This document shows, one piece after another, positions 1-64,000 of a DNA stretch of 64,000 nucleotides; position 1 is the stretch's first letter, and each line of letters opens with the position of its first letter. Position numbers and translations under genes: made by a program. Origin of the DNA: Phycisphaerae bacterium RAS1 (GTDB lineage Bacteria; Planctomycetota; Phycisphaerae; UBA1845; Fen-1342); NCBI GenBank assembly GCA_007859745.1, contig SMLU01000001.1, forward strand, positions 3,038,001 through 3,102,000, read 5' to 3'. Under the pieces are notes generated by a model. The model ran no database searches. It worked only from the letters and a program-made list of their open reading frames with translations, and was not told the DNA's origin.

Positions 1-312
1 AAGGACGTGGACGACGTGCGCGAATCGCCGTCGGTGACGCTGATCGAGCTGTTGCAGCAGCGCGGGGCGAAGGTCTCGTATCACGATCCGTTCATCAAGA
101 ACGCCAAGCCGATGCGCGAGCACAACATCACGCATATGCGCAGCGTTCCGCTCAGCCCGGAGAGCCTGAAGAAATTCGACTGCGTGCTGATCTCGACCGA
201 TCACAGCACGGTTGACTACGACATGGTCTGCCGGCATGCGTCGCTGGTGGTCGATTCGCGGAACGCGTGCAAGGACGTGAAGCAGAATACGAAGAAGATC
301 GTGAAGGCGTAA
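1..312 (+). CDS. nucleotide-sugar dehydrogenase, C-terminal part (5' end outside window)
   Basis: The reading frame is open from base 1 and ends at the TAA at 310-312, giving 103 visible residues. The sequence resembles the C-terminal UDP-binding domain of the UDP-glucose/GDP-mannose dehydrogenase family: an ESPS motif followed by a helix, a strand ending in YHDPF, then VLISTDHSTVDYD and a final VVDSRNA strand. Family enzymes oxidise a UDP-sugar C6 hydroxyl to a carboxylate for surface polysaccharide synthesis. The ESPS/YHDPF pattern is closer to UDP-N-acetylhexosamine dehydrogenases (WbpA/WecC type) than to UDP-glucose 6-dehydrogenase, but the catalytic Cys lies outside the window, so the substrate is not assigned. 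A 22-bp tandem repeat follows the stop. Confidence 0.85.
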   Translation, partial: KDVDDVRESPSVTLIELLQQRGAKVSYHDPFIKNAKPMREHNITHMRSVPLSPESLKKFDCVLISTDHSTVDYDMVCRHASLVVDSRNACKDVKQNTKKIVKA

Positions 313-336
313 TCGGAGCGTAGTTAGTGATTCTTC

Positions 337-556
337 GGGTGGGACGGGCATCCTGCCCGTTCCCGACGCGGCCGGGACGGGCGAGACGCCCGTCCCACCC
401 GGGCGAGACGCCCGTCCCACCCGGGCGAGACGCCCGTCCCACCCGGGCGAGACGCCCGTCCCACCCGGGCGAGACGCCCGTCCCACCCGGGCGAGACGCC
501 CGTCCCACCTGGGCGAGACGCCCGTCCCACCCGGGCGAGACGCCCGTCCCACCCAA
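337..556. repeat. 22-bp tandem repeat, about 8 units
   Basis: Eight head-to-tail units of the 22-mer that begins GCGAGACGCCCGTCCCACC run from 381 to 556, nearly identical (one C-to-T change near 510). They are preceded by a related palindromic stretch (337-380). Each unit contains the short palindrome GGGCGAGACGCCC. The same core recurs singly or in pairs near 14116, 16474, 54537 and 56943. No spacers, so not a CRISPR. Confidence 0.9.
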
Positions 557-581
557 TTCACTCCAGTGGCCAAGGACGGCG

Positions 582-1232
582 CTACTCGCGGTAGGCCACG
601 ACGGTGTATCGCACGCGCTCGGCGAGGTCTTCGCCGCCGGCGAACGCGCCCTTCACGCTGAAATCGACCAGCACCTCGCCCTCGCAGGTCGTCAGCGGCT
701 CATTCATCGCCCCGATCAGCGAGAATTGCAGGTTTCCGCCTTCGACGCCGGCGACGGAGATCACGCCGAATCCGCCCAGGTTCACGCCGCTCTCATCACG
801 GGCGGTGTAGTTGTCGGCGGTGATCGTCGAGCCGGGAAGTCCCGCGGGGTGCCCGGCGCCGTCCAGAAGGACGCGCTCGCCGATGATGCTGGACACGGCC
901 ACATCGTTCAGCCACAGGTCCATGGTCTCAAGCGCGCGGATGCCGCCCTTATCGTCCAGCTCGACGCGGCCGAGCGGCCACTCGCCGGGCTCGGCCCAGG
1001 AGTGCCTGCCGGTGTGGGTGTTTTCGAATTCGACGATCCAGACCATCCAGGTGGAGTCTTTCAGATCGGCCGTCCCCGAGTCCCGCGGGGCAGTGACGGT
1101 CTTTCCGCCGGGCAGCTCCAGCGGCAGCGATTCGGGCAGTTCGGCGTTCGGGCAACCGCCGAGCAGGGCGGTCGAAACCAGTCCCGCGGGGGCCAGCAAG
1201 CGCTTCAGTCGCGATGAACGTCCAGGGGCCAT
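582..1232 (-). CDS. hypothetical lipoprotein
   Basis: Start chosen at the ATG at 1232, giving 216 aa. The N-terminus is basic, then hydrophobic, and ends in a lipobox (LLGGC, Cys27), so export and lipid anchoring are likely. The upstream extension of the frame runs through the tRNA-Met gene and is rejected. The mature part has repeated short beta-strand-like stretches and several Trp residues; no family was recognised. It lies between the 22-bp tandem repeat and tRNA-Met, transcribed in the same direction as the tRNA. Function unknown. Confidence 0.6.
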   Translation of the reverse strand: MAPGRSSRLKRLLAPAGLVSTALLGGCPNAELPESLPLELPGGKTVTAPRDSGTADLKDSTWMVWIVEFENTHTGRHSWAEPGEWPLGRVELDDKGGIRALETMDLWLNDVAVSSIIGERVLLDGAGHPAGLPGSTITADNYTARDESGVNLGGFGVISVAGVEGGNLQFSLIGAMNEPLTTCEGEVLVDFSVKGAFAGGEDLAERVRYTVVAYRE

Positions 1233-1373
1233 GGCGTCGTACTCCTTCGGACGGCCGCGTGGCGCGAACCTGCGCGGCGACCGCCGAGGCAAGAGCGAGG
1301 GAGTGGGCCGCATCATCACGGGGAATGGTCGATTTCTTGAGTAGCCCCCGGACGACGGGAATCGACGCGAAAC

Positions 1374-1447
1374 TGGTGGCGCCCGGACTCGAACCGGGGA
1401 CCTGCGGGTTATGAATCCACCGCTCTCACCAACTGAGCTACGCCACC
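1374..1447 (-). tRNA. tRNA-Met (CAT), elongator type
   Basis: The cloverleaf is complete. The acceptor GGTGGCG pairs with CGCCACC, discriminator A, D stem GCTC/GAGC, T arm CCCGG-TTCGAGT-CCGGG. The anticodon loop is TTCATAA. G1-C72 pairing argues against initiator tRNA; tRNA-Ile2 (lysidine-modified CAT) cannot be excluded. CCA is not encoded. The last anticodon-stem pair is A-C. Confidence 0.92.
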
Positions 1448-1505
1448 GCAATTGCTGCGCCCCCATCCGCGGCCGAATCCGCCGCGTCGGGTCGCGCAGG
1501 GCGTC

Positions 1506-1533
1506 AGTATAGCGTGCATGATCGACGGGTAAA
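1506..1533 (-). promoter_or_regulatory. sigma70-type promoter for tRNA-Met
   Basis: On the minus strand TTTACC (-35) and TATACT (-10) are separated by 16 bp, about 60 bp upstream of the mature tRNA 5' end. Confidence 0.6.
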
Positions 1534-1669
1534 GCGCAAGCACCGGCCGCACCGATAAACCGGATCAGCAGCAGCCGCGGCGCGAGCCGGCGGCGGCCGC
1601 GGGGCGACGTTGCAGTTGGGCATGGAGGCCCCGCACTTCCCGACACCCTTTCCGGGACGGACAGACATC

Positions 1670-2854
1670 ATGGAATCCAGCAACGCGCGCAACCGAACTG
1701 CGGACAACGACCCGAACGCGACCAAGCCCGCCGGCACGAATGAGAATGGCAAGTCCGGTCGCCGCACCGCCAACGAGAAGGCGCCGCCGCCGAGCGAGTC
1801 GCGGCCGGCCGCCGATTCGGCCGCCGCGGCCCGCCCGCTTGCGCCGGCGTCGATCCCGGGCGGCGACGACGGCTCGACCGTTCTGCAGGACGTGTTCCTG
1901 GACGAGCGCAACGACGTTCTGGCGGTCATTCACGAGCTGGAAGACCAGCTCGACCGGCAGCAGGAGGTTCGTGACGCGCTGGAGCGCGATCTGTCGGACA
2001 AGAGCGAGAAGCTGCAGACGACGACGCAGCGGAACCAGGAGCTGGAGTGGCAGATCGTCTCGCTTCAGACGCGCTGCGAATCGCTGGAGCAGCTTCGCAA
2101 GGACGTGTCGGTGCTGGAAGACGAACTGACCGACGCCGCCAACCGCGCGCAGCGGACGGCCGAGCAGTTGTCGCGGTCGGAGCAGGAACGGCATCGCGTC
2201 TCGCAGGAGCTGCGCAACAACAACAAGCAGCTTGAAGAGCTGTGGGCGACGAAGAAGGAGCGCGACGGGCTGCGGGCGGACGTCAAGACGCTCGCGGCGC
2301 GCGTGGAGGAGCTGGAGCGCGGGGCGCGCGACAACGCCGACGAGAAGACCGGTCTGCAGGTGCGGCTGCAGGACGCGCAGCAGGAACTCGACGTGCTGCG
2401 GGCCGAGCGGCAGGACCTGCTGAACAACCTGAAGTCGGCGGAGGAGTCCAACCGTGAGCTGACGCGCACGCAGGAAGCGCTGGAAGACAAGATGGAGACG
2501 CTGCGGACCGAGCGGAAGAACATCCTGGCCCAGCTCGCGCAGCACGAGCGCGACAACGCCCGGCTCATCGAGCAGCGGCAGTTCTACGAAAGCGAAGTCA
2601 CGTCGCTGCGCACGGTGAACCGCAACATCGAGGCCGCCCTGGCCGGCGTGAAGAAGGCCTTCGCCGAGGTGCGCGTCTCGCTGGCCGAGACCAGCGCCCG
2701 CGCCCGCCGCCGCAGTCTGGACGGCTGGCCGCGCCTGGGCGGCACGCTCCGCGGCATCGGCGGGGAAACGACGGCGATTGAATCCGCGCCCGACTCCGGC
2801 ATGGGCGAAAACACCGCCGACGCACTTGCGGGCAGCGCCGCGGAAACGGACTGA
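1670..2854 (+). CDS. long coiled-coil protein, function unknown
   Basis: Start placed at ATG 1670 (394 aa); an in-frame ATG at 1610 would add 20 residues. Residues 1-70 are low-complexity and polar (Asn, Ala, Pro rich). Residues about 75-340 are an almost uninterrupted heptad pattern rich in Glu, Gln, Leu and Arg without prolines, a long alpha-helical coiled coil. The tail is Gly/Ala/Ser rich. No signal peptide or membrane segment. Such proteins act as cytoskeletal, polar or DNA-organising scaffolds, but similarity to SMC or myosin tails here is compositional and gives no function. It stands alone between tRNA-Met and a small secreted protein gene. Confidence 0.75.
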   Translation: MESSNARNRTADNDPNATKPAGTNENGKSGRRTANEKAPPPSESRPAADSAAAARPLAPASIPGGDDGSTVLQDVFLDERNDVLAVIHELEDQLDRQQEVRDALERDLSDKSEKLQTTTQRNQELEWQIVSLQTRCESLEQLRKDVSVLEDELTDAANRAQRTAEQLSRSEQERHRVSQELRNNNKQLEELWATKKERDGLRADVKTLAARVEELERGARDNADEKTGLQVRLQDAQQELDVLRAERQDLLNNLKSAEESNRELTRTQEALEDKMETLRTERKNILAQLAQHERDNARLIEQRQFYESEVTSLRTVNRNIEAALAGVKKAFAEVRVSLAETSARARRRSLDGWPRLGGTLRGIGGETTAIESAPDSGMGENTADALAGSAAETD

Positions 2855-2923
2855 GCGACGCCGTAGCGTCGGCCCTCTGCGGGCGACGGCGAAAACGGAT
2901 GGTGGGGGCGCGACCAACACCGG

Positions 2924-2995
2924 TCGACGATCGTAGGCAATCGGCGCCACACGGGACTGCGACGCCAACCCGCCGCTTGGCGCGGCGGGTTCGGA
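2924..2995. repeat. 100-bp double-palindrome element, left-truncated copy
   Basis: This copy has the middle (CGACGATCGT...GGCGCCACAC) and the full right arm (CCGCCGCTTGGCGCGGCGG, TTCGGA) of the family seen complete at 42309-42407; the left palindrome is missing. Confidence 0.8.
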
Positions 2996-3108
2996 CAGAT
3001 ATCCGTGCCGAGCTTGCTCTGGACCCCCCTACAAGTCTCGCTCGCATCGTCATATACTCCGGCCATTCGGACGGTAGTCCACGCGCCCCCAGTTCAGGAT
3101 GGTTCTCG

Positions 3109-3300
3109 ATGCGCACGCAGCGTGTGTGGCGGCGGTTGTGTCTCCTGACGCCGGCGATCGGACTGTTGCCGATCGGGGCGTGCAGCGGGGCGCTGCGCAA
3201 CCTGGATCGGCTGCTGTCGCCGGGCGCCTTTGAAAACGCCTTGACGCTTCCCTATAACGCGGTGCTTCCGCTGTTCGCTTTCTTCACGAGGTTTGCGTGA
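3109..3300 (+). CDS. small secreted or lipid-anchored protein, 63 aa
   Basis: Start chosen at ATG 3109; the longer frame upstream runs through a repeat element. The N-terminus has two Arg-rich turns followed by a hydrophobic stretch ending GACSGA, compatible with a signal peptide, possibly lipoprotein-like. The rest ends in an aromatic-rich FAFFTRFA. A TATACT -10-like hexamer lies at 3053-3058. No family recognised. The stop is followed by REP-like 24-bp tandem repeats and then the SpoIIE-type phosphatase gene. The short length leaves real doubt whether it is expressed. Confidence 0.5.
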   Translation: MRTQRVWRRLCLLTPAIGLLPIGACSGALRNLDRLLSPGAFENALTLPYNAVLPLFAFFTRFA

Positions 3301-3329
3301 TGCCGGCCAACACCTTCCGGCTCGGGTCG

Positions 3330-3492
3330 GTGGGGCTCGGCCGACTCGGAGGTCGGCCGCTACGAGTTGCCGGAGGTCGGCCGCTACGAGTTGCCGGAGG
3401 TCGGCCGCCTCGAGTTGCCGGAGGTCGGTCGCCTCGAGTGGGCCGAGGTCGGGCGCTCCACGTTGGCCGAGGTTGGCCGCGTCGGATTGCGT
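3330..3492. repeat. 24-bp tandem repeat derived from REP-B hairpins
   Basis: Six units of 24 bp start at 3349, 3373, 3397, 3421, 3445 and 3469, decaying in sequence to the right. The first unit together with its left flank forms the hairpin CCGACTCGGAGGTCGG plus CCGCTAC, which is REP family B in minus orientation (CTAC is the complement of the GTAG head). Confidence 0.85.
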
Positions 3493-3511
3493 TTCTCCCG
3501 CGGTACGTTTG

Positions 3512-5158
3512 ATGAGCGCTCCGATGCCCTCGATCGTCGTCCGCTCCAAGACCGGTCTGCTCGGCACGTTCGAGCTGTCGCGGCGGCCGCTCACGCTGGG
3601 CCGGGCCGACAACTGCGACATCGTGCTGCGCAATGACGCCGAGGTCTCGCGCGAGCACGCCCAGATCTGGCTGGACGAGTCGGGCAACGTGGTGGTGGCC
3701 GATCGCAAGAGCAAGAACGGCACGCGCGTGGACGACGGGGACGTCTTTCACAACGAGACGCGCATTGCGACGCGCACCGTCCGCATCGGTGAGCACGACG
3801 TGGAGCTGGTCGGCGTTCGCGGCGCGGGGCGCACGTCGGACGTCAAATTCCTGCCCGATACGCCCACCCACCTGGGCAGCACGCGCTATTTCCCGTCCAG
3901 CAAGCAGCTCGATCTCAGCAACCAGCGGCTGCAACTGCTGATGAGCCTCACCGCGCGCATCGGCGGCGTCTTCGAGCGCAAGCAGCTCCTGGAGCAGGCC
4001 GTCGACGCCTGCTGCGAGGCGCTGCAATTCGAGCGGGCCCTGATCGCCCTCAAAACCGCCCGCGGCGACACCGAGGCCCCCATCACGCGCAACATCGGCC
4101 AGGACGAAAACGGCGCCTACAAGGTCAGCCGCACGCTGATCAACAAGGCCCTGGTCTACGGCGAGCGGGCGATCGTCAACAATCCCGCCACGGACGTCGA
4201 GAACCTCAGCGAGAGCATGGTGCGCTTTCCGATCTGCTCGGCGCTATGCGTGCCGATCCTGCACCGCGACGAAGTGCTCGGAGTGATCTACGGCGACCGC
4301 GTGACGCGCGGCTCGATCAGCAGCTACAGCCCGTCCGACGTCGATTTCCTGGCCGCGATCGCGCAGCAGGTGGGCGTGGGCACGTCGAATCTGCGGCTGC
4401 TGCAGGAGCACGTCCGCTCGCAGAAGATGTTCGCCTCGCTGGAGCAGGCGCGCGGCATTCAGCAGCGCCTGCTGCCGGCCGAGCCGCTGGAGATGGGGCG
4501 CGTGCGTGTCGAGGGCTACAACGAGCCCTCCTCGGCGGTCAGCGGCGACTACTTTGACTACTTCGATCTGGGCGACGGGCGCATCGGCCTGATCATCGCC
4601 GACGTGACCGGCCACGGCCTGCCCGCGGCACTGATGATGGCCAACCTGCAGGCCGCCGTGCAGGTCGCGCTGACGCCGACCACCTCGCTGCCCGACCTGG
4701 CGGCCCGCATGAACAAGCTGGTCTGCCAGAACACGGCGTCGAACGTGTTCATCACGGCGATTCTGGGCTGGATCGACTCGAACACCGGTACGCTCGAATT
4801 CGTGAGTTGCGGGCATCCCGCTCCGATCCTCATCACGCACGACGGCGGCATCATCGAGTTCGCCGACAGCGAGAACGCGCTGCCGCTGGGAGTCTTGCCG
4901 GACGACACGTATCACGTGCGGCGGATCGGCCCGGAGCGCGGTGTGACGGCGGGTTTGTTTTTCACGGACGGGCTGATCGAAGCGGCCGACCCCGCCGGCA
5001 CGATGCTCGGGTCGCAGCCGGTCATTCGCAATCTGCTGGCGCTGCCGGAGCGTACGACGGACGCGATAATCGAGAGCACGCTGAAGCTGGTTCGCGGGCA
5101 CCTGGGCGGGCGGGATAACGCGGACGATCTGACGCTCCTGGCGCTACGGCTGAAATAA
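3512..5158 (+). CDS. FHA-GAF-SpoIIE (PP2C-type) serine/threonine phosphatase
   Basis: Start taken at ATG 3512 (548 aa), just after the tandem repeats; ATG 3524 is possible. Residues about 5-95 form a FHA domain (LGRADNCDIVL, SREHAQ, KSKNGTRV), a phosphothreonine reader. Residues about 130-295 form a GAF domain. Residues about 340-548 are a SpoIIE/RsbU phosphatase with the metal-binding GDYFDYF and IIADVTGHGLPAAL motifs. Family members dephosphorylate anti-sigma-factor antagonists in partner-switching systems; GAF would sense a small ligand and FHA would dock a phosphorylated partner, possibly one of the Ser/Thr kinases nearby (inference). No partner gene (RsbV/RsbW) is adjacent. Confidence 0.92.
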   Translation: MSAPMPSIVVRSKTGLLGTFELSRRPLTLGRADNCDIVLRNDAEVSREHAQIWLDESGNVVVADRKSKNGTRVDDGDVFHNETRIATRTVRIGEHDVELVGVRGAGRTSDVKFLPDTPTHLGSTRYFPSSKQLDLSNQRLQLLMSLTARIGGVFERKQLLEQAVDACCEALQFERALIALKTARGDTEAPITRNIGQDENGAYKVSRTLINKALVYGERAIVNNPATDVENLSESMVRFPICSALCVPILHRDEVLGVIYGDRVTRGSISSYSPSDVDFLAAIAQQVGVGTSNLRLLQEHVRSQKMFASLEQARGIQQRLLPAEPLEMGRVRVEGYNEPSSAVSGDYFDYFDLGDGRIGLIIADVTGHGLPAALMMANLQAAVQVALTPTTSLPDLAARMNKLVCQNTASNVFITAILGWIDSNTGTLEFVSCGHPAPILITHDGGIIEFADSENALPLGVLPDDTYHVRRIGPERGVTAGLFFTDGLIEAADPAGTMLGSQPVIRNLLALPERTTDAIIESTLKLVRGHLGGRDNADDLTLLALRLK

Positions 5159-5172
5159 GGGTAGCAAGGGCA

Positions 5173-5190
5173 GGGTCCGCTGTGCGGACC
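5173..5190. repeat. REP-C hairpin, single
   Basis: GGTCCGCTGTGCGGACC palindrome, one copy without the GTAG head. Between here and 5268 only degenerate GTCGGCC-type palindromes are seen. Confidence 0.7.
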
Positions 5191-5267
5191 GGGCGCGTGC
5201 CGCGTCGGCCCTCCGTGCCCACGGCGGTCCTCCGAGTTTTCGCATCGTCGGCCACGGATCGCCGACG

Positions 5268-6560
5268 CTACGGTCTCGATAACGCCGCCACGACCGAATC
5301 CAGCAGCGCCTCGCCGCGCAGCATCGGCATCGTCGCCGGTCGAAACACGAGCGTCAGCTCCACTCGCCCGCGCATCAGCGTCGGCGCCAGCACCAGCGGC
5401 ATGGCAGGCCCCGGCGGACAGGCGCGCACGTACGCCAGCACCGAGTCCGCCGCCGCGCCGAAGCCGGCCTCCGCAACACGCACGCTGCTCACGCCGCCGC
5501 TGATCGGCAGCAGCTTGCGATAGCTGCGGCGGTGGTTGGGAATGCCGAAAATCGGCCAGATATTGCGGACGAAAAAGCCATGCATCACGGACACGGGCGT
5601 CGCGCTGCGTCGTCGCTTGGCTTGCTGCGTTTGGGCGGCGATCGTCCTGAGTATCGATGACATGCCGGCGTCCGGGTGGCGGACGCGCACCAGCATGTCG
5701 GCCAGCCGAACGTCCCACGCGGACTGGCTCGCGGCGCCGGCGCCGCAGCGCTCGGCGGCGCGCGTGCTGAGCACGCTGGCCAGCACCAGCTCGCGGCGAT
5801 GGCGGCTGACGCGCCGGTCGGGCGTCTGTTCGGCGAGCGCCGCGGTTAGCGCCGCCAGGCAGGCGTCGTTCACCCCGACGCCTCCCGACTTGCAAGCCGC
5901 GATCAGCCTCGCCGTCTCTGGCGCCGCCAGGCTTCGGCGGGCGGTGACCGTTCGATCGTCCATCTCCCGTTCATCGGGCATCTTGTGGGCGTAGCGCATG
6001 CGGAAATACAGCCCCATGGCCCGCACAAATGCCGCCGGCGCCGACGCGGTCCGCTCGACCGGCGGCGGCCGGCTCACGGCGGCGCGTGACGCTTCCACGG
6101 GGGCGGCGCCAACACATCGCGCGACGATGCGCGCCATCAACCTCTCGATGCCGCGCGCGTCGGCGACGACGTGATGGTAGGCCAGCAGCAACCAGAACGA
6201 ATCGTCGCGGCGCTGCAGCACGCGCCAGCGCAGCGGGTCGTGCCGCCCGGCGCCAAAGGGGCGGTTCATTTCCTCGTCAATCGCCGCTGTCAGCGCTGCG
6301 TCGGCGCCGTCGCACTCTGAAACGGAAAGCGCGGCCGTTTCCGCCGGCGGCGCAATCGCCATGGATCGTCCGTCGGGCGCAACGCAGATCGAACCCACTC
6401 CTAACTCGCGCCGCGCGGCGGCGATGGCGTCGCGCAGGGCGTCGCCGTCGCAGTGTCCGCGCAGACGAACCGCGTGCACGGCGATGTATGGGTGAATCTC
6501 CTCCCAGAGGAGCATCGTGCGCTGGAAACCGTTCAGCGGAATCGTCGCGGCCGCCGTCAT
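5268..6560 (-). CDS. condensation-domain / acyltransferase-fold protein
   Basis: 430 aa, starting ATG 6560. It has the HHxxxD signature (H129, H130, D134) in LLAYHHVVADARG, the catalytic motif of the chloramphenicol-acetyltransferase-like fold shared by NRPS condensation domains, wax-ester synthases and polyketide-associated acyltransferases. It is a stand-alone condensation-like enzyme with no adenylation or carrier domain next to it. The start codon overlaps the stop of the upstream membrane methyltransferase-like gene by ATGA, so the two are translationally coupled. It probably transfers an acyl group to an alcohol or amine; substrate unknown. Confidence 0.8.
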   Translation of the reverse strand: MTAAATIPLNGFQRTMLLWEEIHPYIAVHAVRLRGHCDGDALRDAIAAARRELGVGSICVAPDGRSMAIAPPAETAALSVSECDGADAALTAAIDEEMNRPFGAGRHDPLRWRVLQRRDDSFWLLLAYHHVVADARGIERLMARIVARCVGAAPVEASRAAVSRPPPVERTASAPAAFVRAMGLYFRMRYAHKMPDEREMDDRTVTARRSLAAPETARLIAACKSGGVGVNDACLAALTAALAEQTPDRRVSRHRRELVLASVLSTRAAERCGAGAASQSAWDVRLADMLVRVRHPDAGMSSILRTIAAQTQQAKRRRSATPVSVMHGFFVRNIWPIFGIPNHRRSYRKLLPISGGVSSVRVAEAGFGAAADSVLAYVRACPPGPAMPLVLAPTLMRGRVELTLVFRPATMPMLRGEALLDSVVAALSRP

Positions 6561-7204
6561 GCCGCGGTTATCCGCTGCCGGCCGCGCGGCACGAAACGCC
6601 CGGTTCGCCCGCAGTACGCGGCGTACTCCGTCCCGTGGCGCTTGAGAAGAAACGCCTCCTCGTTGCGCGCCTTGAGGTGCATCAGCAGAATGTGAACCGC
6701 GGCTGCGACGAGCATAGCCGCGGCCGGCAGGATCAGCGCCGAGCAGAGCATCAGGAGGATGCTGAGCGCATAGATGGGATGCCGGACGTACGCGAATGGA
6801 CCGTTCACAAAGAGCTTGCCGGCGTCCGCGTCCACGGCCATCCGCCAGTGCTTACCCATGTGTCGCCAGCAGAGGGTCGACCCGAGCAGGCAACCGATCG
6901 CCACCGCAGCCGCTCCCAGACGCACGGCAAGCGCCAGGACGTGACCGCTTGCCGCCGCCGGAAGAACGGAACGCACCACCAGCCAGTCCGGGCGGGCGAC
7001 GGCGATCCACGGCAGGACAAGCCACGCGATGATCACCGGCGTCCAGATGACCCCCATCAGGCGCTCGAGCGATTGGCTCGGGATCAGGACCCCGCGCACG
7101 CCGCGTGCTCGCCGGCGGACGCGCCAGACCATGCGCGCCACGCACAGCCAGTAGACGCTGACGGCGAGGGCCAGCGCCAACATCGGGAAGGCGTGCAGAC
7201 TCAT
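6557..7204 (-). CDS. isoprenylcysteine carboxyl methyltransferase-like / PEMT-like membrane protein
   Basis: 215 aa with about five hydrophobic segments. The C-terminal half carries the ICMT/phospholipid methyltransferase signature: GPFAYVRHPIYALS (RHPIY at 141-145) and downstream NEEAFL. Family members methylate carboxyl groups, phospholipids or other hydrophobic acceptors at the membrane with SAM. The 4-base ATGA overlap with the condensation-like gene suggests both modify the same lipid-like product (inference). NnrU-like proteins share this fold and are an alternative. Confidence 0.75.
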   Translation of the reverse strand: MSLHAFPMLALALAVSVYWLCVARMVWRVRRRARGVRGVLIPSQSLERLMGVIWTPVIIAWLVLPWIAVARPDWLVVRSVLPAAASGHVLALAVRLGAAAVAIGCLLGSTLCWRHMGKHWRMAVDADAGKLFVNGPFAYVRHPIYALSILLMLCSALILPAAAMLVAAAVHILLMHLKARNEEAFLLKRHGTEYAAYCGRTGRFVPRGRQRITAA

Positions 7205-7227
7205 CGGCTAGCCCCGATCGCGCCGCT

Positions 7228-7917
7228 CTACGGCGCCGACGTCGCTTCGCAGTGCAGTTCCAGCTCCTTCATCACAAATGCGTGAATCGCCCGGGCCGCC
7301 TCGATATTCAGGTGTCCGATCTCCGCCGCATCCTCTCCGAACGTCGCACTACTGACCGGGATGTTGACGACTTCCGTGTGCGTGTTTCCGGCCTTGGCTT
7401 CAACCGGGTTGCCGGCGAAGCCGTCCGGAAACTCGTCGCCGAGGACATTCGGCACGTAGACATGAACGCAGCGGTCGACGTTCGGCGGGATCGGCGGCGG
7501 GCGCGTTGCGTCGATCAGCACCAGCAGCGGCACGCCGAGGCCGTACTCCTCGAGGTAGTCGGCCATGCGGATGGCGTCGTCCGCGCCGTAGCTGTGGCCG
7601 ACGAGCACGAGCGTTTCGGTCGCTCCCTGGTTCGCATATAGCTCCACAACCCGTGGGAGCAGGTTGGGCCAGTCGGCACCGCTGATCGCTTCGGCCGTGA
7701 CGCCGGCGCCGAGCAGCTCGTCCTGCAGCCCATTCAGGCCGGTCGAGTAGTAGTCCCAGAGCCCGCGCAGCAGGTAGGCCCGCGTCGGGCAGCTGATCTT
7801 CCCCGAGGCCAGATCGCCAAAGGGGACGCCCTCCTGCGGCCCGTCAAAACACGCCGGCACGCCGCCTAGCAGCGCACCCGTCAGTAGCGGCAACAGAACT
7901 CGATTCACGGCATCCAC
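7228..7917 (-). CDS. alpha/beta-hydrolase lipoprotein
   Basis: 229 aa. Signal peptide with Cys23 in VPACF, consistent with a lipoprotein. The nucleophile elbow GHSYG (Ser109) follows the strand TLVLV; Asp136 (LVLIDAT) and His202 (IGHLNIEA) fit the order of an alpha/beta-hydrolase triad. The size and the lack of a large lid suggest a small esterase or thioesterase. No substrate can be assigned. It is 24 bp from the methyltransferase-like gene on the same strand and could be the first gene of a three-gene lipid-modifying unit with the two genes above, which is inference from spacing. Confidence 0.75.
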   Translation of the reverse strand: MDAVNRVLLPLLTGALLGGVPACFDGPQEGVPFGDLASGKISCPTRAYLLRGLWDYYSTGLNGLQDELLGAGVTAEAISGADWPNLLPRVVELYANQGATETLVLVGHSYGADDAIRMADYLEEYGLGVPLLVLIDATRPPPIPPNVDRCVHVYVPNVLGDEFPDGFAGNPVEAKAGNTHTEVVNIPVSSATFGEDAAEIGHLNIEAARAIHAFVMKELELHCEATSAP

Positions 7918-8054
7918 TCGCTGCAGTATCAGATCGCCGCGGCCCTCCGCCGCCGGCTCGGAGAGAGTTTAGCGACACGCGGAAAGAAACCACAGCGGCG
8001 CAGCCTGCCGCGTGGCGGCGCATCCGGACTTCGGTTGGGAATCGGATCGCTCTG

Positions 8055-8217
8055 TCGGAACCCGCCGCGCCAAGCGGTGGGGTGATGTCGCCGCCGCCTG
8101 GGTCGCCAGATGCTTGGACGTCAACCCGCCGCTTGGCGCGGCGGGTTCGGAAATACAGGGCGACCGCGGCCCGTCGGAGGCAGCCGCCGCTTGATCGCCT
8201 GCCGCGGCGGGTTCGGA
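8055..8217. repeat. 100-bp double-palindrome element plus an extra half arm
   Basis: The complete element is 8055-8151 with diverged middle. A further right-arm fragment (CGGCGGGTTCGGA) is at 8203-8217. It fills most of the 350-bp gap between the hydrolase and the sigma factor. Confidence 0.85.
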
Positions 8218-8269
8218 GACGTCGGGTTAAGATAACCTCGGCCGAAGCGTTTCATCTCGTGGAGGAGCC

Positions 8270-8965
8270 GTGAACGCCGCCAGCGCAAACGCCAGTGAGC
8301 TCGGGCTGATCCACGCGGCCGTCAACGGCGACGGGCAAGCCTTCGCCGCGCTGGTGAGCTTGTACGGCCCGCGTCTGCGCTGGCTGATTGATCTGCGGCT
8401 GCCGCCGACCGTGCGGGCTCGCGTCAGCGGCGACGATGTGCTCCAGGAGGTTCTGCTCACCGTCTCGCAGCAGATTCGTGCGTTGCTGGTCGAGAATGAG
8501 GCGGCCTTCTGGACCTGGCTGTGCAAGGTGGTGGAGCAGCGCCTGATCGATGTGCGCCGCCGGCACCTGCAAGCCGCGGTTCGCGATGCACGCCGCGAGG
8601 CGCCGCTGGCTTCGCCCGGGCCCGGATCAACCAGCGTCCGGCTGGGCGCGCTGCTGGCCGACAGCGGCACGTCGCCCAGCGGCCGGCTGCGCTCGCATGA
8701 GCAGCGCGAGGCGCTGCGCGCGGCGCTGGGCGAACTGCCGGAGTCCTACCGCGAGGTGATCGTCCTGCGGATTCTCGAAGGGTTGAGCGTCTCCGACACC
8801 GCCACGATCATGGGCCGCAGTCCGGGGGCCGTGAGCGTGCTGCTGACAAAGGCGGTCAAGCGGCTCGGCTCGGTGATCGCCGCGGATCGGTCGGGCGTCG
8901 CCCCAGGGGACCGCGCGGCGCCGCCGCAAGCGAGGCAGGCAGGGGAGCCGGCCGATGGAGCGTGA
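8270..8965 (+). CDS. ECF-type RNA polymerase sigma factor
   Basis: 231 aa. Region 2 spans residues about 14-100 (DDVLQEVLLTV..., FWTWLCKVVEQRLIDVRRR). Region 4 spans about 145-200 (LGELPESYREVIVLRILEGL, then a helix-turn-helix SPGAVSVLLTKAVKRL). The linker is long and Gly/Ser/Pro rich, and there is a basic/Pro-rich C-terminal tail of about 30 residues. It heads an operon with a 64-aa protein and a large Ser/Thr kinase, all overlapping. This sigma/kinase pairing is characteristic of planctomycetes, where the kinase is thought to control the sigma factor in place of an anti-sigma factor (known arrangement; not shown here). Confidence 0.93.
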   Translation: MNAASANASELGLIHAAVNGDGQAFAALVSLYGPRLRWLIDLRLPPTVRARVSGDDVLQEVLLTVSQQIRALLVENEAAFWTWLCKVVEQRLIDVRRRHLQAAVRDARREAPLASPGPGSTSVRLGALLADSGTSPSGRLRSHEQREALRAALGELPESYREVIVLRILEGLSVSDTATIMGRSPGAVSVLLTKAVKRLGSVIAADRSGVAPGDRAAPPQARQAGEPADGA

Positions 8966-9149
8966 GCCGCAAGGCGAGGATGATCGTGACGCGCCGGTCG
9001 TCGCGCGGATCGTCGAGGAATTCAACAGCGGACAATATCCCTGCGCCCGCCGCATCGCGTCCGAGTCGCGCGGCGAAAGAAAAAAAGTCCGCCGGCTGGT
9101 GGCCCTGGTGCGGTACATTCGCAGCAAGTTGCTGACGCCGCGGACATGA
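8955..9149 (+). CDS. 64-aa basic protein coupled to sigma factor and kinase
   Basis: Starts at ATG 8955 inside the last codons of the sigma gene (11-bp overlap) and ends at TGA 9149, overlapping the kinase start by ATGA. The protein is charged, acidic at first and then strongly basic (ESRGERKKVRRL). No membrane segment and no Cys/His metal cluster. No family recognised. The double overlap implies translational coupling and strict co-expression, so a regulatory link between sigma factor and kinase is plausible. Confidence 0.65.
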   Translation: MEREPQGEDDRDAPVVARIVEEFNSGQYPCARRIASESRGERKKVRRLVALVRYIRSKLLTPRT

Positions 9150-11932
9150 GTCTGGCGGTGGATCATACCGCGCCGCGACATCGCGACATTGCGATCGCGA
9201 GAGAACGCCTGAAGATGACCAGCGGCTCATCACAAACCCGTACTTCGCCCGGCGGCGGCATGCTGCTGGACGAGTTGCTTGAGCAAGTCCGCGGCGGTGC
9301 GGCCCCGGATATCGACGCGCTGATCGCCCGCTATCCCGAGGAAGCCGACTCGATTCGCCAGCTCATCGCCGTCATGCAGTTCATCGACGGCGCCGCTGAC
9401 CGCCTGAGCCCCACCGCCGAGCTGGTCGCCCGATTCAAGGCCGCCGCCGGTCCGCCCGTATTGGGCGATTTCCGAATCCTGCGCGAGGTCGGCCGCGGCG
9501 GCATGGGCGTCGTGTACGAAGCGGTCCAGGTGTCGCTCGACCGTCGCGTCGCGCTGAAGGTGCTGCTTCCCGGCGTCGGGTTCTCCTCCTCGGCGGTCGA
9601 GCGATTTCACCGCGAGGCCCGCACCGCCGGCGCCCTGCAGCACCGCCACATCGTTCCGGTTTACGCGATCGGGGAGCACGATGGCGTGCCCTACTACGCG
9701 ATGCAGTTCATTGACGGTGTGACGCTCTCCACGCTGGTGCGGCTGTCGCGCGAGGAGGGCCGCACGCCGGATGCGGAGCACTTTCGCCGCGTGGGCGAGT
9801 GGGGCCGGCAGGTGGCCGATGCGCTGGCCTACGCACATCAGCAGGGCGTCATTCACCGCGACGTCAAGCCTTCGAATCTGCTCGTCAGCCCGGACGGCAA
9901 CGTCTGGGTCACGGATTTCGGCCTGGCGCGGCGCGACGCGCACGTCTCGCTCACCCTCACGGGCGACGTCATCGGCACCGTGCGCTACATGTCTCCGGAG
10001 CAGGCTCGCGGCGGCGCCGGGCCGATTGACGAGCGCAGCGATGTGTACGCACTGGGGGTCACGCTTTACGAGCTGACCTGCTTCCGCCCGCCGTTTGACG
10101 GGCCCGACCGCGAATCGACGCTACGGCAAGTGCTGCTGGACGATCCGATCCGGCTGCGCAAGTACTGCCGCGTCGTGCCGCGCCCACTGGACGCGATCAT
10201 CCACCGTGCGATGGAGAAAAACCCGGCCGAGCGTTACCCCAGCGCGGCGCTCCTGGCCGAAGACCTGCGCCGCTGGCTGGCCGGCGAGCCGCTCTTGATC
10301 CAGCCGCCGCGGCGGATCGCCCAGCTTCGCCGCTTCATCGCCCGGCACCCGGCCACGTTTGCGACGCTGTCGCTGCTTTTCGTCATCATCAGCGCCGTGG
10401 CGGCGTGGATGAGCGTGCTCTACGCCGACGCCGATCGCATGCGCCGCGAGGCGGAGCGCGCCCGCGCCGCCGCCGACAGCGCCCGCGACTCGGAGAAAGC
10501 CGCCCGCCAGTCCGCGGAGATCGATCGCAACCGGGCCGAGCAGGCCAGCCGCTTTCTGCGCGAAATGCTGGCTTCGATCGATCCCGAGGTGGCCCAGGGT
10601 CGCGACGTGTCGGTGATCCGCGCCGCGCTCGACCGCTCCGCCGCCCGCGTCGAGGCCGAGCTGGCCGGCCAGCCTGAGATCGCAGGCGACGTTCGCATGA
10701 CCATCGGCCAGGCCTACCGCCGCATCGGGCGCTACTCCGACGCGGAGCCGCACCTGTCCGCGGCTCTCGAACTGCAGCGGCAGACGCGCGGCGAAGGGAG
10801 CGTCGAGGTGATCGAGGCGCTGCTCGAATTGGGCGGCCTGCGGCAGGATCAATCGCGGACGGACGAAGCCGAGAGGCTCTACCGCGACGCGCTCGACGCC
10901 GCCCGCCGCACGCTGGGCGACGATCACCTGCGCACGGTGAACGCAGAAAGTCACCTGGCGTCATTGCTCTATGACACGAAGCGTTACGACGAGGCCGAGC
11001 GCCTTGCCCGTCGCGTACTGGCCTACTTCGACGATCCGGCCCGTACGCCCGATCACGCCGCGGTCGCGGCCATCAGCGACCTGGCGGCCATCGCCGAAGC
11101 CCGCCGCAATCTCGACCAGGCCCGCGCCCTCAGCGAGCGGGCCTTGAGCGCCGCGCGGCGCAGCCTGGGCGACGATCACCCGCAGACGATCATGGTTCTC
11201 AACAACGCGGCGCGGATGTTGCATGACCAGGAGAAGCTGGCCGAGGCCGAGCCGCTTCTGCGCCAGGCGACGCAGGCCGCGCGGCGCGTCTGGGGTGACG
11301 CCCATCCGCACACACTGATCGCGATCTACAACCTCGCCGGCCTGCTCAAGGACGCCAAGCGCTACGCCGACGCCGAACCGCTGCTGCGCGAGTGCCTCGC
11401 CGGTCAACGCAAGGCGCTGGGCGAGAACATCGAGGACACGCTGCACACGCAGTCGCTGCTCGGCCAGGTGCTCGACTTCGGCGGCAAGCCGCAGGAAGCC
11501 GCCGATGTCTTTCGAGACCTGATCCCGCGCGCCGCCGAGACGTTCGGCGAGGACTCAGACGAGACGCTGCTGGCGAACACGAATCTGGCGAACGTCCTGC
11601 TGGCCTCGGGCGAGGGTGAGGCGGCGTTGAAACTTTTCCAACATGTCTTTGAACGCGGGCGCGAGACGCGGCTGCGCGGCCATCCGTACGTCGCCATCTG
11701 GGAAGGCAACTACGGCCGCTGCCTGGCCAAGCTGGGCCGCTACGCCGAGGCGGAGCCGCACCTGCGCGACCCGCTCGAGACGCTGCGGCGCAGCTTCGGC
11801 CCGCGGCACATCGTCGTGCAGCGCGCCCTCGAACGACTCGTGGACTTGTACACCGGATGGGGTAAGGCGGATGACGCCGCTGCGTTTCAGGCCGAACTGG
11901 ATGAAGCCCGCGCTTCAGAGCCGCTACCGTGA
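9146..11932 (+). CDS. transmembrane Ser/Thr protein kinase with TPR sensor domain
   Basis: 928 aa from ATG 9146 (a later ATG at residue 24 is possible). Residues about 109-380 are a Hanks-type kinase: GRGGMG (116-121), Lys138 in VALKVL, HRDVKPSN near 237, DFGLAR near 257, and APE replaced by SPEQARG. One membrane helix lies near residues 405-428, followed by a coiled stretch, then about nine kinesin-light-chain-type tetratricopeptide repeats of about 42 residues (ALGDDHP, LREAL-like helices) to the C-terminus. The topology puts TPRs across the membrane from the kinase. Operonic with the ECF sigma factor; likely the sensor that sets its activity. Confidence 0.92.
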   Translation: MSLAVDHTAPRHRDIAIARERLKMTSGSSQTRTSPGGGMLLDELLEQVRGGAAPDIDALIARYPEEADSIRQLIAVMQFIDGAADRLSPTAELVARFKAAAGPPVLGDFRILREVGRGGMGVVYEAVQVSLDRRVALKVLLPGVGFSSSAVERFHREARTAGALQHRHIVPVYAIGEHDGVPYYAMQFIDGVTLSTLVRLSREEGRTPDAEHFRRVGEWGRQVADALAYAHQQGVIHRDVKPSNLLVSPDGNVWVTDFGLARRDAHVSLTLTGDVIGTVRYMSPEQARGGAGPIDERSDVYALGVTLYELTCFRPPFDGPDRESTLRQVLLDDPIRLRKYCRVVPRPLDAIIHRAMEKNPAERYPSAALLAEDLRRWLAGEPLLIQPPRRIAQLRRFIARHPATFATLSLLFVIISAVAAWMSVLYADADRMRREAERARAAADSARDSEKAARQSAEIDRNRAEQASRFLREMLASIDPEVAQGRDVSVIRAALDRSAARVEAELAGQPEIAGDVRMTIGQAYRRIGRYSDAEPHLSAALELQRQTRGEGSVEVIEALLELGGLRQDQSRTDEAERLYRDALDAARRTLGDDHLRTVNAESHLASLLYDTKRYDEAERLARRVLAYFDDPARTPDHAAVAAISDLAAIAEARRNLDQARALSERALSAARRSLGDDHPQTIMVLNNAARMLHDQEKLAEAEPLLRQATQAARRVWGDAHPHTLIAIYNLAGLLKDAKRYADAEPLLRECLAGQRKALGENIEDTLHTQSLLGQVLDFGGKPQEAADVFRDLIPRAAETFGEDSDETLLANTNLANVLLASGEGEAALKLFQHVFERGRETRLRGHPYVAIWEGNYGRCLAKLGRYAEAEPHLRDPLETLRRSFGPRHIVVQRALERLVDLYTGWGKADDAAAFQAELDEARASEPLP

Positions 11933-11960
11933 GTATTTCCGAAGAGTGACCGTGAGTATT

Positions 11961-12023
11961 TCCGAGCCGCGACCGTGAGGGAGCGGAGACTTCAGAACCG
12001 CTTGCTTACGCGCGCGGCTCGGA
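11961..12023. repeat. inverted repeat, CCGAGCCGCGACCGT family
   Basis: Left arm TCCGAGCCGCGACCGTGAGGGAGCGG and right arm CCGCTTGCTTACGCGCGCGGCTCGG. Copies: 12892-12953 (opposite orientation), 34951-35012 and 57277-57359. Confidence 0.75.
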
Positions 12024-12073
12024 AATCGTTCTCGGACGCACTGTGAGAGGGATGCCGCTATGCTCCCCGCTGC

Positions 12074-12859
12074 ATGGGCGACGATCGACTGGCACATGAG
12101 ATCGCCGGCTCCGTCGATGCGCCGATTGAGCTCCTGCCGGCCCTCTCCGAGTTGTTCGCCGGTATCGCGTCGCTCGGCAGCAGTCCCGGCCCGGTCATCC
12201 GCATGCTCCGCGGCGCGGGGCTGCGGCGCGAACATCGCGTGCTCGACCTCGCCTGCGGCAAGGGCGCGCTCGCGATCCAGCTCGCCGCGCGCGTCGGTTG
12301 CAGCGTCCTCGCCGTCGATGCCTGCCCGGCATTCCTGGAATCCGCAGCAGCGTACGCCGTCCGCCGCGGCGCCGCGGATCGCGTCCGCTGGCTGCACGCC
12401 GATGTTCGCCGCGCGCCGCGGCAAGTTCTGCGCGGCGGATCGCGCCGCGGCTTCGACGCCGCCTTGATGCTCGGTCTGTTTCCGCTTGCGGAGGCCGCCC
12501 AATTGCTGCGCCGCCTCACGCGCCCGGGCGGCATCTATGTGATCGATGACTGCGTTCTGGATCACCGCCGCGGCCGGCCGCCGCGCGAGCTCGCTGCAAC
12601 GCCGACGCCGGCGGAGTGCGACGCACTGATCGAGTTGCTGGGCGACCGCGTGGAGGCGATCGACCTTCCAAGTCCCAGCCGCACTTACCGGATGAACGAG
12701 CGGCTCTACGTCCGCCTGGCGCGGAACGCCGAGGCCGTGCGGCGCGATCACCCGCGCCTGCGAGCAGCGCTCCGGGAGTTTCTTCGCCGCCAGCGAGCCG
12801 CCAACGAGATTCTCTGCGGACCGGTTCGCCCGTGCGTCTGGCTGATCCGCCGCCTGTAA
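12074..12859 (+). CDS. class I SAM-dependent methyltransferase
   Basis: 261 aa. Motif I is VLDLACGKGALAIQ near residue 56, followed by the acidic strand end VLAVDACP and motif RVRWLHADVR, then FDAALMLGLFP and the RPGGIYVIDDCV strand. These are the SAM-binding Rossmann features of small-molecule methyltransferases (Methyltransf_11/25). No substrate-specific motif is evident. It is bracketed on both sides by copies of the same inverted repeat (11961-12023 and 12892-12953, in opposite orientation), which gives the gene the look of a boxed insert. Confidence 0.85.
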   Translation: MGDDRLAHEIAGSVDAPIELLPALSELFAGIASLGSSPGPVIRMLRGAGLRREHRVLDLACGKGALAIQLAARVGCSVLAVDACPAFLESAAAYAVRRGAADRVRWLHADVRRAPRQVLRGGSRRGFDAALMLGLFPLAEAAQLLRRLTRPGGIYVIDDCVLDHRRGRPPRELAATPTPAECDALIELLGDRVEAIDLPSPSRTYRMNERLYVRLARNAEAVRRDHPRLRAALREFLRRQRAANEILCGPVRPCVWLIRRL

Positions 12860-12891
12860 CGCAAAAGCTATCCCGTAACCGTCGTTTCGAA

Positions 12892-12953
12892 CCGAGCCGC
12901 GCGCGTAAGCAAGCGGTTTTCACGCCTCCGCTCCCTCACGGTCGCGGCTCGGA
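12892..12953. repeat. inverted repeat, CCGAGCCGCGACCGT family
   Basis: Same arms as 11961-12023 in reverse order, downstream of the methyltransferase gene; it abuts the dus stop codon at 12959. Confidence 0.75.
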
Positions 12954-12958
12954 AAGAG

Positions 12959-14020
12959 CTACGTTTCGCACTCCAGCATTGCACCCGCGGCGATCAGTTC
13001 GCCCGGGCCGCTCTTGCGCTGCACCGGCGGCCAGTCGCGCGCGGGATCGTACCATTGGTCCAGCAGCGCCAGCCACTGCGCCTCCGTCGATGCGCGGATG
13101 AACGCGTCGCGCACCGGCCGCGAAAGCGGATGAAGCTCAGAGAATTTGATTCCGAACTTGCGCATGACGCGCGGCGCCATGCGCGGCCCCTGCGTCCGGG
13201 CGATCAGCTCATAATGCTCGCGGATCACGCGGCCCTGCTCCGCCACGCTCGGCGGCTCCGGCAGCGGCCGGCCGGCCAGCAGCTCGCGGCATTCGCGGAA
13301 GATCCAGGGATAGCCGATGCAGCCGCGGGCCACGGTGACGCCGTCCACACCGGTCGATTCGAGCATGCGCACCACGTCTTCGGCGGTGAACAGGTCGCCG
13401 CTCCCGAGGATCGTCCGCGGGCCGGCGTGTCGCTTGACGCGCTCCAGAAAGCGCCAGTCGCTCGGGCCGACGTAGCGCTGCTCCACCGTACGGCCGTGGA
13501 CCGTGACCGCGGCGACGCCGGCGTCCCACGCCGCTTCGAGAATCTCGAAGAAATTTCGCTCGCTTTCCGGCGAGTCATCCGTGCCGCGGCGCATCTTGAC
13601 CGTCACGGGCGTCGCAGCCGGCACGACCTCGCGCACGCGGCGGATGATCTCGATGGCGGTGGGCGGGTCGGAAAGCAAGAACCCGCCGCGGCAGCGCCCC
13701 AGCACCTTCCGCACCGGGCAGCCGAAGTTGACATCGATCACGTCGTAGCCGTTGCGGGCCATCACTTCGGCCGCGGCGGCGAACTGCTCCGGCTGCGCCC
13801 CCATGAGCTGTCCGCCGACGGGGTGGTCCTCGGCCATGACGTCCAGAATCTCGCGCTGCAGCTTGCCCGGCTGGATCACGATCTTGTCGAGGACCACTTC
13901 GTGCAGGCAGTAGGGCGCCCCCAGGCGACGCGCAATCAGCCGCATGGCTGCGTCGCTGTAACCCGAGAGCGCGGCCTGAACGACGGGAAGCTCGAAGCTG
14001 AACGGCCCGATTCGGAGCAT
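12959..14020 (-). CDS. dus: tRNA-dihydrouridine synthase
   Basis: 353 aa, flavoenzyme reducing uridine in tRNA D loops with NADPH. The TIM barrel begins IGPFSFELPVVQAALSGYSD. The catalytic cysteine is Cys101 in NFGCPVRKVLG, followed by GGFLL. The FMN-phosphate site GSGDLFTAEDV is near residue 210. The C-terminal helical tRNA-binding domain follows (MAPRVMRKFGIKFSELHP). The CPVRKV context is nearest the DusB type, but the subgroup is not certain. It stands alone, transcribed towards the methyltransferase gene. Confidence 0.93.
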   Translation of the reverse strand: MLRIGPFSFELPVVQAALSGYSDAAMRLIARRLGAPYCLHEVVLDKIVIQPGKLQREILDVMAEDHPVGGQLMGAQPEQFAAAAEVMARNGYDVIDVNFGCPVRKVLGRCRGGFLLSDPPTAIEIIRRVREVVPAATPVTVKMRRGTDDSPESERNFFEILEAAWDAGVAAVTVHGRTVEQRYVGPSDWRFLERVKRHAGPRTILGSGDLFTAEDVVRMLESTGVDGVTVARGCIGYPWIFRECRELLAGRPLPEPPSVAEQGRVIREHYELIARTQGPRMAPRVMRKFGIKFSELHPLSRPVRDAFIRASTEAQWLALLDQWYDPARDWPPVQRKSGPGELIAAGAMLECET

Positions 14021-14115
14021 GATGAATTATACGGCGCAACCCTGGAACCGCGCTCCGCACACGCACGTTGGGGAAACCGGGGGGTGCGGGCGTCTGAGCC
14101 TGTACACTTTTTGCG

Positions 14116-14249
14116 TGGAACGGGCATCTTGCCTGTTTCTGAACGCGCCGAGACGGGCGAGACGCCCGTCCCACCCAAATGTTCACAGCCTCAGACGCCC
14201 GTCCCACCCAAATGTTCACAGCCTCAGACGCCCGTCCCACCGAAATGTC
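14116..14249. repeat. GACGGGCGAGACGCCCGTC palindromes with 33-bp direct repeat
   Basis: A palindromic block (14116-14175) is followed by about 2.5 direct repeats of 33 bp (AGACGCCCGTCCCACC + AAATGTTCACAGCCTC). Same core as the 22-bp array at 337-556. Confidence 0.85.
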
Positions 14250-14445
14250 TGTCACGCCATCACCTCTAATCTGGCCGCGGCAGGTTGATTCCGGAAGATA
14301 AGGGCACGATGATTCGCAGATTGGACAGGGCCGTGTCCGTTGAGTGCTGCTGCTGTTCGCGGATCGGATTATCCGGAATGCCGCTCAAGCGTCAGTTCCA
14401 CGTCGTGCGCTCCGCAGCGGCCAATCTCCGCGGATCGCGGATCGG

Positions 14446-16470
14446 ATGGACGTCACGTTGAATCCAGAAACGCCCGATTCTCGTGCCCGCGCGTCCCGCT
14501 TGACAGGGGATTCGGTTGTCCACTCGGGACGGTCCGGCGGCGCTGAAGCCCGGCGACAGTCGACGACCGCTGTGTCGATCACGCGCGCCGACGGAGGGCA
14601 GGGGGTAGATACCCTGTTCCTGGCCGCGGACGAGATGCCGGCATTGGTTTGGTCCACCGGTCCGGGCGGGGCCTGTGAGTTTGTCAATCGTCGCTGGCTT
14701 GAATTCACCGGGGCGGCGTCGCGGGCGGCGCTGACAGACACGCTGGATTTCGTTCATCCCGACGATGTGGAGCACCGCCGCGCGCTGTTGTCAGGCGAAG
14801 GCCAGCCGCGTGAGCCGTTTGAGAGCGTGTTCCGGCTGCGTCGCGCGGACGGGACGTATCGCTGGGTGCTGGATCACGGGTCGCCGCGGTTCGACGCGCA
14901 GGGGGCGTTCCGCGGTTACGCCGGGGTTTCGGTCGACGTGACCGAGTGGCGCGCGGCGCAGCGCGAGTTGCTGGTGCAGCGGACATTTCTGCGCAACGTG
15001 CTGGACACGGATCCGAACCTGATCTTCGTGAAGGACTACGACGGAAAGTTCGTGCTGGTGAACCGCGCGGTGGCCGATATCTATGGCACCACGGTTGACG
15101 CGATCGTCGGAAAACGCGACGCGGACTTCAATCCACGGCAGGAAGAGGTGGAGTGGTTCCTGCGCGACGACCGCGAGGTGATGGACACGCTGCACGAGAA
15201 GTTCATCACCGAGGAGAAGATCACCGACAAGGCCGGCCACCTGCGCTGGCTTCAAACGGTCAAGCGGCCGCTGATCGACAGCGACGGCCGGGCCCGCCAG
15301 GTTCTGGGAATCGCGACCGACATCACCGCCCGCAAGAGCCTGGAGGCGCAGCTTCTCCAGTCGCAGAAGATGGAGGCCATCGGGCGGCTGGCCGGGGGCG
15401 TCGCACACGATTTCAACAATCTGCTCACCGCGATCCTGGGCTACTCGCACCTGCTGCTGGGCGAGCTGCCCGACGCGCGCTCCCGCGAGCAGGTCGAGCA
15501 GATTCGCAACGCGGCCCTGCGGGCGGCGGCGCTGACTCGCCAACTGCTGACCTTCAGCCGTCAGCAGGTCGTCGCCCCGCGCGTTTTTCCGATGAACGCC
15601 GTCGTCCGCGACGCGGAGTCGCTCTTGCGGCGGCTGATCGGCGAGGACGTGGAGCTGATCACCGAGCTGGAGTCCGCCGATGTCAACGTGCGGGCCGACC
15701 CGGTGCAATTGCAGCAAACCATTCTCAACCTGGCTGTCAACGCGCGCGAGGCGATGCCCGACGGCGGCGTCCTGCGGATTCGCACAGAGGACGTCGAGAT
15801 CGACCCCGACACGCGGGTCGGCAGCGAACCGGCGCGGCCGGGACGCTACGTCATGCTTAGCGTCTCGGATACCGGTCTCGGCGTCAGCGACGAGCACTTG
15901 CCGCACCTGTTTGAGCCCTTCTTCACGACCAAGGAGCGCGGCACCGGGCTTGGGTTATCGACCGTCTTCGGCATCGTGCGTCAGGCCGACGGTCATATCC
16001 GCGTCGACAGCCGGCCCGGCCACGGGGCGACGTTCTCCATCTACCTGCCGGCGGTCAGCGGGCCGCGGACGAATGGGGACGTCGTCGAATCGACCGCGGC
16101 CTTTCGCGGCGAAGGAACGCTGCTGCTGGTGGAAGACGAGCGCGAGATCCGGGAGATCATGGTCGAGATGCTGGCGCGGTGCGGCTTTACCGTGCACGCA
16201 GCCGGCTGCGGCGAAGACGCCCTGCGGCTGCTTGACCAGATCGGGGGCCGCCTCGACCTTCTGATCACCGACATGGTGATGCCGCGCATGAACGGCCGCG
16301 ACCTGGCGGCCCGGGTGCTGGCCGTGCGGCCGAAGGTGAAAGTGCTCTACATCACCGGTTACACCGATACGCCGCTCAGCGACGACGTTCCGGCGGGCAG
16401 AGCGATTCTGTGCAAGCCGTTCACGCTCGACGGGCTGACCCGCGCCATTCGAGAGCTCATGGAGTCCTGA
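14446..16470 (+). CDS. hybrid sensor histidine kinase (PAS-PAS-HisKA-HATPase-REC)
   Basis: Start uncertain: ATG 14446 (674 aa) preferred over GTG 14344. Two PAS domains lie at about 57-170 and 180-298 (FVNRRWLEFTG; LIFVKDYDGKFVLVNRAVAD). HisKA has the phospho-acceptor His321 in GGVAHDFNNLLTAI. The HATPase has LNLAVNAREAMPDGG, DTGLGV and GTGLGLSTVFGIV. The C-terminal receiver (555-674) has the phosphorylatable Asp609 in LITDMVMP. There is no membrane segment, so it senses in the cytoplasm, through PAS ligands. The HDFNN motif groups it with kinases that carry C-terminal receivers. No output regulator is next to it. Confidence 0.93.
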   Translation: MDVTLNPETPDSRARASRLTGDSVVHSGRSGGAEARRQSTTAVSITRADGGQGVDTLFLAADEMPALVWSTGPGGACEFVNRRWLEFTGAASRAALTDTLDFVHPDDVEHRRALLSGEGQPREPFESVFRLRRADGTYRWVLDHGSPRFDAQGAFRGYAGVSVDVTEWRAAQRELLVQRTFLRNVLDTDPNLIFVKDYDGKFVLVNRAVADIYGTTVDAIVGKRDADFNPRQEEVEWFLRDDREVMDTLHEKFITEEKITDKAGHLRWLQTVKRPLIDSDGRARQVLGIATDITARKSLEAQLLQSQKMEAIGRLAGGVAHDFNNLLTAILGYSHLLLGELPDARSREQVEQIRNAALRAAALTRQLLTFSRQQVVAPRVFPMNAVVRDAESLLRRLIGEDVELITELESADVNVRADPVQLQQTILNLAVNAREAMPDGGVLRIRTEDVEIDPDTRVGSEPARPGRYVMLSVSDTGLGVSDEHLPHLFEPFFTTKERGTGLGLSTVFGIVRQADGHIRVDSRPGHGATFSIYLPAVSGPRTNGDVVESTAAFRGEGTLLLVEDEREIREIMVEMLARCGFTVHAAGCGEDALRLLDQIGGRLDLLITDMVMPRMNGRDLAARVLAVRPKVKVLYITGYTDTPLSDDVPAGRAILCKPFTLDGLTRAIRELMES

Positions 16471-16473
16471 GGG

Positions 16474-16515
16474 GCGGGCGAGACGCCCGTCCCACCCCCG
16501 ACGCCCGTTCCACCT
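16474..16515. repeat. GACGGGCGAGACGCCCGTC palindrome
   Basis: One and a half copies of the core also found at 337-556, 14116 and 54537, between the histidine kinase stop and the DASS gene. Confidence 0.7.
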
Positions 16516-16572
16516 GACACGGCCGAGCCGCGCGCGACGGGGCACGGCGGCTATACTCGGCCTTCAAATCTC

Positions 16573-18021
16573 GTGAGCATTTCCTGGCGCTCGATCAATC
16601 TGGCGTTCACCGCGGCCGCGATGGCGCTCGCGGCGCTTGTTCCGTGGCATCCGTCGCAGCCGATTCGCTGCTCCGCCGCGCTCGTTCTGGGTACGCTTCT
16701 GCTGTGGGTGAGCGAGATCGCCCCGCTGGGCGTGATTGCGCTGGGGATTCCGATCGCCGCCAGCGCTCTGGGGCTGACGACCTGGAGAGAGGCTCTCCTG
16801 GCGTGGGGCGATCCGGTGGTGTTCCTTTTTCTCGGGGCGTTCCTGCTGGCGCGGGCGCTGGACAAGCACGGCGCGTTCGACCCGCTCATCCGTTCGCGCC
16901 GGGTGCAGGCCGCTTCAGGCTCGGCGGTCATGCTGATTTTGGGCGTGCTGCTCGTGTCGGGCGCGCTCTCAACCGTTCAGAACAACACCGCGGTCGCCGC
17001 CATGCTGCTGCCGGCGGCGCTGGCTCTGGCGCGGCGCAGCGCGGCGCCGGCGGGCGTGCTGCTGGCGCTCTCCTACGGTGCGACGCTGGGGGGGATGGCG
17101 ACGCCTGTCGGCACGGCCCCCAACTTCCTCGGCTTCGCGGAGATGAAGCGCGTTGGCGCCGACGTTGGCTTTCTCTCGTGGATGGCCGTGGGGGTTCCGG
17201 TTTGGCTGGGGACGACGCTCGTCGCGTGGGCGACGCTCGCCGTCTCGGCCCGGTTTTTCCGTTCGGCCGCAGTTGAGCCGTCGTCCGGGTGGTTCGAGCC
17301 GTTCGTCGTGACTGATGTGGGGCCCGAGCCGGCCTGGGCCGACGGCGGGCGACGCTGGAACGAGGACGCCGCCGCGCGGCGCTGGACCTGGGCGGCGGTT
17401 ATCGGGACGGCGTCCATCTGGCTGACCGCGGACCTGTTCGTGAACGTGCTGGCGCTGCCGGGCGAGACGGCGGCGGCGATCAAGCGATACCTTCCGGAGT
17501 CGCTGATCCCGATCGCGGCGGCGCTTCTGCTGTTCATCGTGCGAACCGGCCCGCAGCGCCGGCCGGTGCTGGATCGCCACGATTTTCAAGCGCTCGATTG
17601 GGATACGCTGTTTCTGATCGCGGGCGGTCTATGCCTGGGTCGCGTGCTGGAGAGCACCGGCACGGCGCGGGCCGTCGCCGACTGGGTCGCAGGGCTCCAG
17701 GTGTCAGAAATGGTGCTGATGCTGGCGCTGGGGGGCGTGACGGTGCTGCTCTCGGAGCTGACCAGCAACACGGCGACGGCGGCGCTGATGGTGCCGATTG
17801 CGACGGCGCTGGCCGGGCCGATGAACGTGTCGCCGGCGAAGGCGATCTACCTGGTAGCGCTGTCCGCCAGCCTCGGGTTCGTGCTGCCGGTGTCGACGCC
17901 GCCGAACGCGATCGTGTACGGAACGCGGCTGATTCCGCTGCGGCAAATGGCGCTGTGCGGCGTGGTGATTGACGGGCTGTCGCTTGTGTGGGTGGTGGTC
18001 TGCGTCCGGTTGCTGGCGTGA
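16573..18021 (+). CDS. DASS / SLC13-family anion:sodium symporter
   Basis: 482 aa from GTG 16573, about 11-12 membrane segments. Recognised by the duplicated hairpin pattern: NNTAVAAMLLPAAL in the first half and ELTSNTATAALMVPIATAL in the second, both the SNT-type Na+/substrate loops, with a GGMATPVGTAPN segment and the terminal VLPVSTPPNAIVYGT. The family imports C4-dicarboxylates, citrate, sulfate or phosphate with Na+. The substrate cannot be read from sequence. A TATACT hexamer sits only about 20 bp upstream of the start, so the leader would be very short. Confidence 0.88.
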   Translation: MSISWRSINLAFTAAAMALAALVPWHPSQPIRCSAALVLGTLLLWVSEIAPLGVIALGIPIAASALGLTTWREALLAWGDPVVFLFLGAFLLARALDKHGAFDPLIRSRRVQAASGSAVMLILGVLLVSGALSTVQNNTAVAAMLLPAALALARRSAAPAGVLLALSYGATLGGMATPVGTAPNFLGFAEMKRVGADVGFLSWMAVGVPVWLGTTLVAWATLAVSARFFRSAAVEPSSGWFEPFVVTDVGPEPAWADGGRRWNEDAAARRWTWAAVIGTASIWLTADLFVNVLALPGETAAAIKRYLPESLIPIAAALLLFIVRTGPQRRPVLDRHDFQALDWDTLFLIAGGLCLGRVLESTGTARAVADWVAGLQVSEMVLMLALGGVTVLLSELTSNTATAALMVPIATALAGPMNVSPAKAIYLVALSASLGFVLPVSTPPNAIVYGTRLIPLRQMALCGVVIDGLSLVWVVVCVRLLA

Positions 18022-18025
18022 TGGT

Positions 18026-18769
18026 TCAGCGCAGCACCATCAGGTTGTAGGCCACATGGCAGCCGGTGCAGATACCCAGCCCGCGGCCGAAAAACACCAC
18101 CGAGAGGTAGCATCCCGCGATGAAGCGCAGCCAGAGCGGCGCCAGCGCGAACGTCTCGCGGCCGATGGGCTGCAGGTGGCAGGCTGAAAAGAGCAGGGCC
18201 GCGATGATGACGCTCGCAATCACCGCCGTCGGCGGGCGCAGCCGCGCTCCGCGCTGCAGCGCCCAGAGCAGCAGGCTGAGCAGCGCCAGGCGGAAGACCA
18301 GTTCTTCGAAGACGCCGGCGCCGAGCGCCAGGATCACCTGCCCGCGGGCGCCGACCCCCGGGTCGCCGGCGGAAAGGCCGGCGCCGGCTGCCAGCGTGAG
18401 CCGATTGATGACGAACATCGGCAACGTCAGCACGACGCTTTCGAGCGCCATCGTGGGCAGCACCCAGGCTCGGACGCGCCAGGGTTTTCCGCTTGCCAGA
18501 TGCCAGATGAGCAGCGTCAGAATCAGCGCGATGCCGGGCAGCCAGAAGCCGGTGACGCCGATCCAGCCGAAGAGCGTCCGCACCAGGCTGTACGCCACCA
18601 GGCGATCGGGGCCGTCGATCGGCCGCAAGAGCAGGGCCCCAAGTTCATATGCGACCACGAGGGGGAAGAGGAAGAGCAGGTTGGGCAGCGGCTCCTGCGT
18701 CGCGTGCCAGTAGGTGCGCAGCGCCGTTGAGCGGATTTCGCTCGCCGGCGGGGGGGTGGAGTCGCGCAT
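18026..18769 (-). CDS. CPBP-family intramembrane metalloprotease (CAAX-like)
   Basis: 247 aa with seven or so hydrophobic segments. The abortive-infection/CAAX motifs are in order: EELVFR (Glu155, Glu156, Arg160), SACH (His198) and GCHVAYN (His238), the predicted membrane-embedded metal site. Family members act as prenyl-protein proteases in eukaryotes and have diverse or unknown roles in bacteria. It converges with the DASS transporter gene (4 bp between stops). Confidence 0.88.
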   Translation of the reverse strand: MRDSTPPPASEIRSTALRTYWHATQEPLPNLLFLFPLVVAYELGALLLRPIDGPDRLVAYSLVRTLFGWIGVTGFWLPGIALILTLLIWHLASGKPWRVRAWVLPTMALESVVLTLPMFVINRLTLAAGAGLSAGDPGVGARGQVILALGAGVFEELVFRLALLSLLLWALQRGARLRPPTAVIASVIIAALLFSACHLQPIGRETFALAPLWLRFIAGCYLSVVFFGRGLGICTGCHVAYNLMVLR

Positions 18770-18797
18770 CAGCGGGTGCTTGCTCCGGGAGGCGTCT

Positions 18798-18848
18798 GGT
18801 CCGCACAGCGGACCCTACATCTAGAGGGTAGGGTCCGCTGTGCGGACC
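18798..18848. repeat. REP-C inverted pair
   Basis: Two palindromes GGTCCGCACAGCGGACC and GGTCCGCTGTGCGGACC face each other around a 16-bp centre; the right copy is preceded by GTAG and the left is followed by CTAC. The whole 51-bp block can form one long stem or two hairpins. It ends two bases before the stop of the DUF1570 gene. Confidence 0.9.
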
Positions 18849-18850
18849 AT

Positions 18851-20224
18851 CTAGAAGAGCTCCGGCGGCAGCTCGGAACGCAGGAGCTGAATGCTCGCGA
18901 TGTAGTCCTTGAAATCCTTCTCCCATTTCTCGTCCACGACGCCGAAGATGTCCTCAAACCGTTTCAGCTTGGGCGTCAGGTCGGTCTCGGCGCCCTGCAA
19001 CTTCCCGCCGCCTTCGAACGACATCACGTCTTCATCCGCCGCGAGGGATTGCATCCACTTGGCGTAGCCGGCGCGATGCTTCTTCCAAAGGTATTGATTG
19101 ATGGCCCATCCCAGGCAGTAGCTCGGTCCGCCCTGCCACATGCGGTCGTCGATCAGGAACCGCTTCATGTCGGGGATGTTCTCGCCCTTCGGGCCATAGA
19201 TGCGGCGGAACTCAAACAGCCGCGGGTGGTTGATGGCGCCCAGGCTGCCGCCGGACTTGTTGGGCGGCGTCTCGAACATCGTCGCCAGCCCCTCGACCGC
19301 CCAGCGGGGCGGGAGTCCGCGGCGGTTGTACACGCCGGCGGAGAAGTGGATGTGGTGCGCCGCCTCGTGCTGGACGACTTCGAGGTTGTGATGGTGCGAC
19401 CAGCGGCGGACGAGATTGGCGACGCGCGAGCGCTCGGTGTAGGGGATGCTCGGGTTCTTCGTCTGCTCGAGCAGCCGGGCGATCGGCGGCCAGGTGTGCA
19501 TGTCGAAGAAGGCGGAGCGGTGCTTATCGCGATAGTAGAACCCCAAGACGCCCATGGGCATGCCGCCGTCGTTGTCGGCGTAGGCCTGGAACTCGTCGTA
19601 GGTGCCGAAGAAGAAAATCTCGAGTCGCGAGTCGGGACGCTGCTTGGGAATCTCGAGGATTTCCTCGAACCGCAGCACCCAGCGGTAGACGCCTTCGAGC
19701 TTGGCGGCCATCCGCACCGCGGTTTCCTTGTCGGAGGAGTAGGCGAACACAAAATGATCCGTCAGCAGCGTCTTGGCTTTCGGTCCGGCCAGGCGCATCA
19801 TCTCGGCCAGGCGCGGCTCATCGGTCGGAAGCGCTTCGGCCGGATCGATCACGGCGGCGGAAAGCTCGTCCTCGTCGATCTCCAGCCCGCCGATGATCGA
19901 CTCGATTTCGTCGTCGGAGACATCGAGGGGCGAGCGTCCGGTGGAGGACTCCTTGGCAGTCTCCCGCTTCGCGGCGGCGGCTTGTCCGTCCGCCGGCAGG
20001 AGTTCGAGCTTCGAGACCTGGTTTTTCTTGATCGTGACGGTGATGCCCTTGTTCTTGATCTGGTAGGCATCGCCGGTGTCGGTGACCGTGCCCTCGTGCA
20101 CCCTGCCATCGAGCAGGACGATTCGATAGCGCCCCTCAAGTTCATCGGCGCGGACAGTGACGGCGATCGAGCAGATGGCGACAGCCGCGAGCAGCGCGAG
20201 CGTGAGCGCCTTGGCGTGATTCAT
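18851..20224 (-). CDS. secreted DUF1570-like putative zinc metallopeptidase
   Basis: Start set at ATG 20224 (457 aa) because an AGGG lies 8 bases upstream. A signal peptide (about 26 residues, cleavage near VRA-DE) leads into a small SH3/Sm-like beta domain (about 30-75). An acidic linker follows, then the conserved part with HEAAH (286-290) in LEVVQHEAAHHIHF and Glu311 in WAVEGLATMFE, which match the gluzincin metal ligands. Such DUF1570 proteins are abundant in planctomycetes; activity has not been shown to my knowledge. Exported; may act on envelope or imported proteins. Confidence 0.82.
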   Translation of the reverse strand: MNHAKALTLALLAAVAICSIAVTVRADELEGRYRIVLLDGRVHEGTVTDTGDAYQIKNKGITVTIKKNQVSKLELLPADGQAAAAKRETAKESSTGRSPLDVSDDEIESIIGGLEIDEDELSAAVIDPAEALPTDEPRLAEMMRLAGPKAKTLLTDHFVFAYSSDKETAVRMAAKLEGVYRWVLRFEEILEIPKQRPDSRLEIFFFGTYDEFQAYADNDGGMPMGVLGFYYRDKHRSAFFDMHTWPPIARLLEQTKNPSIPYTERSRVANLVRRWSHHHNLEVVQHEAAHHIHFSAGVYNRRGLPPRWAVEGLATMFETPPNKSGGSLGAINHPRLFEFRRIYGPKGENIPDMKRFLIDDRMWQGGPSYCLGWAINQYLWKKHRAGYAKWMQSLAADEDVMSFEGGGKLQGAETDLTPKLKRFEDIFGVVDEKWEKDFKDYIASIQLLRSELPPELF

Positions 20225-20343
20225 CGTACGATCCCTCATTCAGGCAGTAATTCTTCGCCGACAATATCGTAGCAGGCTGGGGATGCGATCGCCAATGCGC
20301 AGAGAAGAGTGCGGGGCGTGTGGCAGTTTGGCCGTGCCGTTTG

Positions 20344-20441
20344 TCCGAACCCGCCGCGCCAAGCGGCGGGTTGACGATCGTGAGCGCGCGGCGCCTCACA
20401 GGCCGGGGACGTCGACCCGCCGCCTGGCGCGGCGGGTTCGG
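20344..20441. repeat. 100-bp double-palindrome element
   Basis: Complete copy. Left palindrome CCCGCCGCGCCAAGCGGCGGG, a middle TTGACGATCGTGAGCG...CACAGGCCGGGGACGTCG, and right palindrome, bounded by TCCGAA and TTCGGA. It lies between fliS and the DUF1570 gene. Confidence 0.92.
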
Positions 20442-20505
20442 ACAAACACGCCAGCCGAGCCTGCCCCCCGAGCGCCGGCGGGACGCTCGCGGTCCCGGAG
20501 CCGCG

Positions 20506-20958
20506 CTATCCCTCGATGGTGAAGCTCTCATCGGCGGCGGCGACCGTGCGATGGCCCTGCGGCGGCTTCGGGCCGCTCGACACCCCCAGGCTGCCGACCT
20601 TCTCCTGAATGATCTGCCAGGTTTCGCGCTGGTGCCGCAGCACCTCCACGGCGTCGTCGATCGCGATCACGTCGCGGCGGACGCTGGCCTCGACCAGGCG
20701 GCGGTAGACGAAGGTGAAGAGAGCCTGCATCGGCTCGGCGATATCCGGATTGGCGTCTCGGTTGAGCCCGGCGCTGAGCTCCAGCGAGATCTTCTGCGCA
20801 CGGTCGAGCGATTCGAACGACGCCTCGAAGTCCTTAGCCAGGATCGCCTCGCGACCGCGCTGCGCGAAGCGGATGCAGCCGTCCAGAAGCATGATCTGGA
20901 GCTGCTCGGGCGTGGCCGTCATGACGGCGCTCTTCAGATACTCGGTCGAGCCGCGCAT
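20506..20958 (-). CDS. fliS: flagellar export chaperone FliS
   Basis: 150 aa. Typical opening GSTEYLKSAVMTATPEQLQIMLLDG, with the LI.MLYDG-type motif seen as IMLLDGCIRFAQ, and a four-helix bundle with RDANPDIAEPMQALFTFVYRRL. It binds flagellin C-termini in the cytoplasm and prevents premature polymerisation before export. Its start overlaps the fliD stop by one base (TAATG), a common fliD-fliS arrangement. A C-terminal tail of about 25 residues beyond the usual length is Gly/Pro rich. Confidence 0.93.
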   Translation of the reverse strand: MRGSTEYLKSAVMTATPEQLQIMLLDGCIRFAQRGREAILAKDFEASFESLDRAQKISLELSAGLNRDANPDIAEPMQALFTFVYRRLVEASVRRDVIAIDDAVEVLRHQRETWQIIQEKVGSLGVSSGPKPPQGHRTVAAADESFTIEG

Positions 20959-23900
20959 TACTGTCTCGTTTGCTGGGTCGCGCTTGTCGCCAGGGACGCC
21001 AGCGAGCCGAGCGAGGACTGCTGCGACTGAAGCTGGGCCAGCGAAGACTCCATCGCCTGGAATTGCCGCAGCAGCCGCTCCCGTTTTCGCGCCAGCAGCT
21101 CATTGATCCGCTCGATGCGGTCGGTGAAGAGCTGCTTGCGGTCTTCCAGGGCGTTCTCCTCGCGCTTGAGCAGTCCGTCCGTGCCGGCGATGGATTCCAG
21201 CTCCTTCTTCAGCTTTGGCGCCACACCGTTGGTGGCGTCAGTGAAGAGCCGCCGCACGCCGTCCGGGTCTGCCGCGATGGCGTTCTTGAGCTTCTGCTCA
21301 TCCAGCTCCAGCTTTCCGCCGGAGGCTACTTTCAGGCCGAGTTGGGCGTAGCGCGTCAGCGCGCCGGTCGCACCGGGAATTCGCCCGGTGAAGAGCCTGA
21401 AGAGCCGCGACTCGATGATCTGCGGCAGGCTCTCGCCCAGCAGCACGCCGCTGGTTTCGGTCTCGGCGTTGTAATCCGAAAGTTCCTGGATACGCGCGAT
21501 CGCGCTGTTGAAGTCGGTGATCAGCGAGCGGAACGTCGAAAGCAGCGTTTCGTCGTTCTGGCTGACCTGCACCGTGACGGGCGAATCACTGACGCCGAGC
21601 AGATTCAGCGTCAGCCCGTCGACGACGTTGGTCAGGATGTTGCTGGAGCCGGTCACCAGCACGCCCGCGTCCGCCGAACCGCCGACGATCACCGCCGCGT
21701 CCGAGGCGCGGGCCAGCGTCGAGAAATCCAGCCCGGTGGCGCCGCTGTCGATCAGCATCTCGCCCGCCTTTCCGCTGGTGCGCGAGGCGATGTTCAGCCG
21801 GAAGGGCGAAAAGGCCGTGCCGTCGTTGAAGATGTTGGCGGTCGCGAGCGAGGTGGCGTTCACGCGGGCCGCCAGGTCGGTGAGCGTCTCGTTGCCCGAC
21901 AGCGCGATGCGATACTCGAATGAACCGTTGATGACGCCGTTCTGAGCCGCGCCGGCGATGTTCAGGTCGCGGGCGGCGGCGCCGCCATCGTCTTCGATCT
22001 TCAGGTCGAGCCCGGCGTGCAGCGTGTCGTCGATCTGGAGTCCGTCGCCGGTGTCATTGATCCGGGCGGTGAACCCGCCTTGCAGGCCATTCAAGGCGTC
22101 GATCACGTCGCGCAGGTTCTTGACCCCCTCCTGCGCCAGATCCACGGCGAAAATCTGCCCCGCGGAGTTGGTGATTTTCAGCTTGCCGGGCGTCGCGCCG
22201 CGGCCGCCGTTGAGTTGCGAGAGCAGCGTCGTCTCCGAGATGTAGCGCCGCTGCATGTCGTCGCTGCGCAGGGTCGCGCCGCTGCGGGCCAGGCCGAACG
22301 TCGAGGCGAAATTGCCGCTCAGGTCGCTGATGGCCAGCTCGGCGCCCGGGTTGGCCGTGTTGGTGAAGACCAGACGCGTGCCGTTGGCGTCATGGTTGAC
22401 GTCGACGCCGAGCGAGGCGCTGCCGGCGGCGGTGCGGATCTTTTCCAGCGCGTCCTCCAGCGTCTCCGCGTCGGACAGATCGACGTCGACCACCGCCCGG
22501 TTGGCGCTGATCTGAATCACGCCGCGCGTCACGCCGCTGCCGCCGTTGAGCGAGTCGAGCAGCACCGTGTTGAGTCCGCCCAGCAGCCGCCGGCCGCTGA
22601 CGGTCGCGCCGTTGATGCCCTCTTCGTTGAATCCCAGGTCAAAGAGCGCCCGCGATCCGCCCTCGCTCATCAGCCGAATCTGTCCGCCGCTCGTGTCGCG
22701 CAGCACCAGCCGCCCGCCGTCCGGCGCCAGCTCGGCGACGATTGTCCCTGAGTTGCCGGTGGCGTAGTTGATGGCGCTCAGCACGTCGGCGACCGTGTCC
22801 ACACGCAGCACGTCGCGGCCGTCGATCTTCGCTTCGCTCGTGTTACCGCTGATGCCCAGATCGCGGGCGGCATAGCCGCTGACATCCTCGATCTTCAGCA
22901 GGCCGGTCAGCCCCTCCGGCGCCGTGGTCGAGTCGCTGACGATCAGTCCGTCGCCCGACACCGTCACGGTGACGCCGCTGACCGTTTGCAGCCGGTCGGC
23001 GACCTCCTGAATCGTGGTCGCGCGCGTCAGGTCCACCTCGGTGGCGCGGCCGTCGTGGGTCGTCAGGCGTACGACGCCGAGGTTGACGCCCGCCCCGCGA
23101 TTCAGCCGCGCCAGGCGCGTCTCGTGCGTCAGGATTCCGCTCAGATCAACCGTGAAGTTGCTGGTCGCCGTCGCGATGCGGAAATCCGCCCCGCCTGGGC
23201 CATGGCCGACGCCATTGCCGTCGTTGAGCAGCGATAGCGCCGTGGAGCCGGCCAGGTATTGAATGGCCCCGCCGCGCAGCTCGCTGCCGCTGACGGCGTT
23301 GTTGGTTGAGCCGAACCCCAGGTCCGCCGCCGCGCGCCCGCCGATCGCGTCGCTGATGCGCAGCGTGCCCGTGCCGCCGGAGGAATCGGTCAGAACCAAC
23401 CCGTCGCCGCGGACGGCGGCGCGGACGCCGACGCCGGCGGCGTTGATGCGGCCGATCACGTCGCTGACGGTGAGGGCGTCGACGATGCTGACGGTCGCTT
23501 CGCGCCCACTTCTGTCGGTGATCTTAAAGGAGCCGCGCTGCACGCCGCGGCCGCCGTTCAGCTCCGCGAGCTGGGTGGAACGGTCGACGCGCGCCTGGGC
23601 GGACTCGAGCGTGATGGTGCCGGCGGCAAGCGGGGAGCTGTCGCTGCTGACGCCGCCGCTGACGAGCTGGTGCGTCGAGGCCAGCGAGCGCACCAGGAAA
23701 CGGTGCGTAGCGGGCAGGGAGTTTTCGCCGGCCGTGACGGTGAGCACGTCGCTGCTGGACGAAGACGCGCTGGTAGCGCGGAAAGTGCTCGATTTGGTGA
23801 GCAGCGCGACGCGCGAAAGGAGCGAGCTGATCCGCGCAGAGATATCCAGGTAGGCGGCTCGCTGCGCGTCGACCCGGCCGGAGCGCTGCGTGAGCAGCTC

Positions 23901-23993
23901 GCGCGGGCGGGCGTCGATGGCGATTAGTTGGTCGACCAGCGACGAGATATTGAGGCCCGAGATGAGGCCGGTGCCGGAAAACAGGCTGCCCAC
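20958..23993 (-). CDS. fliD: flagellar filament cap protein FliD (HAP2), enlarged
   Basis: 1011 aa; ordinary FliD is about 450-700. The N-terminal D0 region (GLISGLNISSLVDQLI) and C-terminal FliD_C region (LNGLSLNLL-like LTLNLLGVSDSPVTVQV, then coiled coil TDRIERINELLARKRERLLRQF) are clear. Between them at least five flagellin-IN-type repeats occur, each starting like LNGGRGVQRG or LNGGSGVTRG and continuing into a strand-turn-strand, roughly residues 140-640. The cap promotes flagellin folding at the filament tip; the expanded middle would be surface-exposed and may bind substrates. Indicates a motile cell. Confidence 0.92.
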   Translation of the reverse strand: MGSLFSGTGLISGLNISSLVDQLIAIDARPRELLTQRSGRVDAQRAAYLDISARISSLLSRVALLTKSSTFRATSASSSSSDVLTVTAGENSLPATHRFLVRSLASTHQLVSGGVSSDSSPLAAGTITLESAQARVDRSTQLAELNGGRGVQRGSFKITDRSGREATVSIVDALTVSDVIGRINAAGVGVRAAVRGDGLVLTDSSGGTGTLRISDAIGGRAAADLGFGSTNNAVSGSELRGGAIQYLAGSTALSLLNDGNGVGHGPGGADFRIATATSNFTVDLSGILTHETRLARLNRGAGVNLGVVRLTTHDGRATEVDLTRATTIQEVADRLQTVSGVTVTVSGDGLIVSDSTTAPEGLTGLLKIEDVSGYAARDLGISGNTSEAKIDGRDVLRVDTVADVLSAINYATGNSGTIVAELAPDGGRLVLRDTSGGQIRLMSEGGSRALFDLGFNEEGINGATVSGRRLLGGLNTVLLDSLNGGSGVTRGVIQISANRAVVDVDLSDAETLEDALEKIRTAAGSASLGVDVNHDANGTRLVFTNTANPGAELAISDLSGNFASTFGLARSGATLRSDDMQRRYISETTLLSQLNGGRGATPGKLKITNSAGQIFAVDLAQEGVKNLRDVIDALNGLQGGFTARINDTGDGLQIDDTLHAGLDLKIEDDGGAAARDLNIAGAAQNGVINGSFEYRIALSGNETLTDLAARVNATSLATANIFNDGTAFSPFRLNIASRTSGKAGEMLIDSGATGLDFSTLARASDAAVIVGGSADAGVLVTGSSNILTNVVDGLTLNLLGVSDSPVTVQVSQNDETLLSTFRSLITDFNSAIARIQELSDYNAETETSGVLLGESLPQIIESRLFRLFTGRIPGATGALTRYAQLGLKVASGGKLELDEQKLKNAIAADPDGVRRLFTDATNGVAPKLKKELESIAGTDGLLKREENALEDRKQLFTDRIERINELLARKRERLLRQFQAMESSLAQLQSQQSSLGSLASLATSATQQTRQ

Positions 23994-24156
23994 GCGCGTC
24001 CTCCTATGGAGCGCAAGATTCGCCGGGCGCAGACCGCCAGCGCGGCGTCTCTTTCCTCATCGGCAGAATCGCACCGGCGGGACGCTGATACTCTCCTCGA
24101 CCCTGCCCCCACCGGATGCACTGTCATTCTTGTTCAGACGCCGGCCGGACCGCTTT

Positions 24157-24254
24157 TCCGAACCCGCCGCGCCAAGCGGCGGGGTGACGATCGTAAGCGC
24201 GCGGCAGCCATGGGCCCCGAACGTGAACCCGCCGCTTGGCGCGGCGGGTTCGGA
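24157..24254. repeat. 100-bp double-palindrome element
   Basis: Complete copy, flanked by TTTTCC on the left. Middle segment diverged after GATCGTAAGCGCGCGGC. Confidence 0.9.
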
Positions 24255-24328
24255 CAGACATACCAGCCGGGCCTGCCGAAATCTCCGGTCACTTTCCCGC
24301 CCCCGTGCTCCCGTACCCTGAGCGGTCC

Positions 24329-24357
24329 TTGACGAATTTCGTGGCTTGCTCTAACTT
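24329..24357 (+). promoter_or_regulatory. sigma70-type promoter for tRNA-Phe/tRNA-Ala
   Basis: TTGACG and TAACTT separated by 17 bp, 58 bp before tRNA-Phe. The surrounding 40 bp are AT-richer than the neighbourhood. Confidence 0.55.
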
Positions 24358-24415
24358 GTTTGACCCGCGGCGCTTGATCGCGGGGCGTGGCCGACGGCGG
24401 AGGCGGCCGACCGGC

Positions 24416-24488
24416 GGTCAGGTAGCTCAGTTGGTAGAGCAATGGACTGAAAATCCATGTGTCGCCGGTTCAAATCCGGCCCTGACCA
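24416..24488 (+). tRNA. tRNA-Phe (GAA)
   Basis: Acceptor GGTCAGG/CCTGACC, D stem GCTC/GAGC, anticodon loop CTGAAAA, T arm GCCGG-TTCAAAT-CCGGC, discriminator A. No encoded CCA. Confidence 0.95.
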
Positions 24489-24510
24489 CTTTGTCTTGTT
24501 GGAGTTTCCC

Positions 24511-24583
24511 GGGGCCGTAGCTCAGTTGGGAGAGCGCTTCCATGGCATGGAAGAGGTCGTGAGTTCGACTCTCATCGGCTCCA
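24511..24583 (+). tRNA. tRNA-Ala (GGC)
   Basis: Acceptor GGGGCCG/CGGCTCC including the G3-U70 wobble that marks alanine identity, anticodon stem CTTCC/GGAAG, loop ATGGCAT. No encoded CCA. 22 bp after tRNA-Phe. Confidence 0.95.
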
Positions 24584-24662
24584 CTTCGCGGCCCGCTGTC
24601 AGGCGACTGACGACGGGCCGCACAGCTTTGCGGGGGGATGGCGGCTTCCGCCGGAGATTCGT

Positions 24663-25226
24663 TTGAACGTCCCGCGGTTCATCCGCCGCCTTTTCCGGCA
24701 GCCGTACGACGGCCTGCGGCATTTCGGCGTCGTCGAGGAGGGCGTGCTTTATCGCTGTGGCCAGCCGCGGCCGGCTGAGCTGGCGGGGCTGATCCAGCAG
24801 CACAAGCTGCGGACGGTGGTCAGCCTGCGCGGCGCGCGTGACGATGAAGACCCTGATGCGTGGGAAGAAGAGGAACGCGCGGTGTGCCGCGAGCAGGGGG
24901 CGGCGTTTGTGACGATCCCCTTCAACCACAAGAACCCGCCGACGCCGGAGCAGGTTTTGCAGTTTCTGGAGCTGGCTCGCGGCGAGCGGACGCGTCCGGT
25001 GCTGGTTCATTGCCGCCTGGGCCAGCAGCGGACGACGATGTTCTGCGCGCTGCACCGCGTGCACAATCAGGGCGTTGCGCCCGCCGAGGCCGAAACGGAG
25101 ATGGACACGTTGGGATTCAACATCCGGCACCGGCGTCACCAGCGGCTGCTGGAGGCATATCGCGCGTTGGCCGGGACACCGTCGCTGCATGCGGCGGAGC
25201 GATCGGGCCCGCTGCATCGGCGATAA
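24663..25226 (+). CDS. CX5R protein phosphatase, dual-specificity/tyrosine type
   Basis: 187 aa from TTG 24663. The P-loop is VHCRLGQQRTT with catalytic Cys117 and Arg123. The strand-helix order before it (VLYRCGQPRPAELAGL, LRTVVSLRGARDDEDPD) is that of DSP/Siw14-like phosphatases, which in eukaryotes and some bacteria act on inositol pyrophosphates or phosphotyrosine. The usual general-acid Asp could be in the DDEDPDAW segment. Cytosolic, with a basic N-terminus. The gene lies after two tRNAs and ends against the rRNA-unit terminator. Substrate unknown. Confidence 0.82.
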   Translation: MNVPRFIRRLFRQPYDGLRHFGVVEEGVLYRCGQPRPAELAGLIQQHKLRTVVSLRGARDDEDPDAWEEEERAVCREQGAAFVTIPFNHKNPPTPEQVLQFLELARGERTRPVLVHCRLGQQRTTMFCALHRVHNQGVAPAEAETEMDTLGFNIRHRRHQRLLEAYRALAGTPSLHAAERSGPLHRR

Positions 25227-25270
25227 AAAAAGGCGGCCCCGTGATTCGCGAACGAATCACGGGGCCCAAA
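25223..25270 (-). terminator. rho-independent terminator of the 23S-5S unit (possibly bidirectional)
   Basis: A perfect 14-bp stem GGCCCCGTGATTCG/CGAATCACGGGGCC with a 4-base loop. On the minus strand it is followed by a run of T (AAAAAAA at 25224-25230 on the plus strand) just past 5S; on the plus strand by CCCAAAAAG. Confidence 0.85.
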
Positions 25271-25272
25271 AA

Positions 25273-25381
25273 GCCGGCAACCACCTACTCTCGCCCGATC
25301 AGGACTACCATCGGCCGTATGGGCTTGACTACTGAGTTCGGAATGGGATCAGGTATTTCACCACACGTAAGATCACCGGCA
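25273..25381 (-). rRNA. rrf: 5S rRNA
   Basis: About 109 nt. The conserved CCGAACTC and the loop sequence CGAGAGTAGG are visible on the minus strand, with helix I formed by GCCGG near 25380 and CCGGC at 25273. Ends estimated from helix I pairing. Confidence 0.93.
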
Positions 25382-26052
25382 GATCGTGTGCGCCGCACGT
25401 ACGATGTCAGGTGGGCAGGTGTCAGGTGACAGGAGATGTCACGTTTCACTTGGCACTTGTCACCGTCGCGCGGCGATTGCACTCAAGTCTGCAACGCGGA
25501 AGTTGAGCACCGGAACGTCGATTCCGAGCGGAATCGGTACGGTGAAATCGGAGGTGGTTTCGCGGCGCGTTTTGAGGCGCGACGCATGGCCACAGCGATT
25601 CATAAATGCGGTCAAGCCTTCGACCGTTAGTACCGGTAAGCTGAAGGAATCTCTTCCCTTACACACCCGGCCTATCAACCTCATGGTCTATGAGGGGTCT
25701 TTAGCTCACCCCGAAGGGGAGCACTGAGTCCTGATCTTGAGGACGGCTTCACGCTTAGATGCCTTCAGCGTTTATCCAGTCCATGCTTAGCTACCCTGCC
25801 GTGCCACTAGCGTGACAACAGGTGCACCAGAGGCATGTACCACCCAATCCTCTCGTACTAGAGTGATGGCCTCTCAAGACTCATACGCCCACAGCAGATA
25901 GGGACCGACCTGGCTCACGCCGGTCTGAACCCAGCTCGCGTACCACTTTCATCGGCGAACAGCCGAACCCTTGGGACCGCCTTCAGCCCCAGGATGTGAT
26001 GGGCCGACATCGAGGTGCCAAACGACTCCGCCGCTATGGACGCTCGGGAGTC

Positions 26053-26084
<32 letters not shown>

Positions 26085-26244
26085 AGTTGAGCGATGACCC
26101 TTCCACACGGGATCACCGGATCACTAGGGCCCACTTTCGTGTCTGCTTGACCTTTATGTCTTACAGTTAAGCCGGCTTATGCCCTTGCACTCGACGCACG
26201 ATTGCCAACCGTGCTGAGCCGACCATTGCACTCCTCCGTTATCT

Positions 26245-26277
<33 letters not shown>

Positions 26278-26576
26278 CCTAACACTGTCCCTCGCCCGGC
26301 TTCACGGGACGAGGTTAGACAACGAATAGCACAAGGGTGGTATTTCAACGTTGGCTCCCCTCCGGCCGGAACCGAAGGATCAACGCCTCCCACCTATCCT
26401 ACGCATGCGATAACCGTTATCAATATCAGGCTACAGTAAAGGTTCACGGGGTCTTTCCGTCTTGCTGCGGGTACACGGTATCTTCACCGCGACTTCAATT
26501 TCACCGAGTCGGTCCTTGAGACACTACTCCAGTGATTACGCCATTCATGCGCGTCGGAACTTACCCGACAAGGAAC

Positions 26577-26614
<38 letters not shown>

Positions 26615-27253
26615 AACCGGGGCTTCGGTCGCCAGCTTCGCCTTGCGGCTGACCGACTTCCTTAACCTTCCGGCACCGAGCAGGCGTCAGTCTGTATACG
26701 TCCTCTTTACGAGTTTGCACAGACCTGTGTTTTTGATAAACAGTTCCCAGAGCCGTTTCTCTGCGCCCTTCTCCCGAAGGAGAGAGGGACCCCTTATCCC
26801 GAAGTTACGGGGTAAAATTGCCTAGTTCCTTAAGGACCGTTCCCTCGAGCGCCGTTAGGATACGCTCCTCGCCCACCTGTGTCAGTTTTGGTACGGATCC
26901 GCATTTTGTCCCCGAACGGTTTTTCTCGGCGACGCCTCCACGTGCACGACCAACAAATCGGGCCTGCGCGTTTCTCATCGCGCTGCACGCTTACAGCATC
27001 GCGTCCCCGTCGGTTCAACCTCATACGGAGTGCAGGAATATTAACCTGCTGACCATCAGCTACGCCTTTCGGCCTCACCTTAGGCTCCGACTAACCCTGG
27101 GCGGATTTACCTTCCCCAGGAAACCTTGGGCTTACGGCGAGCGGGATTCTCACCCGCTTTATCGTTACTCATACCGGCATTCTCACTAGCACGCGCCTTG
27201 ACCACTCCTTACGGTATGGCTTGTATCTCGCGTGCTACGCTCTCCTACCGGTC

Positions 27254-27723
27254 CAGAAACTAGAAACTGGAGACTAGAGACTAGAAAGACCGCGACCGCG
27301 CCGCTGCTCTTGCGCCGCCGCCGCTCGGGCTGACCAGTTCTTGATCAGTCCGTTCAGCATGCGGCCGACCTCGCAGTAGCCGTCGAGGAGCTTCGCGGAT
27401 TCCTCGGCCGTACAATAGCCGAGGTCGCGCGCGTATTCGATCCAGATCCGCGTCTCGTCGCATGACCCCAGGGCCGTCCGCAGGAACTTGAGCACGTCCC
27501 TGGCGGAGGCTTGCTTGCCCATTCCCTCCCCGATATTCGCGCAGATGGACTTGCTGGAACGCCGCAACTGCGACGCCAGCTCGTACTGCTCGAGCGACGG
27601 GAACGCCAGCGACCGTTTGTGCATCGCCAACGAGAGGTCATAGGCCTTGCGGTATACGTCGAGATTGTGAAACGGCATCGAATGCGCCTCTAGTTTCTAG
27701 TGTCTAGTTTCTAGTTTCCAGAC
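27254..27723 (-). mobile_element. 23S rRNA intervening sequence (IVS) in helix 45
   Basis: The insertion interrupts the region equivalent to E. coli positions near 1170: the 23S reads CCGAAGCCGCGGGGTC before it and GGACCGGTAGGAGAGCG after it. Its ends are complementary arrays of 7-bp repeats (ACTAGAA/TCTAGTT type, 27256-27290 and 27690-27722), which would form the stem cut by RNase III. In other bacteria with such IVSs the element is excised and not re-ligated, leaving fragmented 23S. It encodes the IVP protein below. Confidence 0.9.
27274..27678 (-). CDS. four-helix-bundle IVS-encoded protein (23S IVP)
   Basis: 134 aa from ATG 27678, in the same direction as the 23S rRNA it interrupts. It shows the family pattern FHNLDVYRKAYDLSLAMHK, then LRRSSKSICANIGEGMGK, then FLRTALGSCDETRIWIEYA and a last helix LLDGYCEVGRMLNGLIK. 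These proteins (S23/IVP family, pentameric four-helix bundles) are found inside 23S IVSs and also elsewhere in genomes; their role is unknown, with nucleic-acid binding proposed. The C-terminus overlaps the right heptamer repeats (AQEQRRGRG). Confidence 0.92.
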   Translation of the reverse strand: MPFHNLDVYRKAYDLSLAMHKRSLAFPSLEQYELASQLRRSSKSICANIGEGMGKQASARDVLKFLRTALGSCDETRIWIEYARDLGYCTAEESAKLLDGYCEVGRMLNGLIKNWSARAAAAQEQRRGRGLSSL

Positions 27724-29227
27724 CCCGCGGCTTCGGCATGACGCTTAGTCCCAATCATTATCGGCGCCTATCTTCTCGACCAGTAAGCTATTACGCACTT
27801 TTTAAATGGTGGCTGCTTCTAAGCCAACATCCTGGCTGTCGCAGAAAACAGACTTCCTTACGCACTCAGCGTCATTTAGGGGCCTTAGCCGGCGGTGTGG
27901 GTTGTTTCCCTTTTGTACGTGAACATTAGCGCCCACATACTCACTCCCGGGATAGTCGTTGCGGTATTCGGAGTTTGATTGAGGGCTGTAGCCGGAAAGG
28001 CCCAGCGTCTCATTCAGTAGCTCTACCCCCGCAACGTAGTTGTCCCGAGGCTGTCCCAAAAGACATTTCGGAGAGAACCAGATATCTCCACGTTTGATTA
28101 GACTTTTACTCCTCCCCACAGCTCATGCCATAACTTTTCAACGTTAACGGCTTCAGTCCTCCAGAAGGTTTTACCCTTCCTTCAACCTGGCCATGGGTAG
28201 ATCACGTGGTTTCGGGTCTGGCACATACGACTCAATCGCCCTATTCAGACTCGCTTTCGCTCCGGCTCCGGGCCGTAAGCCCTTAGCCTTGCCGTATACG
28301 CCAAGTCGCCGGTCCATTATCCAAGAGGTACGCAGTCAGGCGCACGCGCAAGCGCGTGATCGCCCTTCTACAGCTTGTAGGCACATGGTTTCAGGTACTT
28401 TTAACTCCCCTAGAAGGGGTGCTTTTCACCTTTCAGTCGCCTTACTGGTCCACTATCGGTCGTGCAGGAGTACTTAGCCTTGCAGGGTGGTCCCCGCATG
28501 TTCAGTCAGAGTTCCACGAGCTCCGACCTACTCGTTCACCGTCGCTTGCGTCCGCCTACAGGACTGTCACCTTCTGTGGTCGCCCGTTCCAGGACGTTCG
28601 ACTCTGCTTACGACGGCTGTTGGGCTAGTCCGCTTTCGCTCGCCGCTACTGACGGAGTCTCGGTTGATTTCCTTTCCTGTGGGTACTGAGATGTATCAGT
28701 TCCCCACGTTCGCTCTACCGGCCCTATACATTCAGACCGGAGTAACAGTGTCCGCTTGCGCGGCACTGATGGGTTGCCCCATTCGGAGATCCTCGGATCA
28801 AAGCGTGTTTGGCCGCTCCCCGAGGCTTTTCGCAGCCTACAACGTCCTTCATCGCCTCTGCACACCTAGGCATTCACCATGAGCCCTTAGTAGCTTGACC
28901 ACATTTATGAATTGCTGTGTTCAAGCCGTACCGATTCAATTCAAGAGAACAGGTCGCACTCCGCCCGCCAGCAGCCTCCGCCCGCAAGCCGTGTATGACA
29001 CAACCAGCCAGCTTCCGCCGCCATCGCGCGAAATGCATCTGAAACTCGGCTCGAAATCATTCGGTTTCGATACCCAATCTTCCGCGTATGCACTTGTCAA
29101 AGAGCAGCCGCCAAGCGAGCCGCGCGGCTTTCGCCGCCGCTCTCTCAGAGACTCGGAACTCGGCACTGTACGCCGACGGCCTTCAGCCGTCAAGGGCCAG
29201 TGCCCAGTTTCAAGCCCCTCATTTCGC

Positions 29228-29300
29228 TGGAGCCGACCGGGATCGAACCGGCAACCTCTGCCTTGCAAAGGCAGCGCTCTCCCAGTTGAGCTACGGCCCC
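29228..29300 (-). tRNA. tRNA-Ala (TGC)
   Basis: In the rRNA unit upstream of 23S. Acceptor GGGGCCG/CGGCTCC with G3-U70, anticodon stem TGCCT/AGGCA, loop TTGCA at the anticodon. No encoded CCA. Confidence 0.95.
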
Positions 29301-29497
29301 GGTCTTTCAAGCTCCGGCACGCTTCGCCCGTCGCTCCGCCGGGTCACGCCCGGCCTGACGAATCGCCTCAGCAGCCACCACCGCCGTGCGTCGCGTTCCA
29401 CAGCATCACAGCCGCGACCACCACGACCAGCAGAACAACCACGGAGGCCATCGCTACTATCCCAAGGCCGAAGCACGAAACGTCACTTGCGGCCGAT

Positions 29498-29571
29498 TGG
29501 GCCCGACAGGAGTCGAACCTGTGACCTCGTCCTTATCAGGGACGCGCTCTAACCAACTGAGCTACGAGCCC
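29498..29571 (-). tRNA. tRNA-Ile (GAT)
   Basis: Acceptor GGGCTCG/CGGGCCC, anticodon stem GTCCC/GGACG region with loop CTGATAA, T arm ACAGG-TTCGACT-CCTGT. First transcribed gene of the unit: promoter 29638-29665 lies directly upstream and there is no 16S. Confidence 0.95.
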
Positions 29572-29637
29572 GTGCTCACTGGCTCGATTCCGCGGCTCAC
29601 CGCTGAAGGCCCGCCGGCACCCAGTGGCGAGTCGGGC

Positions 29638-29665
29638 AGAATATCAGGTCGGCAAACCGTGTCAA
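29638..29665 (-). promoter_or_regulatory. strong sigma70 promoter of the tRNA-Ile/tRNA-Ala/23S/5S unit
   Basis: TTGACA (minus strand, 29660-29665), 16-bp spacer, TATTCT (29638-29643), 67 bp upstream of tRNA-Ile. Consensus -35 and a good -10. Confidence 0.75.
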
Positions 29666-29727
29666 GCCGCCGCCGGGATATTTTCCGAACCAGGCGTAAC
29701 GAGCAGTTTTGAAGAAGTCGCCGGCTG

Positions 29728-29760
29728 TCCGAACCCGCCGCTGGGCGCGGCGGGTTCGGA
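29728..29760. repeat. 100-bp element family, minimal 33-bp copy
   Basis: The outer arms TCCGAACCCGCCGC and GCGGCGGGTTCGGA fused around GGGC: either the two outer halves of the element after internal deletion or a solo palindrome. Confidence 0.8.
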
Positions 29761-29806
29761 CCGATATAACCCCGCGACCATCCACATCGACCCGTCGCGC
29801 AACCGG

Positions 29807-31069
29807 TTACGGAAGCCGGAAATTCGCATTCGGGCTCTCGCTCAGTTCAACGTCGCCGCCCGCGACGATCGGGCCAAGCCCGTTGCCCGCCGCGATCTCG
29901 TAGGCCGTGTCGACGCCGCTGACGGAGTTCCGCAGCAGCAGATTACCGCCGGCGACAACCCGGAGCCCGGCCGCCCCGCCGACGACGTGGTTTTCCTCAA
30001 TCCGCCCGCCGTCGCCAACGATGAGAATCCCGGCCCCGGCAACGTGCTGAAAGCAGTGATTCCCGCGCACCATGCTGCCCGCCGCCGCCCGCAGCCCATT
30101 CTCGCCGTTCCCGCGGAGCGTGCATCCGCTGATTGTCGCGCCATCGGACGCGAAGATGCCGTCCGTCCCGTTCCCGGTCGCCGTGCATTCGCGAATCTGC
30201 ATCGGCGACAGCGTCCAGATGCCGTGCCCGGCGTTCTGTTGCGCGAACGTGTCCACGACCGTGCCGCCATAGATCGACGCCACGCCGTAGCGCCCGTTGG
30301 CGATGGCGTGGCAATGGGTGACGGTGCAGCCGTCGCCGTCGAGATAGAATCCGTCGCCCTGATTCCCGCGGGCCGTGCAGCCGCTGAATCTGGACGATTC
30401 CAGCGCGTAAAACCCGTTGCCCAGGCTGCCGTTCGCGGCGCAGTCGGCGACCACCGCCTCGTGCCCGACGAAAATCCCGCCGGCGCCGTTGTTCTCCGCT
30501 ACGCAGCGGCGAACCTCCGCGGCGCGGCCCGCCAGAATCCCAGTGCCGCAGTCTCCCACGCGAATGCCATCGACGCGGCACACCGCCGCGGCGCCCCCAT
30601 TTACGCCGATGCCCGAAAACCCGCGGAGCGTGCCGTTTCGGATTGTGACGTTGACCGCCCCGTCGGCGACGCGGATCCCATCAAGCGCCGCGCCTCCGCC
30701 GACCATTTCGAACCCGAGCAGATCCAGCGTCACGTCGCCCGACTCGATCGCGATCCCGTGCTGGCCCGCCGGAACAGCGACGTTGGTCGTCAGATAGTAT
30801 GAACCCGGGTGGGTCAGCGTGTACACCGCGCCGCCGCCCAACACGACGCCCGCCGGCAACTCCGAATCCGGGCCATCCTGCCTGCCGGCCGGCGGCAGTG
30901 CAGTTCGCCGTTCTCCCGCCGCGGCCGCAGTAATGCTGGCGACCTTCCAAGGCGACGTGCTCTGCCGCGCCTGGGCATTCGCCGACGATGCCCGCTGTTC
31001 GGACACGTGCAGAACCACCGCCGCCACCGCGCTCGCGGCGACCGCGGCCTTGAGCCTGATCCGGTACAT
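29807..31069 (-). CDS. secreted right-handed beta-helix protein
   Basis: 420 aa from ATG 31069, preceded by GGAGG 7 bases upstream. Signal peptide (YRIRLKAAVAASAVAAVVL). From about residue 85 on it consists of about 20-22 residue coils of the PbH1 / NosD type: GSYYLTTNV, GITIESGDVTLDLLGF, then repeated DGIRV, NVTIRNGTLRGF, GNGFYALESSRFSGCTARGN. Parallel beta-helix proteins of this kind bind or cleave polysaccharides; no catalytic Asp set of pectate lyase or polygalacturonase was recognised. Common in planctomycete secretomes. Diverges from the LysM-zincin gene. Confidence 0.85.
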   Translation of the reverse strand: MYRIRLKAAVAASAVAAVVLHVSEQRASSANAQARQSTSPWKVASITAAAAGERRTALPPAGRQDGPDSELPAGVVLGGGAVYTLTHPGSYYLTTNVAVPAGQHGIAIESGDVTLDLLGFEMVGGGAALDGIRVADGAVNVTIRNGTLRGFSGIGVNGGAAAVCRVDGIRVGDCGTGILAGRAAEVRRCVAENNGAGGIFVGHEAVVADCAANGSLGNGFYALESSRFSGCTARGNQGDGFYLDGDGCTVTHCHAIANGRYGVASIYGGTVVDTFAQQNAGHGIWTLSPMQIRECTATGNGTDGIFASDGATISGCTLRGNGENGLRAAAGSMVRGNHCFQHVAGAGILIVGDGGRIEENHVVGGAAGLRVVAGGNLLLRNSVSGVDTAYEIAAGNGLGPIVAGGDVELSESPNANFRLP

Positions 31070-31314
31070 CTCGAACCTCCAATCGCGATCGGCCGGCTCG
31101 GCCGACGCAGCTCCAGCATACCCCGTGCCTTCAGCAACCCGGAGCGAAATCGCCGTCAAAACAGCCGGAGGCAACGTCCGCGTTTGCGCCGATCGCCTCG
31201 CTCTGCGATTCCGGTCCGTCGCCGGCCGCGGCTCGTGCCACCTCTGCGGACGCGCACACCGCCAGGCGGCTCATCCGGGCCGCGGGTTGTCTGCGCCGCG
31301 ATCAGGAGCGAACA

Positions 31315-33792
31315 ATGACCCTGACTTCGCGATTATCCCGGCCGCTACGCGTCGCTCCGCGCGGACGCCGCACGCCGCTGGCCCCCGTGCTTGCGGATAC
31401 GCCGCCGAAGCCCAATCCCGAGAAATCCTGGATCAAAATCAAGGTCGTGGACGACGCCACCGGCGCCGGGATTCCCGGCGTCACCCTGAAAGTAACCCAG
31501 CCGAACGGTATGACGTTTGACTTCACGACTCGCGCCGATGGCGTGATCGAAGTGCACGAGATCGACCCGGGCAAGTGCCGCCTGGTGTCGACGCTGGATA
31601 ACGGCCGGCTTGCCGACACGTTTGACCAGGTCCTGCCGCCCCATGAGCCCAAGCCAGATGAGAAGCCCGACCCGTTTTTCGACAAGCTGATGGCGGAACT
31701 CGCCGAGACCGCAAAAGCGAACACGGTTCCGACCGGTACGGGCGTGCGAATCAACCTGATCGAGATTCACAAGGTCAGCAGCGGTGAAACGCTGGAGAGC
31801 CTGGCGCTCAACGCCGGGCTGACGTGGCAGCGCCTGGCCGAGTTCAATTTCGGCACGTCGATTCCCGACGAGATCAACGAGCACCTGCGCGACGACGTGG
31901 GCTGCACGAAGAAAACGCCGGACGGCTTCAACTACAAGTTCGACGATTCGGATACGCCGGGCATCATCTTCATTCCGGCGCCGACGTGGACGAAAGAAGA
32001 GCTTGCGACCGATCAGGAGCACGTGATTCGCGTTCACTCGCTCGGGTTCCGCAAGGCCGCGAAGAAGTCCGCGGGAATCAAGGATCATCTCGTCATCAGC
32101 GTCGAAACGCCCACTGGAAAGCCGGTCGCGACCGCCGACACGGAAGTCACCGGCGTCGGCAGCAAGGCGACGGACGCCGGCGGCGATGCCGACCACGGCG
32201 TGATCGCCACGGGCTCCTACGACCTCAAGGCCCGCCGCCGCGGCTACGGGCCGGTTCCGGTCCCGGGCGGCCTGTGGGCGCCCGGCGAGGCGAAGTCGAG
32301 CGGCGTTTCAGTCGCCGACAATCGTTCCCAGACCGAAAAGCTCAAGCTGGTCACGGTCGAATCGATGGCCGTCACGCACGTGCTCGCAAAGTCAGCCAAG
32401 CCGGAGCGCGTTTACAAGGCCGCGCCGGGCGCCACGGATATCGACGTGAAGCTGACGGCGACGGTTCTGATCCCGCTGAAGTCCGGCTCCGGCCCCGGCA
32501 CGCAGGCGCGGACGCGCGTCGACTGGAGCGTCATTCCGCACGCAGACAACGCGCCCAAAGCTCGCGGCGGCAAGGACAAAACGGATGTCCACTTTGCCGC
32601 CGCAACGGGATTCGCCGCGACCGGCGACATGAAGACGGCGGCCCGCACCGAGACGAACGACGCCGGCGAAACGCAGATCACTTTTCGCGCGTCGGCGATC
32701 TCCGGCGACCGCTTCACGGTTCGCGCCACGGTGCTGCTCGACCCGTCCAACCCCGCCGCCGGCGAAGTGGCCCACGCGGACTCGGTGCAGTTCGAGGTCT
32801 GGAAGCAGCTCGACTACAAAGGCATGTATCGCATGCAGACCGGCGGCAACGCGGGCGTCGATATCGGCACGCTCTGCTCCGAAGCCAACATCCAGCCGAT
32901 CTACACGCCGACGTTCACGGAGTACCACGCGGGAACGGTCAACACGATCGCCTACCGCGAGTTCGTGGCCGGCCTGCTGCCGCCGACCGCCGCACAACTA
33001 CCCGTCAGCAGCGCTGTGCGCGTGCGCAGCGACGGAGCCGACACGCGCGTCGTGACCGTGACCGGACTGGTGGTCGCCGCCGACGGCGCGACCAGCCCCG
33101 GCTCGGCGACGCTGACGCTGTCGGGGACCTCGAATGTCACCAGTACCGTGCGTTTTCAGCGGGTCGAGCGCGTGTCCGTCGCGTCGAACCCGGGCCGCAG
33201 CGTGACGGTCGAAGAGGCGGCCGGTTCGGGTCGTCAGATCGCCGCGCTCGGGCCCGGTGCGACTGCGGCGACGCCGAATTTCCGGTTCGACACCGACGCC
33301 GCCGTTCGCGCCAAGGCGCAGGCCTGGGCGGATGCAAACGTGCAGCACACGCAGGACGAGCTGGACCGGCTGCTAAAGTCGACCGGGGCGACGAGTTACC
33401 TCCTGGTCGGCGCCGGCTGGCTTCATCCGAAGCACTCCGGCCTGCACGCCGGCCAGACGACCTTCTACCAGGCCTATCCGGCGGTGCGCATCCAGGCTCG
33501 CAGCGACGACCCGTTTCATCCGGATTCGCGCTGGGACAACGTGGACGGCACGAACTCGGGGAAGATGTCGGTGCTGTTCATGAATGTCCTCGACGGCCAC
33601 ACGCTCGGTGACGCCTACACGAAAGGCGTGGCCTGCCACGAAATCGGGCACGCGTCGGATCACACCGAGTTCGGCACGGGCGATCATTGCCCGCAGCAGA
33701 CGTGCGTGATGTTTGAGTCCGCCGCGCCCGGCGTCGGATTCTGCACCGTCAACCCGGATCACTCGCAACGCCGCGTGCGAGGATGGAAGTGA
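31315..33792 (+). CDS. LysM-containing multidomain protein with C-terminal zincin motif
   Basis: 825 aa; AGGAG lies 7 bases before ATG 31315. No signal peptide. Residues about 38-95 are a carboxypeptidase-regulatory-like beta sandwich (VVDDATGAGIPGVTLKV). Residues about 152-225 are a LysM (HKVSSGETLESLALNAGLTW...IIFIP). A middle region with Ig-like and Thr/Ala-rich strands follows. The C-terminus has HEIGHASDH (775-783) after NVLDGHTLGDAYTKGVAC, an HExxH metal site with a possible third ligand. Leaderless LysM/beta-sandwich proteins occur in peptidoglycan-targeting and contractile-injection contexts, but no injection gene is visible here. Overlaps the next gene by 10 bp. Confidence 0.72.
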   Translation: MTLTSRLSRPLRVAPRGRRTPLAPVLADTPPKPNPEKSWIKIKVVDDATGAGIPGVTLKVTQPNGMTFDFTTRADGVIEVHEIDPGKCRLVSTLDNGRLADTFDQVLPPHEPKPDEKPDPFFDKLMAELAETAKANTVPTGTGVRINLIEIHKVSSGETLESLALNAGLTWQRLAEFNFGTSIPDEINEHLRDDVGCTKKTPDGFNYKFDDSDTPGIIFIPAPTWTKEELATDQEHVIRVHSLGFRKAAKKSAGIKDHLVISVETPTGKPVATADTEVTGVGSKATDAGGDADHGVIATGSYDLKARRRGYGPVPVPGGLWAPGEAKSSGVSVADNRSQTEKLKLVTVESMAVTHVLAKSAKPERVYKAAPGATDIDVKLTATVLIPLKSGSGPGTQARTRVDWSVIPHADNAPKARGGKDKTDVHFAAATGFAATGDMKTAARTETNDAGETQITFRASAISGDRFTVRATVLLDPSNPAAGEVAHADSVQFEVWKQLDYKGMYRMQTGGNAGVDIGTLCSEANIQPIYTPTFTEYHAGTVNTIAYREFVAGLLPPTAAQLPVSSAVRVRSDGADTRVVTVTGLVVAADGATSPGSATLTLSGTSNVTSTVRFQRVERVSVASNPGRSVTVEEAAGSGRQIAALGPGATAATPNFRFDTDAAVRAKAQAWADANVQHTQDELDRLLKSTGATSYLLVGAGWLHPKHSGLHAGQTTFYQAYPAVRIQARSDDPFHPDSRWDNVDGTNSGKMSVLFMNVLDGHTLGDAYTKGVACHEIGHASDHTEFGTGDHCPQQTCVMFESAAPGVGFCTVNPDHSQRRVRGWK

Positions 33793-34931
33793 ACACGGCG
33801 GTGCTGGCCCTGATCGGGTTGTCGGCGATATGGTGCGGCGGATGCTGCCCGCGCGAGGAGCGTCTTATGAACTACACGCTAAGCGTCGAACCGAAACAGG
33901 CGATTCTCGGCGCGCGTATCGAGGCGACGCTCCGCTGCCACTGCCCAGCCTATACCCGCAGCGCCCTGACGCTCGAACACAAATCACTGACGCTCGAGCT
34001 GCGAAGACTCGGGGCGGCCGGCGGACCGGCCTACGCGCTGCCGAACCGGAAGATCGCGAAGCACGCCGCCGGGATGGACCGCATCGGCACGTCCGGCGGC
34101 GTCGAGACGCTCAGTACGGGCGAAGAGCGCTTCTGTGCGCTGGAGCTGACCCGTCATTTCGCCAGCCAGTTGCTCAATCCGGGCGAATACGAAGTGTCCT
34201 TCACGCTCTCGGATGGACAGCGGACGTTCCGCAGCGCGGCGGCCCGACTGGTGGTTCAGCCGCGGCGCGAGTCCGTGCCGCTGCTGCTTGATTGGTTGAT
34301 GTGCGACGATCTGTCCGCTCGCACGCGGGCGGCGCAACTGCTGCAGCGGATGACTGGAGCCGGGTTCGAGTACGATCCGGCCGCGCCGCCGGAATCGCGA
34401 CAGGCCGCCGCGGCCGCGTGGCGGGCAAGCTGGGATGCGGCGGGATCGCAGCAGCGCTGGGATGCCGCCGCCGACGGCGCGTCGGTCGCCGGGCGCGATC
34501 TCCATCCGCCGGTGAGCGGCGATGCGCTGGGCGGCGTCGTGTTCGACCGTGCGGAGTGGTCGGCTGCGGACCGCACGAAGTTTCTCGAGGTCCTGCATGC
34601 CTGGCGGACCGAACCTCAATTCGAAAGGCTGCGTGCGGCGCGGCGCGCAGGCGACCTTTTGCTGCGCTACCCCGCGGATTCGGCGAAACTCGCTCCGGAC
34701 ACGGACATGCAGGCGGAGCTAACCGCGGCGCTGGGCACACTCAGCCGTCTGGCGGATTCGGGAGCCGATGCCCCGCCGGACGCGCTCGTCATTCTTTCGA
34801 CCGTCGCGGCTGCGCCCGACGCCAACCTCTGCGGTCCGTTGCGTGAACTCGCCGAGACGTTGGCCGGGCAGGATTCGTGGCAGCCGGTTCGCACCTACGC
34901 GAGCGGCCTTCTGAATTGGCTGACGCCGTGA
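33783..34931 (+). CDS. hypothetical lipoprotein co-transcribed with the zincin protein
   Basis: 382 aa from ATG 33783, overlapping the end of the previous gene. N-terminus hydrophobic with Cys-rich end AIWCGGCC, so a lipoprotein is likely (Cys21 or Cys22). Residues about 28-150 look like a beta-sandwich domain (TLSVEPKQAILGARIEATL; LNPGEYEVSFTLSDGQRTF). The rest is alpha-helical and may contain HEAT-like helices. No family recognised. The overlap suggests the two products act together, for example as an immunity or anchoring partner (inference only). Confidence 0.6.
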   Translation: MEVNTAVLALIGLSAIWCGGCCPREERLMNYTLSVEPKQAILGARIEATLRCHCPAYTRSALTLEHKSLTLELRRLGAAGGPAYALPNRKIAKHAAGMDRIGTSGGVETLSTGEERFCALELTRHFASQLLNPGEYEVSFTLSDGQRTFRSAAARLVVQPRRESVPLLLDWLMCDDLSARTRAAQLLQRMTGAGFEYDPAAPPESRQAAAAAWRASWDAAGSQQRWDAAADGASVAGRDLHPPVSGDALGGVVFDRAEWSAADRTKFLEVLHAWRTEPQFERLRAARRAGDLLLRYPADSAKLAPDTDMQAELTAALGTLSRLADSGADAPPDALVILSTVAAAPDANLCGPLRELAETLAGQDSWQPVRTYASGLLNWLTP

Positions 34932-34950
34932 CGGGGGGCCGAACCGCATT

Positions 34951-35012
34951 TCCGAGCCGCGACCGTGAGGGAGCGGACCCTGCCAACGCCGCATGCTCAG
35001 TCGCGCGGCTGT
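34951..35012. repeat. inverted repeat, CCGAGCCGCGACCGT family, overlapping moaC 3' end
   Basis: Left arm TCCGAGCCGCGACCGTGAGG at 34951, degenerate right arm CAGTCGCGCGGC at 35000-35009 that encodes the last residues of MoaC. Confidence 0.65.
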
Positions 35013-35530
35013 TCTGGGAGCGTGCGGGTGCGGCGCCAATCGCTTTTGCCGCCGGTCTTCTCTTCGAGCTGAATCGGGCCGATGACGATGTCCTTGGTGA
35101 CCGCCTTGCACATGTCGTAGAGCGTCAGCGCCGCGATCGACGCCGCGGTCAGCGCTTCCAGCTCAACCCCCGTTTTTCCTTCGACGCGGGCTTCGGCGAC
35201 GATCCTGATTGAGTCGGGTGGACGTCGCTCAAATCGCACGTCGACGTACTCGGGCAGCAGCCCGTGACAAAGCGGAATGAGCTCCGACGTTTTCTTGGCT
35301 GCGATGATGCCGGCGATCTTCGCGGTCGCCAGCGCGTCGCCTTTTGGCAGCGCCGCGCGTTCAAGCTGCGAGTAAGCCTCCGCTCCGATCCGAACCAGCG
35401 CCGACGCTACCGCCCGCCGAGCCGTGGCCGGCTTGGCCGACACGTCGACCATTCGCACTTTTCCGGCCGAATCGACGTGGGTCAGTCGAGGACGTTTTGT
35501 GGGCGGCTTGTCGGCGGCTGTTCGTTTCAA
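34997..35530 (-). CDS. moaC: cyclic pyranopterin monophosphate synthase MoaC
   Basis: 177 aa. Converts the MoaA product to cyclic pyranopterin monophosphate in molybdenum cofactor synthesis. Start chosen at TTG 35530, which has GGAG 8 bases upstream and gives the conserved opening LTHVDSAGKVRMVDVSAK. Conserved motifs KTSELIPLCHGLLP and VELEALTAASIAALTLYDMCKA (active-site Lys/Asp/His region) are intact. The last residues EQPRD lie in a dispersed repeat, so the C-terminus has probably been altered. No other moa gene is near; the next gene is a kinase with which it shares direction, 23 bp apart. Confidence 0.93.
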   Translation of the reverse strand: MKRTAADKPPTKRPRLTHVDSAGKVRMVDVSAKPATARRAVASALVRIGAEAYSQLERAALPKGDALATAKIAGIIAAKKTSELIPLCHGLLPEYVDVRFERRPPDSIRIVAEARVEGKTGVELEALTAASIAALTLYDMCKAVTKDIVIGPIQLEEKTGGKSDWRRTRTLPEQPRD

Positions 35531-35553
35531 CGCAACGTCTCCAGGTCGGTCAA

Positions 35554-37890
35554 TCACTCGGTAAACATGCTGCTGCCGGCCGTCACCGTGCTGGCCGACG
35601 ACTGGTCCGCCGGCAGCCACACGGCCCCCGGCGAAAGCTGCAACTGCCGCCGCCGCACGCCCCAGGCCGCATAGCACAATCCACCGACCAGCAGCAGTAC
35701 GCCGACGGCCAGGTTGGTTTCGCGCTCCGCGGCTGCCGACGGGCCGGTGGCGCCATACGTCGCCAACAGCAGCCCGAAGACGGTCGAGCCCGCCGCGATC
35801 GCCGCCAGATGCCGCTTCCGCAGCTTGCGCGCCTGCGGCAGCGCCGCCGCCAGCAGCGCCGCCAGGAAGGACCACGTCGCCAGGCGCAGGAACAGCATTG
35901 GCGTTGTGATCGGCTGAATGACGACTCCCTCCAGCAGTTTTCGCAGCGCCTGTGCGTGCACCTCGCAGCCGAAGATTTGCCGCCCGTCCTTGAGCGTGTG
36001 CTGGTCTCGGCCGGGGATCATCTGGCCGACGACGACGGCCTGGCCTGCGAACCACGCGCGAAGCTGCGCGTCGTCCGCGTTGAGAATATCCTCGTAAGCC
36101 ACCTGCGGAATCTGCCGCTCACCGGGGGCGGGAATCGGCACGCGCCCGTTCATCACGATGTCGCGCTTCTGAAAGATGCCGGCCGCCCGCACCTGCCCGA
36201 CGTCCACGATGGGCAAATAGTCCGGCTCAGGCAGCCAGCGGGCCTGCCCCTCCGCCACGCTTCGCCGCCGGTAGCGGATCTCGCACAGGCGTTGCTCGAC
36301 GCGATAGGCGGCGTCGCATTCCGGATGCCGCGCCGCGGCAAAGGCCGCCACGGCCAGTCCCGGGATCAGCGGCTCGAATCCGCGCTGAATGCAATAGGGC
36401 AGCACGAACTCCTGCGAACGCGCCCCCGGCGACACGGAGGCGAGCGAACCCCACGCGTGAACCGCTTCGCGGATCGTTCGGCACAGGCGCGGCTCGCCGC
36501 CCGCGTCGAAGTCGGCGCTGCCGACGATCACCGGGCAGGTCAGCTCGCGCACGCCGGCGATCAACCCCGTGTCGAACTCCGGCTGGCAGTCGGGAAAGTA
36601 GTAGTCCCACGCGACGACGGCGGGCGCGGCGCGCGCCAGGCGCGACATCAGCCGTCCGTGCAGGAGTCTCCAGCTTTTCTGATCGCGCGCGTCGAGCCCG
36701 GCAATATCGCCGCCGATCCGTCGCTCGCGCATCGCGGCGATCGTCTTCTGCGAGAGCCCCACCAGCGTCACTCCGACGTCCATTCCGTCGCCCGCAGCAA
36801 GGGTCCGCGGCCGGCCCGCGTTAAGAAAGACCGTCAGCAGGGCCGCGCAAACCGCGACGATCACCGCCTGAACGGCAAGCGGAGAGCGCATCAGTACAAA
36901 CGCCGCGACGCGCGTCAGCTTCGCCGCCGGCTCGCTGTGCGTCAGCGGCCGCCCGGCCAGGTAGTTGTCGAGGTCGCGCAGCAACTCCTCGCACGACGCG
37001 TAGCGCCGCTCCGGCAGCCGATCAACGCAGCCGGCGATGATCGCCGCCAGATCTCCGGGGCGGACGACGTCGCGCTGCCGCAGCAGTTCGAACACCTGCG
37101 GCAGGCGCGTGGCGACGCGCGCCGGCTGGCCGGTGACGACGGCGCACAGCATGGCCCCCAGCGCGTAGATGTCCGCCCGCTCATCCGGCGGCTGGCCCAG
37201 CATCTGCTCCGGCGCGATGTAGCCGTAGGTCCCCAGCGCCCCCTCGTGCCCCGGCGGCGTCTGCTCGTCGCGCGCCAGCCCCAGCCGCCGGGCAATGCCG
37301 AAATCAACCACGCGCGCCTGCCCGCCGCGGTCGATCATCACGTTCTGCGGTTTCAGGTCGCGATGAATCACGCCCTGCGCATGCGCATGACCAATCGCCG
37401 CCACCACCTGCCGCACCAGGCCGATGCGGTCCGCCAGCGACAGGTTGTGCGAGCGCACGTGCTCGTCCAGCCGCTGTCCCTCGACATATTCCATCGTGTA
37501 GAACAGCGGCGGCGACGACAGGTGCGCCTCGTAGAGCGTCGCGATGTTGGGGTGCCGCAGCCGTGCGATCAGCCGCACTTCGTTGGCGAAGTACGCGCTG
37601 CGCAGCGGGGTGCGCGAGTTGAGCAGCTTAAGCGCCTCGGTCCGCTGGGTGACATGGTTGATCGCCTTGTACACCACGCCGAACCCGCCCTCGCCGATCC
37701 GTTCGAGAATCGTGTAGTTCGGGAACGGCGGGAAGCGCCCGGCCGCGCCGCGGCGAAACGCCAGCCGGCAGCTCAGGCAGATTTCCAGATGCTCCTGGGC
37801 GCGGTGTTTCTCCTCGCCATGCAGCGCTCCTGCGGCCAGCGTCGTGGTCGTATCGGCGTTCGTGCAGGTGGTCTGCGGCTTGGCGGCCAC
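35554..37890 (-). CDS. Ser/Thr protein kinase with CHASE2 sensor domain
   Basis: 778 aa from GTG 37890; the frame upstream is a repeat element. The N-terminus has a HLEICLSC zinc-finger-like H-C-C motif. Kinase domain about 60-320: GEGGFG (66-71), Lys88, HRDLKPQN (176-183), DFGIAR (196-201), APEQ. A membrane helix near 350 leads to an extracytoplasmic CHASE2 domain (about 370-660: MDVGVTLVGLS..., VVAWDYYFPDCQPE, DILNADDAQLRAWFAGQAVVVGQ). Three C-terminal membrane helices follow. CHASE2 is a presumed environmental ligand sensor; ligand unknown. No sigma factor is adjacent, unlike the kinase at 9146. Confidence 0.92.
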   Translation of the reverse strand: MAAKPQTTCTNADTTTTLAAGALHGEEKHRAQEHLEICLSCRLAFRRGAAGRFPPFPNYTILERIGEGGFGVVYKAINHVTQRTEALKLLNSRTPLRSAYFANEVRLIARLRHPNIATLYEAHLSSPPLFYTMEYVEGQRLDEHVRSHNLSLADRIGLVRQVVAAIGHAHAQGVIHRDLKPQNVMIDRGGQARVVDFGIARRLGLARDEQTPPGHEGALGTYGYIAPEQMLGQPPDERADIYALGAMLCAVVTGQPARVATRLPQVFELLRQRDVVRPGDLAAIIAGCVDRLPERRYASCEELLRDLDNYLAGRPLTHSEPAAKLTRVAAFVLMRSPLAVQAVIVAVCAALLTVFLNAGRPRTLAAGDGMDVGVTLVGLSQKTIAAMRERRIGGDIAGLDARDQKSWRLLHGRLMSRLARAAPAVVAWDYYFPDCQPEFDTGLIAGVRELTCPVIVGSADFDAGGEPRLCRTIREAVHAWGSLASVSPGARSQEFVLPYCIQRGFEPLIPGLAVAAFAAARHPECDAAYRVEQRLCEIRYRRRSVAEGQARWLPEPDYLPIVDVGQVRAAGIFQKRDIVMNGRVPIPAPGERQIPQVAYEDILNADDAQLRAWFAGQAVVVGQMIPGRDQHTLKDGRQIFGCEVHAQALRKLLEGVVIQPITTPMLFLRLATWSFLAALLAAALPQARKLRKRHLAAIAAGSTVFGLLLATYGATGPSAAAERETNLAVGVLLLVGGLCYAAWGVRRRQLQLSPGAVWLPADQSSASTVTAGSSMFTE

Positions 37891-37917
37891 GTCAGTGTTC
37901 CACGGAAAGTCTGGTGG

Positions 37918-38076
37918 AAAACCACGGAGACACGGAGGCACGGAGAAAAGCGAATGAGTGGATCGAAGGATGGACGGCCCGTGTGGTCCACGCGCTCGCG
38001 CGCCCCGCAACCCATCGTCCCTCAATCGATCCTCTCGGCATTCTTCCTGCTCCGTGTCTCCGTGCCTCCGTGGTTT
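37918..38076. repeat. 159-bp inverted repeat with CACGGAGGCACGGAG arms
   Basis: Left arm AAACCACGGAGACACGGAGG and right arm CTCCGTGTCTCCGTGCCTCCGTGGTTT are complementary; the right arm ends in the TAA stop of the HMG-CoA lyase gene. The loop is about 100 bp. Located between the kinase and the lyase gene. Confidence 0.85.
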
Positions 38077-39001
38077 AATTCTCACCCGCCGGCGCCGGTG
38101 CGATCATCCGCCGGGCGTGCACCGCCGCGGCCGTGAGGCGTTCGCGGGCAACGGCCGTTTTGTACCCGGCTGACTCGACCGTGCCGACGAGCAGCTCGGT
38201 CGCGATGTTGCCCGGCGCCCGGCGTCCGGGTGTTGAGGCGAACGGGCAGCCGCCCAGCCCGGCGACCGAGCCGTCGAACCGTCGTACGCCGAGCTCCAGC
38301 GCCGCTCGCACGCAATCGGCCGCCCGGCCGAACGTGTCGTGCAGATGGAGCGTGGTCTGCACGCCGGCGAATTGAGCGGACGCCGCGAGCACCGCGGTCA
38401 GCATTTCGGCGACGGTGTCGGGCGTACCCGCGCCGATCGTCTCTCCGAGATCAAGCTCGTCGATCCCGAGGTCCAGCAGGCGCTTGGCGACGTCCGTTGC
38501 CTGTTGCGGCGCGATTGCCCCCTCGTAGGGACACGCCACCACGCACGAAACGTAGCCGCGAATCCGCAGTCCGGCCCCGCGCGCGGCGCGCACCACCGGT
38601 CGAAATCGCTCGATCGTCTCCGCGATCGTCGCGTTCGTATTCTTGCGCGAGAATGTCTCCGATGCCGCCGTGAAGACCGCCGCCGTCTCCACCACGCGCC
38701 GCCCGGCGTCGGCGTTCACTTGGAGCAGCGCGTCCATGCCTTTTTCGTTGGGCGTCAGAGCGATGTAGTTCGCATCCGCCGGCTTCTGGGCCGCCAGGGC
38801 CGCCAGCACTTCCCTCGCGTCGGCCAGTTGCGGAACCCACCTGGGCGAGACGAAGCTGGTGACCTCGATTTCCCTCAGCCCGGCCGCTTCAAGCAGCCGC
38901 ACCAGGTGCACCTTGTCCGCCGTCGAGATGATCCCAGCTTCATTCTGCAAGCCGTCGCGCGGGGAAACGTCGATGATTTGAACCGCCGGCCGCTCGAACA
39001 T
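38075..39001 (-). CDS. mvaB: hydroxymethylglutaryl-CoA lyase
   Basis: 308 aa from ATG 39001 (a TTG 27 bases upstream is possible). Cleaves HMG-CoA to acetoacetate and acetyl-CoA in leucine degradation. TIM-barrel motifs of the DRE-TIM family: SPRDGLQNE (metal and catalytic Arg-Asp), EVTSFVSPRWVPQLAD, DTFGRAADC (metal His in TLHLHDTFG) and the mobile GLGGCPFASTPGR loop with the catalytic Cys. The end contacts the CACGGAGG inverted repeat. The branched-chain aminotransferase at 55817 acts in the same amino-acid area, but there is no operon. Confidence 0.93.
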   Translation of the reverse strand: MFERPAVQIIDVSPRDGLQNEAGIISTADKVHLVRLLEAAGLREIEVTSFVSPRWVPQLADAREVLAALAAQKPADANYIALTPNEKGMDALLQVNADAGRRVVETAAVFTAASETFSRKNTNATIAETIERFRPVVRAARGAGLRIRGYVSCVVACPYEGAIAPQQATDVAKRLLDLGIDELDLGETIGAGTPDTVAEMLTAVLAASAQFAGVQTTLHLHDTFGRAADCVRAALELGVRRFDGSVAGLGGCPFASTPGRRAPGNIATELLVGTVESAGYKTAVARERLTAAAVHARRMIAPAPAGEN

Positions 39002-39103
39002 TTCGCGAAGGATACCCACCTTCGGCAACGCCCGGCAATGTCGCCCGCGTCATCGCCGCGCCGCGGCGCGTGTCGTGCTACAGGTCGCGATCAGCGGGGT
39101 CTT

Positions 39104-39222
39104 TCCGATCCCGCCGCGCCAAGCGGCGGGGTGACGTCCGGGCGTGTTTGCGGCGACGCCTCCTGGACTGACGCCGATCGCCGTACGCACGTCAAAGCGC
39201 CGCTCGGCGCGGCGGGTTCGGA
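39104..39222. repeat. 100-bp double-palindrome element, long variant
   Basis: 119 bp, with a different middle (GTGACGTCCGGGCGTGTTTGCGG...CGCCGTACGCACGTCAAAG) shared with 40261-40379: a sub-family of two that flank the heme oxygenase locus. Confidence 0.88.
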
Positions 39223-39251
39223 CAATTGCAACCCAGGACCCGAGGCCCGCG

Positions 39252-39905
39252 CTACCCGCGCCGCGGCGCGACCAACGCGTAAATCTCCGCGTCCAGCGCC
39301 GCGACACCCTCAAACGTCGCCTGCGCAGCGGCCACCATCGCGTTCTGGTCGCTTGGCCCGAAGCCGGCCGCGTTCATGCGCTGCTTGAATTCCAGCCAGA
39401 GCGCCCGCTGCTCTTCGCCGTGCGGGTCGAGATAGCGCATGCCGTCCTGGTCCAGACCGTATGCCGGGCGCAGTCGTTTGGCGATGAAGCGCGATCCGTT
39501 CTTGCTGCCCTCGAATACGTAGTAGCACCCCAGCAGCGCCAGCGGATTCTCCGCCGCCAGCCGCTCGATCGTCGCGCAAAGCCCCGCTGTTGCTGGGAGC
39601 GGCGATACGCTCGCCGGATCGACGCCGAAATGCAGCAGATCCGCCCTCAGGTTCTCCTCCTGAAACAGCCGCTCCGGCGCAATCTGCCCCACGACGCTGT
39701 GACGCGCGGCCAGCGCCTGCATGCGCCTTTCCAGATTGCGGTGAACACAGTAACGCTGCTCCAGCAGCCGTACGAACGCGGCAAGCGGCAGGCTGCCGGC
39801 CGCCAGCGCCTGTTCCAACTCTCCCAGCTCAGCGCGCTGGTGGTGAACCGCCGTCTCGGCACGCAGCCGCGACATGACATCATGCGAAACCGTCTCAGTG
39901 ATCAT
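39252..39905 (-). CDS. heme oxygenase (biliverdin-producing)
   Basis: 217 aa. ATG 39905 chosen because GGAG lies 6 bases upstream; ATG 39926 has its GAGGG too close. Opens O2-dependently the heme ring to biliverdin, CO and Fe2+. The proximal-helix pattern LRAETAVHHQRAE carries the heme-ligand His (His21 or His22). The distal helix motif is YVFEGSKNGSRFIAKRL, a GSxxG variant. Used for heme iron acquisition or for bilin chromophore supply to phytochromes; no phytochrome lies nearby. Co-transcribed with the 48-aa membrane protein just upstream. Confidence 0.85.
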   Translation of the reverse strand: MITETVSHDVMSRLRAETAVHHQRAELGELEQALAAGSLPLAAFVRLLEQRYCVHRNLERRMQALAARHSVVGQIAPERLFQEENLRADLLHFGVDPASVSPLPATAGLCATIERLAAENPLALLGCYYVFEGSKNGSRFIAKRLRPAYGLDQDGMRYLDPHGEEQRALWLEFKQRMNAAGFGPSDQNAMVAAAQATFEGVAALDAEIYALVAPRRG

Positions 39906-39929
39906 GTGTGCTCCGTTAGGATTCATCCC

Positions 39930-40076
39930 TCAGCCGCTTCGGCGGCATCCCTCAAACAGCGTCAACCCGGCGACCAGCCAGAGCAGCCCCTTGACAAAGA
40001 AGAACACGAATCCGGCGATTCCAATGGCGTGCCATCGACGTTGACACGCGGGCTTCGCGACCTGGTTGTTTTCCAT
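39930..40076 (-). CDS. 48-aa single-span membrane protein upstream of heme oxygenase
   Basis: Starts ATG 40076 and ends TGA 39930, 24 bp before the heme oxygenase ATG. A basic N-terminus (CQRRWH) is followed by a hydrophobic span (AIGIAGFVFFFVKGLLWLVAG) and a short tail with EGCRRSG. No family name known to me. It is the first gene after the promoter at 40154-40181. Possible roles are membrane anchoring or iron/heme delivery for the oxygenase (speculative). Confidence 0.65.
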   Translation of the reverse strand: MENNQVAKPACQRRWHAIGIAGFVFFFVKGLLWLVAGLTLFEGCRRSG

Positions 40077-40146
40077 AACGTGTTTTTCAGAATGACGTTG
40101 GAACGCTTCAGTCCGGCGACATCTAGCGAACGTCTAATACACCGGG

Positions 40147-40181
40147 TGATTTAATCATAAATCATTCGACATGTTTGTCAA
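40147..40181 (-). promoter_or_regulatory. promoter with palindromic operator for the heme oxygenase unit
   Basis: On the minus strand TTGACA (40176-40181), 16-bp spacer, TATGAT (40154-40159). The -10 lies inside a perfect 18-bp inverted repeat TGATTTA-ATCA-TAAATCA (40147-40164). The AT-richness contrasts with all nearby DNA. Position over -10 suggests repression; an iron- or heme-responsive regulator is the natural guess. Confidence 0.7.
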
Positions 40182-40260
40182 TCGCAGCGAGCGTTCCAGC
40201 GCTGTTTTCTCGCGTGGAGCTTCGGGTCCCGCCGGTACGCACCGGCGAGACGCCGATGTG

Positions 40261-40379
40261 TCCGAACCCGCCGCGCCAAGCGGCGGGGTGACCTTCGGGC
40301 GCGTTTGCGGCGGCGCGTCTTAGATTGACGACGGTCGCCGAACGCACCTCACCCCGCCGCTGGGCGCGGCGGGCCCGGA
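40261..40379. repeat. 100-bp double-palindrome element, long variant
   Basis: 119 bp, same sub-family as 39104-39222. Confidence 0.88.
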
Positions 40380-40453
40380 AAGAAAAACCGCCCGCCGACG
40401 GGTTTGAGCGGCCCCGGTACAATCGCCGCCACCCACGACGCCCGGAGTATGAC

Positions 40454-41695
40454 ATGAAGTTCGCCACGCAGGCTATTCACATCGGACAGGACGCCGACCC
40501 GACCACCGGCGCGACCGTCCCACCGATCTACGCCACCAGCACGTACACGCAGTCCTCCCCCGGCCAGCACAAGGGGTTCGAGTACTCTCGCACGCACAAC
40601 CCCACGCGCAACAACCTCGAAGCGTGCCTGGCGGCTCTCGAATGCGGCGTCGCCGGGGCCTCCTTCGCTTCCGGGCTGGCCGGGACGAATGCCATCGTGG
40701 CCGCGCTGCTGCGGCCGGGCGAGTCGCTCGTCGCCTACAGCGATCTCTACGGCGGAACGTACCGCATGTTTGAGCGGGCATTCAAGCCGTGGGGGCTGGA
40801 GACGCGCTACACCGACCGCACCGACCCCGTCGTGATCGCCGGACTGATCGACAAGACCACGCGCGTCGTGTGGATCGAAACGCCGACGAATCCGATGCTG
40901 AATCTGCTCGACATTGCCGCGATCGCGAAACGCGTCCGCGAGGCGGAGAAGCGCCTCGGGCTGCCCGGCCCGAACGCGGTCGCTCCCGGAACGCCGCCGG
41001 GCCCGGGATTGCCGCCGCCGCGGCCGGAGGGGATTACGTTCGTGGTTGATAACACGTTCGCCAGCCCGGCGCTGCAGCAGCCGATTGCGCTGGGCGCTGA
41101 CCTCGTGCTGCACAGCACGACCAAGTACATCGGCGGGCATTCGGACGTCGTCGGCGGCGCGGTCGTTGCCGCCCGAAGCGAGACCATGGGTCCGATCCGA
41201 TTTCTTCAGAACGCGATCGGCGGCGTTTCGGGGCCGTTTGACTGCTTCCTTACGCACCGCGGTCTGAAGACGCTCGCGATCCGAATGAAGACACACTCCG
41301 AAAACGCCCTGCGGGTCGCCCGCTGGGCCGCCGAGCAGAAGGAATTCGAACGCGTGATCTACCCCGGCCTGCCCAACCACCCCAGTCATGAGCTGGCGAA
41401 GCGGCAGACGCCGGCCGGTTTCGGCGGAATCGTCACCTGCGTGCTCAAGGGAGGATTAGCCGCCGCCAGCAAGTTCATGTCGTCGACGAAGCTCTTTTCG
41501 TGTGCCGAGAGCCTGGGCGGCGTCGAGTCGCTGGTGAATCACCCGGCGATCATGACGCACGCGTCCATTCCGCGTGAAATCCGCGAGCGAATCGGCGTGG
41601 TTGACGGACTGATCCGGCTCAGCGTCGGGATTGAGGATTGTGACGACCTGATCGCCGATCTCGACGCGGCCCGAAAAGCCGTCGCCGCACTGTAA
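40454..41695 (+). CDS. cystathionine gamma-synthase / beta- or gamma-lyase family PLP enzyme
   Basis: 413 aa. Cys/Met-metabolism PLP-dependent enzyme: opening FATQAIHIGQDADPTTGAT, Tyr/Arg of the active site in YSRTHNPTRNNLE, SGLAGTNAI, YGGTYRMF, ETPTNPMLNLLDI, VDNTFASPALQQP and the Schiff-base Lys224 in STTKYIGGHSDVVGG. A Pro/Gly-rich insertion (about residues 177-195, APGTPPGPG) sits in a surface loop where most members have none. Either synthase (transsulfuration) or lyase is possible; sequence alone does not decide. A TACAAT -10-like hexamer is at 40418-40423. Confidence 0.9.
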   Translation: MKFATQAIHIGQDADPTTGATVPPIYATSTYTQSSPGQHKGFEYSRTHNPTRNNLEACLAALECGVAGASFASGLAGTNAIVAALLRPGESLVAYSDLYGGTYRMFERAFKPWGLETRYTDRTDPVVIAGLIDKTTRVVWIETPTNPMLNLLDIAAIAKRVREAEKRLGLPGPNAVAPGTPPGPGLPPPRPEGITFVVDNTFASPALQQPIALGADLVLHSTTKYIGGHSDVVGGAVVAARSETMGPIRFLQNAIGGVSGPFDCFLTHRGLKTLAIRMKTHSENALRVARWAAEQKEFERVIYPGLPNHPSHELAKRQTPAGFGGIVTCVLKGGLAAASKFMSSTKLFSCAESLGGVESLVNHPAIMTHASIPREIRERIGVVDGLIRLSVGIEDCDDLIADLDAARKAVAAL

Positions 41696-41725
41696 ACGGC
41701 GGTGCGCAATTCCGCGCCCTCGTCG

Positions 41726-41783
41726 GAACGCGACGCGCAAGCGAGCGCACGGCGCGGTGGGCGCTCGCTTGCGCGTCGCGTTC
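41726..41783. repeat. 23-bp perfect inverted repeat, GCGCAAGCGAGCGC family
   Basis: Arms GAACGCGACGCGCAAGCGAG / CTCGCTTGCGCGTCGCGTTC around a 12-base loop; the second copy is at 47220-47280. Located between two convergent stops and could act as terminator, but lacks a T run. Confidence 0.85.
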
Positions 41784-41824
41784 TGAAATGTGGCTGCTAC
41801 CTCGCGCCCTGATTCAACCGTTAG

Positions 41825-42172
41825 TCATCCCGCGCTGGGCGATTCCGGCTCGATCAGCACGGCCGTCCCGTAGCAGAGCACTTCCGTCGCGCCCGCGGTA
41901 CGGCCGATGTCCGAGGCGTCGTAGCGCAGACCGATGACGGCATTTGCGCCCAGCGCGGCGGCGTGGTCGATGAGCAGCTCGAAGGCCTGTTGCCGCGCCT
42001 GCTCGCACATCTGCGTATACGCTCCGATCCGCCCGCCGATGATCGATTTCAGCCCACCGACGATCCCCTGCGTGATTGTTGGCGCCCGCACGATGATGCC
42101 GCGCACGACGCCCAGGTAGCGCACGATTCGATACCCCTCAAACGTGAACGTGGTCGTGACGTGAACGCTCAT
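41825..42172 (-). CDS. YbjQ/UPF0145 family protein
   Basis: 115 aa, ATG 42172 with a perfect AGGAGG 6 bases upstream. Conserved features: [19 protein letters not shown], then [27 protein letters not shown] with the ANAVIG signature and a final [12 protein letters not shown] strand. Small oligomeric beta-rich proteins; often annotated as putative heavy-metal binding, but the function is not established. It diverges from the nuo operon across a 345-bp gap with a G-run tract and a palindrome element. Confidence 0.9.
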
Positions 42173-42237
42173 GGCTGACCTCCTCCCTGATTGGACTGCA
42201 AGCGTCGGAATGACACAAGCCGCCGCCGCCGATCGAA

Positions 42238-42272
42238 GGGGGTTGGGGGGAGTGGGGTGGGGTGGGGTGGGG
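42238..42272 (+). other. G-run tract with quadruplex potential
   Basis: Six runs of 4-6 G separated by 1-3 bases (GGGGT repeated four times at the right end), on the plus strand between ybjQ and nuoA. Confidence 0.8.
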
Positions 42273-42308
42273 CGCATCCCGATAGAAGTCGCGGTCGGCG
42301 GCGTCCTT

Positions 42309-42407
42309 TCCGAACCCGCCGCGCCAAGCGGCGGGTTGACGATCGTAAGCGAGTCGCGCCACACAGGCCGGGGACGTCAACCCGCCGCTTGGCGCGGCGG
42401 GTTCGGA
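42309..42407. repeat. 100-bp double-palindrome element (best consensus copy)
   Basis: TCCGAACCCGCCGCGCCAAG begins it and its right half is nearly the mirror image, with TTGACGATCGTAAGCG and ACACAGGCCGGGGACGTC between. Bounded by TTTCCG and CGGAAAG. Confidence 0.93.
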
Positions 42408-42516
42408 AAGAAAAGCCGCCCTCCCGGAATAATGGGCACACCCGATGCGACGCGACACGAGCCTGCCGGTTGCGACTCGCAGCCGGCGTGCGTAAACTCA
42501 AGGTCTTCTGAGCGGA

Positions 42517-42951
42517 GTGACGCGAGTGAATTCACAGACTGGTTACGGTCCTGTCGCCGTGCAGATGGTCCTGGTTCTCGCGGTGGCGGCTGTGATCTTG
42601 GCGCTGACGCACCTGATCGGCCCGCGCCGCACCGGCGCGGTCAAGCAGTCCACCTACGAATCCGGCATGAATCCGGTGGGCGACACGCGGCGGCGCTTCA
42701 ATGTGCGCTTCTACATCGTCGCCATGCTGTTTCTGCTGTTCGACGTCGAAATCGTGTTCTTTTATCCCTGGGCGGTGCTCTTTCCGCAGATGAACGAGAC
42801 CGGCTCGACCGCGGCGGCGGCCTGGGCTCGGGGCATGGAGCAGCGCGGCTTCGGACACGCGTTCTTCCTGCTGGAGATGCTGATCTTCGTGGCGATCCTG
42901 CTGGTCGGCTACGTCTATGCCTGGCGAAAGGGCGTGTTCCGATGGGACTAG
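42517..42951 (+). CDS. nuoA: NADH-quinone oxidoreductase subunit A
   Basis: 144 aa from GTG 42517 (GTG 42526 is also possible, with GGAG 7 bases upstream). Three membrane segments; conserved [42 protein letters not shown], seen here in pieces such as [10 protein letters not shown] and [12 protein letters not shown], which carry the ND3 loop and the acidic pair of the membrane arm. First gene of an incomplete Nuo cluster: complex I membrane entry subunit next to the quinone site. Overlaps nuoB by 10 bp. Confidence 0.96.
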
Positions 42952-43541
42952 GCAAGGGCGAGAACTTCGGCTTCGACGACGGCGGCGGCTTTTCGGTGTC
43001 GCGGCTCGATCATGTCACCGACATGGTGCAGAAGCATGGCATCAACTGGATGCGCAAGCACAGCCTGTGGCCGATGCCGTTCGCGACGGCGTGCTGCGGA
43101 ATCGAGCTGATGGCGACGGCGGCAAGCCGCTACGACATCTCGCGCTTCGGCTCCGAGGCGATGCGGTTTTCGCCGCGGCAGTGCGACCTGTTGATCGTCG
43201 CGGGCCGCGTCGTGATGAAGATGCTGCCGGTCTTGCAGCGGATTTACATGCAGATGACCGAGCCGAAGTGGGTTATCAGCATGGGGGCGTGCGCCTCGAC
43301 CGGGGGCGTGTTCGACACGTACGCGGTGGTGCAGGGGATCGACCAGTTTGTGCCGGTGGATGTTTACGTGCCGGGCTGCCCGCCGCGGCCGGAAACGCTG
43401 CTCGAAGGGTTAATGACGATTCAGCGGATCGTGACGGAGCATGGCGTGAAGACGAGCCTGCAGCGCGGCCGGGGGCTGAAGCTGATGGCCCAGCCGCCGC
43501 GCGGCGTCGAGCTGGGACCGGGGTTGGCGGAGGCGGTGTAG
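42942..43541 (+). CDS. nuoB: NADH-quinone oxidoreductase subunit B
   Basis: 199 aa from ATG 42942, inside the end of nuoA. Holds the terminal [4Fe-4S] cluster N2: ligands in TACCGIELM (adjacent Cys pair), [10 protein letters not shown] and VPGCPPRPE. The N-terminus is slightly longer than usual ([14 protein letters not shown]). Its stop codon TAG is part of the GTAG head of the first REP-A hairpin (43538-43541), so the REP insertion sits directly on the gene end. Confidence 0.97.
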
Positions 43542-43597
43542 CGTCGGACCTCTGCGTCCGACGGCAAGACGTAGCGTCGGACCTCCGCGTCCGACGG
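43538..43597 (+). repeat. REP-A pair, left flank of RAYT 1
   Basis: Two GTAG-headed hairpins, GTAG + CGTCGGACCTCTGCGTCCGACG at 43538 and GTAG + CGTCGGACCTCCGCGTCCG at 43571, in plus orientation, ending 9 bp before the RAYT start. Confidence 0.93.
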
Positions 43598-43606
43598 AGT
43601 GACGAA

Positions 43607-44131
43607 ATGGACATTGATGCCCAAGAGTGCATACTCGCCGTCGAGTTGGGCCGAGCCCTGCCGGTCACCTACGGGCGCGGCCGCGCTCGTCGCTTGTCGA
43701 CGGATCTGTATCGGGGCGATGTCTTCGTTCACTTCACGATCTGCGCCGAGGAGTCCGGTTCGCGTCCGTTCGCGGATCATGCCGTCGCTCGCATGGTGTG
43801 TAAGTCTGTCGAGCACGCCGCAGCCATGCTCGACCACCGGATCGCCGCGTACTGCCTTATGCCGGATCACATGCACTTGCTCGTCTCGGCCGGATGTTCC
43901 GGCGTTTCGGCGCTGGAACTGCTCAGGCGATTCAAGAGCTTCACAACGGCCGAGTATCGGCGGATGACGGGGGACGCGCGGCTTTGGCAGTATTCGGCCA
44001 GAGATCGCGTCATTCGCCGCGATGAACGACTTGAAGAGATTGCGGCGTACATTGCGAATAACCCGGTGCGCGCGGGGCTGGTGAGCGCGTGGATGGAGTG
44101 GCCCTATACGCGCGTGTGTGTTGGGTCGTAG
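43607..44131 (+). CDS. REP-associated tyrosine transposase (RAYT 1)
   Basis: 174 aa. Y1-transposase fold of the IS200/IS605 superfamily: [29 protein letters not shown] with the HxH metal/His pair (His88, His90), [16 protein letters not shown] and the RAYT-typical ending [20 protein letters not shown]. RAYTs are single-copy, domesticated relatives that bind and cut REP hairpins near a GTAG tetranucleotide. Here two REP-A hairpins lie on each side, in opposite orientation, so gene plus REPs form a symmetric unit. It is inserted between nuoB and nuoC. Tyr117 is a candidate nucleophile, not certain. Confidence 0.93.
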
Positions 44132-44138
44132 ATTAAGA

Positions 44139-44195
44139 CGCCGTCGGACGCGGAGGTCCGACGCTACGCCGTCGGACGCGGAGGTCCGACGCTAC
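44139..44195 (-). repeat. REP-A pair, right flank of RAYT 1
   Basis: Two hairpins in minus orientation, each ending CTAC (complement of GTAG), at 44139-44167 and 44169-44195. They directly precede the Shine-Dalgarno of nuoC. Confidence 0.93.
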
Positions 44196-44210
44196 GTCAG
44201 GAGAACGGCC

Positions 44211-44744
44211 TTGGCGACGAGCGATGCGATAGCGGCGTTGAAGGAGCGGTTTGCGGATCTGGCGCTTGAGGCCAGGCCGCTGGCCACGCGTCTGGACGGG
44301 CGCGCGTCGGACCAGCTCTACCTCCGCGTCCCGCCGCCGCGGTTGATCGACGTGATGACGTTCCTCTACAGCGATGACTGCTGCCTCTTCGAGCAGCTCA
44401 CGGACGTGACGTGCGTCGACTATCTCAACTTCCCGGACGCGGAGGACCGTTTCGGCGTCACGTACAGCCTGCTGAGCCTGACGCACAATCACCGGCTGTG
44501 GGTGAAGTGTTTCGTGAACGATCCGAATCCGCAAGTTCCATCCGTGACCGGTATCTGGAAGGGAGCGGAGTGGCCGGAGCGGGAGGTTTTCGACATGTTC
44601 GGGATCGCGTTCACCGGCCACCCGGACCTGCGCCGCATTCTGATGCCGAAGAATTTCAAGGACTATCCGTTGCGGAAGGACTATCCGCTGCGCGGCAAGG
44701 GGGAGCGCGAGGCGTTTGAGGTGATTACGAGAGAGAGCGCCTAG
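44211..44744 (+). CDS. nuoC: NADH-quinone oxidoreductase subunit C
   Basis: 177 aa. Start set at TTG 44211 because AGGAG lies 8 bases upstream; the longer frame would translate the REPs. 30-kDa subunit signature: [29 protein letters not shown] in pieces, then [31 protein letters not shown] with the conserved [12 protein letters not shown], and the final GHPLRKDYP-type motif ([17 protein letters not shown]) duplicated in a way (PLRKDYPLR). Peripheral-arm subunit that contacts NuoD. Separated from nuoB by the RAYT unit and from nuoD by the BrnT-like pair. Confidence 0.96.
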
Positions 44745-44754
44745 GGCGGCAACT

Positions 44755-45021
44755 GTGATTCGCGCGGCTGACTTCGTGTGGGTCGACTGGAACCTGAACA
44801 AGATCGACGCGCATGGCCTGTCGATTTCCGAAGTGGAGTTTGCGTGGCGATATCGCTTCGGCGACGAGCCCGATGAACATCCGATACGCGGCCAGTTTTT
44901 TCGTAGTTATGGGCCATGCCCGAGCGGTCGGGTGATTAGAATCATCTGGAGATGGAACTCGGACGCCGTGGCAGACCGCGTGTTCGTCTTGAGCGCCCAC
45001 GGCAACTGGAGTGTTCGATGA
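44755..45021 (+). CDS. BrnT-like toxin-family protein
   Basis: 88 aa from GTG 44755, 10 bp after nuoC. It resembles the BrnT/DUF4258-type RNase fold: FVWVDWNLNKIDAHGLSISEVEFAW (family: W, N..K...HG(V/L)S..E....) followed by a strand pair SGRVIRIIWRW and DRVFVLSAHG. The usual BrnT core is about 90 residues, so length fits. Its stop overlaps the next ORF by ATGA. A toxin role is inferred from family resemblance and gene pairing only. Confidence 0.55.
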   Translation: MIRAADFVWVDWNLNKIDAHGLSISEVEFAWRYRFGDEPDEHPIRGQFFRSYGPCPSGRVIRIIWRWNSDAVADRVFVLSAHGNWSVR

Positions 45022-45212
45022 ACGAGGCAGACCGCCCGCCAAAACCTGATCCACGGTGCACGTGGGATGAACGCCATGCCGTGTGGGTCTGGCCCGATGA
45101 TCGTACGCCCGAGCAAAAATCGGCGGATGATGAAATCGCGCACGAGGCCGAGACGCGCGACTGGGAGCTTGAGGAATTCCTTGAGCGACACTCTGAAGTT
45201 CCCAAGCCCTGA
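45018..45212 (+). CDS. 64-aa acidic protein, possible antitoxin partner
   Basis: Starts ATG 45018, overlapping the BrnT-like gene by ATGA. The sequence is acidic and Pro/Trp rich (RCTWDERHAVWVWPDD), then a helical end DEIAHEAETRDWELEEFLERH. No ribbon-helix-helix or HTH motif is apparent, unlike BrnA, so if it is an antitoxin it is of another type. Lies 24 bp before nuoD. Confidence 0.5.
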   Translation: MNEADRPPKPDPRCTWDERHAVWVWPDDRTPEQKSADDEIAHEAETRDWELEEFLERHSEVPKP

Positions 45213-45236
45213 ACACCCTGGCGGAGCGACTGCAAC

Positions 45237-46511
45237 ATGGCACTGATGGGCGGCATCGACTACGACATCCAGCCCCGCCGGCTGATCCCTGTCGAAGAAG
45301 GCCACGGCGAAGAGCGCTGGGTTCTGAATTTCGGCCCGCAGCACCCGGCCACGCACACGACGCTGCGGCTCGTGCTCGAGTGCGAGGGCGAGACGGTCGT
45401 CGGCTGCACGCCGGACATCGGTTTCCTGCACAGCGGCTTCGAGAAACTGGGTGAGCATCACAATTTCAACCAGTACGTGGTCGTCACCGACCGCATGAAT
45501 TACCTCTCGCCGATGGCCAACAACATCGCCTGGCACGCGGCCTGCGAGAAGCTCTTCGGCATCGAGCTGACGCCGCGCTGCAAGGCGATTCGCACGATTT
45601 GTGCCGAGTTGGCGCGGATTCAGGATCACCTGTTGTGCGTCGGGGCGGCGGCGCTGGACCTGGGCGGAATCACGGCGTTCTTCTTCGGCTTCAACGAGCG
45701 CGAGTTCATTTACGACCTGTTCGAGGAAATCTGCGGGGCGCGCTTCACGGTCAGCTACACGCGCGTCGGCGGCTTGGCGCAGGACATCCCGCCGGGCTGG
45801 ACCGACAAGGTGCTGAATTTTGTGCAGAAGCGCATTCCGCCGGCGCTGCACGACATTGAAGAGCTCTGCCTGCGCAACCGCATCTTCATCGAGCGCACCA
45901 AGGGCATCGGCGTCCTTTCGCGCGACGAAGCCATCGCCTGGTCGATCACCGGGCCGCTGGCCCGCTCGGCTGGCGTGAAGCGCGACCTGCGCAAGGATGA
46001 GCCCTATCTCTGCTACGCCGACAACTGGGACGGCAAGGGCGCCGCCGCCGTGCAGTTCAAGGTGCCGATCATGACCGGCGGGGACGTGTTCTGCCGCTTC
46101 ATGGTCCGCATCGAGGAAATCCGGCAGGCGTGCTCGATCATTGAGCAGGTGGTGAAGATGCTGCCGGCGGGGCCGGTCAATGTGATGTACGACGAGAAGG
46201 CGACGCTGCCGGACAAGCGCGAGCTGTTCTTCTCGATCGAGGGGCTGATCGCGCACTTTGAAAAGGTGATGACCAACCGCGGGCTGAAGCCGCCGGTCGG
46301 CGAGGCGTACGCCGCGAATGAGACAGCCAACGGCGAACTGGGTTTCTACCTGGCCAGCGACGGCGGAAACAGCGCCTACCGCGCCCGCTGCCGTCCGCCG
46401 AGCTTCATCAACTACCAGGTGTTTCCGCACTTGATTTGCGGGCATCAGATCAGCGACGTGGTGGCGGTGCTGGGGAGTTTGAACATCATTGCGGCGGAAT
46501 TGGACAGGTAG
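45237..46511 (+). CDS. nuoD: NADH-quinone oxidoreductase subunit D
   Basis: 424 aa, 49-kDa quinone-site subunit. Clear motifs: LNFGPQHPATHTTLRLVLECEGE, PDIGFLHSGFEKLGEH, NYLSPMANNIAW, and the C-terminal NETANGELGFYLASDGGNSAYRARCRPPSF region with YRARCRPPSF and the final ISDVVAVLGSLNIIAAELDR, all split here for length. It forms the quinone cavity with NuoB. Complete. Followed directly by a heptamer repeat array that runs into the next gene's start. Confidence 0.97.
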   Translation: MALMGGIDYDIQPRRLIPVEEGHGEERWVLNFGPQHPATHTTLRLVLECEGETVVGCTPDIGFLHSGFEKLGEHHNFNQYVVVTDRMNYLSPMANNIAWHAACEKLFGIELTPRCKAIRTICAELARIQDHLLCVGAAALDLGGITAFFFGFNEREFIYDLFEEICGARFTVSYTRVGGLAQDIPPGWTDKVLNFVQKRIPPALHDIEELCLRNRIFIERTKGIGVLSRDEAIAWSITGPLARSAGVKRDLRKDEPYLCYADNWDGKGAAAVQFKVPIMTGGDVFCRFMVRIEEIRQACSIIEQVVKMLPAGPVNVMYDEKATLPDKRELFFSIEGLIAHFEKVMTNRGLKPPVGEAYAANETANGELGFYLASDGGNSAYRARCRPPSFINYQVFPHLICGHQISDVVAVLGSLNIIAAELDR

Positions 46512-46540
46512 TAGCGAATGTCGAGTAGCGAGTAGCGAGT
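46508..46540. repeat. heptamer array (GAGTAGC)n
   Basis: Direct repeats of GAGTAGC with period 7 between the nuoD stop and the nucleotidyltransferase start, e.g. TCGAGTAGCGAGTAGCGAGT at 46521-46540. A similar array is at 60240-60265. Confidence 0.85.
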
Positions 46541-47156
46541 GAAGATGCCGGTCGAACTTGAGCCGAGCTTTGAGAAGGCGTTCATGGCTGTCGAGCGCGT
46601 CGAGAAGTTGTTGAGACGGACGACCGAAGCCCTGAATGCCGCGAAAGTGCCTTACGCCGTCGTAGGGGGAAATGCCGTTGCGGCGTGGGTGGCGAGCGTT
46701 GATTCCGGCGCGGTGAGAAACACGAAGGACGTCGATATTCTCCTTCGGCGCGCCGACCTGGATGCGGCGACTTCGGCGCTGGCCGCCGTCGATCTTGTTC
46801 GCGACGAGGCGATGGGCATCACCGTGTTTCTGACGCGGGACGACCCGCGGCCGAGCCAGGGAGTTCATGTTCTCTTCGCGGAGGAGCCGGTCGGCGCGAA
46901 AGACCCCGCGCGGCTGCCGGGGTTGTCCGGCGCCGTGATGTCCGACGGCGGATATTGGGTGATCGACCTGCCGTCGCTGGTGGAAATGAAGCTGCGGGCG
47001 TTTCGTTCGCGCGATCAGACGCACTTGATCGACATGATGACTTTGAAGTTGATAGAGGCCGGTTCGAAGGCACAGATGCCGATTGAGCTTCACGCCCGTT
47101 TTCAGCAAGTGTGGGAGCAGTACGAGCGGGAAACCGGCGGCGAGCGGAATTCCTGA
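46539..47156 (+). CDS. nucleotidyltransferase, AbiEii/MNT-like
   Basis: 205 aa from GTG 46539 (or ATG 46545). Pol-beta-type nucleotidyltransferase opening: helix, then VPYAVVGGNAVAAWV (GG at 43-44), then RNTKDVDILL with the metal-binding DVD (64-66), then the strand GVHVLFAEEP. AbiEii toxins and stand-alone NTases of unknown role share this pattern; some AMPylate or add nucleotides to tRNA. No AbiEi-type antitoxin is next to it. Inserted between nuoD and nuoE; its start is inside the heptamer array. Confidence 0.75.
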   Translation: MKMPVELEPSFEKAFMAVERVEKLLRRTTEALNAAKVPYAVVGGNAVAAWVASVDSGAVRNTKDVDILLRRADLDAATSALAAVDLVRDEAMGITVFLTRDDPRPSQGVHVLFAEEPVGAKDPARLPGLSGAVMSDGGYWVIDLPSLVEMKLRAFRSRDQTHLIDMMTLKLIEAGSKAQMPIELHARFQQVWEQYERETGGERNS

Positions 47157-47219
47157 CGCTGAGGACGGCGACGATGACAACGTCCGTGCGCGAGTTCGCG
47201 GCAAACCGCGGCAGGCTTC

Positions 47220-47280
47220 AGAACGCGAAGCGCAAGCGAGCGCCTGTCGCGGGTTGCGCTCGCTTGCGCTTCGCATTCTG
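47220..47280. repeat. inverted repeat, GCGCAAGCGAGCGC family
   Basis: Arms GAACGCGAAGCGCAAGCGAG / CTCGCTTGCGCTTCGCATTC with two mismatches; the other copy is 41726-41783. Confidence 0.85.
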
Positions 47281-47317
47281 ACATGCGGCGGAACTTCGAG
47301 TAAGGTGGTAGTGTACG

Positions 47318-48115
47318 GTGAGCCGCGCAAAACTCACTGCCGGGAAGAAAGCGTGGCTGACGCGCCTCAAGCGCAGCGGCGCGCTGGTCGTGCAGCATCT
47401 TGAGGGGATATCGCGAACCACGCTCGAAGAATGCCAGAAGGTGATTCGCGATTACGTTCGCGGGCGCAATGGCGTCTACGCGCTCTATTCCGGCAGGAAG
47501 CTCTACTATGTAGGGTTGGCGTCAAATCTCCGCACCCGGCTCAAGGGACACCTGAGCAACCGGCACGGCGAGTCCTGGGACCGATTCAGCGTATATCTGA
47601 CCGACGGTGAATCGCACTTGCGCGAACTGGAATCGCTCGTACTGCGCATCGTGCGGCCGCCGGGGAACACGCAGATCGGGCATTTCGCCCAGTCGGAGAA
47701 TCTTGCGAAGAAGCTGGGGCGCGACCTTCGGCGGCAGTGGGCCCAGCGGTATCGTGAGTTGATGGGTGAGCTAGAGGAAGAACCGAGTTCGGCGCCGCGC
47801 GGTCAGACTCCGAAAAACTCTCGGCGCATTCGAGTTGGTCAGGTCCGATTTGACCGAAATCGGGCGGCGCTTGCCAAGTACGTCCGTCTGCCGGCGGCTT
47901 TACGCGGAGAGTTCAAGGGACGAATATACGAGGCTCGGGCGCGGCGCGACGGTCGCCTGCGCTGCTGTGGCAGCCTGCACGAGACGCTCTCTGGTGCTGC
48001 TCTTGCAATCTGCAAGCGCCCGGTGAACGGCTGGTCGTTCTGGACGGTCAAGAACAGTCGCGGCGAATACGTGCGGTTGACGACGCTCATGCACAGCCGG
48101 CGGCGGCTTGACTAG
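47318..48115 (+). CDS. GIY-YIG nuclease-domain protein with C-terminal RAMA/DUF4357-like domain
   Basis: 265 aa from GTG 47318. GIY-YIG core: GVYALYSGRKLYYVGLASNL (GVY at 52-54, YVG at 64-66), then a catalytic-type Arg (Arg72/Arg74) and a Glu in RELESLVLRI. A Pro/Ser linker follows. The last ~65 residues (KGRIYEARARRDGRLRC...SLSGAALAICKR-VNGWSFW) match the pattern of a RAMA/DUF4357-type domain, here found fused to restriction-modification enzymes. The combination suggests a modified-DNA or RNA-targeted nuclease; no cognate methylase is adjacent. Inserted between the NTase and nuoE. Confidence 0.72.
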   Translation: MSRAKLTAGKKAWLTRLKRSGALVVQHLEGISRTTLEECQKVIRDYVRGRNGVYALYSGRKLYYVGLASNLRTRLKGHLSNRHGESWDRFSVYLTDGESHLRELESLVLRIVRPPGNTQIGHFAQSENLAKKLGRDLRRQWAQRYRELMGELEEEPSSAPRGQTPKNSRRIRVGQVRFDRNRAALAKYVRLPAALRGEFKGRIYEARARRDGRLRCCGSLHETLSGAALAICKRPVNGWSFWTVKNSRGEYVRLTTLMHSRRRLD

Positions 48116-48124
48116 CGACGCCCA

Positions 48125-48189
48125 TCAGAACCCCGCACGGGAGTGCGGGGCCCGGCTAGCCGGCCGCTTCCGCGGCGGGTTCTGATCGC
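48125..48189. repeat. composite palindrome with ATCAGAACCC arms
   Basis: Outer arms ATCAGAACCC/GGGTTCTGAT enclose an inner hairpin CCCCGCACGGGAGTGCGGGG and a CCGGCTAGCCGG palindrome. Upstream of nuoE. Confidence 0.8.
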
Positions 48190-48223
48190 CGCAACCTACC
48201 AACGGGCCAATTGGAGACGACGT

Positions 48224-48793
48224 TTGAGCTGGACATCAATCGACCGCAAGACCATCGCCGACGAAAAGCTCGGCCCCGGCCTCAGCGAGGCGGCGAAAGA
48301 GAAGATCCGCGGCTTTTTCCCGCGCTATCCGAGCAAGCGGGCCGTGACGATTCCTGCGCTGCACATCGCGCAGGACGAGATCGGCTACGTCTCGCTGCGC
48401 GCGATGCGCGACATCGCCGGGCTGCTGGAGCTTTCGCCGTCGCAGGTGATGGACGTCGTCACCTTCTATACGCACTTCTGGACGCACCCGAAGGGCAAAA
48501 AAGTCATCACCGTCTGCCGCTCGCTCACGTGCGAGCTGCTCGGCGGGCGGCAGCTTCTGGACGAGCTGAAAAAGAAGCTCGGCGTCGACGAGCACGGCAC
48601 GACCGCCGACGGGCGTTACTCGCTCGTTACGGAAGAGTGCCTGGCGGCCTGCGACCACGCCCCGTGCATGATGGTCAACGAGAAGATGCACAAGTGCGTA
48701 AGGCTGAACCAGCTCGATGCGATCCTGAACGACGCGAACAACGACAAGCTCGAAATGCCGCGGAGCGAGCTTTATGACGCGCCGCGCGCCTGA
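48224..48793 (+). CDS. nuoE: NADH-quinone oxidoreductase subunit E
   Basis: 189 aa. Start at TTG 48224 with GGAG 7 bases upstream; the longer frame would translate the composite palindrome. 24-kDa thioredoxin-like [2Fe-2S] subunit: cluster N1a ligands Cys98 and Cys103 (VCRSLTCELLGG) and Cys139 and Cys143 (EECLAACDHAPC). The helical N-terminal domain contains RYPSKRAVTIPALHIAQDEIG. Partner of NuoF in the NADH module. The C-terminal 20 residues are not conserved. Confidence 0.96.
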   Translation: MSWTSIDRKTIADEKLGPGLSEAAKEKIRGFFPRYPSKRAVTIPALHIAQDEIGYVSLRAMRDIAGLLELSPSQVMDVVTFYTHFWTHPKGKKVITVCRSLTCELLGGRQLLDELKKKLGVDEHGTTADGRYSLVTEECLAACDHAPCMMVNEKMHKCVRLNQLDAILNDANNDKLEMPRSELYDAPRA

Positions 48794-48813
48794 CGCGCCT
48801 GGCGCGGCGTCCC

Positions 48814-48886
48814 GTAGCGGCCGACCTCCGAGTCGGCCGGTGCAGGCGCGAAACATCCCGTAGCGGTCGACCTCCGAGTCGGCCGG
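48814..48886 (+). repeat. REP-B pair, left flank of RAYT 2
   Basis: Two GTAG-headed hairpins in plus orientation: GTAG + CGGCCGACCTCCGAGTCGGCCG at 48814, and GTAG + CGGTCGACCTCCGAGTCGGCCG at 48860. Confidence 0.93.
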
Positions 48887-48908
48887 CTGCGCGGAGGCCC
48901 AGAGCCGC

Positions 48909-49400
48909 ATGCTAGACGACGCCAACAATCTCGATCGACTTGCCACTTGGGGGCGTAGCCGCGCGGTTCGACTTCACGCGGACGCCTACTCGGGCGTCGC
49001 ACCGATTCATCTGACGATCTGCGCCGCCGATGGCCGGCCGTTCGAAGACGCCGCCCTCGCACAAACGGTTTGCACGGCGTTCGAGCGCGTCGCCGCCGCC
49101 GGCGAACTCGAACTTTCGGCGTACTGCCTGATGCCGGATCACCTGCACGTGCTGATCCGCCCGATGTCGGGTTTCGGAATCGACGAGTTTCTTCGGCGAA
49201 TGAAGAGTTACACGACGCGCTGGCACCAACGCGCGACGGGCCGCCCCGTACTCTGGCAGCGATCCGCGCGGGATCGAGTGTTGCGGGCGAACGAAAGGCT
49301 GGCGACCGTTGTGGCGTATATCGCGAACAACCCGGTTCGCGCCGGACTCGTTTCCGCGTGGACGCAGTGGCCGTATACTCGCGTGTATTGTGAGATTTGA
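48909..49400 (+). CDS. REP-associated tyrosine transposase (RAYT 2)
   Basis: 163 aa, ATG 48909. Same family as RAYT 1, about half identical by eye in the core: [27 protein letters not shown] with His78/His80, FLRRMKSYTTRWHQRATG, VLWQRSARDRVLRANERL and [14 protein letters not shown]. The RAYT 1 Tyr117 aligns with His106 here; Tyr101 is the nearest Tyr, so the nucleophile needs checking. Flanked by REP-B hairpins in the same symmetric layout as RAYT 1. Located between nuoE and nuoF. Confidence 0.93.
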   Translation: MLDDANNLDRLATWGRSRAVRLHADAYSGVAPIHLTICAADGRPFEDAALAQTVCTAFERVAAAGELELSAYCLMPDHLHVLIRPMSGFGIDEFLRRMKSYTTRWHQRATGRPVLWQRSARDRVLRANERLATVVAYIANNPVRAGLVSAWTQWPYTRVYCEI

Positions 49401-49462
49401 CGCCGTTGGGCGGGTGGCGGCGCGCGGATCGGATTCGCGCGACAGAACGTCCGTGCCGGTCG

Positions 49463-49502
49463 GCGGCCGACTCGGAGGTCGGCCGCTACGGTCGGCCGCT
49501 AC
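49463..49502 (-). repeat. REP-B, right flank of RAYT 2
   Basis: One full hairpin CGGCCGACTCGGAGGTCGGCCG + CTAC (minus orientation) followed by a truncated second unit GGTCGGCCGCTAC. Confidence 0.9.
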
Positions 49503-49524
49503 GTGAAACCGTCGGAACTACCAT

Positions 49525-50961
49525 ATGCCGTTTGAAAAAACTCTGCTTCGAAACGTCGGCACGTCGCGCAGCGCCGCGCTGGACGTCTACAAGTCCCGCG
49601 GCGGATATGAAGGCGCGGCCAAAGCCCTGAAGCTGAAGCCCGACGAGCTGGTCGAGCTGGTCAAGAAGTGCAACCTGCGTGGCCGCGGCGGGGCGGGGTT
49701 TCCGGCGGGCGTGAAGTGGAGCTTCCTGCCGCCCAATCGCGAGATCACGTATCTCTGCGTAAATGCGGATGAGTCGGAGCCGCCCACGTTCTGCAACCGC
49801 GTCATCATGGAGCACGATCCGCACGTCCTGCTCGAAGGCACGCTGATCGCGGGCTATGCCACGCGCACGACCACGGCGTACATCTACATGCGCGGCGAGT
49901 TCACCGAGCAGTTCCACGTGATGCAGAAGGCGCTGGACGAAGCCTACGCCGCCGGCCTCTTCGGCAAGAACATCCTGGGCACGGGTTTCTCGATGGATTG
50001 CTATATCCACCGCGGGGCCGGCGCGTACGTCTGCGGCGAAGAAACCGGCCTGATCGAAAGCCTCGAAGGCAAGCGCGGCTGGCCGCGGATCAAGCCGCCG
50101 TTCCCGGCCATCGAGGGCGTTTTCCGCAAGCCGACGGTCGTAAACAACGTCGAGACGCTAGCCTGCCTGCCCTACATCCTGACGCGCGGCGTCGAATGGT
50201 GGAACGGCATCGGCCCGGATCATTCGCGCGGGCCCAAGCTCTTCTGCGTCAGCGGCCCGGTCAACCGGCCCGGCGTCTACGAAGCGCCGATGAACATCAC
50301 CGTTCGCGACATGATCTACAGCCCGGAGTTCGGCGGTGGGATGGTCGGCGGCAAGAAGGTCAAGGCCGTCTTCCCCGGCGGTCTGTCGATGGGCGTGCTG
50401 CGCGGCGACCTGTTCCCGAAAAACCCGGACGGCAAGATCGACCTCAAGAAGGACTACGACGAGCTGGACTGCATGCTCGACTTCGAGGACGTGAAGAAAT
50501 ACGACCTGCTCGGCCTTGGCACGGCGGCGCTGGTCGTCGTCAATGAAGACAGCGACATGCGCGACGTGCTGGTCAATATCTCGCGCTTCTACGCGCACGA
50601 ATCCTGCGGCCAGTGCACGCAGTGCCGCGAGGGCACGTCGTGGATGTTCAAGATCGCCAAGCGCCTGCAGGCCGGCGCGGGCCGCGTGCTCGATTTCGAC
50701 CTGATGGAAGAAGTCACGAAGAACATGGGCATGATGCCCGGCATGAGCATCTGCGGCCTGCCCGACGGGGCGGCGTGGCCGATTCGCACGGTCGTCCAGA
50801 AATTCCGCCGCGAGTTCGAAGCCCACATCGCCGCGCAGAAGCCCGACGCGGCGCTGCACCGCGCGCGCGAGGTAAATCCGGCGGTGTACGATTTGCCGGT
50901 GCTTCAGGGCCGGGCGGCCTACGCGACGGCCGGCTCGTTTATGCCGATCGACACGCTGTAG
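49525..50961 (+). CDS. nuoF: NADH-quinone oxidoreductase subunit F
   Basis: 478 aa, 51-kDa NADH-binding subunit with FMN and [4Fe-4S] N3. Motifs: LRGRGGAGFPAGVKW (FMN), CVNADESEPPTFCNR, GAGAYVCGEETGLIES (NADH), KPTVVNNVETLACLP, and the cluster ligands HESCGQCTQCREGT plus a distal Cys in SICGLPDGAAWP. The C-terminus is extended by about 40 residues. nuoG does not follow; the next genes are unrelated membrane proteins, so the module ends here and the remaining subunits must be elsewhere, if present. Confidence 0.97.
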   Translation: MPFEKTLLRNVGTSRSAALDVYKSRGGYEGAAKALKLKPDELVELVKKCNLRGRGGAGFPAGVKWSFLPPNREITYLCVNADESEPPTFCNRVIMEHDPHVLLEGTLIAGYATRTTTAYIYMRGEFTEQFHVMQKALDEAYAAGLFGKNILGTGFSMDCYIHRGAGAYVCGEETGLIESLEGKRGWPRIKPPFPAIEGVFRKPTVVNNVETLACLPYILTRGVEWWNGIGPDHSRGPKLFCVSGPVNRPGVYEAPMNITVRDMIYSPEFGGGMVGGKKVKAVFPGGLSMGVLRGDLFPKNPDGKIDLKKDYDELDCMLDFEDVKKYDLLGLGTAALVVVNEDSDMRDVLVNISRFYAHESCGQCTQCREGTSWMFKIAKRLQAGAGRVLDFDLMEEVTKNMGMMPGMSICGLPDGAAWPIRTVVQKFRREFEAHIAAQKPDAALHRAREVNPAVYDLPVLQGRAAYATAGSFMPIDTL

Positions 50962-51008
50962 GCTGGGCCGTGCCCACCAGTGGCGCGATTGCGTCGAGCG
51001 AGCACAAC

Positions 51009-51509
51009 ATGTCTGACATCGACCCGTCTCAACCAGCCAACCGCGCGCCCGACGATGCCGAGTGGACCCCGGCGGCCGGCATCCGCCGCGGCGTTGTGCA
51101 TGGGCTGATCGCGGCGACGCTACTTGCGGCGGCGACGATGGCGCTTGCCTATTTCGTCCCGCTGCTCGTGCTGCGGGGGACGCTTCGCTCGGCGCTGGCG
51201 TTCCTGATCGCTTTCGTGCTCTTTTCCGTGGTACAGCGGGCCGCCGGGTTTGTCGGCTGGCCATGCACGCTGATTGTCGTTGCGTATTCGACGCTGGTGC
51301 TGTTTTCGCATCACCTTGTCTTCGCCGTCCGCGGCGTACAGCTGTCGCAGGGCGTGGCGAGCGGCGCCGGCTGGCTGGCATGGCCGACGCTGCTGATTGT
51401 GAACACCATCCCCATGATCTTCGTCGCGTTCTGCGCGATGATCTGTCACCACGGGGGGTTCGGCTTCTGGGATCTCGTTGAGAAGCTTGGCCGGCGACGG
51501 AGCCTCTGA
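51009..51509 (+). CDS. four-span membrane protein, paralog of the next gene
   Basis: 166 aa from ATG 51009. Polar N-terminal 25 residues, then GVVHGLIAATLLAAATMALA and three further hydrophobic segments. The opening after the linker (RGVVHGLIAATLLAAAT) matches the next gene's RGLIAASLLAAATLAT, indicating duplication. No conserved motif or family recognised. It starts 47 bp after nuoF, in the same direction, and may be read through from it. Confidence 0.6.
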   Translation: MSDIDPSQPANRAPDDAEWTPAAGIRRGVVHGLIAATLLAAATMALAYFVPLLVLRGTLRSALAFLIAFVLFSVVQRAAGFVGWPCTLIVVAYSTLVLFSHHLVFAVRGVQLSQGVASGAGWLAWPTLLIVNTIPMIFVAFCAMICHHGGFGFWDLVEKLGRRRSL

Positions 51510-51531
51510 ACGCGCTAAACAGCACAGCCGT

Positions 51532-51629
51532 GGTAGGGTGGGCACCGCCCACCGACCGTAGGGTGGGCCGTGCCCGCCATTTGTCCCACACCGGCGCGGG
51601 TGGATAATGGTGGGCATGGCCCACCCTAC
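51532..51629. repeat. REP-D cluster
   Basis: GTAG + GGTGGGCACCGCCCACC at 51533, GTAG + GGTGGGCCGTGCCCGCC at 51558, and a reverse copy GGTGGGCATGGCCCACC + CTAC ending 51629. A solo half copy is at 50961-50980. Confidence 0.88.
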
Positions 51630-52068
51630 TAGAGCTTCGCGCGTGATCCGCGGTCTCATCGCCGCGTCGCTGCTTGCGGCGGCCACGCTCGCGACGCTTT
51701 GCTTCCACCTCGAAATTCCGCTCGGAGATCAGCGGTGGTTGTTCGTACTTCCGACGATCATCGTCGAAGCGTGCGTAGCCGAGACCCTTGTCGCAGTTAC
51801 CACCGCGGCTGCACTGCGCGTGCTTCTGTGGACTCTTACCGTGGCGACTGTTCCGTTGCTCCTGGGAGCGTGGTCCTGCTACGAGGCGATGTACGGCCAA
51901 TTCCCGGCGCGCGTGGACAATACGCCGGACTACCGCAGCCTGGGCGCAGGGATAATCGGTTGTGGTCTCATCGCAATTGGTGCCTGGTGCGGCGCGCTGA
52001 CCGCGCTGGTTGCGAGTCTTTTCGCGCATATCAACGCCATGTCCGCCGATCGAGTGGAACGAGGGTGA
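51607..52068 (+). CDS. four-span membrane protein, paralog of the previous gene
   Basis: 153 aa from ATG 51607; ATG 51616 is an alternative. The first codons (VGMAHPT) lie inside the reverse REP-D hairpin, so the repeat forms part of the coding start or the true start is downstream. Four hydrophobic segments and a similar core to the preceding protein. The stop overlaps the GTG of the next gene (GTGA), which couples them. No family recognised. Confidence 0.55.
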   Translation: MVGMAHPTRASRVIRGLIAASLLAAATLATLCFHLEIPLGDQRWLFVLPTIIVEACVAETLVAVTTAAALRVLLWTLTVATVPLLLGAWSCYEAMYGQFPARVDNTPDYRSLGAGIIGCGLIAIGAWCGALTALVASLFAHINAMSADRVERG

Positions 52069-52457
52069 CAATCTCCTCCCGAACCCCCGACGGCCACCCC
52101 GCGCGCTGCACGGTCTGCGGCGCCCAGACGCTGATCGACCCGTCCGAGCCGCATGGCGACGCGCCCTGTCCGGCGTGCGGGGCGCTGATTTGGCCGCTTC
52201 CCGGCGGCGGCGGGACGTGGCTCCTGCCGGCCGGCACGGTCGATGCCGAAAAACGCGCGAAACTGGCGGAGCTGATCGCGGCGCTCGCGGTGGATAACGC
52301 CGACTCGCTGGATCGCGTCGAGTGTCTGATGCAGATCGAAGACTTGCTCGACCTCGAAATCCCCGACGAGGCGGCCGAAACGATGCAGAGCGTCGATGAG
52401 ATGATTGCGTGGATTCTGAGACGATTCGAGCCGCGCGATGGTGATGAGCTTCCGTAG
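52065..52457 (+). CDS. zinc-ribbon / acyl-carrier-like fusion protein
   Basis: 130 aa from GTG 52065. Residues 15-38 form a four-Cys zinc ribbon (CTVC at 15-18, CPAC at 35-38). Residues about 60-120 look like an acyl/peptidyl carrier protein: NADSLDRVECLMQIEDLL with the candidate phosphopantetheine serine Ser81 in DSLD, followed by LEIPDEAAETMQSVDEMIAWI. The DSL, EIPDE and final hydrophobic helix spacing match ACPs. A ribbon would normally bind nucleic acid or zinc; its fusion with a carrier domain is unusual. Partner enzymes are not adjacent. Confidence 0.7.
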   Translation: MTISSRTPDGHPARCTVCGAQTLIDPSEPHGDAPCPACGALIWPLPGGGGTWLLPAGTVDAEKRAKLAELIAALAVDNADSLDRVECLMQIEDLLDLEIPDEAAETMQSVDEMIAWILRRFEPRDGDELP

Positions 52458-52514
52458 GGTCCGCTGTGCGGACCAAATTGCGCGGGCGGCGAATGGTCCG
52501 CACAGCGGACCCTA
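52453..52514. repeat. REP-C inverted pair
   Basis: GTAG + GGTCCGCTGTGCGGACC, 20-bp centre, then the mirrored copy ending CTAC. Between the carrier-protein gene and the convergent ATPase gene. Confidence 0.92.
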
Positions 52515-52530
52515 CGCGGTTGTTTTGTTG

Positions 52531-54477
52531 TCAGACCGCCGCCCGGCCTTCGCCCAGCAGCCGCAGCCCGTTCAGCACCGCCAGCACCGTGCTTCCTTCA
52601 TGACAGACGACGGCGACCGGCAGCCAGAGCATGCCCGCGAGCGACATCGCGATCAGCACGCCGATCATCCCGAACGCCAGCAGCAAACTCTGGGCGATGA
52701 TTCGCCGGCAGCGGCGCGCGAGCAGCACCGCCTCCGCCAGCGTCCGCAGGTCGTCGCGCATCAGGACGACGTCGGCGGTTTCGAGCGCCACGTCGCTGCC
52801 GGCGGCGCCCATCGCGATGCCGACCGTCGCCGCCGCCAGGGCCGGCGCATCGTTGACGCCGTCGCCGACCATCGCCACGCCGCCGTGGCGGGCCAGTTCG
52901 CGAATGCGTTCGACCTTCTGCTCGGGCAGCAGGCCCGCGTGCAGCGCGTCGATCCGCAGCGCATCGACGACGCGCGCCGCCGGGCCGGCGTGATCGCCCG
53001 TGAGCAGCGCGAAACGCCGCACGCCGGCGCGCCGCAGGTCATCGAGCGCTTCGGCCGCGTGCGGCCGGACTTCGTCGCGCAGCGTCAGGACGCCGCGCGC
53101 GCCGCTTTCCTGAACCAGGTACACCGCCGTGTCGCTGTCCGCGGCGCCGGCGAGGCCGCGCAGGTCGTCGATCGCGACGGCGTCGCGCTCGAAGAGCGCC
53201 GCACTTCCCGCGCGCGTACGGCGCGCGCCGACCGTGGCGGAAATGCCCAGCCCGGGTTCGCGTGTGAATTCATCCACAGGCGCGAGCGTCAGGCCGCGTC
53301 GCCGCGCTTCGACGACGATCGCTTTGGCCAACGGGTGTTCGCTGAACTGCTCCAGTGACGCCGCCAGTGCCAGCAGGTTGTCTTCGCTGACGCCGTCCGT
53401 CGAGACGATTCGCCGCAGCGTCGGCCGGCCCAGCGTGAGCGTGCCGGTCTTGTCGAACGCGATGGTCTCAACCGTGGCCAGGTGCTCGATGTGCGCGCCG
53501 CCCTTGAAAAGCACGCCATGCCGAGCCCCGCGCGTCACCGCCGCCAGCACCGCCACCGGCGAAGCCAGCATCACGGCGCACGGCGACGCCCCCACCAGCA
53601 GCACCATGCCGTTCATCATCGCCCGGCCGAAGTCGCCGGTCATCGCGTACCAGCCGACAATCGCGGCGGCGGAGATGAGCAGCACGCCGAGGACGTAGGG
53701 AGTCTGCCATTGCTCGATCAGCCGCTGGCCGCGGGCCTTGCGTTCCTGGGCCTGCTCGACCAGCGCGACGATGCGGGCCAGCGTCGAGTCAGCCGCGGGC
53801 CGCGTCATGCGCACGAGCAGCGTGCCGTCGGCGTTGATCGTGCCTGCGAAGATTGGGTCGCCGGGCTGTTTGTCGACCGGGACGGACTCGCCGGTGACGA
53901 TCGACTGATCCGCGGCGCTGCGTCCTTCAAGGACTTCGCCGTCGATCGGAAAGCGCTCGCCGGGCCGAACGCGAACCGCGTCACCGACGCGCAGCGCCTC
54001 CAGCGCGACGCGCTCTTCGCGGCCGTCACGCACGACGCACGCCGTCGGCGGGCGCAGGTCGACCAGGCCGGCGATGCTGCGCCGTGTGCGTTCGATCGCG
54101 TAGCGCTCCAGGCCGTCGCTCAGTGAAAAGAGAAACAGCAGCACCGCGCCGTCCCCCCAGCGGCCCATGAACGCGGACACGACCGCCGCCAGGATCATGA
54201 GCGCGTTGATGTCGGGTTTTCGGGCGAGCACGGCCTCAATCGCGCCGATGGTCGCCCGCGTTCCGCCGCACACGTATGACGCCGCAACCAGCACCCAAGC
54301 GGGTGATTCATATCCCAACCACATCAGTCCGGCGGCGGCCAGCGCGAAAAGTGCACAACACGCGCTGGCAGCCAGGCGGGAATTTGGCCCAGCGTCTGGG
54401 GAAAAAAGCCACATATGCAGAAGCTCGGAACGGAAAGACAGCGATTTCTGCGGCACGTTCACGGCACTGCTATTCAT
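52531..54477 (-). CDS. P1B-4-type heavy-metal ATPase (CoaT/CtpD-like)
   Basis: 648 aa. P-type ATPase: TGES (195-198), phosphorylated Asp342 in DKTGTLT, then the nucleotide-binding domain with an HPLAKAI-type His (SEHPLAKAI) and GDGVNDAPAL. The TM4 metal motif is SPC (298-300) rather than CPC, and the last helix carries HEGST (626-630). SPC plus HEGGT-like, six membrane segments and no N-terminal metal-binding domain define the P1B-4 subgroup, which exports Co2+, Zn2+, Fe2+ or Ni2+. Complete. No metal regulator is next to it. Confidence 0.92.
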   Translation of the reverse strand: MNSSAVNVPQKSLSFRSELLHMWLFSPDAGPNSRLAASACCALFALAAAGLMWLGYESPAWVLVAASYVCGGTRATIGAIEAVLARKPDINALMILAAVVSAFMGRWGDGAVLLFLFSLSDGLERYAIERTRRSIAGLVDLRPPTACVVRDGREERVALEALRVGDAVRVRPGERFPIDGEVLEGRSAADQSIVTGESVPVDKQPGDPIFAGTINADGTLLVRMTRPAADSTLARIVALVEQAQERKARGQRLIEQWQTPYVLGVLLISAAAIVGWYAMTGDFGRAMMNGMVLLVGASPCAVMLASPVAVLAAVTRGARHGVLFKGGAHIEHLATVETIAFDKTGTLTLGRPTLRRIVSTDGVSEDNLLALAASLEQFSEHPLAKAIVVEARRRGLTLAPVDEFTREPGLGISATVGARRTRAGSAALFERDAVAIDDLRGLAGAADSDTAVYLVQESGARGVLTLRDEVRPHAAEALDDLRRAGVRRFALLTGDHAGPAARVVDALRIDALHAGLLPEQKVERIRELARHGGVAMVGDGVNDAPALAAATVGIAMGAAGSDVALETADVVLMRDDLRTLAEAVLLARRCRRIIAQSLLLAFGMIGVLIAMSLAGMLWLPVAVVCHEGSTVLAVLNGLRLLGEGRAAV

Positions 54478-54536
54478 AACATGACTCGTGCGTTTTCAAC
54501 TGGCAAGTCGCGCGCCGCGCACCGTGGAATTTTCCG

Positions 54537-54610
54537 GGTGGACCGGGCATCTTGCGTCATCTTGTCCGTTCCTAAAGACCGCGGAGACGGGCGAGACGCC
54601 CGTCCCACGC
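54537..54610. repeat. GACGGGCGAGACGCCCGTC palindrome block
   Basis: Same layout as 14116-14175 (a GGACCGGGCATCTTGC half followed by GACGGGCGAGACGCCCGTCCCACG). Confidence 0.75.
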
Positions 54611-54666
54611 AAATGTGTCTTCCCGGCTTCCACGGCCCCTTCACACCTTCAACTCGGAATGGGGGG

Positions 54667-54693
54667 TTGATCCGCCGATCCCCGTGGTATACT
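54667..54693 (+). promoter_or_regulatory. putative extended -10 promoter of the prepilin-type gene
   Basis: TTGATC, 15 bp, then TGGTATACT, an extended -10 (TGN before TATACT), about 75 bp before the start at 54767. Confidence 0.5.
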
Positions 54694-54766
54694 CAGTTCG
54701 TTGGGCCGTCGGCCCGGGCCTGTCTGCACTGTTCGGCCGCCATTGCCGCCATTCGGAAGAACCGTC

Positions 54767-55603
54767 ATGAGGCATCGGCTGCGCGCGTTCACGCTGATTG
54801 AGCTGCTCGTCGTGGTGGGGATTATCGGTGTTTTGATCGCGGTTCTGCTGCCCGCGCTCAAGGGCGCTCGTGAACAAGGCCGCCGCAGCAAATGCGCTTC
54901 CAACCTGCATCAGATCGGCGTCGCGTGGAACGCCTACTTTCATGACGAGGCGCAGGCGTTTCCATCGGCGACCAACCTGAACCCGCACCTGTCCTACGGC
55001 GGGAAGGTGCAGGTCTACGCCATCCCCGGCCTGAACGGCCAATCCAGCTACATGAACCCGCGGCCACTCAACCGCTTCATCGGCCACGACCCGAGCGGCA
55101 ACCGCGTGGCCGAGGTGTTCCGCTGCCCGTCGGACAACGGCGCGCCGAACCTGGTCGACCCGCTCTCGCCGGGCTTCAGGCTCGGCATCCGCATCTACGA
55201 CTACTACGGCAACAGTTATCCGCTCAACACGTACACGATGGGAATGGGCTTCGACGACCTGAAGCAGATGTTCAGCGAGGAGTACGCGCGGTTTCGCAAC
55301 GAGCAGGCGGTCGCAGGAATCCGCCGCATGCCGCCCCTGCGACCTTCCGACGTTCGCGTTCCGCAGGCGCTCTTCGTCCTGGCCGGCGACTACTCGCATT
55401 TCTACGCGGTCGGCCGGTTCGGGCGGCAGGCGGCCTGGCATTCGCCGGATGGCTTTTCGATGAACCTGCTGTTTCTCGACGGGCACGCGGCGTTTACGAA
55501 GATCCCGCAGGTCGCCAATGACAACGGGCAGGTTTTCGGTCTCTCCCAGACTTCACGATTCAGCTTCCCGCCGCGCTGGCTGGAACCGGACGACGACGAC
55601 TAA
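54767..55603 (+). CDS. type II secretion/pilin-like protein with prepilin signal and FLDGH motif
   Basis: 278 aa from ATG 54767 (GGAAG upstream). Prepilin N-terminus [30 protein letters not shown] with peptidase site A|FTLIELL, shown in parts: [11 protein letters not shown] and [14 protein letters not shown]. The body contains [18 protein letters not shown] and ends with [11 protein letters not shown], the pattern of the very abundant DUF1559/H-X9-DG pilin-like proteins of planctomycetes. Likely a pseudopilin or surface-fibre subunit. Single copy here. Confidence 0.88.
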
Positions 55604-55816
55604 GCGGTTCGGGCCGGTGGGCGCTTTGAGTCCAGTTCCGCAGAACCACTCCGTCCCGCGCGTCGTAGTTTGGGGAGTGCGGGCGTCTTGCCCGCGCGGG
55701 CCGGCCAAGGGCCCGCAGCCCAGGCTCGCCTTGCAGGTCTCCCGGCCGAGGCCTATTCTTAATCCTGGCGGTGCGCGGCGTTGTCCGTCCCGTCAATCGT
55801 GAGATCGGAGGTTTCC

Positions 55817-56779
55817 ATGAGCGGTTGGTACGCAAGCGAAAACTACGACCCGGACCCGAACCTCAAGATCTGGATCAGCGGCAAGCTGGTCAACGCCGAC
55901 CAGGCCCAGGTGAACGTCTTCGACCACGGCCTGCTCTACGGCGACGGCATTTTTGAGGGCATCCGCAGCTACAACGGCCGCATCTTCGAGCGCCACGCCC
56001 ACCTGCGCCGCTTCTTCGACTCGGCCAAGGCGATCGGGTTGAAATTGCCCTACGCGTACGAGGAAATCGACCGGGCCATGGACGAGACCCTGGCCGCCAA
56101 CGGCTACCTGCGGCCCGATAAGGACGCCTACATCCGCATGGTCTGCACGCGCGGCGTCGGCGTGCTGGGCATTTCACCCAAGCGCACCTGGAAGCCGACG
56201 CTCTACATCATCACCTCGACGATCCGCATGTATCCGCCGGAGATGTACGAGAACGGCATGCCGGTCATCGTCAGCTCGGTGACGCGCAACCACAGCAACG
56301 CCATGCCGCCGCGGGTGAAGTCGCTGAACTACCTGAACAACATCCTGGCCAAGATCGAGGCGCATGACGCGAACGTGTCTGAGGCGATCATGCTGAACGC
56401 GCAGGGTTACGTGGCCGAGGCGACCGGCGACAACATCTTCATCGTCCGGAACGGCCAGCTTCAGACGCCGCCGACGTCGGCCGGCATTCTGGAGGGCGTC
56501 ACGCGCGCGACGATTATCCGCCTGGCGCGCGAGATGGGAACGGAAGTGGTCGAGAAGGACCTTGTTCGCACGGACCTGTACTGCGCCGACGAGTGCTTCC
56601 TGACCGGCACCGGCGCCGAAGTTATCCCGGTGCGCGAGATCGACCGCCGCCCGGTCGGCAGCGGTAACGTCGGCCCGGTGACGCGTGAGCTGATGGCGTC
56701 CTACAAGCAACTGGTGCGGAACGGCCCGGCGGAATCGCTGGCCGAAGCCCCGCGCGTGCCGGCGACCGCCGCGACGTAG
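55817..56779 (+). CDS. ilvE: branched-chain amino acid aminotransferase
   Basis: 320 aa, ATG 55817 preceded by GGAGG 6 bases upstream. Class IV PLP aminotransferase: VFDHGLLYGDGIFEGIRSYNG, RMVCTRGVG, Schiff-base Lys168 in PPRVKSLNYLNNILAK, EAIMLNAQGYVAEATGDNIF and the GILEGVTRATII loop. Catalyses the last step of Val, Leu and Ile synthesis and the first of degradation; D-amino-acid and 4-amino-4-deoxychorismate relatives are less likely given the YGDGIFEGIR motif. Single gene. The heptamer array begins 20 bp after the stop. Confidence 0.93.
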   Translation: MSGWYASENYDPDPNLKIWISGKLVNADQAQVNVFDHGLLYGDGIFEGIRSYNGRIFERHAHLRRFFDSAKAIGLKLPYAYEEIDRAMDETLAANGYLRPDKDAYIRMVCTRGVGVLGISPKRTWKPTLYIITSTIRMYPPEMYENGMPVIVSSVTRNHSNAMPPRVKSLNYLNNILAKIEAHDANVSEAIMLNAQGYVAEATGDNIFIVRNGQLQTPPTSAGILEGVTRATIIRLAREMGTEVVEKDLVRTDLYCADECFLTGTGAEVIPVREIDRRPVGSGNVGPVTRELMASYKQLVRNGPAESLAEAPRVPATAAT

Positions 56780-56798
56780 AATTCCGAGGACAAAGGCC

Positions 56799-56876
56799 GA
56801 ATGCTGAATGCTGAATGCTGAATGCTGAAGGCTGAAAGCAGAAAGCAGAAAGCAGAAAGCAGAAAGCAGAAAGCTG
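56799..56876. repeat. heptamer arrays (GAATGCT)n and (GAAAGCA)n
   Basis: About four units of GAATGCT followed by five of GAAAGCA, all period 7, AT-richer than the surroundings. Confidence 0.92.
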
Positions 56877-57002
56877 ATCGCCAGACAAGAGCAGCCGGCG
56901 CGGCGCAGATCGATGACCTGCGTCGCGCTGGCTTGTGCATTTGGGTGGGACGGGCGTCTCGCCCGTCCGCGCGTCGCCGCGACGCGCGCGTGAGTCTTGC
57001 AC

Positions 57003-57074
57003 CGCGACCGGCGGGAGTTGCACCCGCGCCATGAGATAGACAGTCTCACGCCCTGCTGCGTGAGCTACGGCCGC
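57003..57074 (-). tRNA. tRNA-like, Asp (GTC) anticodon, atypical
   Basis: Acceptor GCGGCCG/CGGTCGC (seven pairs), D stem GCTC/GGGC, anticodon stem TGAGA/TCTCA with loop CTGTCTA, T stem GCGGG/CCCGC. Odd features: the T loop is TGCAACT (no TTC), the D loop lacks GG, and position 37 is a pyrimidine. Starts 2 bases after the tRNA at 57077. Confidence 0.5.
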
Positions 57075-57076
57075 AC

Positions 57077-57151
57077 TCGCTGGAGTCGGATTCGAACCGA
57101 CACTGGCCGGTTTCTGAGACCGGCGCCTCTGCCACATTGGGCTACCCAGCG
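57077..57151 (-). tRNA. tRNA-like, CAG anticodon with short variable arm
   Basis: Acceptor CGCTGGG/TCCAGCG (seven pairs including one G-U), anticodon stem CCGGT/ACCGG with loop CTCAGAA, variable loop CCAGT, T arm GTCGG-TTCGAAT-CCGAC, discriminator A. CAG would read Leu CUG, yet leucine tRNAs normally have long variable arms; the body is closer to tRNA-Gln(CTG). Confidence 0.75.
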
Positions 57152-57158
57152 GAATCGT

Positions 57159-57234
57159 CAGCGGCGGCCCGGCCCGCGGTGCAAGTCCACAATAGACTTG
57201 CATTGCCACGACCTCGGCACACAGGCCGCCGCTG
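57159..57234 (-). ncRNA. structured tRNA-sized element without T arm
   Basis: Outer 11-bp perfect stem CAGCGGCGGCC/GGCCGCCGCTG. Inside it a D-like hairpin TGCC-GAGGTCGT-GGCA and an 8-bp stem TGCAAGTC/GACTTGCA with loop TATTGTG. About 76 nt, 7 bases before the tRNA at 57151. RNA nature is inferred from folding only. Confidence 0.4.
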
Positions 57235-57276
57235 CACCCTCGCAGATCAACGCAGTCAAGACGCGGTTCCATCCTG

Positions 57277-57359
57277 CCGAGCCGCGACCGTAAGGGAGCG
57301 GTTCCTAACGGCGACGGCCTCCGCACGCAGTAACCGCTCCCTTACGGTCGCGGCTCGGA
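57277..57359. repeat. inverted repeat, CCGAGCCGCGACCGT family
   Basis: Arms CCGAGCCGCGACCGTAAGGG and CCCTTACGGTCGCGGCTCGG, the best-preserved copy, separated by about 33 bp. From 57360 to 57720 only scattered T-arm-like fragments (GGTTCGAA) are seen and no gene is supported. Confidence 0.88.
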
Positions 57360-57722
57360 TTGCATTCACTTCTGACTTCCAACTTCCAACTCCGCACATC
57401 AGGCGGAGGCGATGCAACCGCTGTGCTGCCGCGTCGCCGGCGGGAGCCGCTTGAGCTGCGGGAGCCTCCGGAACTCAGTGGGCGCTCACGCCCCCCCGAA
57501 CGTGAGGCGCACCGGTTTCACGTCGCTTCCCGCAGCGGTATCCGCGTCTCGCAGGGCCGGCGCCGCGCGCCGCGCTTCGAACCGGCGACCGGCACGTTGG
57601 CGTGCAGGCAACCGATTCGTCGCGCGGCGGCATTGCAGATGCACCCACCTCCTTTCCTGCGTCTTTGCTCTGGCGTCTCGCCAGATGGGGGATTCGAACC
57701 CGGCTCTTTCGAGCCTGCCTTG

Positions 57723-57794
57723 GTTGTCGAGCGGGATTTGAACCCGCAACATTCAGTTTAAACCCTGATGCTCGTTCCATTGAGCTACCGACTG
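57723..57794 (-). tRNA. tRNA-like with TTTAA anticodon region and 8-base anticodon loop
   Basis: D arm GCTC-AATGGAAC-GAGC, T arm GCGGG-TTCAAAT-CCCGC, but only five acceptor pairs (GTCGG/TCGAC side) and a 4-bp anticodon stem TCAG/CTGA closing GGTTTAAA. The anticodon would be TTA (codon UAA) or TAA (Leu), depending on loop register. No long variable arm. Confidence 0.5.
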
Positions 57795-57975
57795 TGGTCA
57801 AACCGTATTGTCTCGATGCTGCTACCGGAACACGCCTGGACAAAGCACACGATGCCGCCCGGCGAGCCGCCAGCCGAATCGGTTAAACCCTGTACATCAG
57901 TCACGCCGCTGCCCGCGGCCTCAGCCAGTCCTTACGCGGCGCACTCATTGCGGAGTGCGCTCGGCGCGCACACTG

Positions 57976-58075
57976 TCCGAACCCGCCGCGCCAAGCGGCT
58001 GGGTGACGCACCGTTCGAACCGAGCGCCGCGCGTATCCAGAGCGTCAACCCGTCGCTTGGCGCGACGGGTTCGGA
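57976..58075. repeat. 100-bp double-palindrome element
   Basis: Full copy with compensating changes in the right palindrome (CCCGTCGCTTGGCGCGACGGG keeps its pairing). Confidence 0.9.
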
Positions 58076-58126
58076 CAGACGTCCGCGCATGGTGCTCACG
58101 CGGTAGCGGCAGCCGCGATGCCCGGG

Positions 58127-58166
58127 GGAAACAAAAAAGCCCCGGAGACGCGGGTCTCCGGGGCTT
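58127..58166 (-). terminator. rho-independent terminator, minus strand
   Basis: GCCCCGGAGAC-CCGC-GTCTCCGGGGC followed on the minus strand by TTTTTTGTTT. Ends the small unit that starts near 58480. Confidence 0.85.
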
Positions 58167-58192
58167 ATCGCCACTTGAAGTGGTTTACGCCG

Positions 58193-58426
58193 TCATCCCG
58201 GAGAACCTCGCTGCACGGCGCCATTGCCCGGCCGATCACTCAGGACGCCGATGGCGTCGCAAGCGGCTGCGCCGGATAGCAGTGCAAGCGCATACGATTC
58301 GAACGCTTGCGCGGGCCCGACAAATCGGACGCCGCACATTGTCCGCATCGAATCGCGCTTCTTGTGATTGACTACGGTTCTCACACAGAACTCCGGATCA
58401 TCAACAGACGCCCGAACGCCGGACAT
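58193..58426 (-). CDS. possible 77-aa protein or untranslated RNA unit
   Basis: ATG 58426 has AGGA at 6 bases upstream, and the frame is open to 58193. The protein (SVDDPEFCVRTVVNHKKRDSM; then FESYALALLSGAAAC) matches no family known to me. The promoter at 58490-58518 and the terminator at 58127-58166 define a ~350-nt transcript of lower GC. It could equally be a non-coding RNA; known tmRNA, RNase P and SRP signatures were not seen. Confidence 0.35.
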   Translation of the reverse strand: MSGVRASVDDPEFCVRTVVNHKKRDSMRTMCGVRFVGPAQAFESYALALLSGAAACDAIGVLSDRPGNGAVQRGSPG

Positions 58427-58489
58427 CGAATCCTGCCCACATTCAGCCAATCAGCCGCCGAGGCAACATGCCCCCTCACTGGACAGGTC

Positions 58490-58518
58490 ATAGAAATGTA
58501 CAACAGAAATGGCGAAAG
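58490..58518 (-). promoter_or_regulatory. putative sigma70 promoter of the 58.1-58.5 kb unit
   Basis: On the minus strand TTGACT, 16 bp, TACATT, in an AT-rich stretch; a second TTGACT lies just upstream. Coordinates approximate within a few bases. Confidence 0.55.
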
Positions 58519-58563
58519 TCAAGGGAAAGTCAACAAAAACTGTGCAGCGCGTTCGCCCCCTTT

Positions 58564-58757
58564 GTAGCGGCCGGCCTCCGTGCCGGCCGTGGTGTGACGG
58601 AAACGGCTTCCGCCTTCCACGGCCGGCTCGGAGGCCGGCCGCTACCGGGCGACGGCCGGCACGGGGGCCGGCCGCTACCGGGCGACGGCCGGCTCGGGGG
58701 CCGGCCGGCACCGGACCGCGTCCGCCGAGCGCCGTCGGACGCGGAGGTCCGACGCTA
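58564..58757. repeat. REP-B and REP-A cluster
   Basis: GTAG + CGGCCGGCCTCCGTGCCGGCCG at 58564 and three reverse copies ending CTAC or degraded (58620-58710), then a REP-A hairpin GTCGGACGCGGAGGTCCGAC + GCTAC ending 58757. Both REP families of the two RAYTs meet here, 14 kb or less from their transposases. Confidence 0.9.
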
Positions 58758-58770
58758 CGAAGTCGGGTTG

Positions 58771-60231
58771 TCACCCCTTAATGACGCCGATCGGTTTCAA
58801 GCGGGCGACCTTCTTGCTCACCTGCGCCTCATGCAGCACATCCACCACGGCGCACACGTCCTTGTATGCATCGGGCTGCTCTTCTTCGAGGCCGGTGCGG
58901 CCGCGGGCGCGGGCGTAGACGCCCTTCGCCAGAAGTTCCTTATGGATGTTGCGGCCGGCGCTGGCACGAATCGCGGCGCTGCGCGACATCTGCCGCCCCG
59001 CGCCGTGGCACGACGAGCCGAACGTATGCTCCATCGACCCGGGCAGCCCGACCAGAATGTAGCTGTGCCGTCCCATGTCGCCGGGCACCAGCACCGGCTG
59101 ACCGATGGCGCGGTAACGCTCCGGCAACTCCGGATGACCCGCCGGGAAGGCCCGCGTCGCCCCCTTGCGGTGTACGCACAATTCGCGCGGCTCGCCGTCA
59201 ACGTCGTACGTCTCCATCTTGGCGATGTTGTGCGCCACGTCATACAGCAGCGTCATCCCGAGCCGCTCGGCCGACTGGCCGAAGACCTTGGCGAACACCT
59301 CGCGCGCCAGGTGCGTCATGATCTGCCGGTTGCACCACGCGAAATTCGCCGCCGCCCGCATGGCGCCGAGATACTTCTGACCCTCCGGTGAGTGCACCGG
59401 CGCGCAGACAAGCTGCCGGTCAGGCAGTTCGATGCCATACTTGGTCGGCGTATCGCGCAGGTCTTTCAACGCGTCTTCGCACACCTGGTAGCCCAGCCCG
59501 CGCGAGCCGGAGTGAATCAGAACCGTGATCTGTCCATCATGCAGCCCGAGCGCCGCCGCCGCCGTGGGATCATCGACGTGGTCGATGTACTGCACTTCCA
59601 TGAAATGATTGCCGCTGCCGAGCGTGCCGCACTGGTCGTGGCCGCGCTCGGTGGCGCGGTCGGAGACGAGCTCCGGCCTCGCGCCTTCGATGCACCCTCC
59701 GGCCTCGGTCACTTCGATGTCGCTTTCCCAGCCAAAGCCGCGCTCGATGACGTAGGGCGAGCCTTCGCGCAGCAGGCTCATCATCTCCTTCTTCGTGAAC
59801 TTGATGCGCCCGCCGTGGCCCACGCCGGTGGGCACGGCGTCAAACAGCGCGTCGATGAGCGTGTTCAGCCGCGGCTTCACGTCCGGCAGATTCAGATTGG
59901 TGCGGATGAGCCGCACGCCGCAGTTGATGTCGTAGCCCACGCCGCCGGGGCTGATGACGCCCCCCTGGAGCGGGTCGGTGGCGCACACTCCGCCGATGCA
60001 GAATCCGTAGCCCCAGTGAATGTCGGGCATGGCCAGCGAGTATTTCACGATGCCGGGCAGGCAGGCGACGTTGGCGACCTGGTCGGGCGATTTGTCGCCG
60101 CGGATGGCGCCGATGAGCGCGTCGTTTGAGTAGATGATGCCGTCGACGCGCATGAAGGGTTTGTAGCTGCGCGGAATCCGCCAGCGGGTGGCGTCGAGGC
60201 GCTCCAGCGGGCCGGAGAAAGCGTCGGGCAT
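58771..60231 (-). CDS. rtcB: RNA-splicing ligase RtcB
   Basis: 486 aa from ATG 60231; the upstream part of the frame is heptamer repeat and is rejected. Mn-dependent RNA 3'-phosphate/5'-OH ligase that joins via GMP. Motifs: SPGGVGYDINCGVRLIRT (metal Cys), CGTLGSGNHFMEVQYI (metal His), IHSGSRGLGYQ, YDVAHNIAK and the guanylylated His in SSCHGAGRQMSRS, all intact. Functions in tRNA repair or splicing of broken RNAs. Neighbours an unusual tRNA-like cluster 1 kb away. No archease or rtcA is next to it. Confidence 0.96.
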   Translation of the reverse strand: MPDAFSGPLERLDATRWRIPRSYKPFMRVDGIIYSNDALIGAIRGDKSPDQVANVACLPGIVKYSLAMPDIHWGYGFCIGGVCATDPLQGGVISPGGVGYDINCGVRLIRTNLNLPDVKPRLNTLIDALFDAVPTGVGHGGRIKFTKKEMMSLLREGSPYVIERGFGWESDIEVTEAGGCIEGARPELVSDRATERGHDQCGTLGSGNHFMEVQYIDHVDDPTAAAALGLHDGQITVLIHSGSRGLGYQVCEDALKDLRDTPTKYGIELPDRQLVCAPVHSPEGQKYLGAMRAAANFAWCNRQIMTHLAREVFAKVFGQSAERLGMTLLYDVAHNIAKMETYDVDGEPRELCVHRKGATRAFPAGHPELPERYRAIGQPVLVPGDMGRHSYILVGLPGSMEHTFGSSCHGAGRQMSRSAAIRASAGRNIHKELLAKGVYARARGRTGLEEEQPDAYKDVCAVVDVLHEAQVSKKVARLKPIGVIKG

Positions 60232-60239
60232 AGAATGAC

Positions 60240-60265
60240 GAGTATCGAGTAGCGAGTAGCGAGTT
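60240..60265. repeat. heptamer array (GAGTAGC)n
   Basis: GAGTATC GAGTAGC GAGTAGC GAG with period 7, starting 9 bp upstream of the rtcB ATG. Confidence 0.85.
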
Positions 60266-60310
60266 GCAAGCAAGGCCGAAGGGCGCGGGCGAAGAGGAGC
60301 GCGCGCCTCG

Positions 60311-60330
60311 GTCCGCACAGCGGACCCTAC
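60311..60330. repeat. REP-C hairpin, minus orientation
   Basis: GGTCCGCACAGCGGACC + CTAC, single copy between rtcB and the GH114-like gene. Confidence 0.88.
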
Positions 60331-60357
60331 GTCTACGTCGTCTATTCACGCGCGGCG

Positions 60358-61491
60358 CTACGGCACGCGGTCGAGCGCGCGCACCGATGCAAACGGCACG
60401 AACCCCCGCCGCCCGGCCTGATCGAAAAACGTCGCGATCTGGGCCGGTTGCGTCAGGTACTCGATCGACAGCACCAGCAATCCCGCCGCGCGAAAGTCGT
60501 CCAGCGACGACAGGATGTCCTCCTGCGGATTCGGCGGGTTGTCCTCGTCCGCGTCGCCGAAGTAGAACGCATCCTCCGCGCCGATCCCGTTGATCGCCGC
60601 AAAGTACTCAGCACGCCGGGCGGCGGCGTATGCCGCGCGCGTCTGGCCGGCGGGAATTTCGCCCGGCGCGAAGGCGTCGACGTCGACGATGTTCGCGCCG
60701 TTCTGCGGAAACACCAGGAAATCGGACTTGCCGCGCGTCTGCCGTGCGTGTCGGCCGATGGCGAGAACGAAGTCGATCATGTCCGACGCCGCCGTCGGCC
60801 GCTCGCCGCTGCCATTCGGGCCGAAATACTCGAAGGCGTCGATGATATCGAGGTACACGCCGTCGAAGCCGGCGTCGATGATGCGATCCAGGTAGCTCTT
60901 CGCGTCGCCGATGATCGCGTGGCCGCCCGCGTTTTCGATGATGATCTGCTGCCACTCCGCATCCCAGTAGCGGACTTTCAAATTGTCGGGAAAGGCCGGG
61001 TTCGGCTCGGCCAGGAAGGGCGGCGCGGCGTCGGTCAGCGTGAACGGGCCCTCCGGCGAGACGGATGGATCGGGCGTCAGCCAGGCGTTGTCGAAATAGA
61101 ACCGCACCGTCTCGGCTTCGCCGATGCTCATGTAGGCCAGAACCACCTTGCCGGCCGGCCCGCTGTCGCGCAGTGCGGCGATCTGGTCCGGGTTGAAAGC
61201 GGCGCCGTCCGACCCGTCGGCGGAGTAGTCAATCACAAGCAGATCTGCGTCCGCGGCGCGCAGCGGCGCCAGCTCGAGCTGCGGGTCGCCTTGAAGCTGG
61301 TAGACAATCGAATGCACGCCGCGAAGCGACTCCGTCCTGATCAGGGCGTCGTCGCTGCCGCCGCTGTTGTCGTTGCCGTTCGTGTTTGAATTGGCGTTGT
61401 CCGGTGGCGGTGGTTCAGTGATGGGCGGACAGCCAACCAGCGCCACGAGCGTGAGCGCCGTCGGGAAAATTCCGTGAAGCCGGATGCGCAT
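60358..61491 (-). CDS. GH114 / MJ1477-TM1410-family secreted lipoprotein
   Basis: 377 aa from ATG 61491. Signal peptide with lipobox LVALVGC and an Asn/Gly/Ser-rich spacer (about 24-47). TIM-barrel motifs of the family: LLVIDYSADG, KVVLAYMSIGEAE, RYWDAEWQQIII, IIDAGFDGVYLDIIDAFEYF and FLVFPQNGANIV, then a SLDDFRAAGLLVLSIEYL end. Members include endo-alpha-1,4-polygalactosaminidases acting on exopolysaccharide. Cell-surface location suggested by the lipobox. Divergent from ndh across a palindrome element. Confidence 0.88.
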   Translation of the reverse strand: MRIRLHGIFPTALTLVALVGCPPITEPPPPDNANSNTNGNDNSGGSDDALIRTESLRGVHSIVYQLQGDPQLELAPLRAADADLLVIDYSADGSDGAAFNPDQIAALRDSGPAGKVVLAYMSIGEAETVRFYFDNAWLTPDPSVSPEGPFTLTDAAPPFLAEPNPAFPDNLKVRYWDAEWQQIIIENAGGHAIIGDAKSYLDRIIDAGFDGVYLDIIDAFEYFGPNGSGERPTAASDMIDFVLAIGRHARQTRGKSDFLVFPQNGANIVDVDAFAPGEIPAGQTRAAYAAARRAEYFAAINGIGAEDAFYFGDADEDNPPNPQEDILSSLDDFRAAGLLVLSIEYLTQPAQIATFFDQAGRRGFVPFASVRALDRVP

Positions 61492-61571
61492 GTGAGGTCT
61501 CCGACAGACGTGTGGCGCGCATCGTAAGGTGTTGCCGACATTTTTGGCAGACGCCGCTCGCGGGCTGTTTT

Positions 61572-61669
61572 TCCGAACCCGCCGCGCCAAGCGGCGGGGT
61601 GACAATCGCCGGCAAACGGCGGCACACAATCCGGAACGTCAACCCGCCGCTTGGCGCGGCGGGTTCGGA
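61572..61669. repeat. 100-bp double-palindrome element
   Basis: Complete copy in the divergent promoter region of the GH114-like gene and ndh; left end preceded by TTTTT. Confidence 0.92.
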
Positions 61670-61756
61670 CAGACAGGCTCCGTCGTAGCCGAAAGGAAGT
61701 TACCGGAGGCAGCCCGCGCCCGCGGCTGCCCGCGTGCGAATACAATCGCCGGCCGC

Positions 61757-63061
61757 ATGAACCCGGTTCACCACGTCGTCATCGTCGGCGGCGGCTTCGG
61801 CGGGCTGTACGCAGCGCGCTCCCTGCGGCACGCGCCGGTTCGCATCACGCTGATCGACCGCCGCAATTTTCACCTGTTTCAGCCGCTGCTGTATCAGGTC
61901 GCCACGGGCGGGTTGTCGCCGGCGAACATCGCCGCCCCGCTGCGCCGCATTCTCCGTCGCCAGAGAAACGCGCAGGTGCTTCTGGGCGAAGTGACCGGCT
62001 TTGACGTGGTCGCCCGCCGCGTGCTGCTGGCCGATGGCGAGGTGGGTTACGACTCGCTGATCGTCGCGGCGGGGGCCAGCCACAACTATTTCGGGAACGA
62101 CGCCTGGGCGGCCCTGGCCCCCGGGCTAAAAACGCTCGAGGACGCGACGCAGATTCGAGCGCGAATCCTGGCCGCGTTCGAGGCGGCCGAGCGAGAGAGC
62201 GACCCGACAACGGTCCGCGCCTGGCTGACCTTCATCGTCGTCGGGGCTGGTCCGACAGGGGTCGAGCTGGCCGGGACGCTGGGCGAAATCGCGCGCGACA
62301 CCCTGCGACATGATTTCCGTACGATCGACCCCGGCAGCGCCCGCATCCTGCTGGTCGACGCCGCCGATCGGGTCCTGCCGACGTTTCCGGCGCGGCTCTC
62401 CGCCAAGGCAGAGCGGTTGCTTCGACGGCTGCGCGTGACGTGTCGAACGCGGACGAAGGTCGAGGCGATCCATGCCGACCATGTGCTTCTGGAGCGCGAC
62501 GGCGTGGTCGATCGCGTGGACGCACGCACGGTGCTCTGGGCGGCGGGTGTGCGGGCCTCGCCGGTCGGCAAGCTCGTCGCGGACGCGACCGGCGCCAAGC
62601 TGGATCGCGTGGGGCGCGTCGTGGTCGAAGCGGACTGCTCCGTCTCCGGCAACCGCAACGTCTTTGTCATCGGCGATCTGGCCAACTTCACGCACGAGAG
62701 CAACCAGGCGCTTCCCGGCGTCGCTCCGGTGGCCATGCAGCAGGGCAGTTACGTCGCGCGGCTGATCGTGGCGCGCCTGGGCGGCGCCAATCTCAAGCCG
62801 TTTCGCTACGCCAACAGGGGCAACATGGCGACCATCGGCCGGGCTGCGGCCGTGTGCGATTTCGGCTGGATTCGAATCTCCGGGTATTTCGCGTGGCTGG
62901 CTTGGCTGTTCGTGCACCTGTTCTTCCTGATCGAGTTTCAGAATCGCGTGCTGGTGATGCTGCAGTGGGCGTGGAATTACTTCACGTTCAACCGCGCGGC
63001 GCGGCTGATCACCGGCGAGACGTTGATTCCGAAGACGCGCTCGCCGGTCGAGGTAAAGTAG
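61757..63061 (+). CDS. ndh: type II NADH:quinone oxidoreductase (NDH-2)
   Basis: 434 aa from ATG 61757; TACAAT at 61741 can be the -10. Two dinucleotide folds: VVIVGGGFGGLYAARSL (FAD, near 8-20) and TFIVVGAGPTGVELAG (NADH, near 160), with HLFQPLLYQVATGGLSP and the quinone-site AVAMQQGSYVA-type motif (PVAMQQGSYVARLI). The C-terminus has hydrophobic amphipathic helices (GYFAWLAWLFVHLFFLIEFQNR) for membrane association, as in other NDH-2. It is a non-pumping alternative to the Nuo complex encoded 14 kb upstream. Confidence 0.95.
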   Translation: MNPVHHVVIVGGGFGGLYAARSLRHAPVRITLIDRRNFHLFQPLLYQVATGGLSPANIAAPLRRILRRQRNAQVLLGEVTGFDVVARRVLLADGEVGYDSLIVAAGASHNYFGNDAWAALAPGLKTLEDATQIRARILAAFEAAERESDPTTVRAWLTFIVVGAGPTGVELAGTLGEIARDTLRHDFRTIDPGSARILLVDAADRVLPTFPARLSAKAERLLRRLRVTCRTRTKVEAIHADHVLLERDGVVDRVDARTVLWAAGVRASPVGKLVADATGAKLDRVGRVVVEADCSVSGNRNVFVIGDLANFTHESNQALPGVAPVAMQQGSYVARLIVARLGGANLKPFRYANRGNMATIGRAAAVCDFGWIRISGYFAWLAWLFVHLFFLIEFQNRVLVMLQWAWNYFTFNRAARLITGETLIPKTRSPVEVK

Positions 63062-63141
63062 GCGCCGGGCGCGCGGCGCCAGGCTCGGGCGTGGCAGATT
63101 GTGGCAGGCTCGGCGGGCATTTCCGTTCGCGGGCTTGCCAG

Positions 63142-63240
63142 TCCGAACCCGCCGCGCCAAGCGGCGGGTTGACGATCGTACGCGCGCGGCGCCTCATAGG
63201 CCGTGGACGTCAACCCGCCGCTTGGCGCAGCGGGTTCGGA
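63142..63240. repeat. 100-bp double-palindrome element
   Basis: Complete copy between ndh and the YrdC gene. Its middle (TTGACGATCGTACGCGCGCGGCGCC) matches the 20344 and 42309 copies closely. Confidence 0.92.
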
Positions 63241-63371
63241 AAAGCGGCTCGGCCAGCGGCGTTTGCGCAATCCCAGCCGCACCGCAGCGCGCGAGCTGAC
63301 TCGGCAAAACTTGACACGCGCCGCCGACGCTCCGACAATCCGCCGGGCAACGGGAACGGACTGGGCACGCG

Positions 63372-64000
63372 ATGCGGACAATCAGCGTAACTTCCGCCGA
63401 CAGCAGCGCTTATGCTGTCGCGATGGGCGAGGCTGCCAGCGCCCTGCGCGACGGTGCACTGGTCGTGTTCCCGACCGAAACGGTCTACGGCGTCGCCGCG
63501 AGCGCTGCCGTCCCACAGGCCGTCGCCCGCCTGCGTGAGCTGAAAGGCGCCGGCGCTGTGCCTCTCACCGTACACCTGGGCCGCAGGTCTGACGTCAAGC
63601 GCTACCTCTCCGCGCCGTCGCCGCTGATGCGCCGGCTGGCGCGTCGTGGCTGGCCCGGCCCGCTGACGCTGGTATGCGAGGAGCCGGCGCCGGGCGAGAC
63701 CGCCGTCGGTCGCCGCCTGCCGGCGGAGCAGTCCGGCGCGATCTACGGCGACGGCAAAATCTCACTGCGCTGCCCGGATCATGCCGTCGCGGAGCGCCTG
63801 TTCGCCGATCCTGACGTTCCGGTCGTCGCGACCAGTGCGAATCGCGCCGGCGCGGCGCCGCCGTGCGACTGTGACGAAGCGCTGCGAAACGTCGATGGGC
63901 AGGTCGATTATGTCCTCGACGGCGGGCGGACAAAATTCGCCGCGACCTCGACCGTCGTGGAAGTGCACGGAAACGCGTGGCGCGTCAGTCGTGAAGGCGC
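63372..64000 (+). CDS. YrdC/Sua5-type threonylcarbamoyl-AMP synthase, 3' end outside window
   Basis: The frame is open from ATG 63372 to the window end (209 residues). YrdC core: ALVVFPTETVYGVAASA, then LKGAGAVPLTVHLG (KxR-type substrate motif in degraded form), LARRGWPGPLTLVCE, ISLRCPDHAVAERLF, PVVATSANRAGAAPP and the final LDGGRTKFAATSTVVEV. Makes TC-AMP from Thr, bicarbonate and ATP for tRNA t6A37. Whether the protein ends after the YrdC domain or carries a C-terminal Sua5 or phosphatase/isomerase domain, as in some planctomycetes, cannot be seen here. Confidence 0.92.
   Translation, partial: MRTISVTSADSSAYAVAMGEAASALRDGALVVFPTETVYGVAASAAVPQAVARLRELKGAGAVPLTVHLGRRSDVKRYLSAPSPLMRRLARRGWPGPLTLVCEEPAPGETAVGRRLPAEQSGAIYGDGKISLRCPDHAVAERLFADPDVPVVATSANRAGAAPPCDCDEALRNVDGQVDYVLDGGRTKFAATSTVVEVHGNAWRVSREG

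Follow-up and report, generated by a model that had tools for sequence, protein, structure and literature searches.

REPIN-like hairpin pairs in Phycisphaerae bacterium RAS1 and a candidate class 3 Y1 transposase

REPINs were defined by Bertels and Rainey (2011; PMC3116915), and the hairpin family of Phycisphaerae bacterium RAS1 described here resembles the REPINs and RAYTs presented in the available parts of that article in that its members are extragenic palindromes, lie mostly as inverted doublets, also form tandem arrays, and occur beside a Y1 transposase gene. It departs from the REPINs and RAYTs of those same parts in its foot, which is CCGA and not GTAG, in its candidate transposase (L044), on which the REP-transposase model fails, and in its singletons, which are not more diverged than the paired hairpins. 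With regard to the enzymes, the accessible text of a 2021 study (PMC8266576) reports that TnpAREP proteins cleave between C and T beside the REP, one of them also between C and A, and that in one such system the foot guides the choice of cleavage. A further division, into GTAG and CGTC families of REPs, of which the latter were found without a transposase, was drawn by Di Nocera (2013; PMC3733652, text available).

Another example is class 3 TnpAY1, described in the available text of Quentin (2018; PMC6006769) as rare, as occurring in Planctomycetes, Acidobacteria and Proteobacteria, and as encoded by genes flanked by atypical hairpins with a CnGA foot, which reach ~600 copies in Solibacter usitatus; its behaviour was left unclear there and experiments were called for. 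L044, whose motifs are NHVH, WA and YVREGQ, agrees with this description in its NHVH, W[TA] and Y....Q motifs, in its several CnGA-foot hairpins, in their high copy number and in phylum, and differs from the consensus YV[VI][AENY]EQ of the same text in its Y motif. L044 can be provisionally placed in class 3, an assignment that rests on the match of its motifs and of the CCGA foot to the published description. Inverted pairs, outer arms, end polarity and the matching of gene and hairpin by genome were measured here, and are absent from the portions of PMC6006769 that were available.

The repeats were noticed in a window of 64,000 nucleotides, i.e., the whole stretch of RAS1 DNA that was analysed. 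We consider it highly probable (about 0.85) that they are REPIN-like non-autonomous elements, i.e., hairpin (REP) pairs that would be moved in trans by the class 3 TnpAY1 Y1 HUH transposase L044.

An abundant family of inverted hairpin pairs

The repeat unit is a 33-nt hairpin, TCCGAACCCGCCGCGCCAAGCGGCGGGKTGACG. The initial annotation had listed eleven copies in the window, all of which were recovered, both by a check of positions and by a 33-nt weight matrix that detects each of them (Table 1). It had also described every copy as a double palindrome bounded by TCCGAA and TTCGGA. Nine are inverted pairs; those at 2924 and 29728 contain one hairpin each, and some ends vary, e.g., TCGGAA in the copy at 8055. 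The notion of a family of eleven was far too small, as the pattern CCGCCGCGCCAAGCGGYGGG, allowing at most two mismatches, finds 454 + 407 = 861 matches on the 7 contigs of the 5.5-Mb genome, against 0 + 1 for the reversed pattern used as a control. In 60 relatives there are 0-4 matches each, a background level in view of the 0-10 given there by chance controls, and the nearest genomes compared belong to other genera and lack the family. Within the genomes searched, the hairpin family is abundant in RAS1 and confined to it. Rfam gave no match at any window copy, and PLSDB plasmids contained no DNA resembling the repeats. One search behind the account of the copy at 42309-42407 scored 40 of 466 candidates.

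Table 1. Members of the hairpin family in the window, and the hairpins around the neighbouring REP-type transposase ORF (window positions; strand of a pair = end polarity, with the TCTT-type end as left)
Position	Length	Strand	Description
2924-2995		none	Truncated copy: spacer and right hairpin (2963-2995), left hairpin lost
8055-8151	97 bp	-	Inverted hairpin pair
20344-20442	99 bp	polarity ambiguous	Inverted hairpin pair
24157-24254	98 bp	+	Inverted hairpin pair, type I outer arms
29728-29760		-	Single hairpin
39104-39222	119 bp	+	Inverted pair, long 53-bp spacer, type II left arm
40261-40379	119 bp	-	Inverted pair, long 53-bp spacer; overlaps called gene start at 40325
42309-42407	99 bp	polarity ambiguous	Inverted pair, title copy
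57976-58075	100 bp	polarity ambiguous	Inverted pair; compensated T-A in right hairpin, one mismatch in left
61572-61669	98 bp	+	Inverted pair; left flank type I-like by eye, not so classed by script
63142-63240	99 bp	-	Inverted pair, type I outer arms
43543-43562			GTAGCGTCGGACCTCCGCGTCCGACG hairpin
43576-43595			GTAGCGTCGGACCTCCGCGTCCGACG hairpin
44143-44162			GTAGCGTCGGACCTCCGCGTCCGACG hairpin
44171-44190			GTAGCGTCGGACCTCCGCGTCCGACG hairpin

Finer counts come from a sample of 844 kb, made up of 39 stretches of 20 kb and the window, in which the matrix, trained on matches that include the window copies themselves, yields 171 matches at a score of at least 20 and none in the reversed sequence. 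The stretch that holds the transposase gene (L206) stands outside the 844-kb counts, i.e., base conservation, the table of thresholds and gene placement, and contributes one ordinary pair to the 58 pairs counted in 864 kb. When the arrays of the L044 gene itself are set aside, these 864 kb contain 76 clusters: 58 inverted pairs with TCCGAA facing outward, 12 single hairpins and 6 longer arrays, with no simple pair whose feet face inward. The raw share of inverted doublets (58/76) agrees with the over-representation of such doublets expected of REPINs. The density of clusters is very uneven; 8 fall in L202 and 11 in the 64-kb window, but none in several 20-kb stretches of contig C1.

Folded as single-stranded DNA, one unit forms a 10-bp stem with a 5-nt loop (z = -4.6), the 99-mer at 42309 reaches z = -14.0 and the copy at 57976 z = -6.2. 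Bases are 93-100% conserved from the T at -7 to the G at +19 (the core being numbered from 0), and information drops past GACG; since the 20-nt core was used to select the matches, its conservation is partly built in, which does not apply to the foot (-7 to -1). A count over the nine stem pairs of 84 distinct hairpins, drawn from 173, gives 8 pairing-preserving double changes, whereas 1000 shuffles of the 3' letters give 0.66 on average and never more than 4, and it gives 31 broken cells, where no shuffle has fewer than 35; as related sequences are not independent, these figures count as support and not as a probability. Compensatory changes thus support the stem family-wide. The copy at 57976, which had been singled out for compensating changes, has one in its right hairpin (C-G to T-A), but the change in its left hairpin is uncompensated.

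A Y1 transposase gene flanked by the same hairpins

The genome contains 20 places with a match to Y1_Tnp (Pfam), and the family hairpin directly flanks one of them, L044 (contig C4:523-1008, 161 aa), which lies outside the window. Its left flank carries 12 direct 41-bp copies of the hairpin, a lower bound since this array runs into the contig end, and its right flank 3 inverted copies, the outer side of these 12 + 3 copies reading CCGA or CGGA. Two further places, the window's own (L036) and L050, have one hairpin pair ~1.3 kb away, and the other 17 have no family hairpin within 1.5 kb. The L044 protein scores 23.6 bits against PF01797 (cut-off 23), fails the NCBIfam model REP_Tyr_transpos, and matches there the IS200 model only, at 21.9 bits, under the cut-off of 55. 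When it is aligned with 16 relatives (L057 being left out because of a stop within its frame), His91, His93, Trp130, Tyr152 and Gln157 are invariant in 17/17 proteins, and an extended N-terminal region with YGTWLHG (14-20) is present in all 17 rows. Some relatives depart from the class 3 motifs of the available text (PMC6006769) in the middle residue of HUH or in its Asn (NHAH, NHCH, NHIH or THVH), and the W can be followed by S or V.

The PDB entries that best match the structure predicted for a relative (L051, 54% identical; pLDDT 86.1) are 2vih (IS608 transposase), 4er8 (the RAYT of E. coli bound to a REP) and the ISDra2 transposase; these matches are modest (E 3.6e-4 to 5.2e-4, TM about 0.5), and the top 30 rows are all such transposases. 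The predicted Y1 HUH fold of this relative and the presence of hairpins with a 5' guide-like tetranucleotide liken the system to IS200/IS605 (IS608, ISDra2). Unlike in IS200/IS605, the scattered elements carry no gene, and L044 has arrays on its flanks in place of a single left and a single right end.

Another Y1 gene lies closer to the title copy. The window ORF at 43607-44131, 1.2 kb from the copy at 42309, passes REP_Tyr_transpos with 86.6 bits (cut-off 80) and might on these grounds be taken as the REP-type transposase that moves the elements. However, it has different, GTAG-footed hairpins of its own, GTAGCGTCGGACCTCCGCGTCCGACG, two direct and two inverted, i.e., twice per side, which form a separate family of 217 genome matches; it was rejected as the cognate transposase for this reason, and it is extremely unlikely that it moves the elements. 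We take the gene preceding this ORF to be nuoB-like, and the copy at 42309-42407 presumably lies upstream of nuoA/nuoB-like genes. A further Y1_Tnp gene of the window (48909-49400) scores 42.9 bits. Elsewhere, three Y1_Tnp matches (L045-L047) stand as direct repeats exactly 1578 bp apart, with L049 inverted beside them (C1:2613193-2620877), a spacing that possibly reflects recent tandem duplication. A second class 3 gene (C4:138083-138547; L207:7800-8830) is surrounded by numerous copies of a third hairpin family, CCGAGCCGCGACCGTNAGGGAGCGG, which has tandem G-A mismatches in its stem, 351 genome matches, and at least one copy in 40 of 61 genomes, RAS1 included.

The association between L044 and its hairpins has counterparts in other genomes. 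Scanning 84,980 species genomes with a pattern brought up 205 relatives; 80 loci were kept, 75 of which come from Acidobacteria or Planctomycetota according to record titles; 7 of the 80 were set aside because the gene lies too near a contig end, and one more because of a long run of N. In 66 of 72 relatives (67/73 with L044's own gene), the flanks match each other in inverted orientation more strongly than in any of 200 shuffles. Outward hairpins with the foot CNG[AT][AG][CG]C occur at 52/72 loci, and the same foot search in windows ~2.5 kb away gives 13 and 11 of 129; the foot motif is also found on the other strand at 24/72 loci, which speaks against the reading of L044 as the enzyme of the family. 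One Acidobacteria hairpin has 10-120 copies in 9 of 12 genomes and is absent from 3 (control 0), most of these 12 having been picked since the flank of their gene shows it. Likewise, the genome G021, with a gene 49% identical, contains 130 matches to that gene's own hairpin, which matches 0-1 times in five other genomes. The third family reaches at least 10 copies in 18/31 genomes with a class 3 match versus 3/30 without (Fisher p = 0.0001, kinship ignored), and in 12/21 versus 9/40 when only matches of E <=1e-20 are counted (p = 0.011, kinship again ignored). Gene and hairpin are not strictly paired, as third-family copies stay below 10 in 9 of the 21 genomes with a good match and reach at least 10 in 9 of the 40 without one.

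These flanks also bear on whether the hairpins could be CGTC-tagged REPs, a type that has no dedicated transposase. In most copies CGTC can be read from the opposite strand at the hairpin's inner side (G, A, C and G at 0.92, 0.92, 0.87 and 0.85), and in the inverted dimers of RAS1 these tags face each other, as they do in the CGTC dimers of the available text of Di Nocera (2013; PMC3733652). Such an identity is nonetheless highly improbable. The foot is TCCGA, not of the GTAG type, and the far end reads CGGA, i.e., a strongly conserved TCCGAA on the other strand, in place of the CCA tail of the CGTC repeats, which are reported in that text to flank no transposase gene, whereas the RAS1 hairpin does. 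Moreover, the relatives conserve, as judged by eye, the TCnGA side and not the CGTC side.

Spacers, outer arms and position relative to genes

The spacer between paired hairpins is most often 33 bp (29/58 pairs), and 53 bp in 5/58. With three of these five outside the window, the long form is not the two-member sub-family that had been proposed; its window copies at 39104 and 40261 do bracket a heme oxygenase gene, as had been claimed (39252-39926, minus strand; PF01126 profile). The ends are polar: in 44 of the 58 pairs the foot is bordered on its outer side by T at one end and by G at the other (G/G 5, T/T 4, other 5), and the oriented ends read TCTT followed by TCCGAA on the left, and TTCGGA followed by CAGA on the right. 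By this polarity 12/58 pairs are not orientable and 46 are, of which one lacks full flanks, leaving 45. Spacer orientation is loosely tied to end polarity (27 forward, 12 reverse, 7 unclear), a looseness that inversion between the two hairpins would explain. Polarity compared with transcription in tandem gaps gives 15 versus 6, numbers too small to read. Contig C5 carries two tandem arrays, of 8 and 18 hairpins, each ending in one inverted hairpin, and the gene between them (L210:10566-12748) is one that we take to be fabG-like.

In a subset of the elements, outer arms extend ~40 bp past both ends of the pair; they are the least explained part of the family and are not predicted by a simple REPIN model. 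Type I arms are shared by 19 of the 45 oriented elements and type II arms, which are unrelated to them, by 8, while the criteria used place 18 in neither type. The type I consensus of 30, GGCGTGGCCAAnGTTTTTGGCAGACGCCGCCGGCCGGGCCGTTTT + pair + CAGAnATGCCCGCCGAGCCTGCCAAAAnCTnTGGTCACnCC, is ~185 bp long and folds as one long hairpin (RNA parameters), outside which conservation drops; the best 40 of 488 candidates for a 182-nt type I composite are 84-94% identical, many of them over the full length, and the right arm has 39 matches genome-wide, with none in the control. All this would suit a classical MITE, a label that implies target duplication and a DDE transposase, in which the ~185-bp inverted repeat is the mobile unit and the REP pair merely its core. 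We regard such an origin as very unlikely, given that type I arms occur in those 19/45 elements only, that the tandem arrays and the REPs of the L044 gene itself carry the hairpin without outer arms, and that, of the 30 right arms read among the 39, 28 are preceded by the family hairpin within 40 nt and two by an altered form of it. Clear target duplication is likewise missing at the outer ends, where the best of 990 offset pairs gives 6/28 for 3 nt, with a mean of 0.64.

The opposite arrangement, with the arms as an independent repeat into which the pair inserted, was unsupported, as arms are found beside REPs. In the sample, right arms lie at most 80 nt from a REP in 10/10 cases at up to 2 mismatches and in 15/16 at 3; at 4 mismatches the figure is 22/38, where the reversed control itself gives 8 matches. 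Complementarity between the arms of one element is no higher than with the arms of other elements (8.74 vs 8.73). The single type I element of L217 has a near-identical ~19-bp direct repeat (ends GTTTCCGCGGCC) on either side, which could be a local duplication.

At the ends of the pairs themselves, target duplication of 2-9 nt was found in 0/58. The suggestion in the initial annotation that the repeats might be a non-autonomous MITE is borne out by the Y1 HUH gene L044, a transposase gene whose ends match, but not with respect to target duplication, nor did a DDE transposase come to notice. Single-strand mobility by Y1 HUH enzymes, as in IS200/IS605, is expected to produce none, and its absence therefore does not refute mobility. 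The lack of both base-pair covariation and terminal duplication had been named as a sign of chance similarity; the duplication is absent, but the stem does covary, with 8 double changes where shuffling gives 0.66 on average.

With respect to genes, 65 of 75 sampled clusters avoid called genes (overlap of at most 15 bp) compared with 11.6% of random stretches, the other 10 overlapping by more than 15 bp according to the home-made gene caller on which these counts rest. The claim that all window copies are intergenic holds for 10/11, as the copy at 40261-40379 overlaps a start called at 40325, which is probably over-long. The 62 placed clusters comprise 34 in tandem gaps, 23 in divergent and 5 in convergent ones, where gaps of at least 60 bp total 65 kb, 36 kb and 19 kb, respectively; divergent gaps hold 37% of placed clusters versus 30% of gap length, and convergent gaps 8% versus 16%. 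In tandem gaps, 30/34 clusters are closer to the 3' end of the upstream gene. As for replication-strand bias, the skew is too weak for placing origin and terminus.

This placement and the strength of the hairpins could be read as a role at the level of RNA or of the chromosome, i.e., as stabilisers of mRNA 3' ends, attenuators, or sites for gyrase or nucleoid proteins, with the hairpins by the transposase gene being coincidental or secondary. We consider this unlikely. The family is absent from 60 relatives and is therefore not a conserved cellular function; 23/62 clusters in divergent gaps and 5/62 in convergent ones are unlike terminators, though these shares are near those of gap lengths; and both the tandem arrays of 8 and 18 copies and the position of the hairpins directly around a Y1 transposase gene, together with the inverted flanks of 66/72 relatives, speak against it. 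Proximity to 3' ends in tandem gaps and avoidance of genes do favour such a role, but location would by itself also result if insertions into genes are selected against. The placement as a whole fits insertion followed by selection and argues against a terminator role, with no strong preference for a type of gap. The initial view that the repeats are not simply terminators is in line with these results, which describe a structured dispersed family.

Proposed mobility and its implications

If the repeats are REPIN-like elements served by L044, the pairs of 33-nt REPs inverted around a ~33-bp spacer would constitute a genome-wide non-autonomous population. By analogy with TnpAREP and IS200/IS605, each REP would fold while its region is single-stranded, and the transposase would bind the hairpin together with its 5' foot TCCGA, the CCGA of which fits the CnGA foot of class 3. 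The enzyme would then nick beside the foot through its tyrosine, and the excised pair would be joined to another single strand, a step that would produce no target duplication. The nicks are predicted at the TC/CT step in TCTK immediately 5' of the foot, at either end of the pair. Tandem arrays may be by-products of repeated strand transfer or of slippage. Binding, the position of cleavage, movement and any present activity are what we infer from this analogy. The singlets are at odds with the scheme: they are not more diverged than paired hairpins (0.50 vs 0.66 differences, p = 0.70; 12 vs 116 hairpins), contrary to REPIN theory on dead singletons, in a test weakened by the detection threshold and by the small number of singlets (12).

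On a wider scale, class 3 TnpAY1 might tentatively be seen as a second REPIN system, widespread in Planctomycetota and Acidobacteriota, independent of the GTAG RAYTs and with its own hairpin family per gene, the mobile unit here having outgrown the REP pair to become a nested inverted-repeat element with polar ends (type I, ~185 bp, or type II; TCTT left, CAGA right), a possibility about which we remain somewhat doubtful. Within the titles and abstract openings of the open-licence literature, no report of class 3 REPINs and no REPIN account of a composite of nested polar arms was found. What could prove new in the family is its nested arms and polar ends.

The repeats very probably belong to a known kind of little-studied mobile DNA, of which the RAS1 family would be a new and unusually complete member. 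The genome carries three such hairpin families together, with 861, 351 and 217 matches. A clean pairing of gene and hairpin, with hundreds of copies and many relatives, makes hairpin recognition and foot specificity testable, and the birth of a REPIN population outside the GTAG RAYTs becomes directly testable as well.
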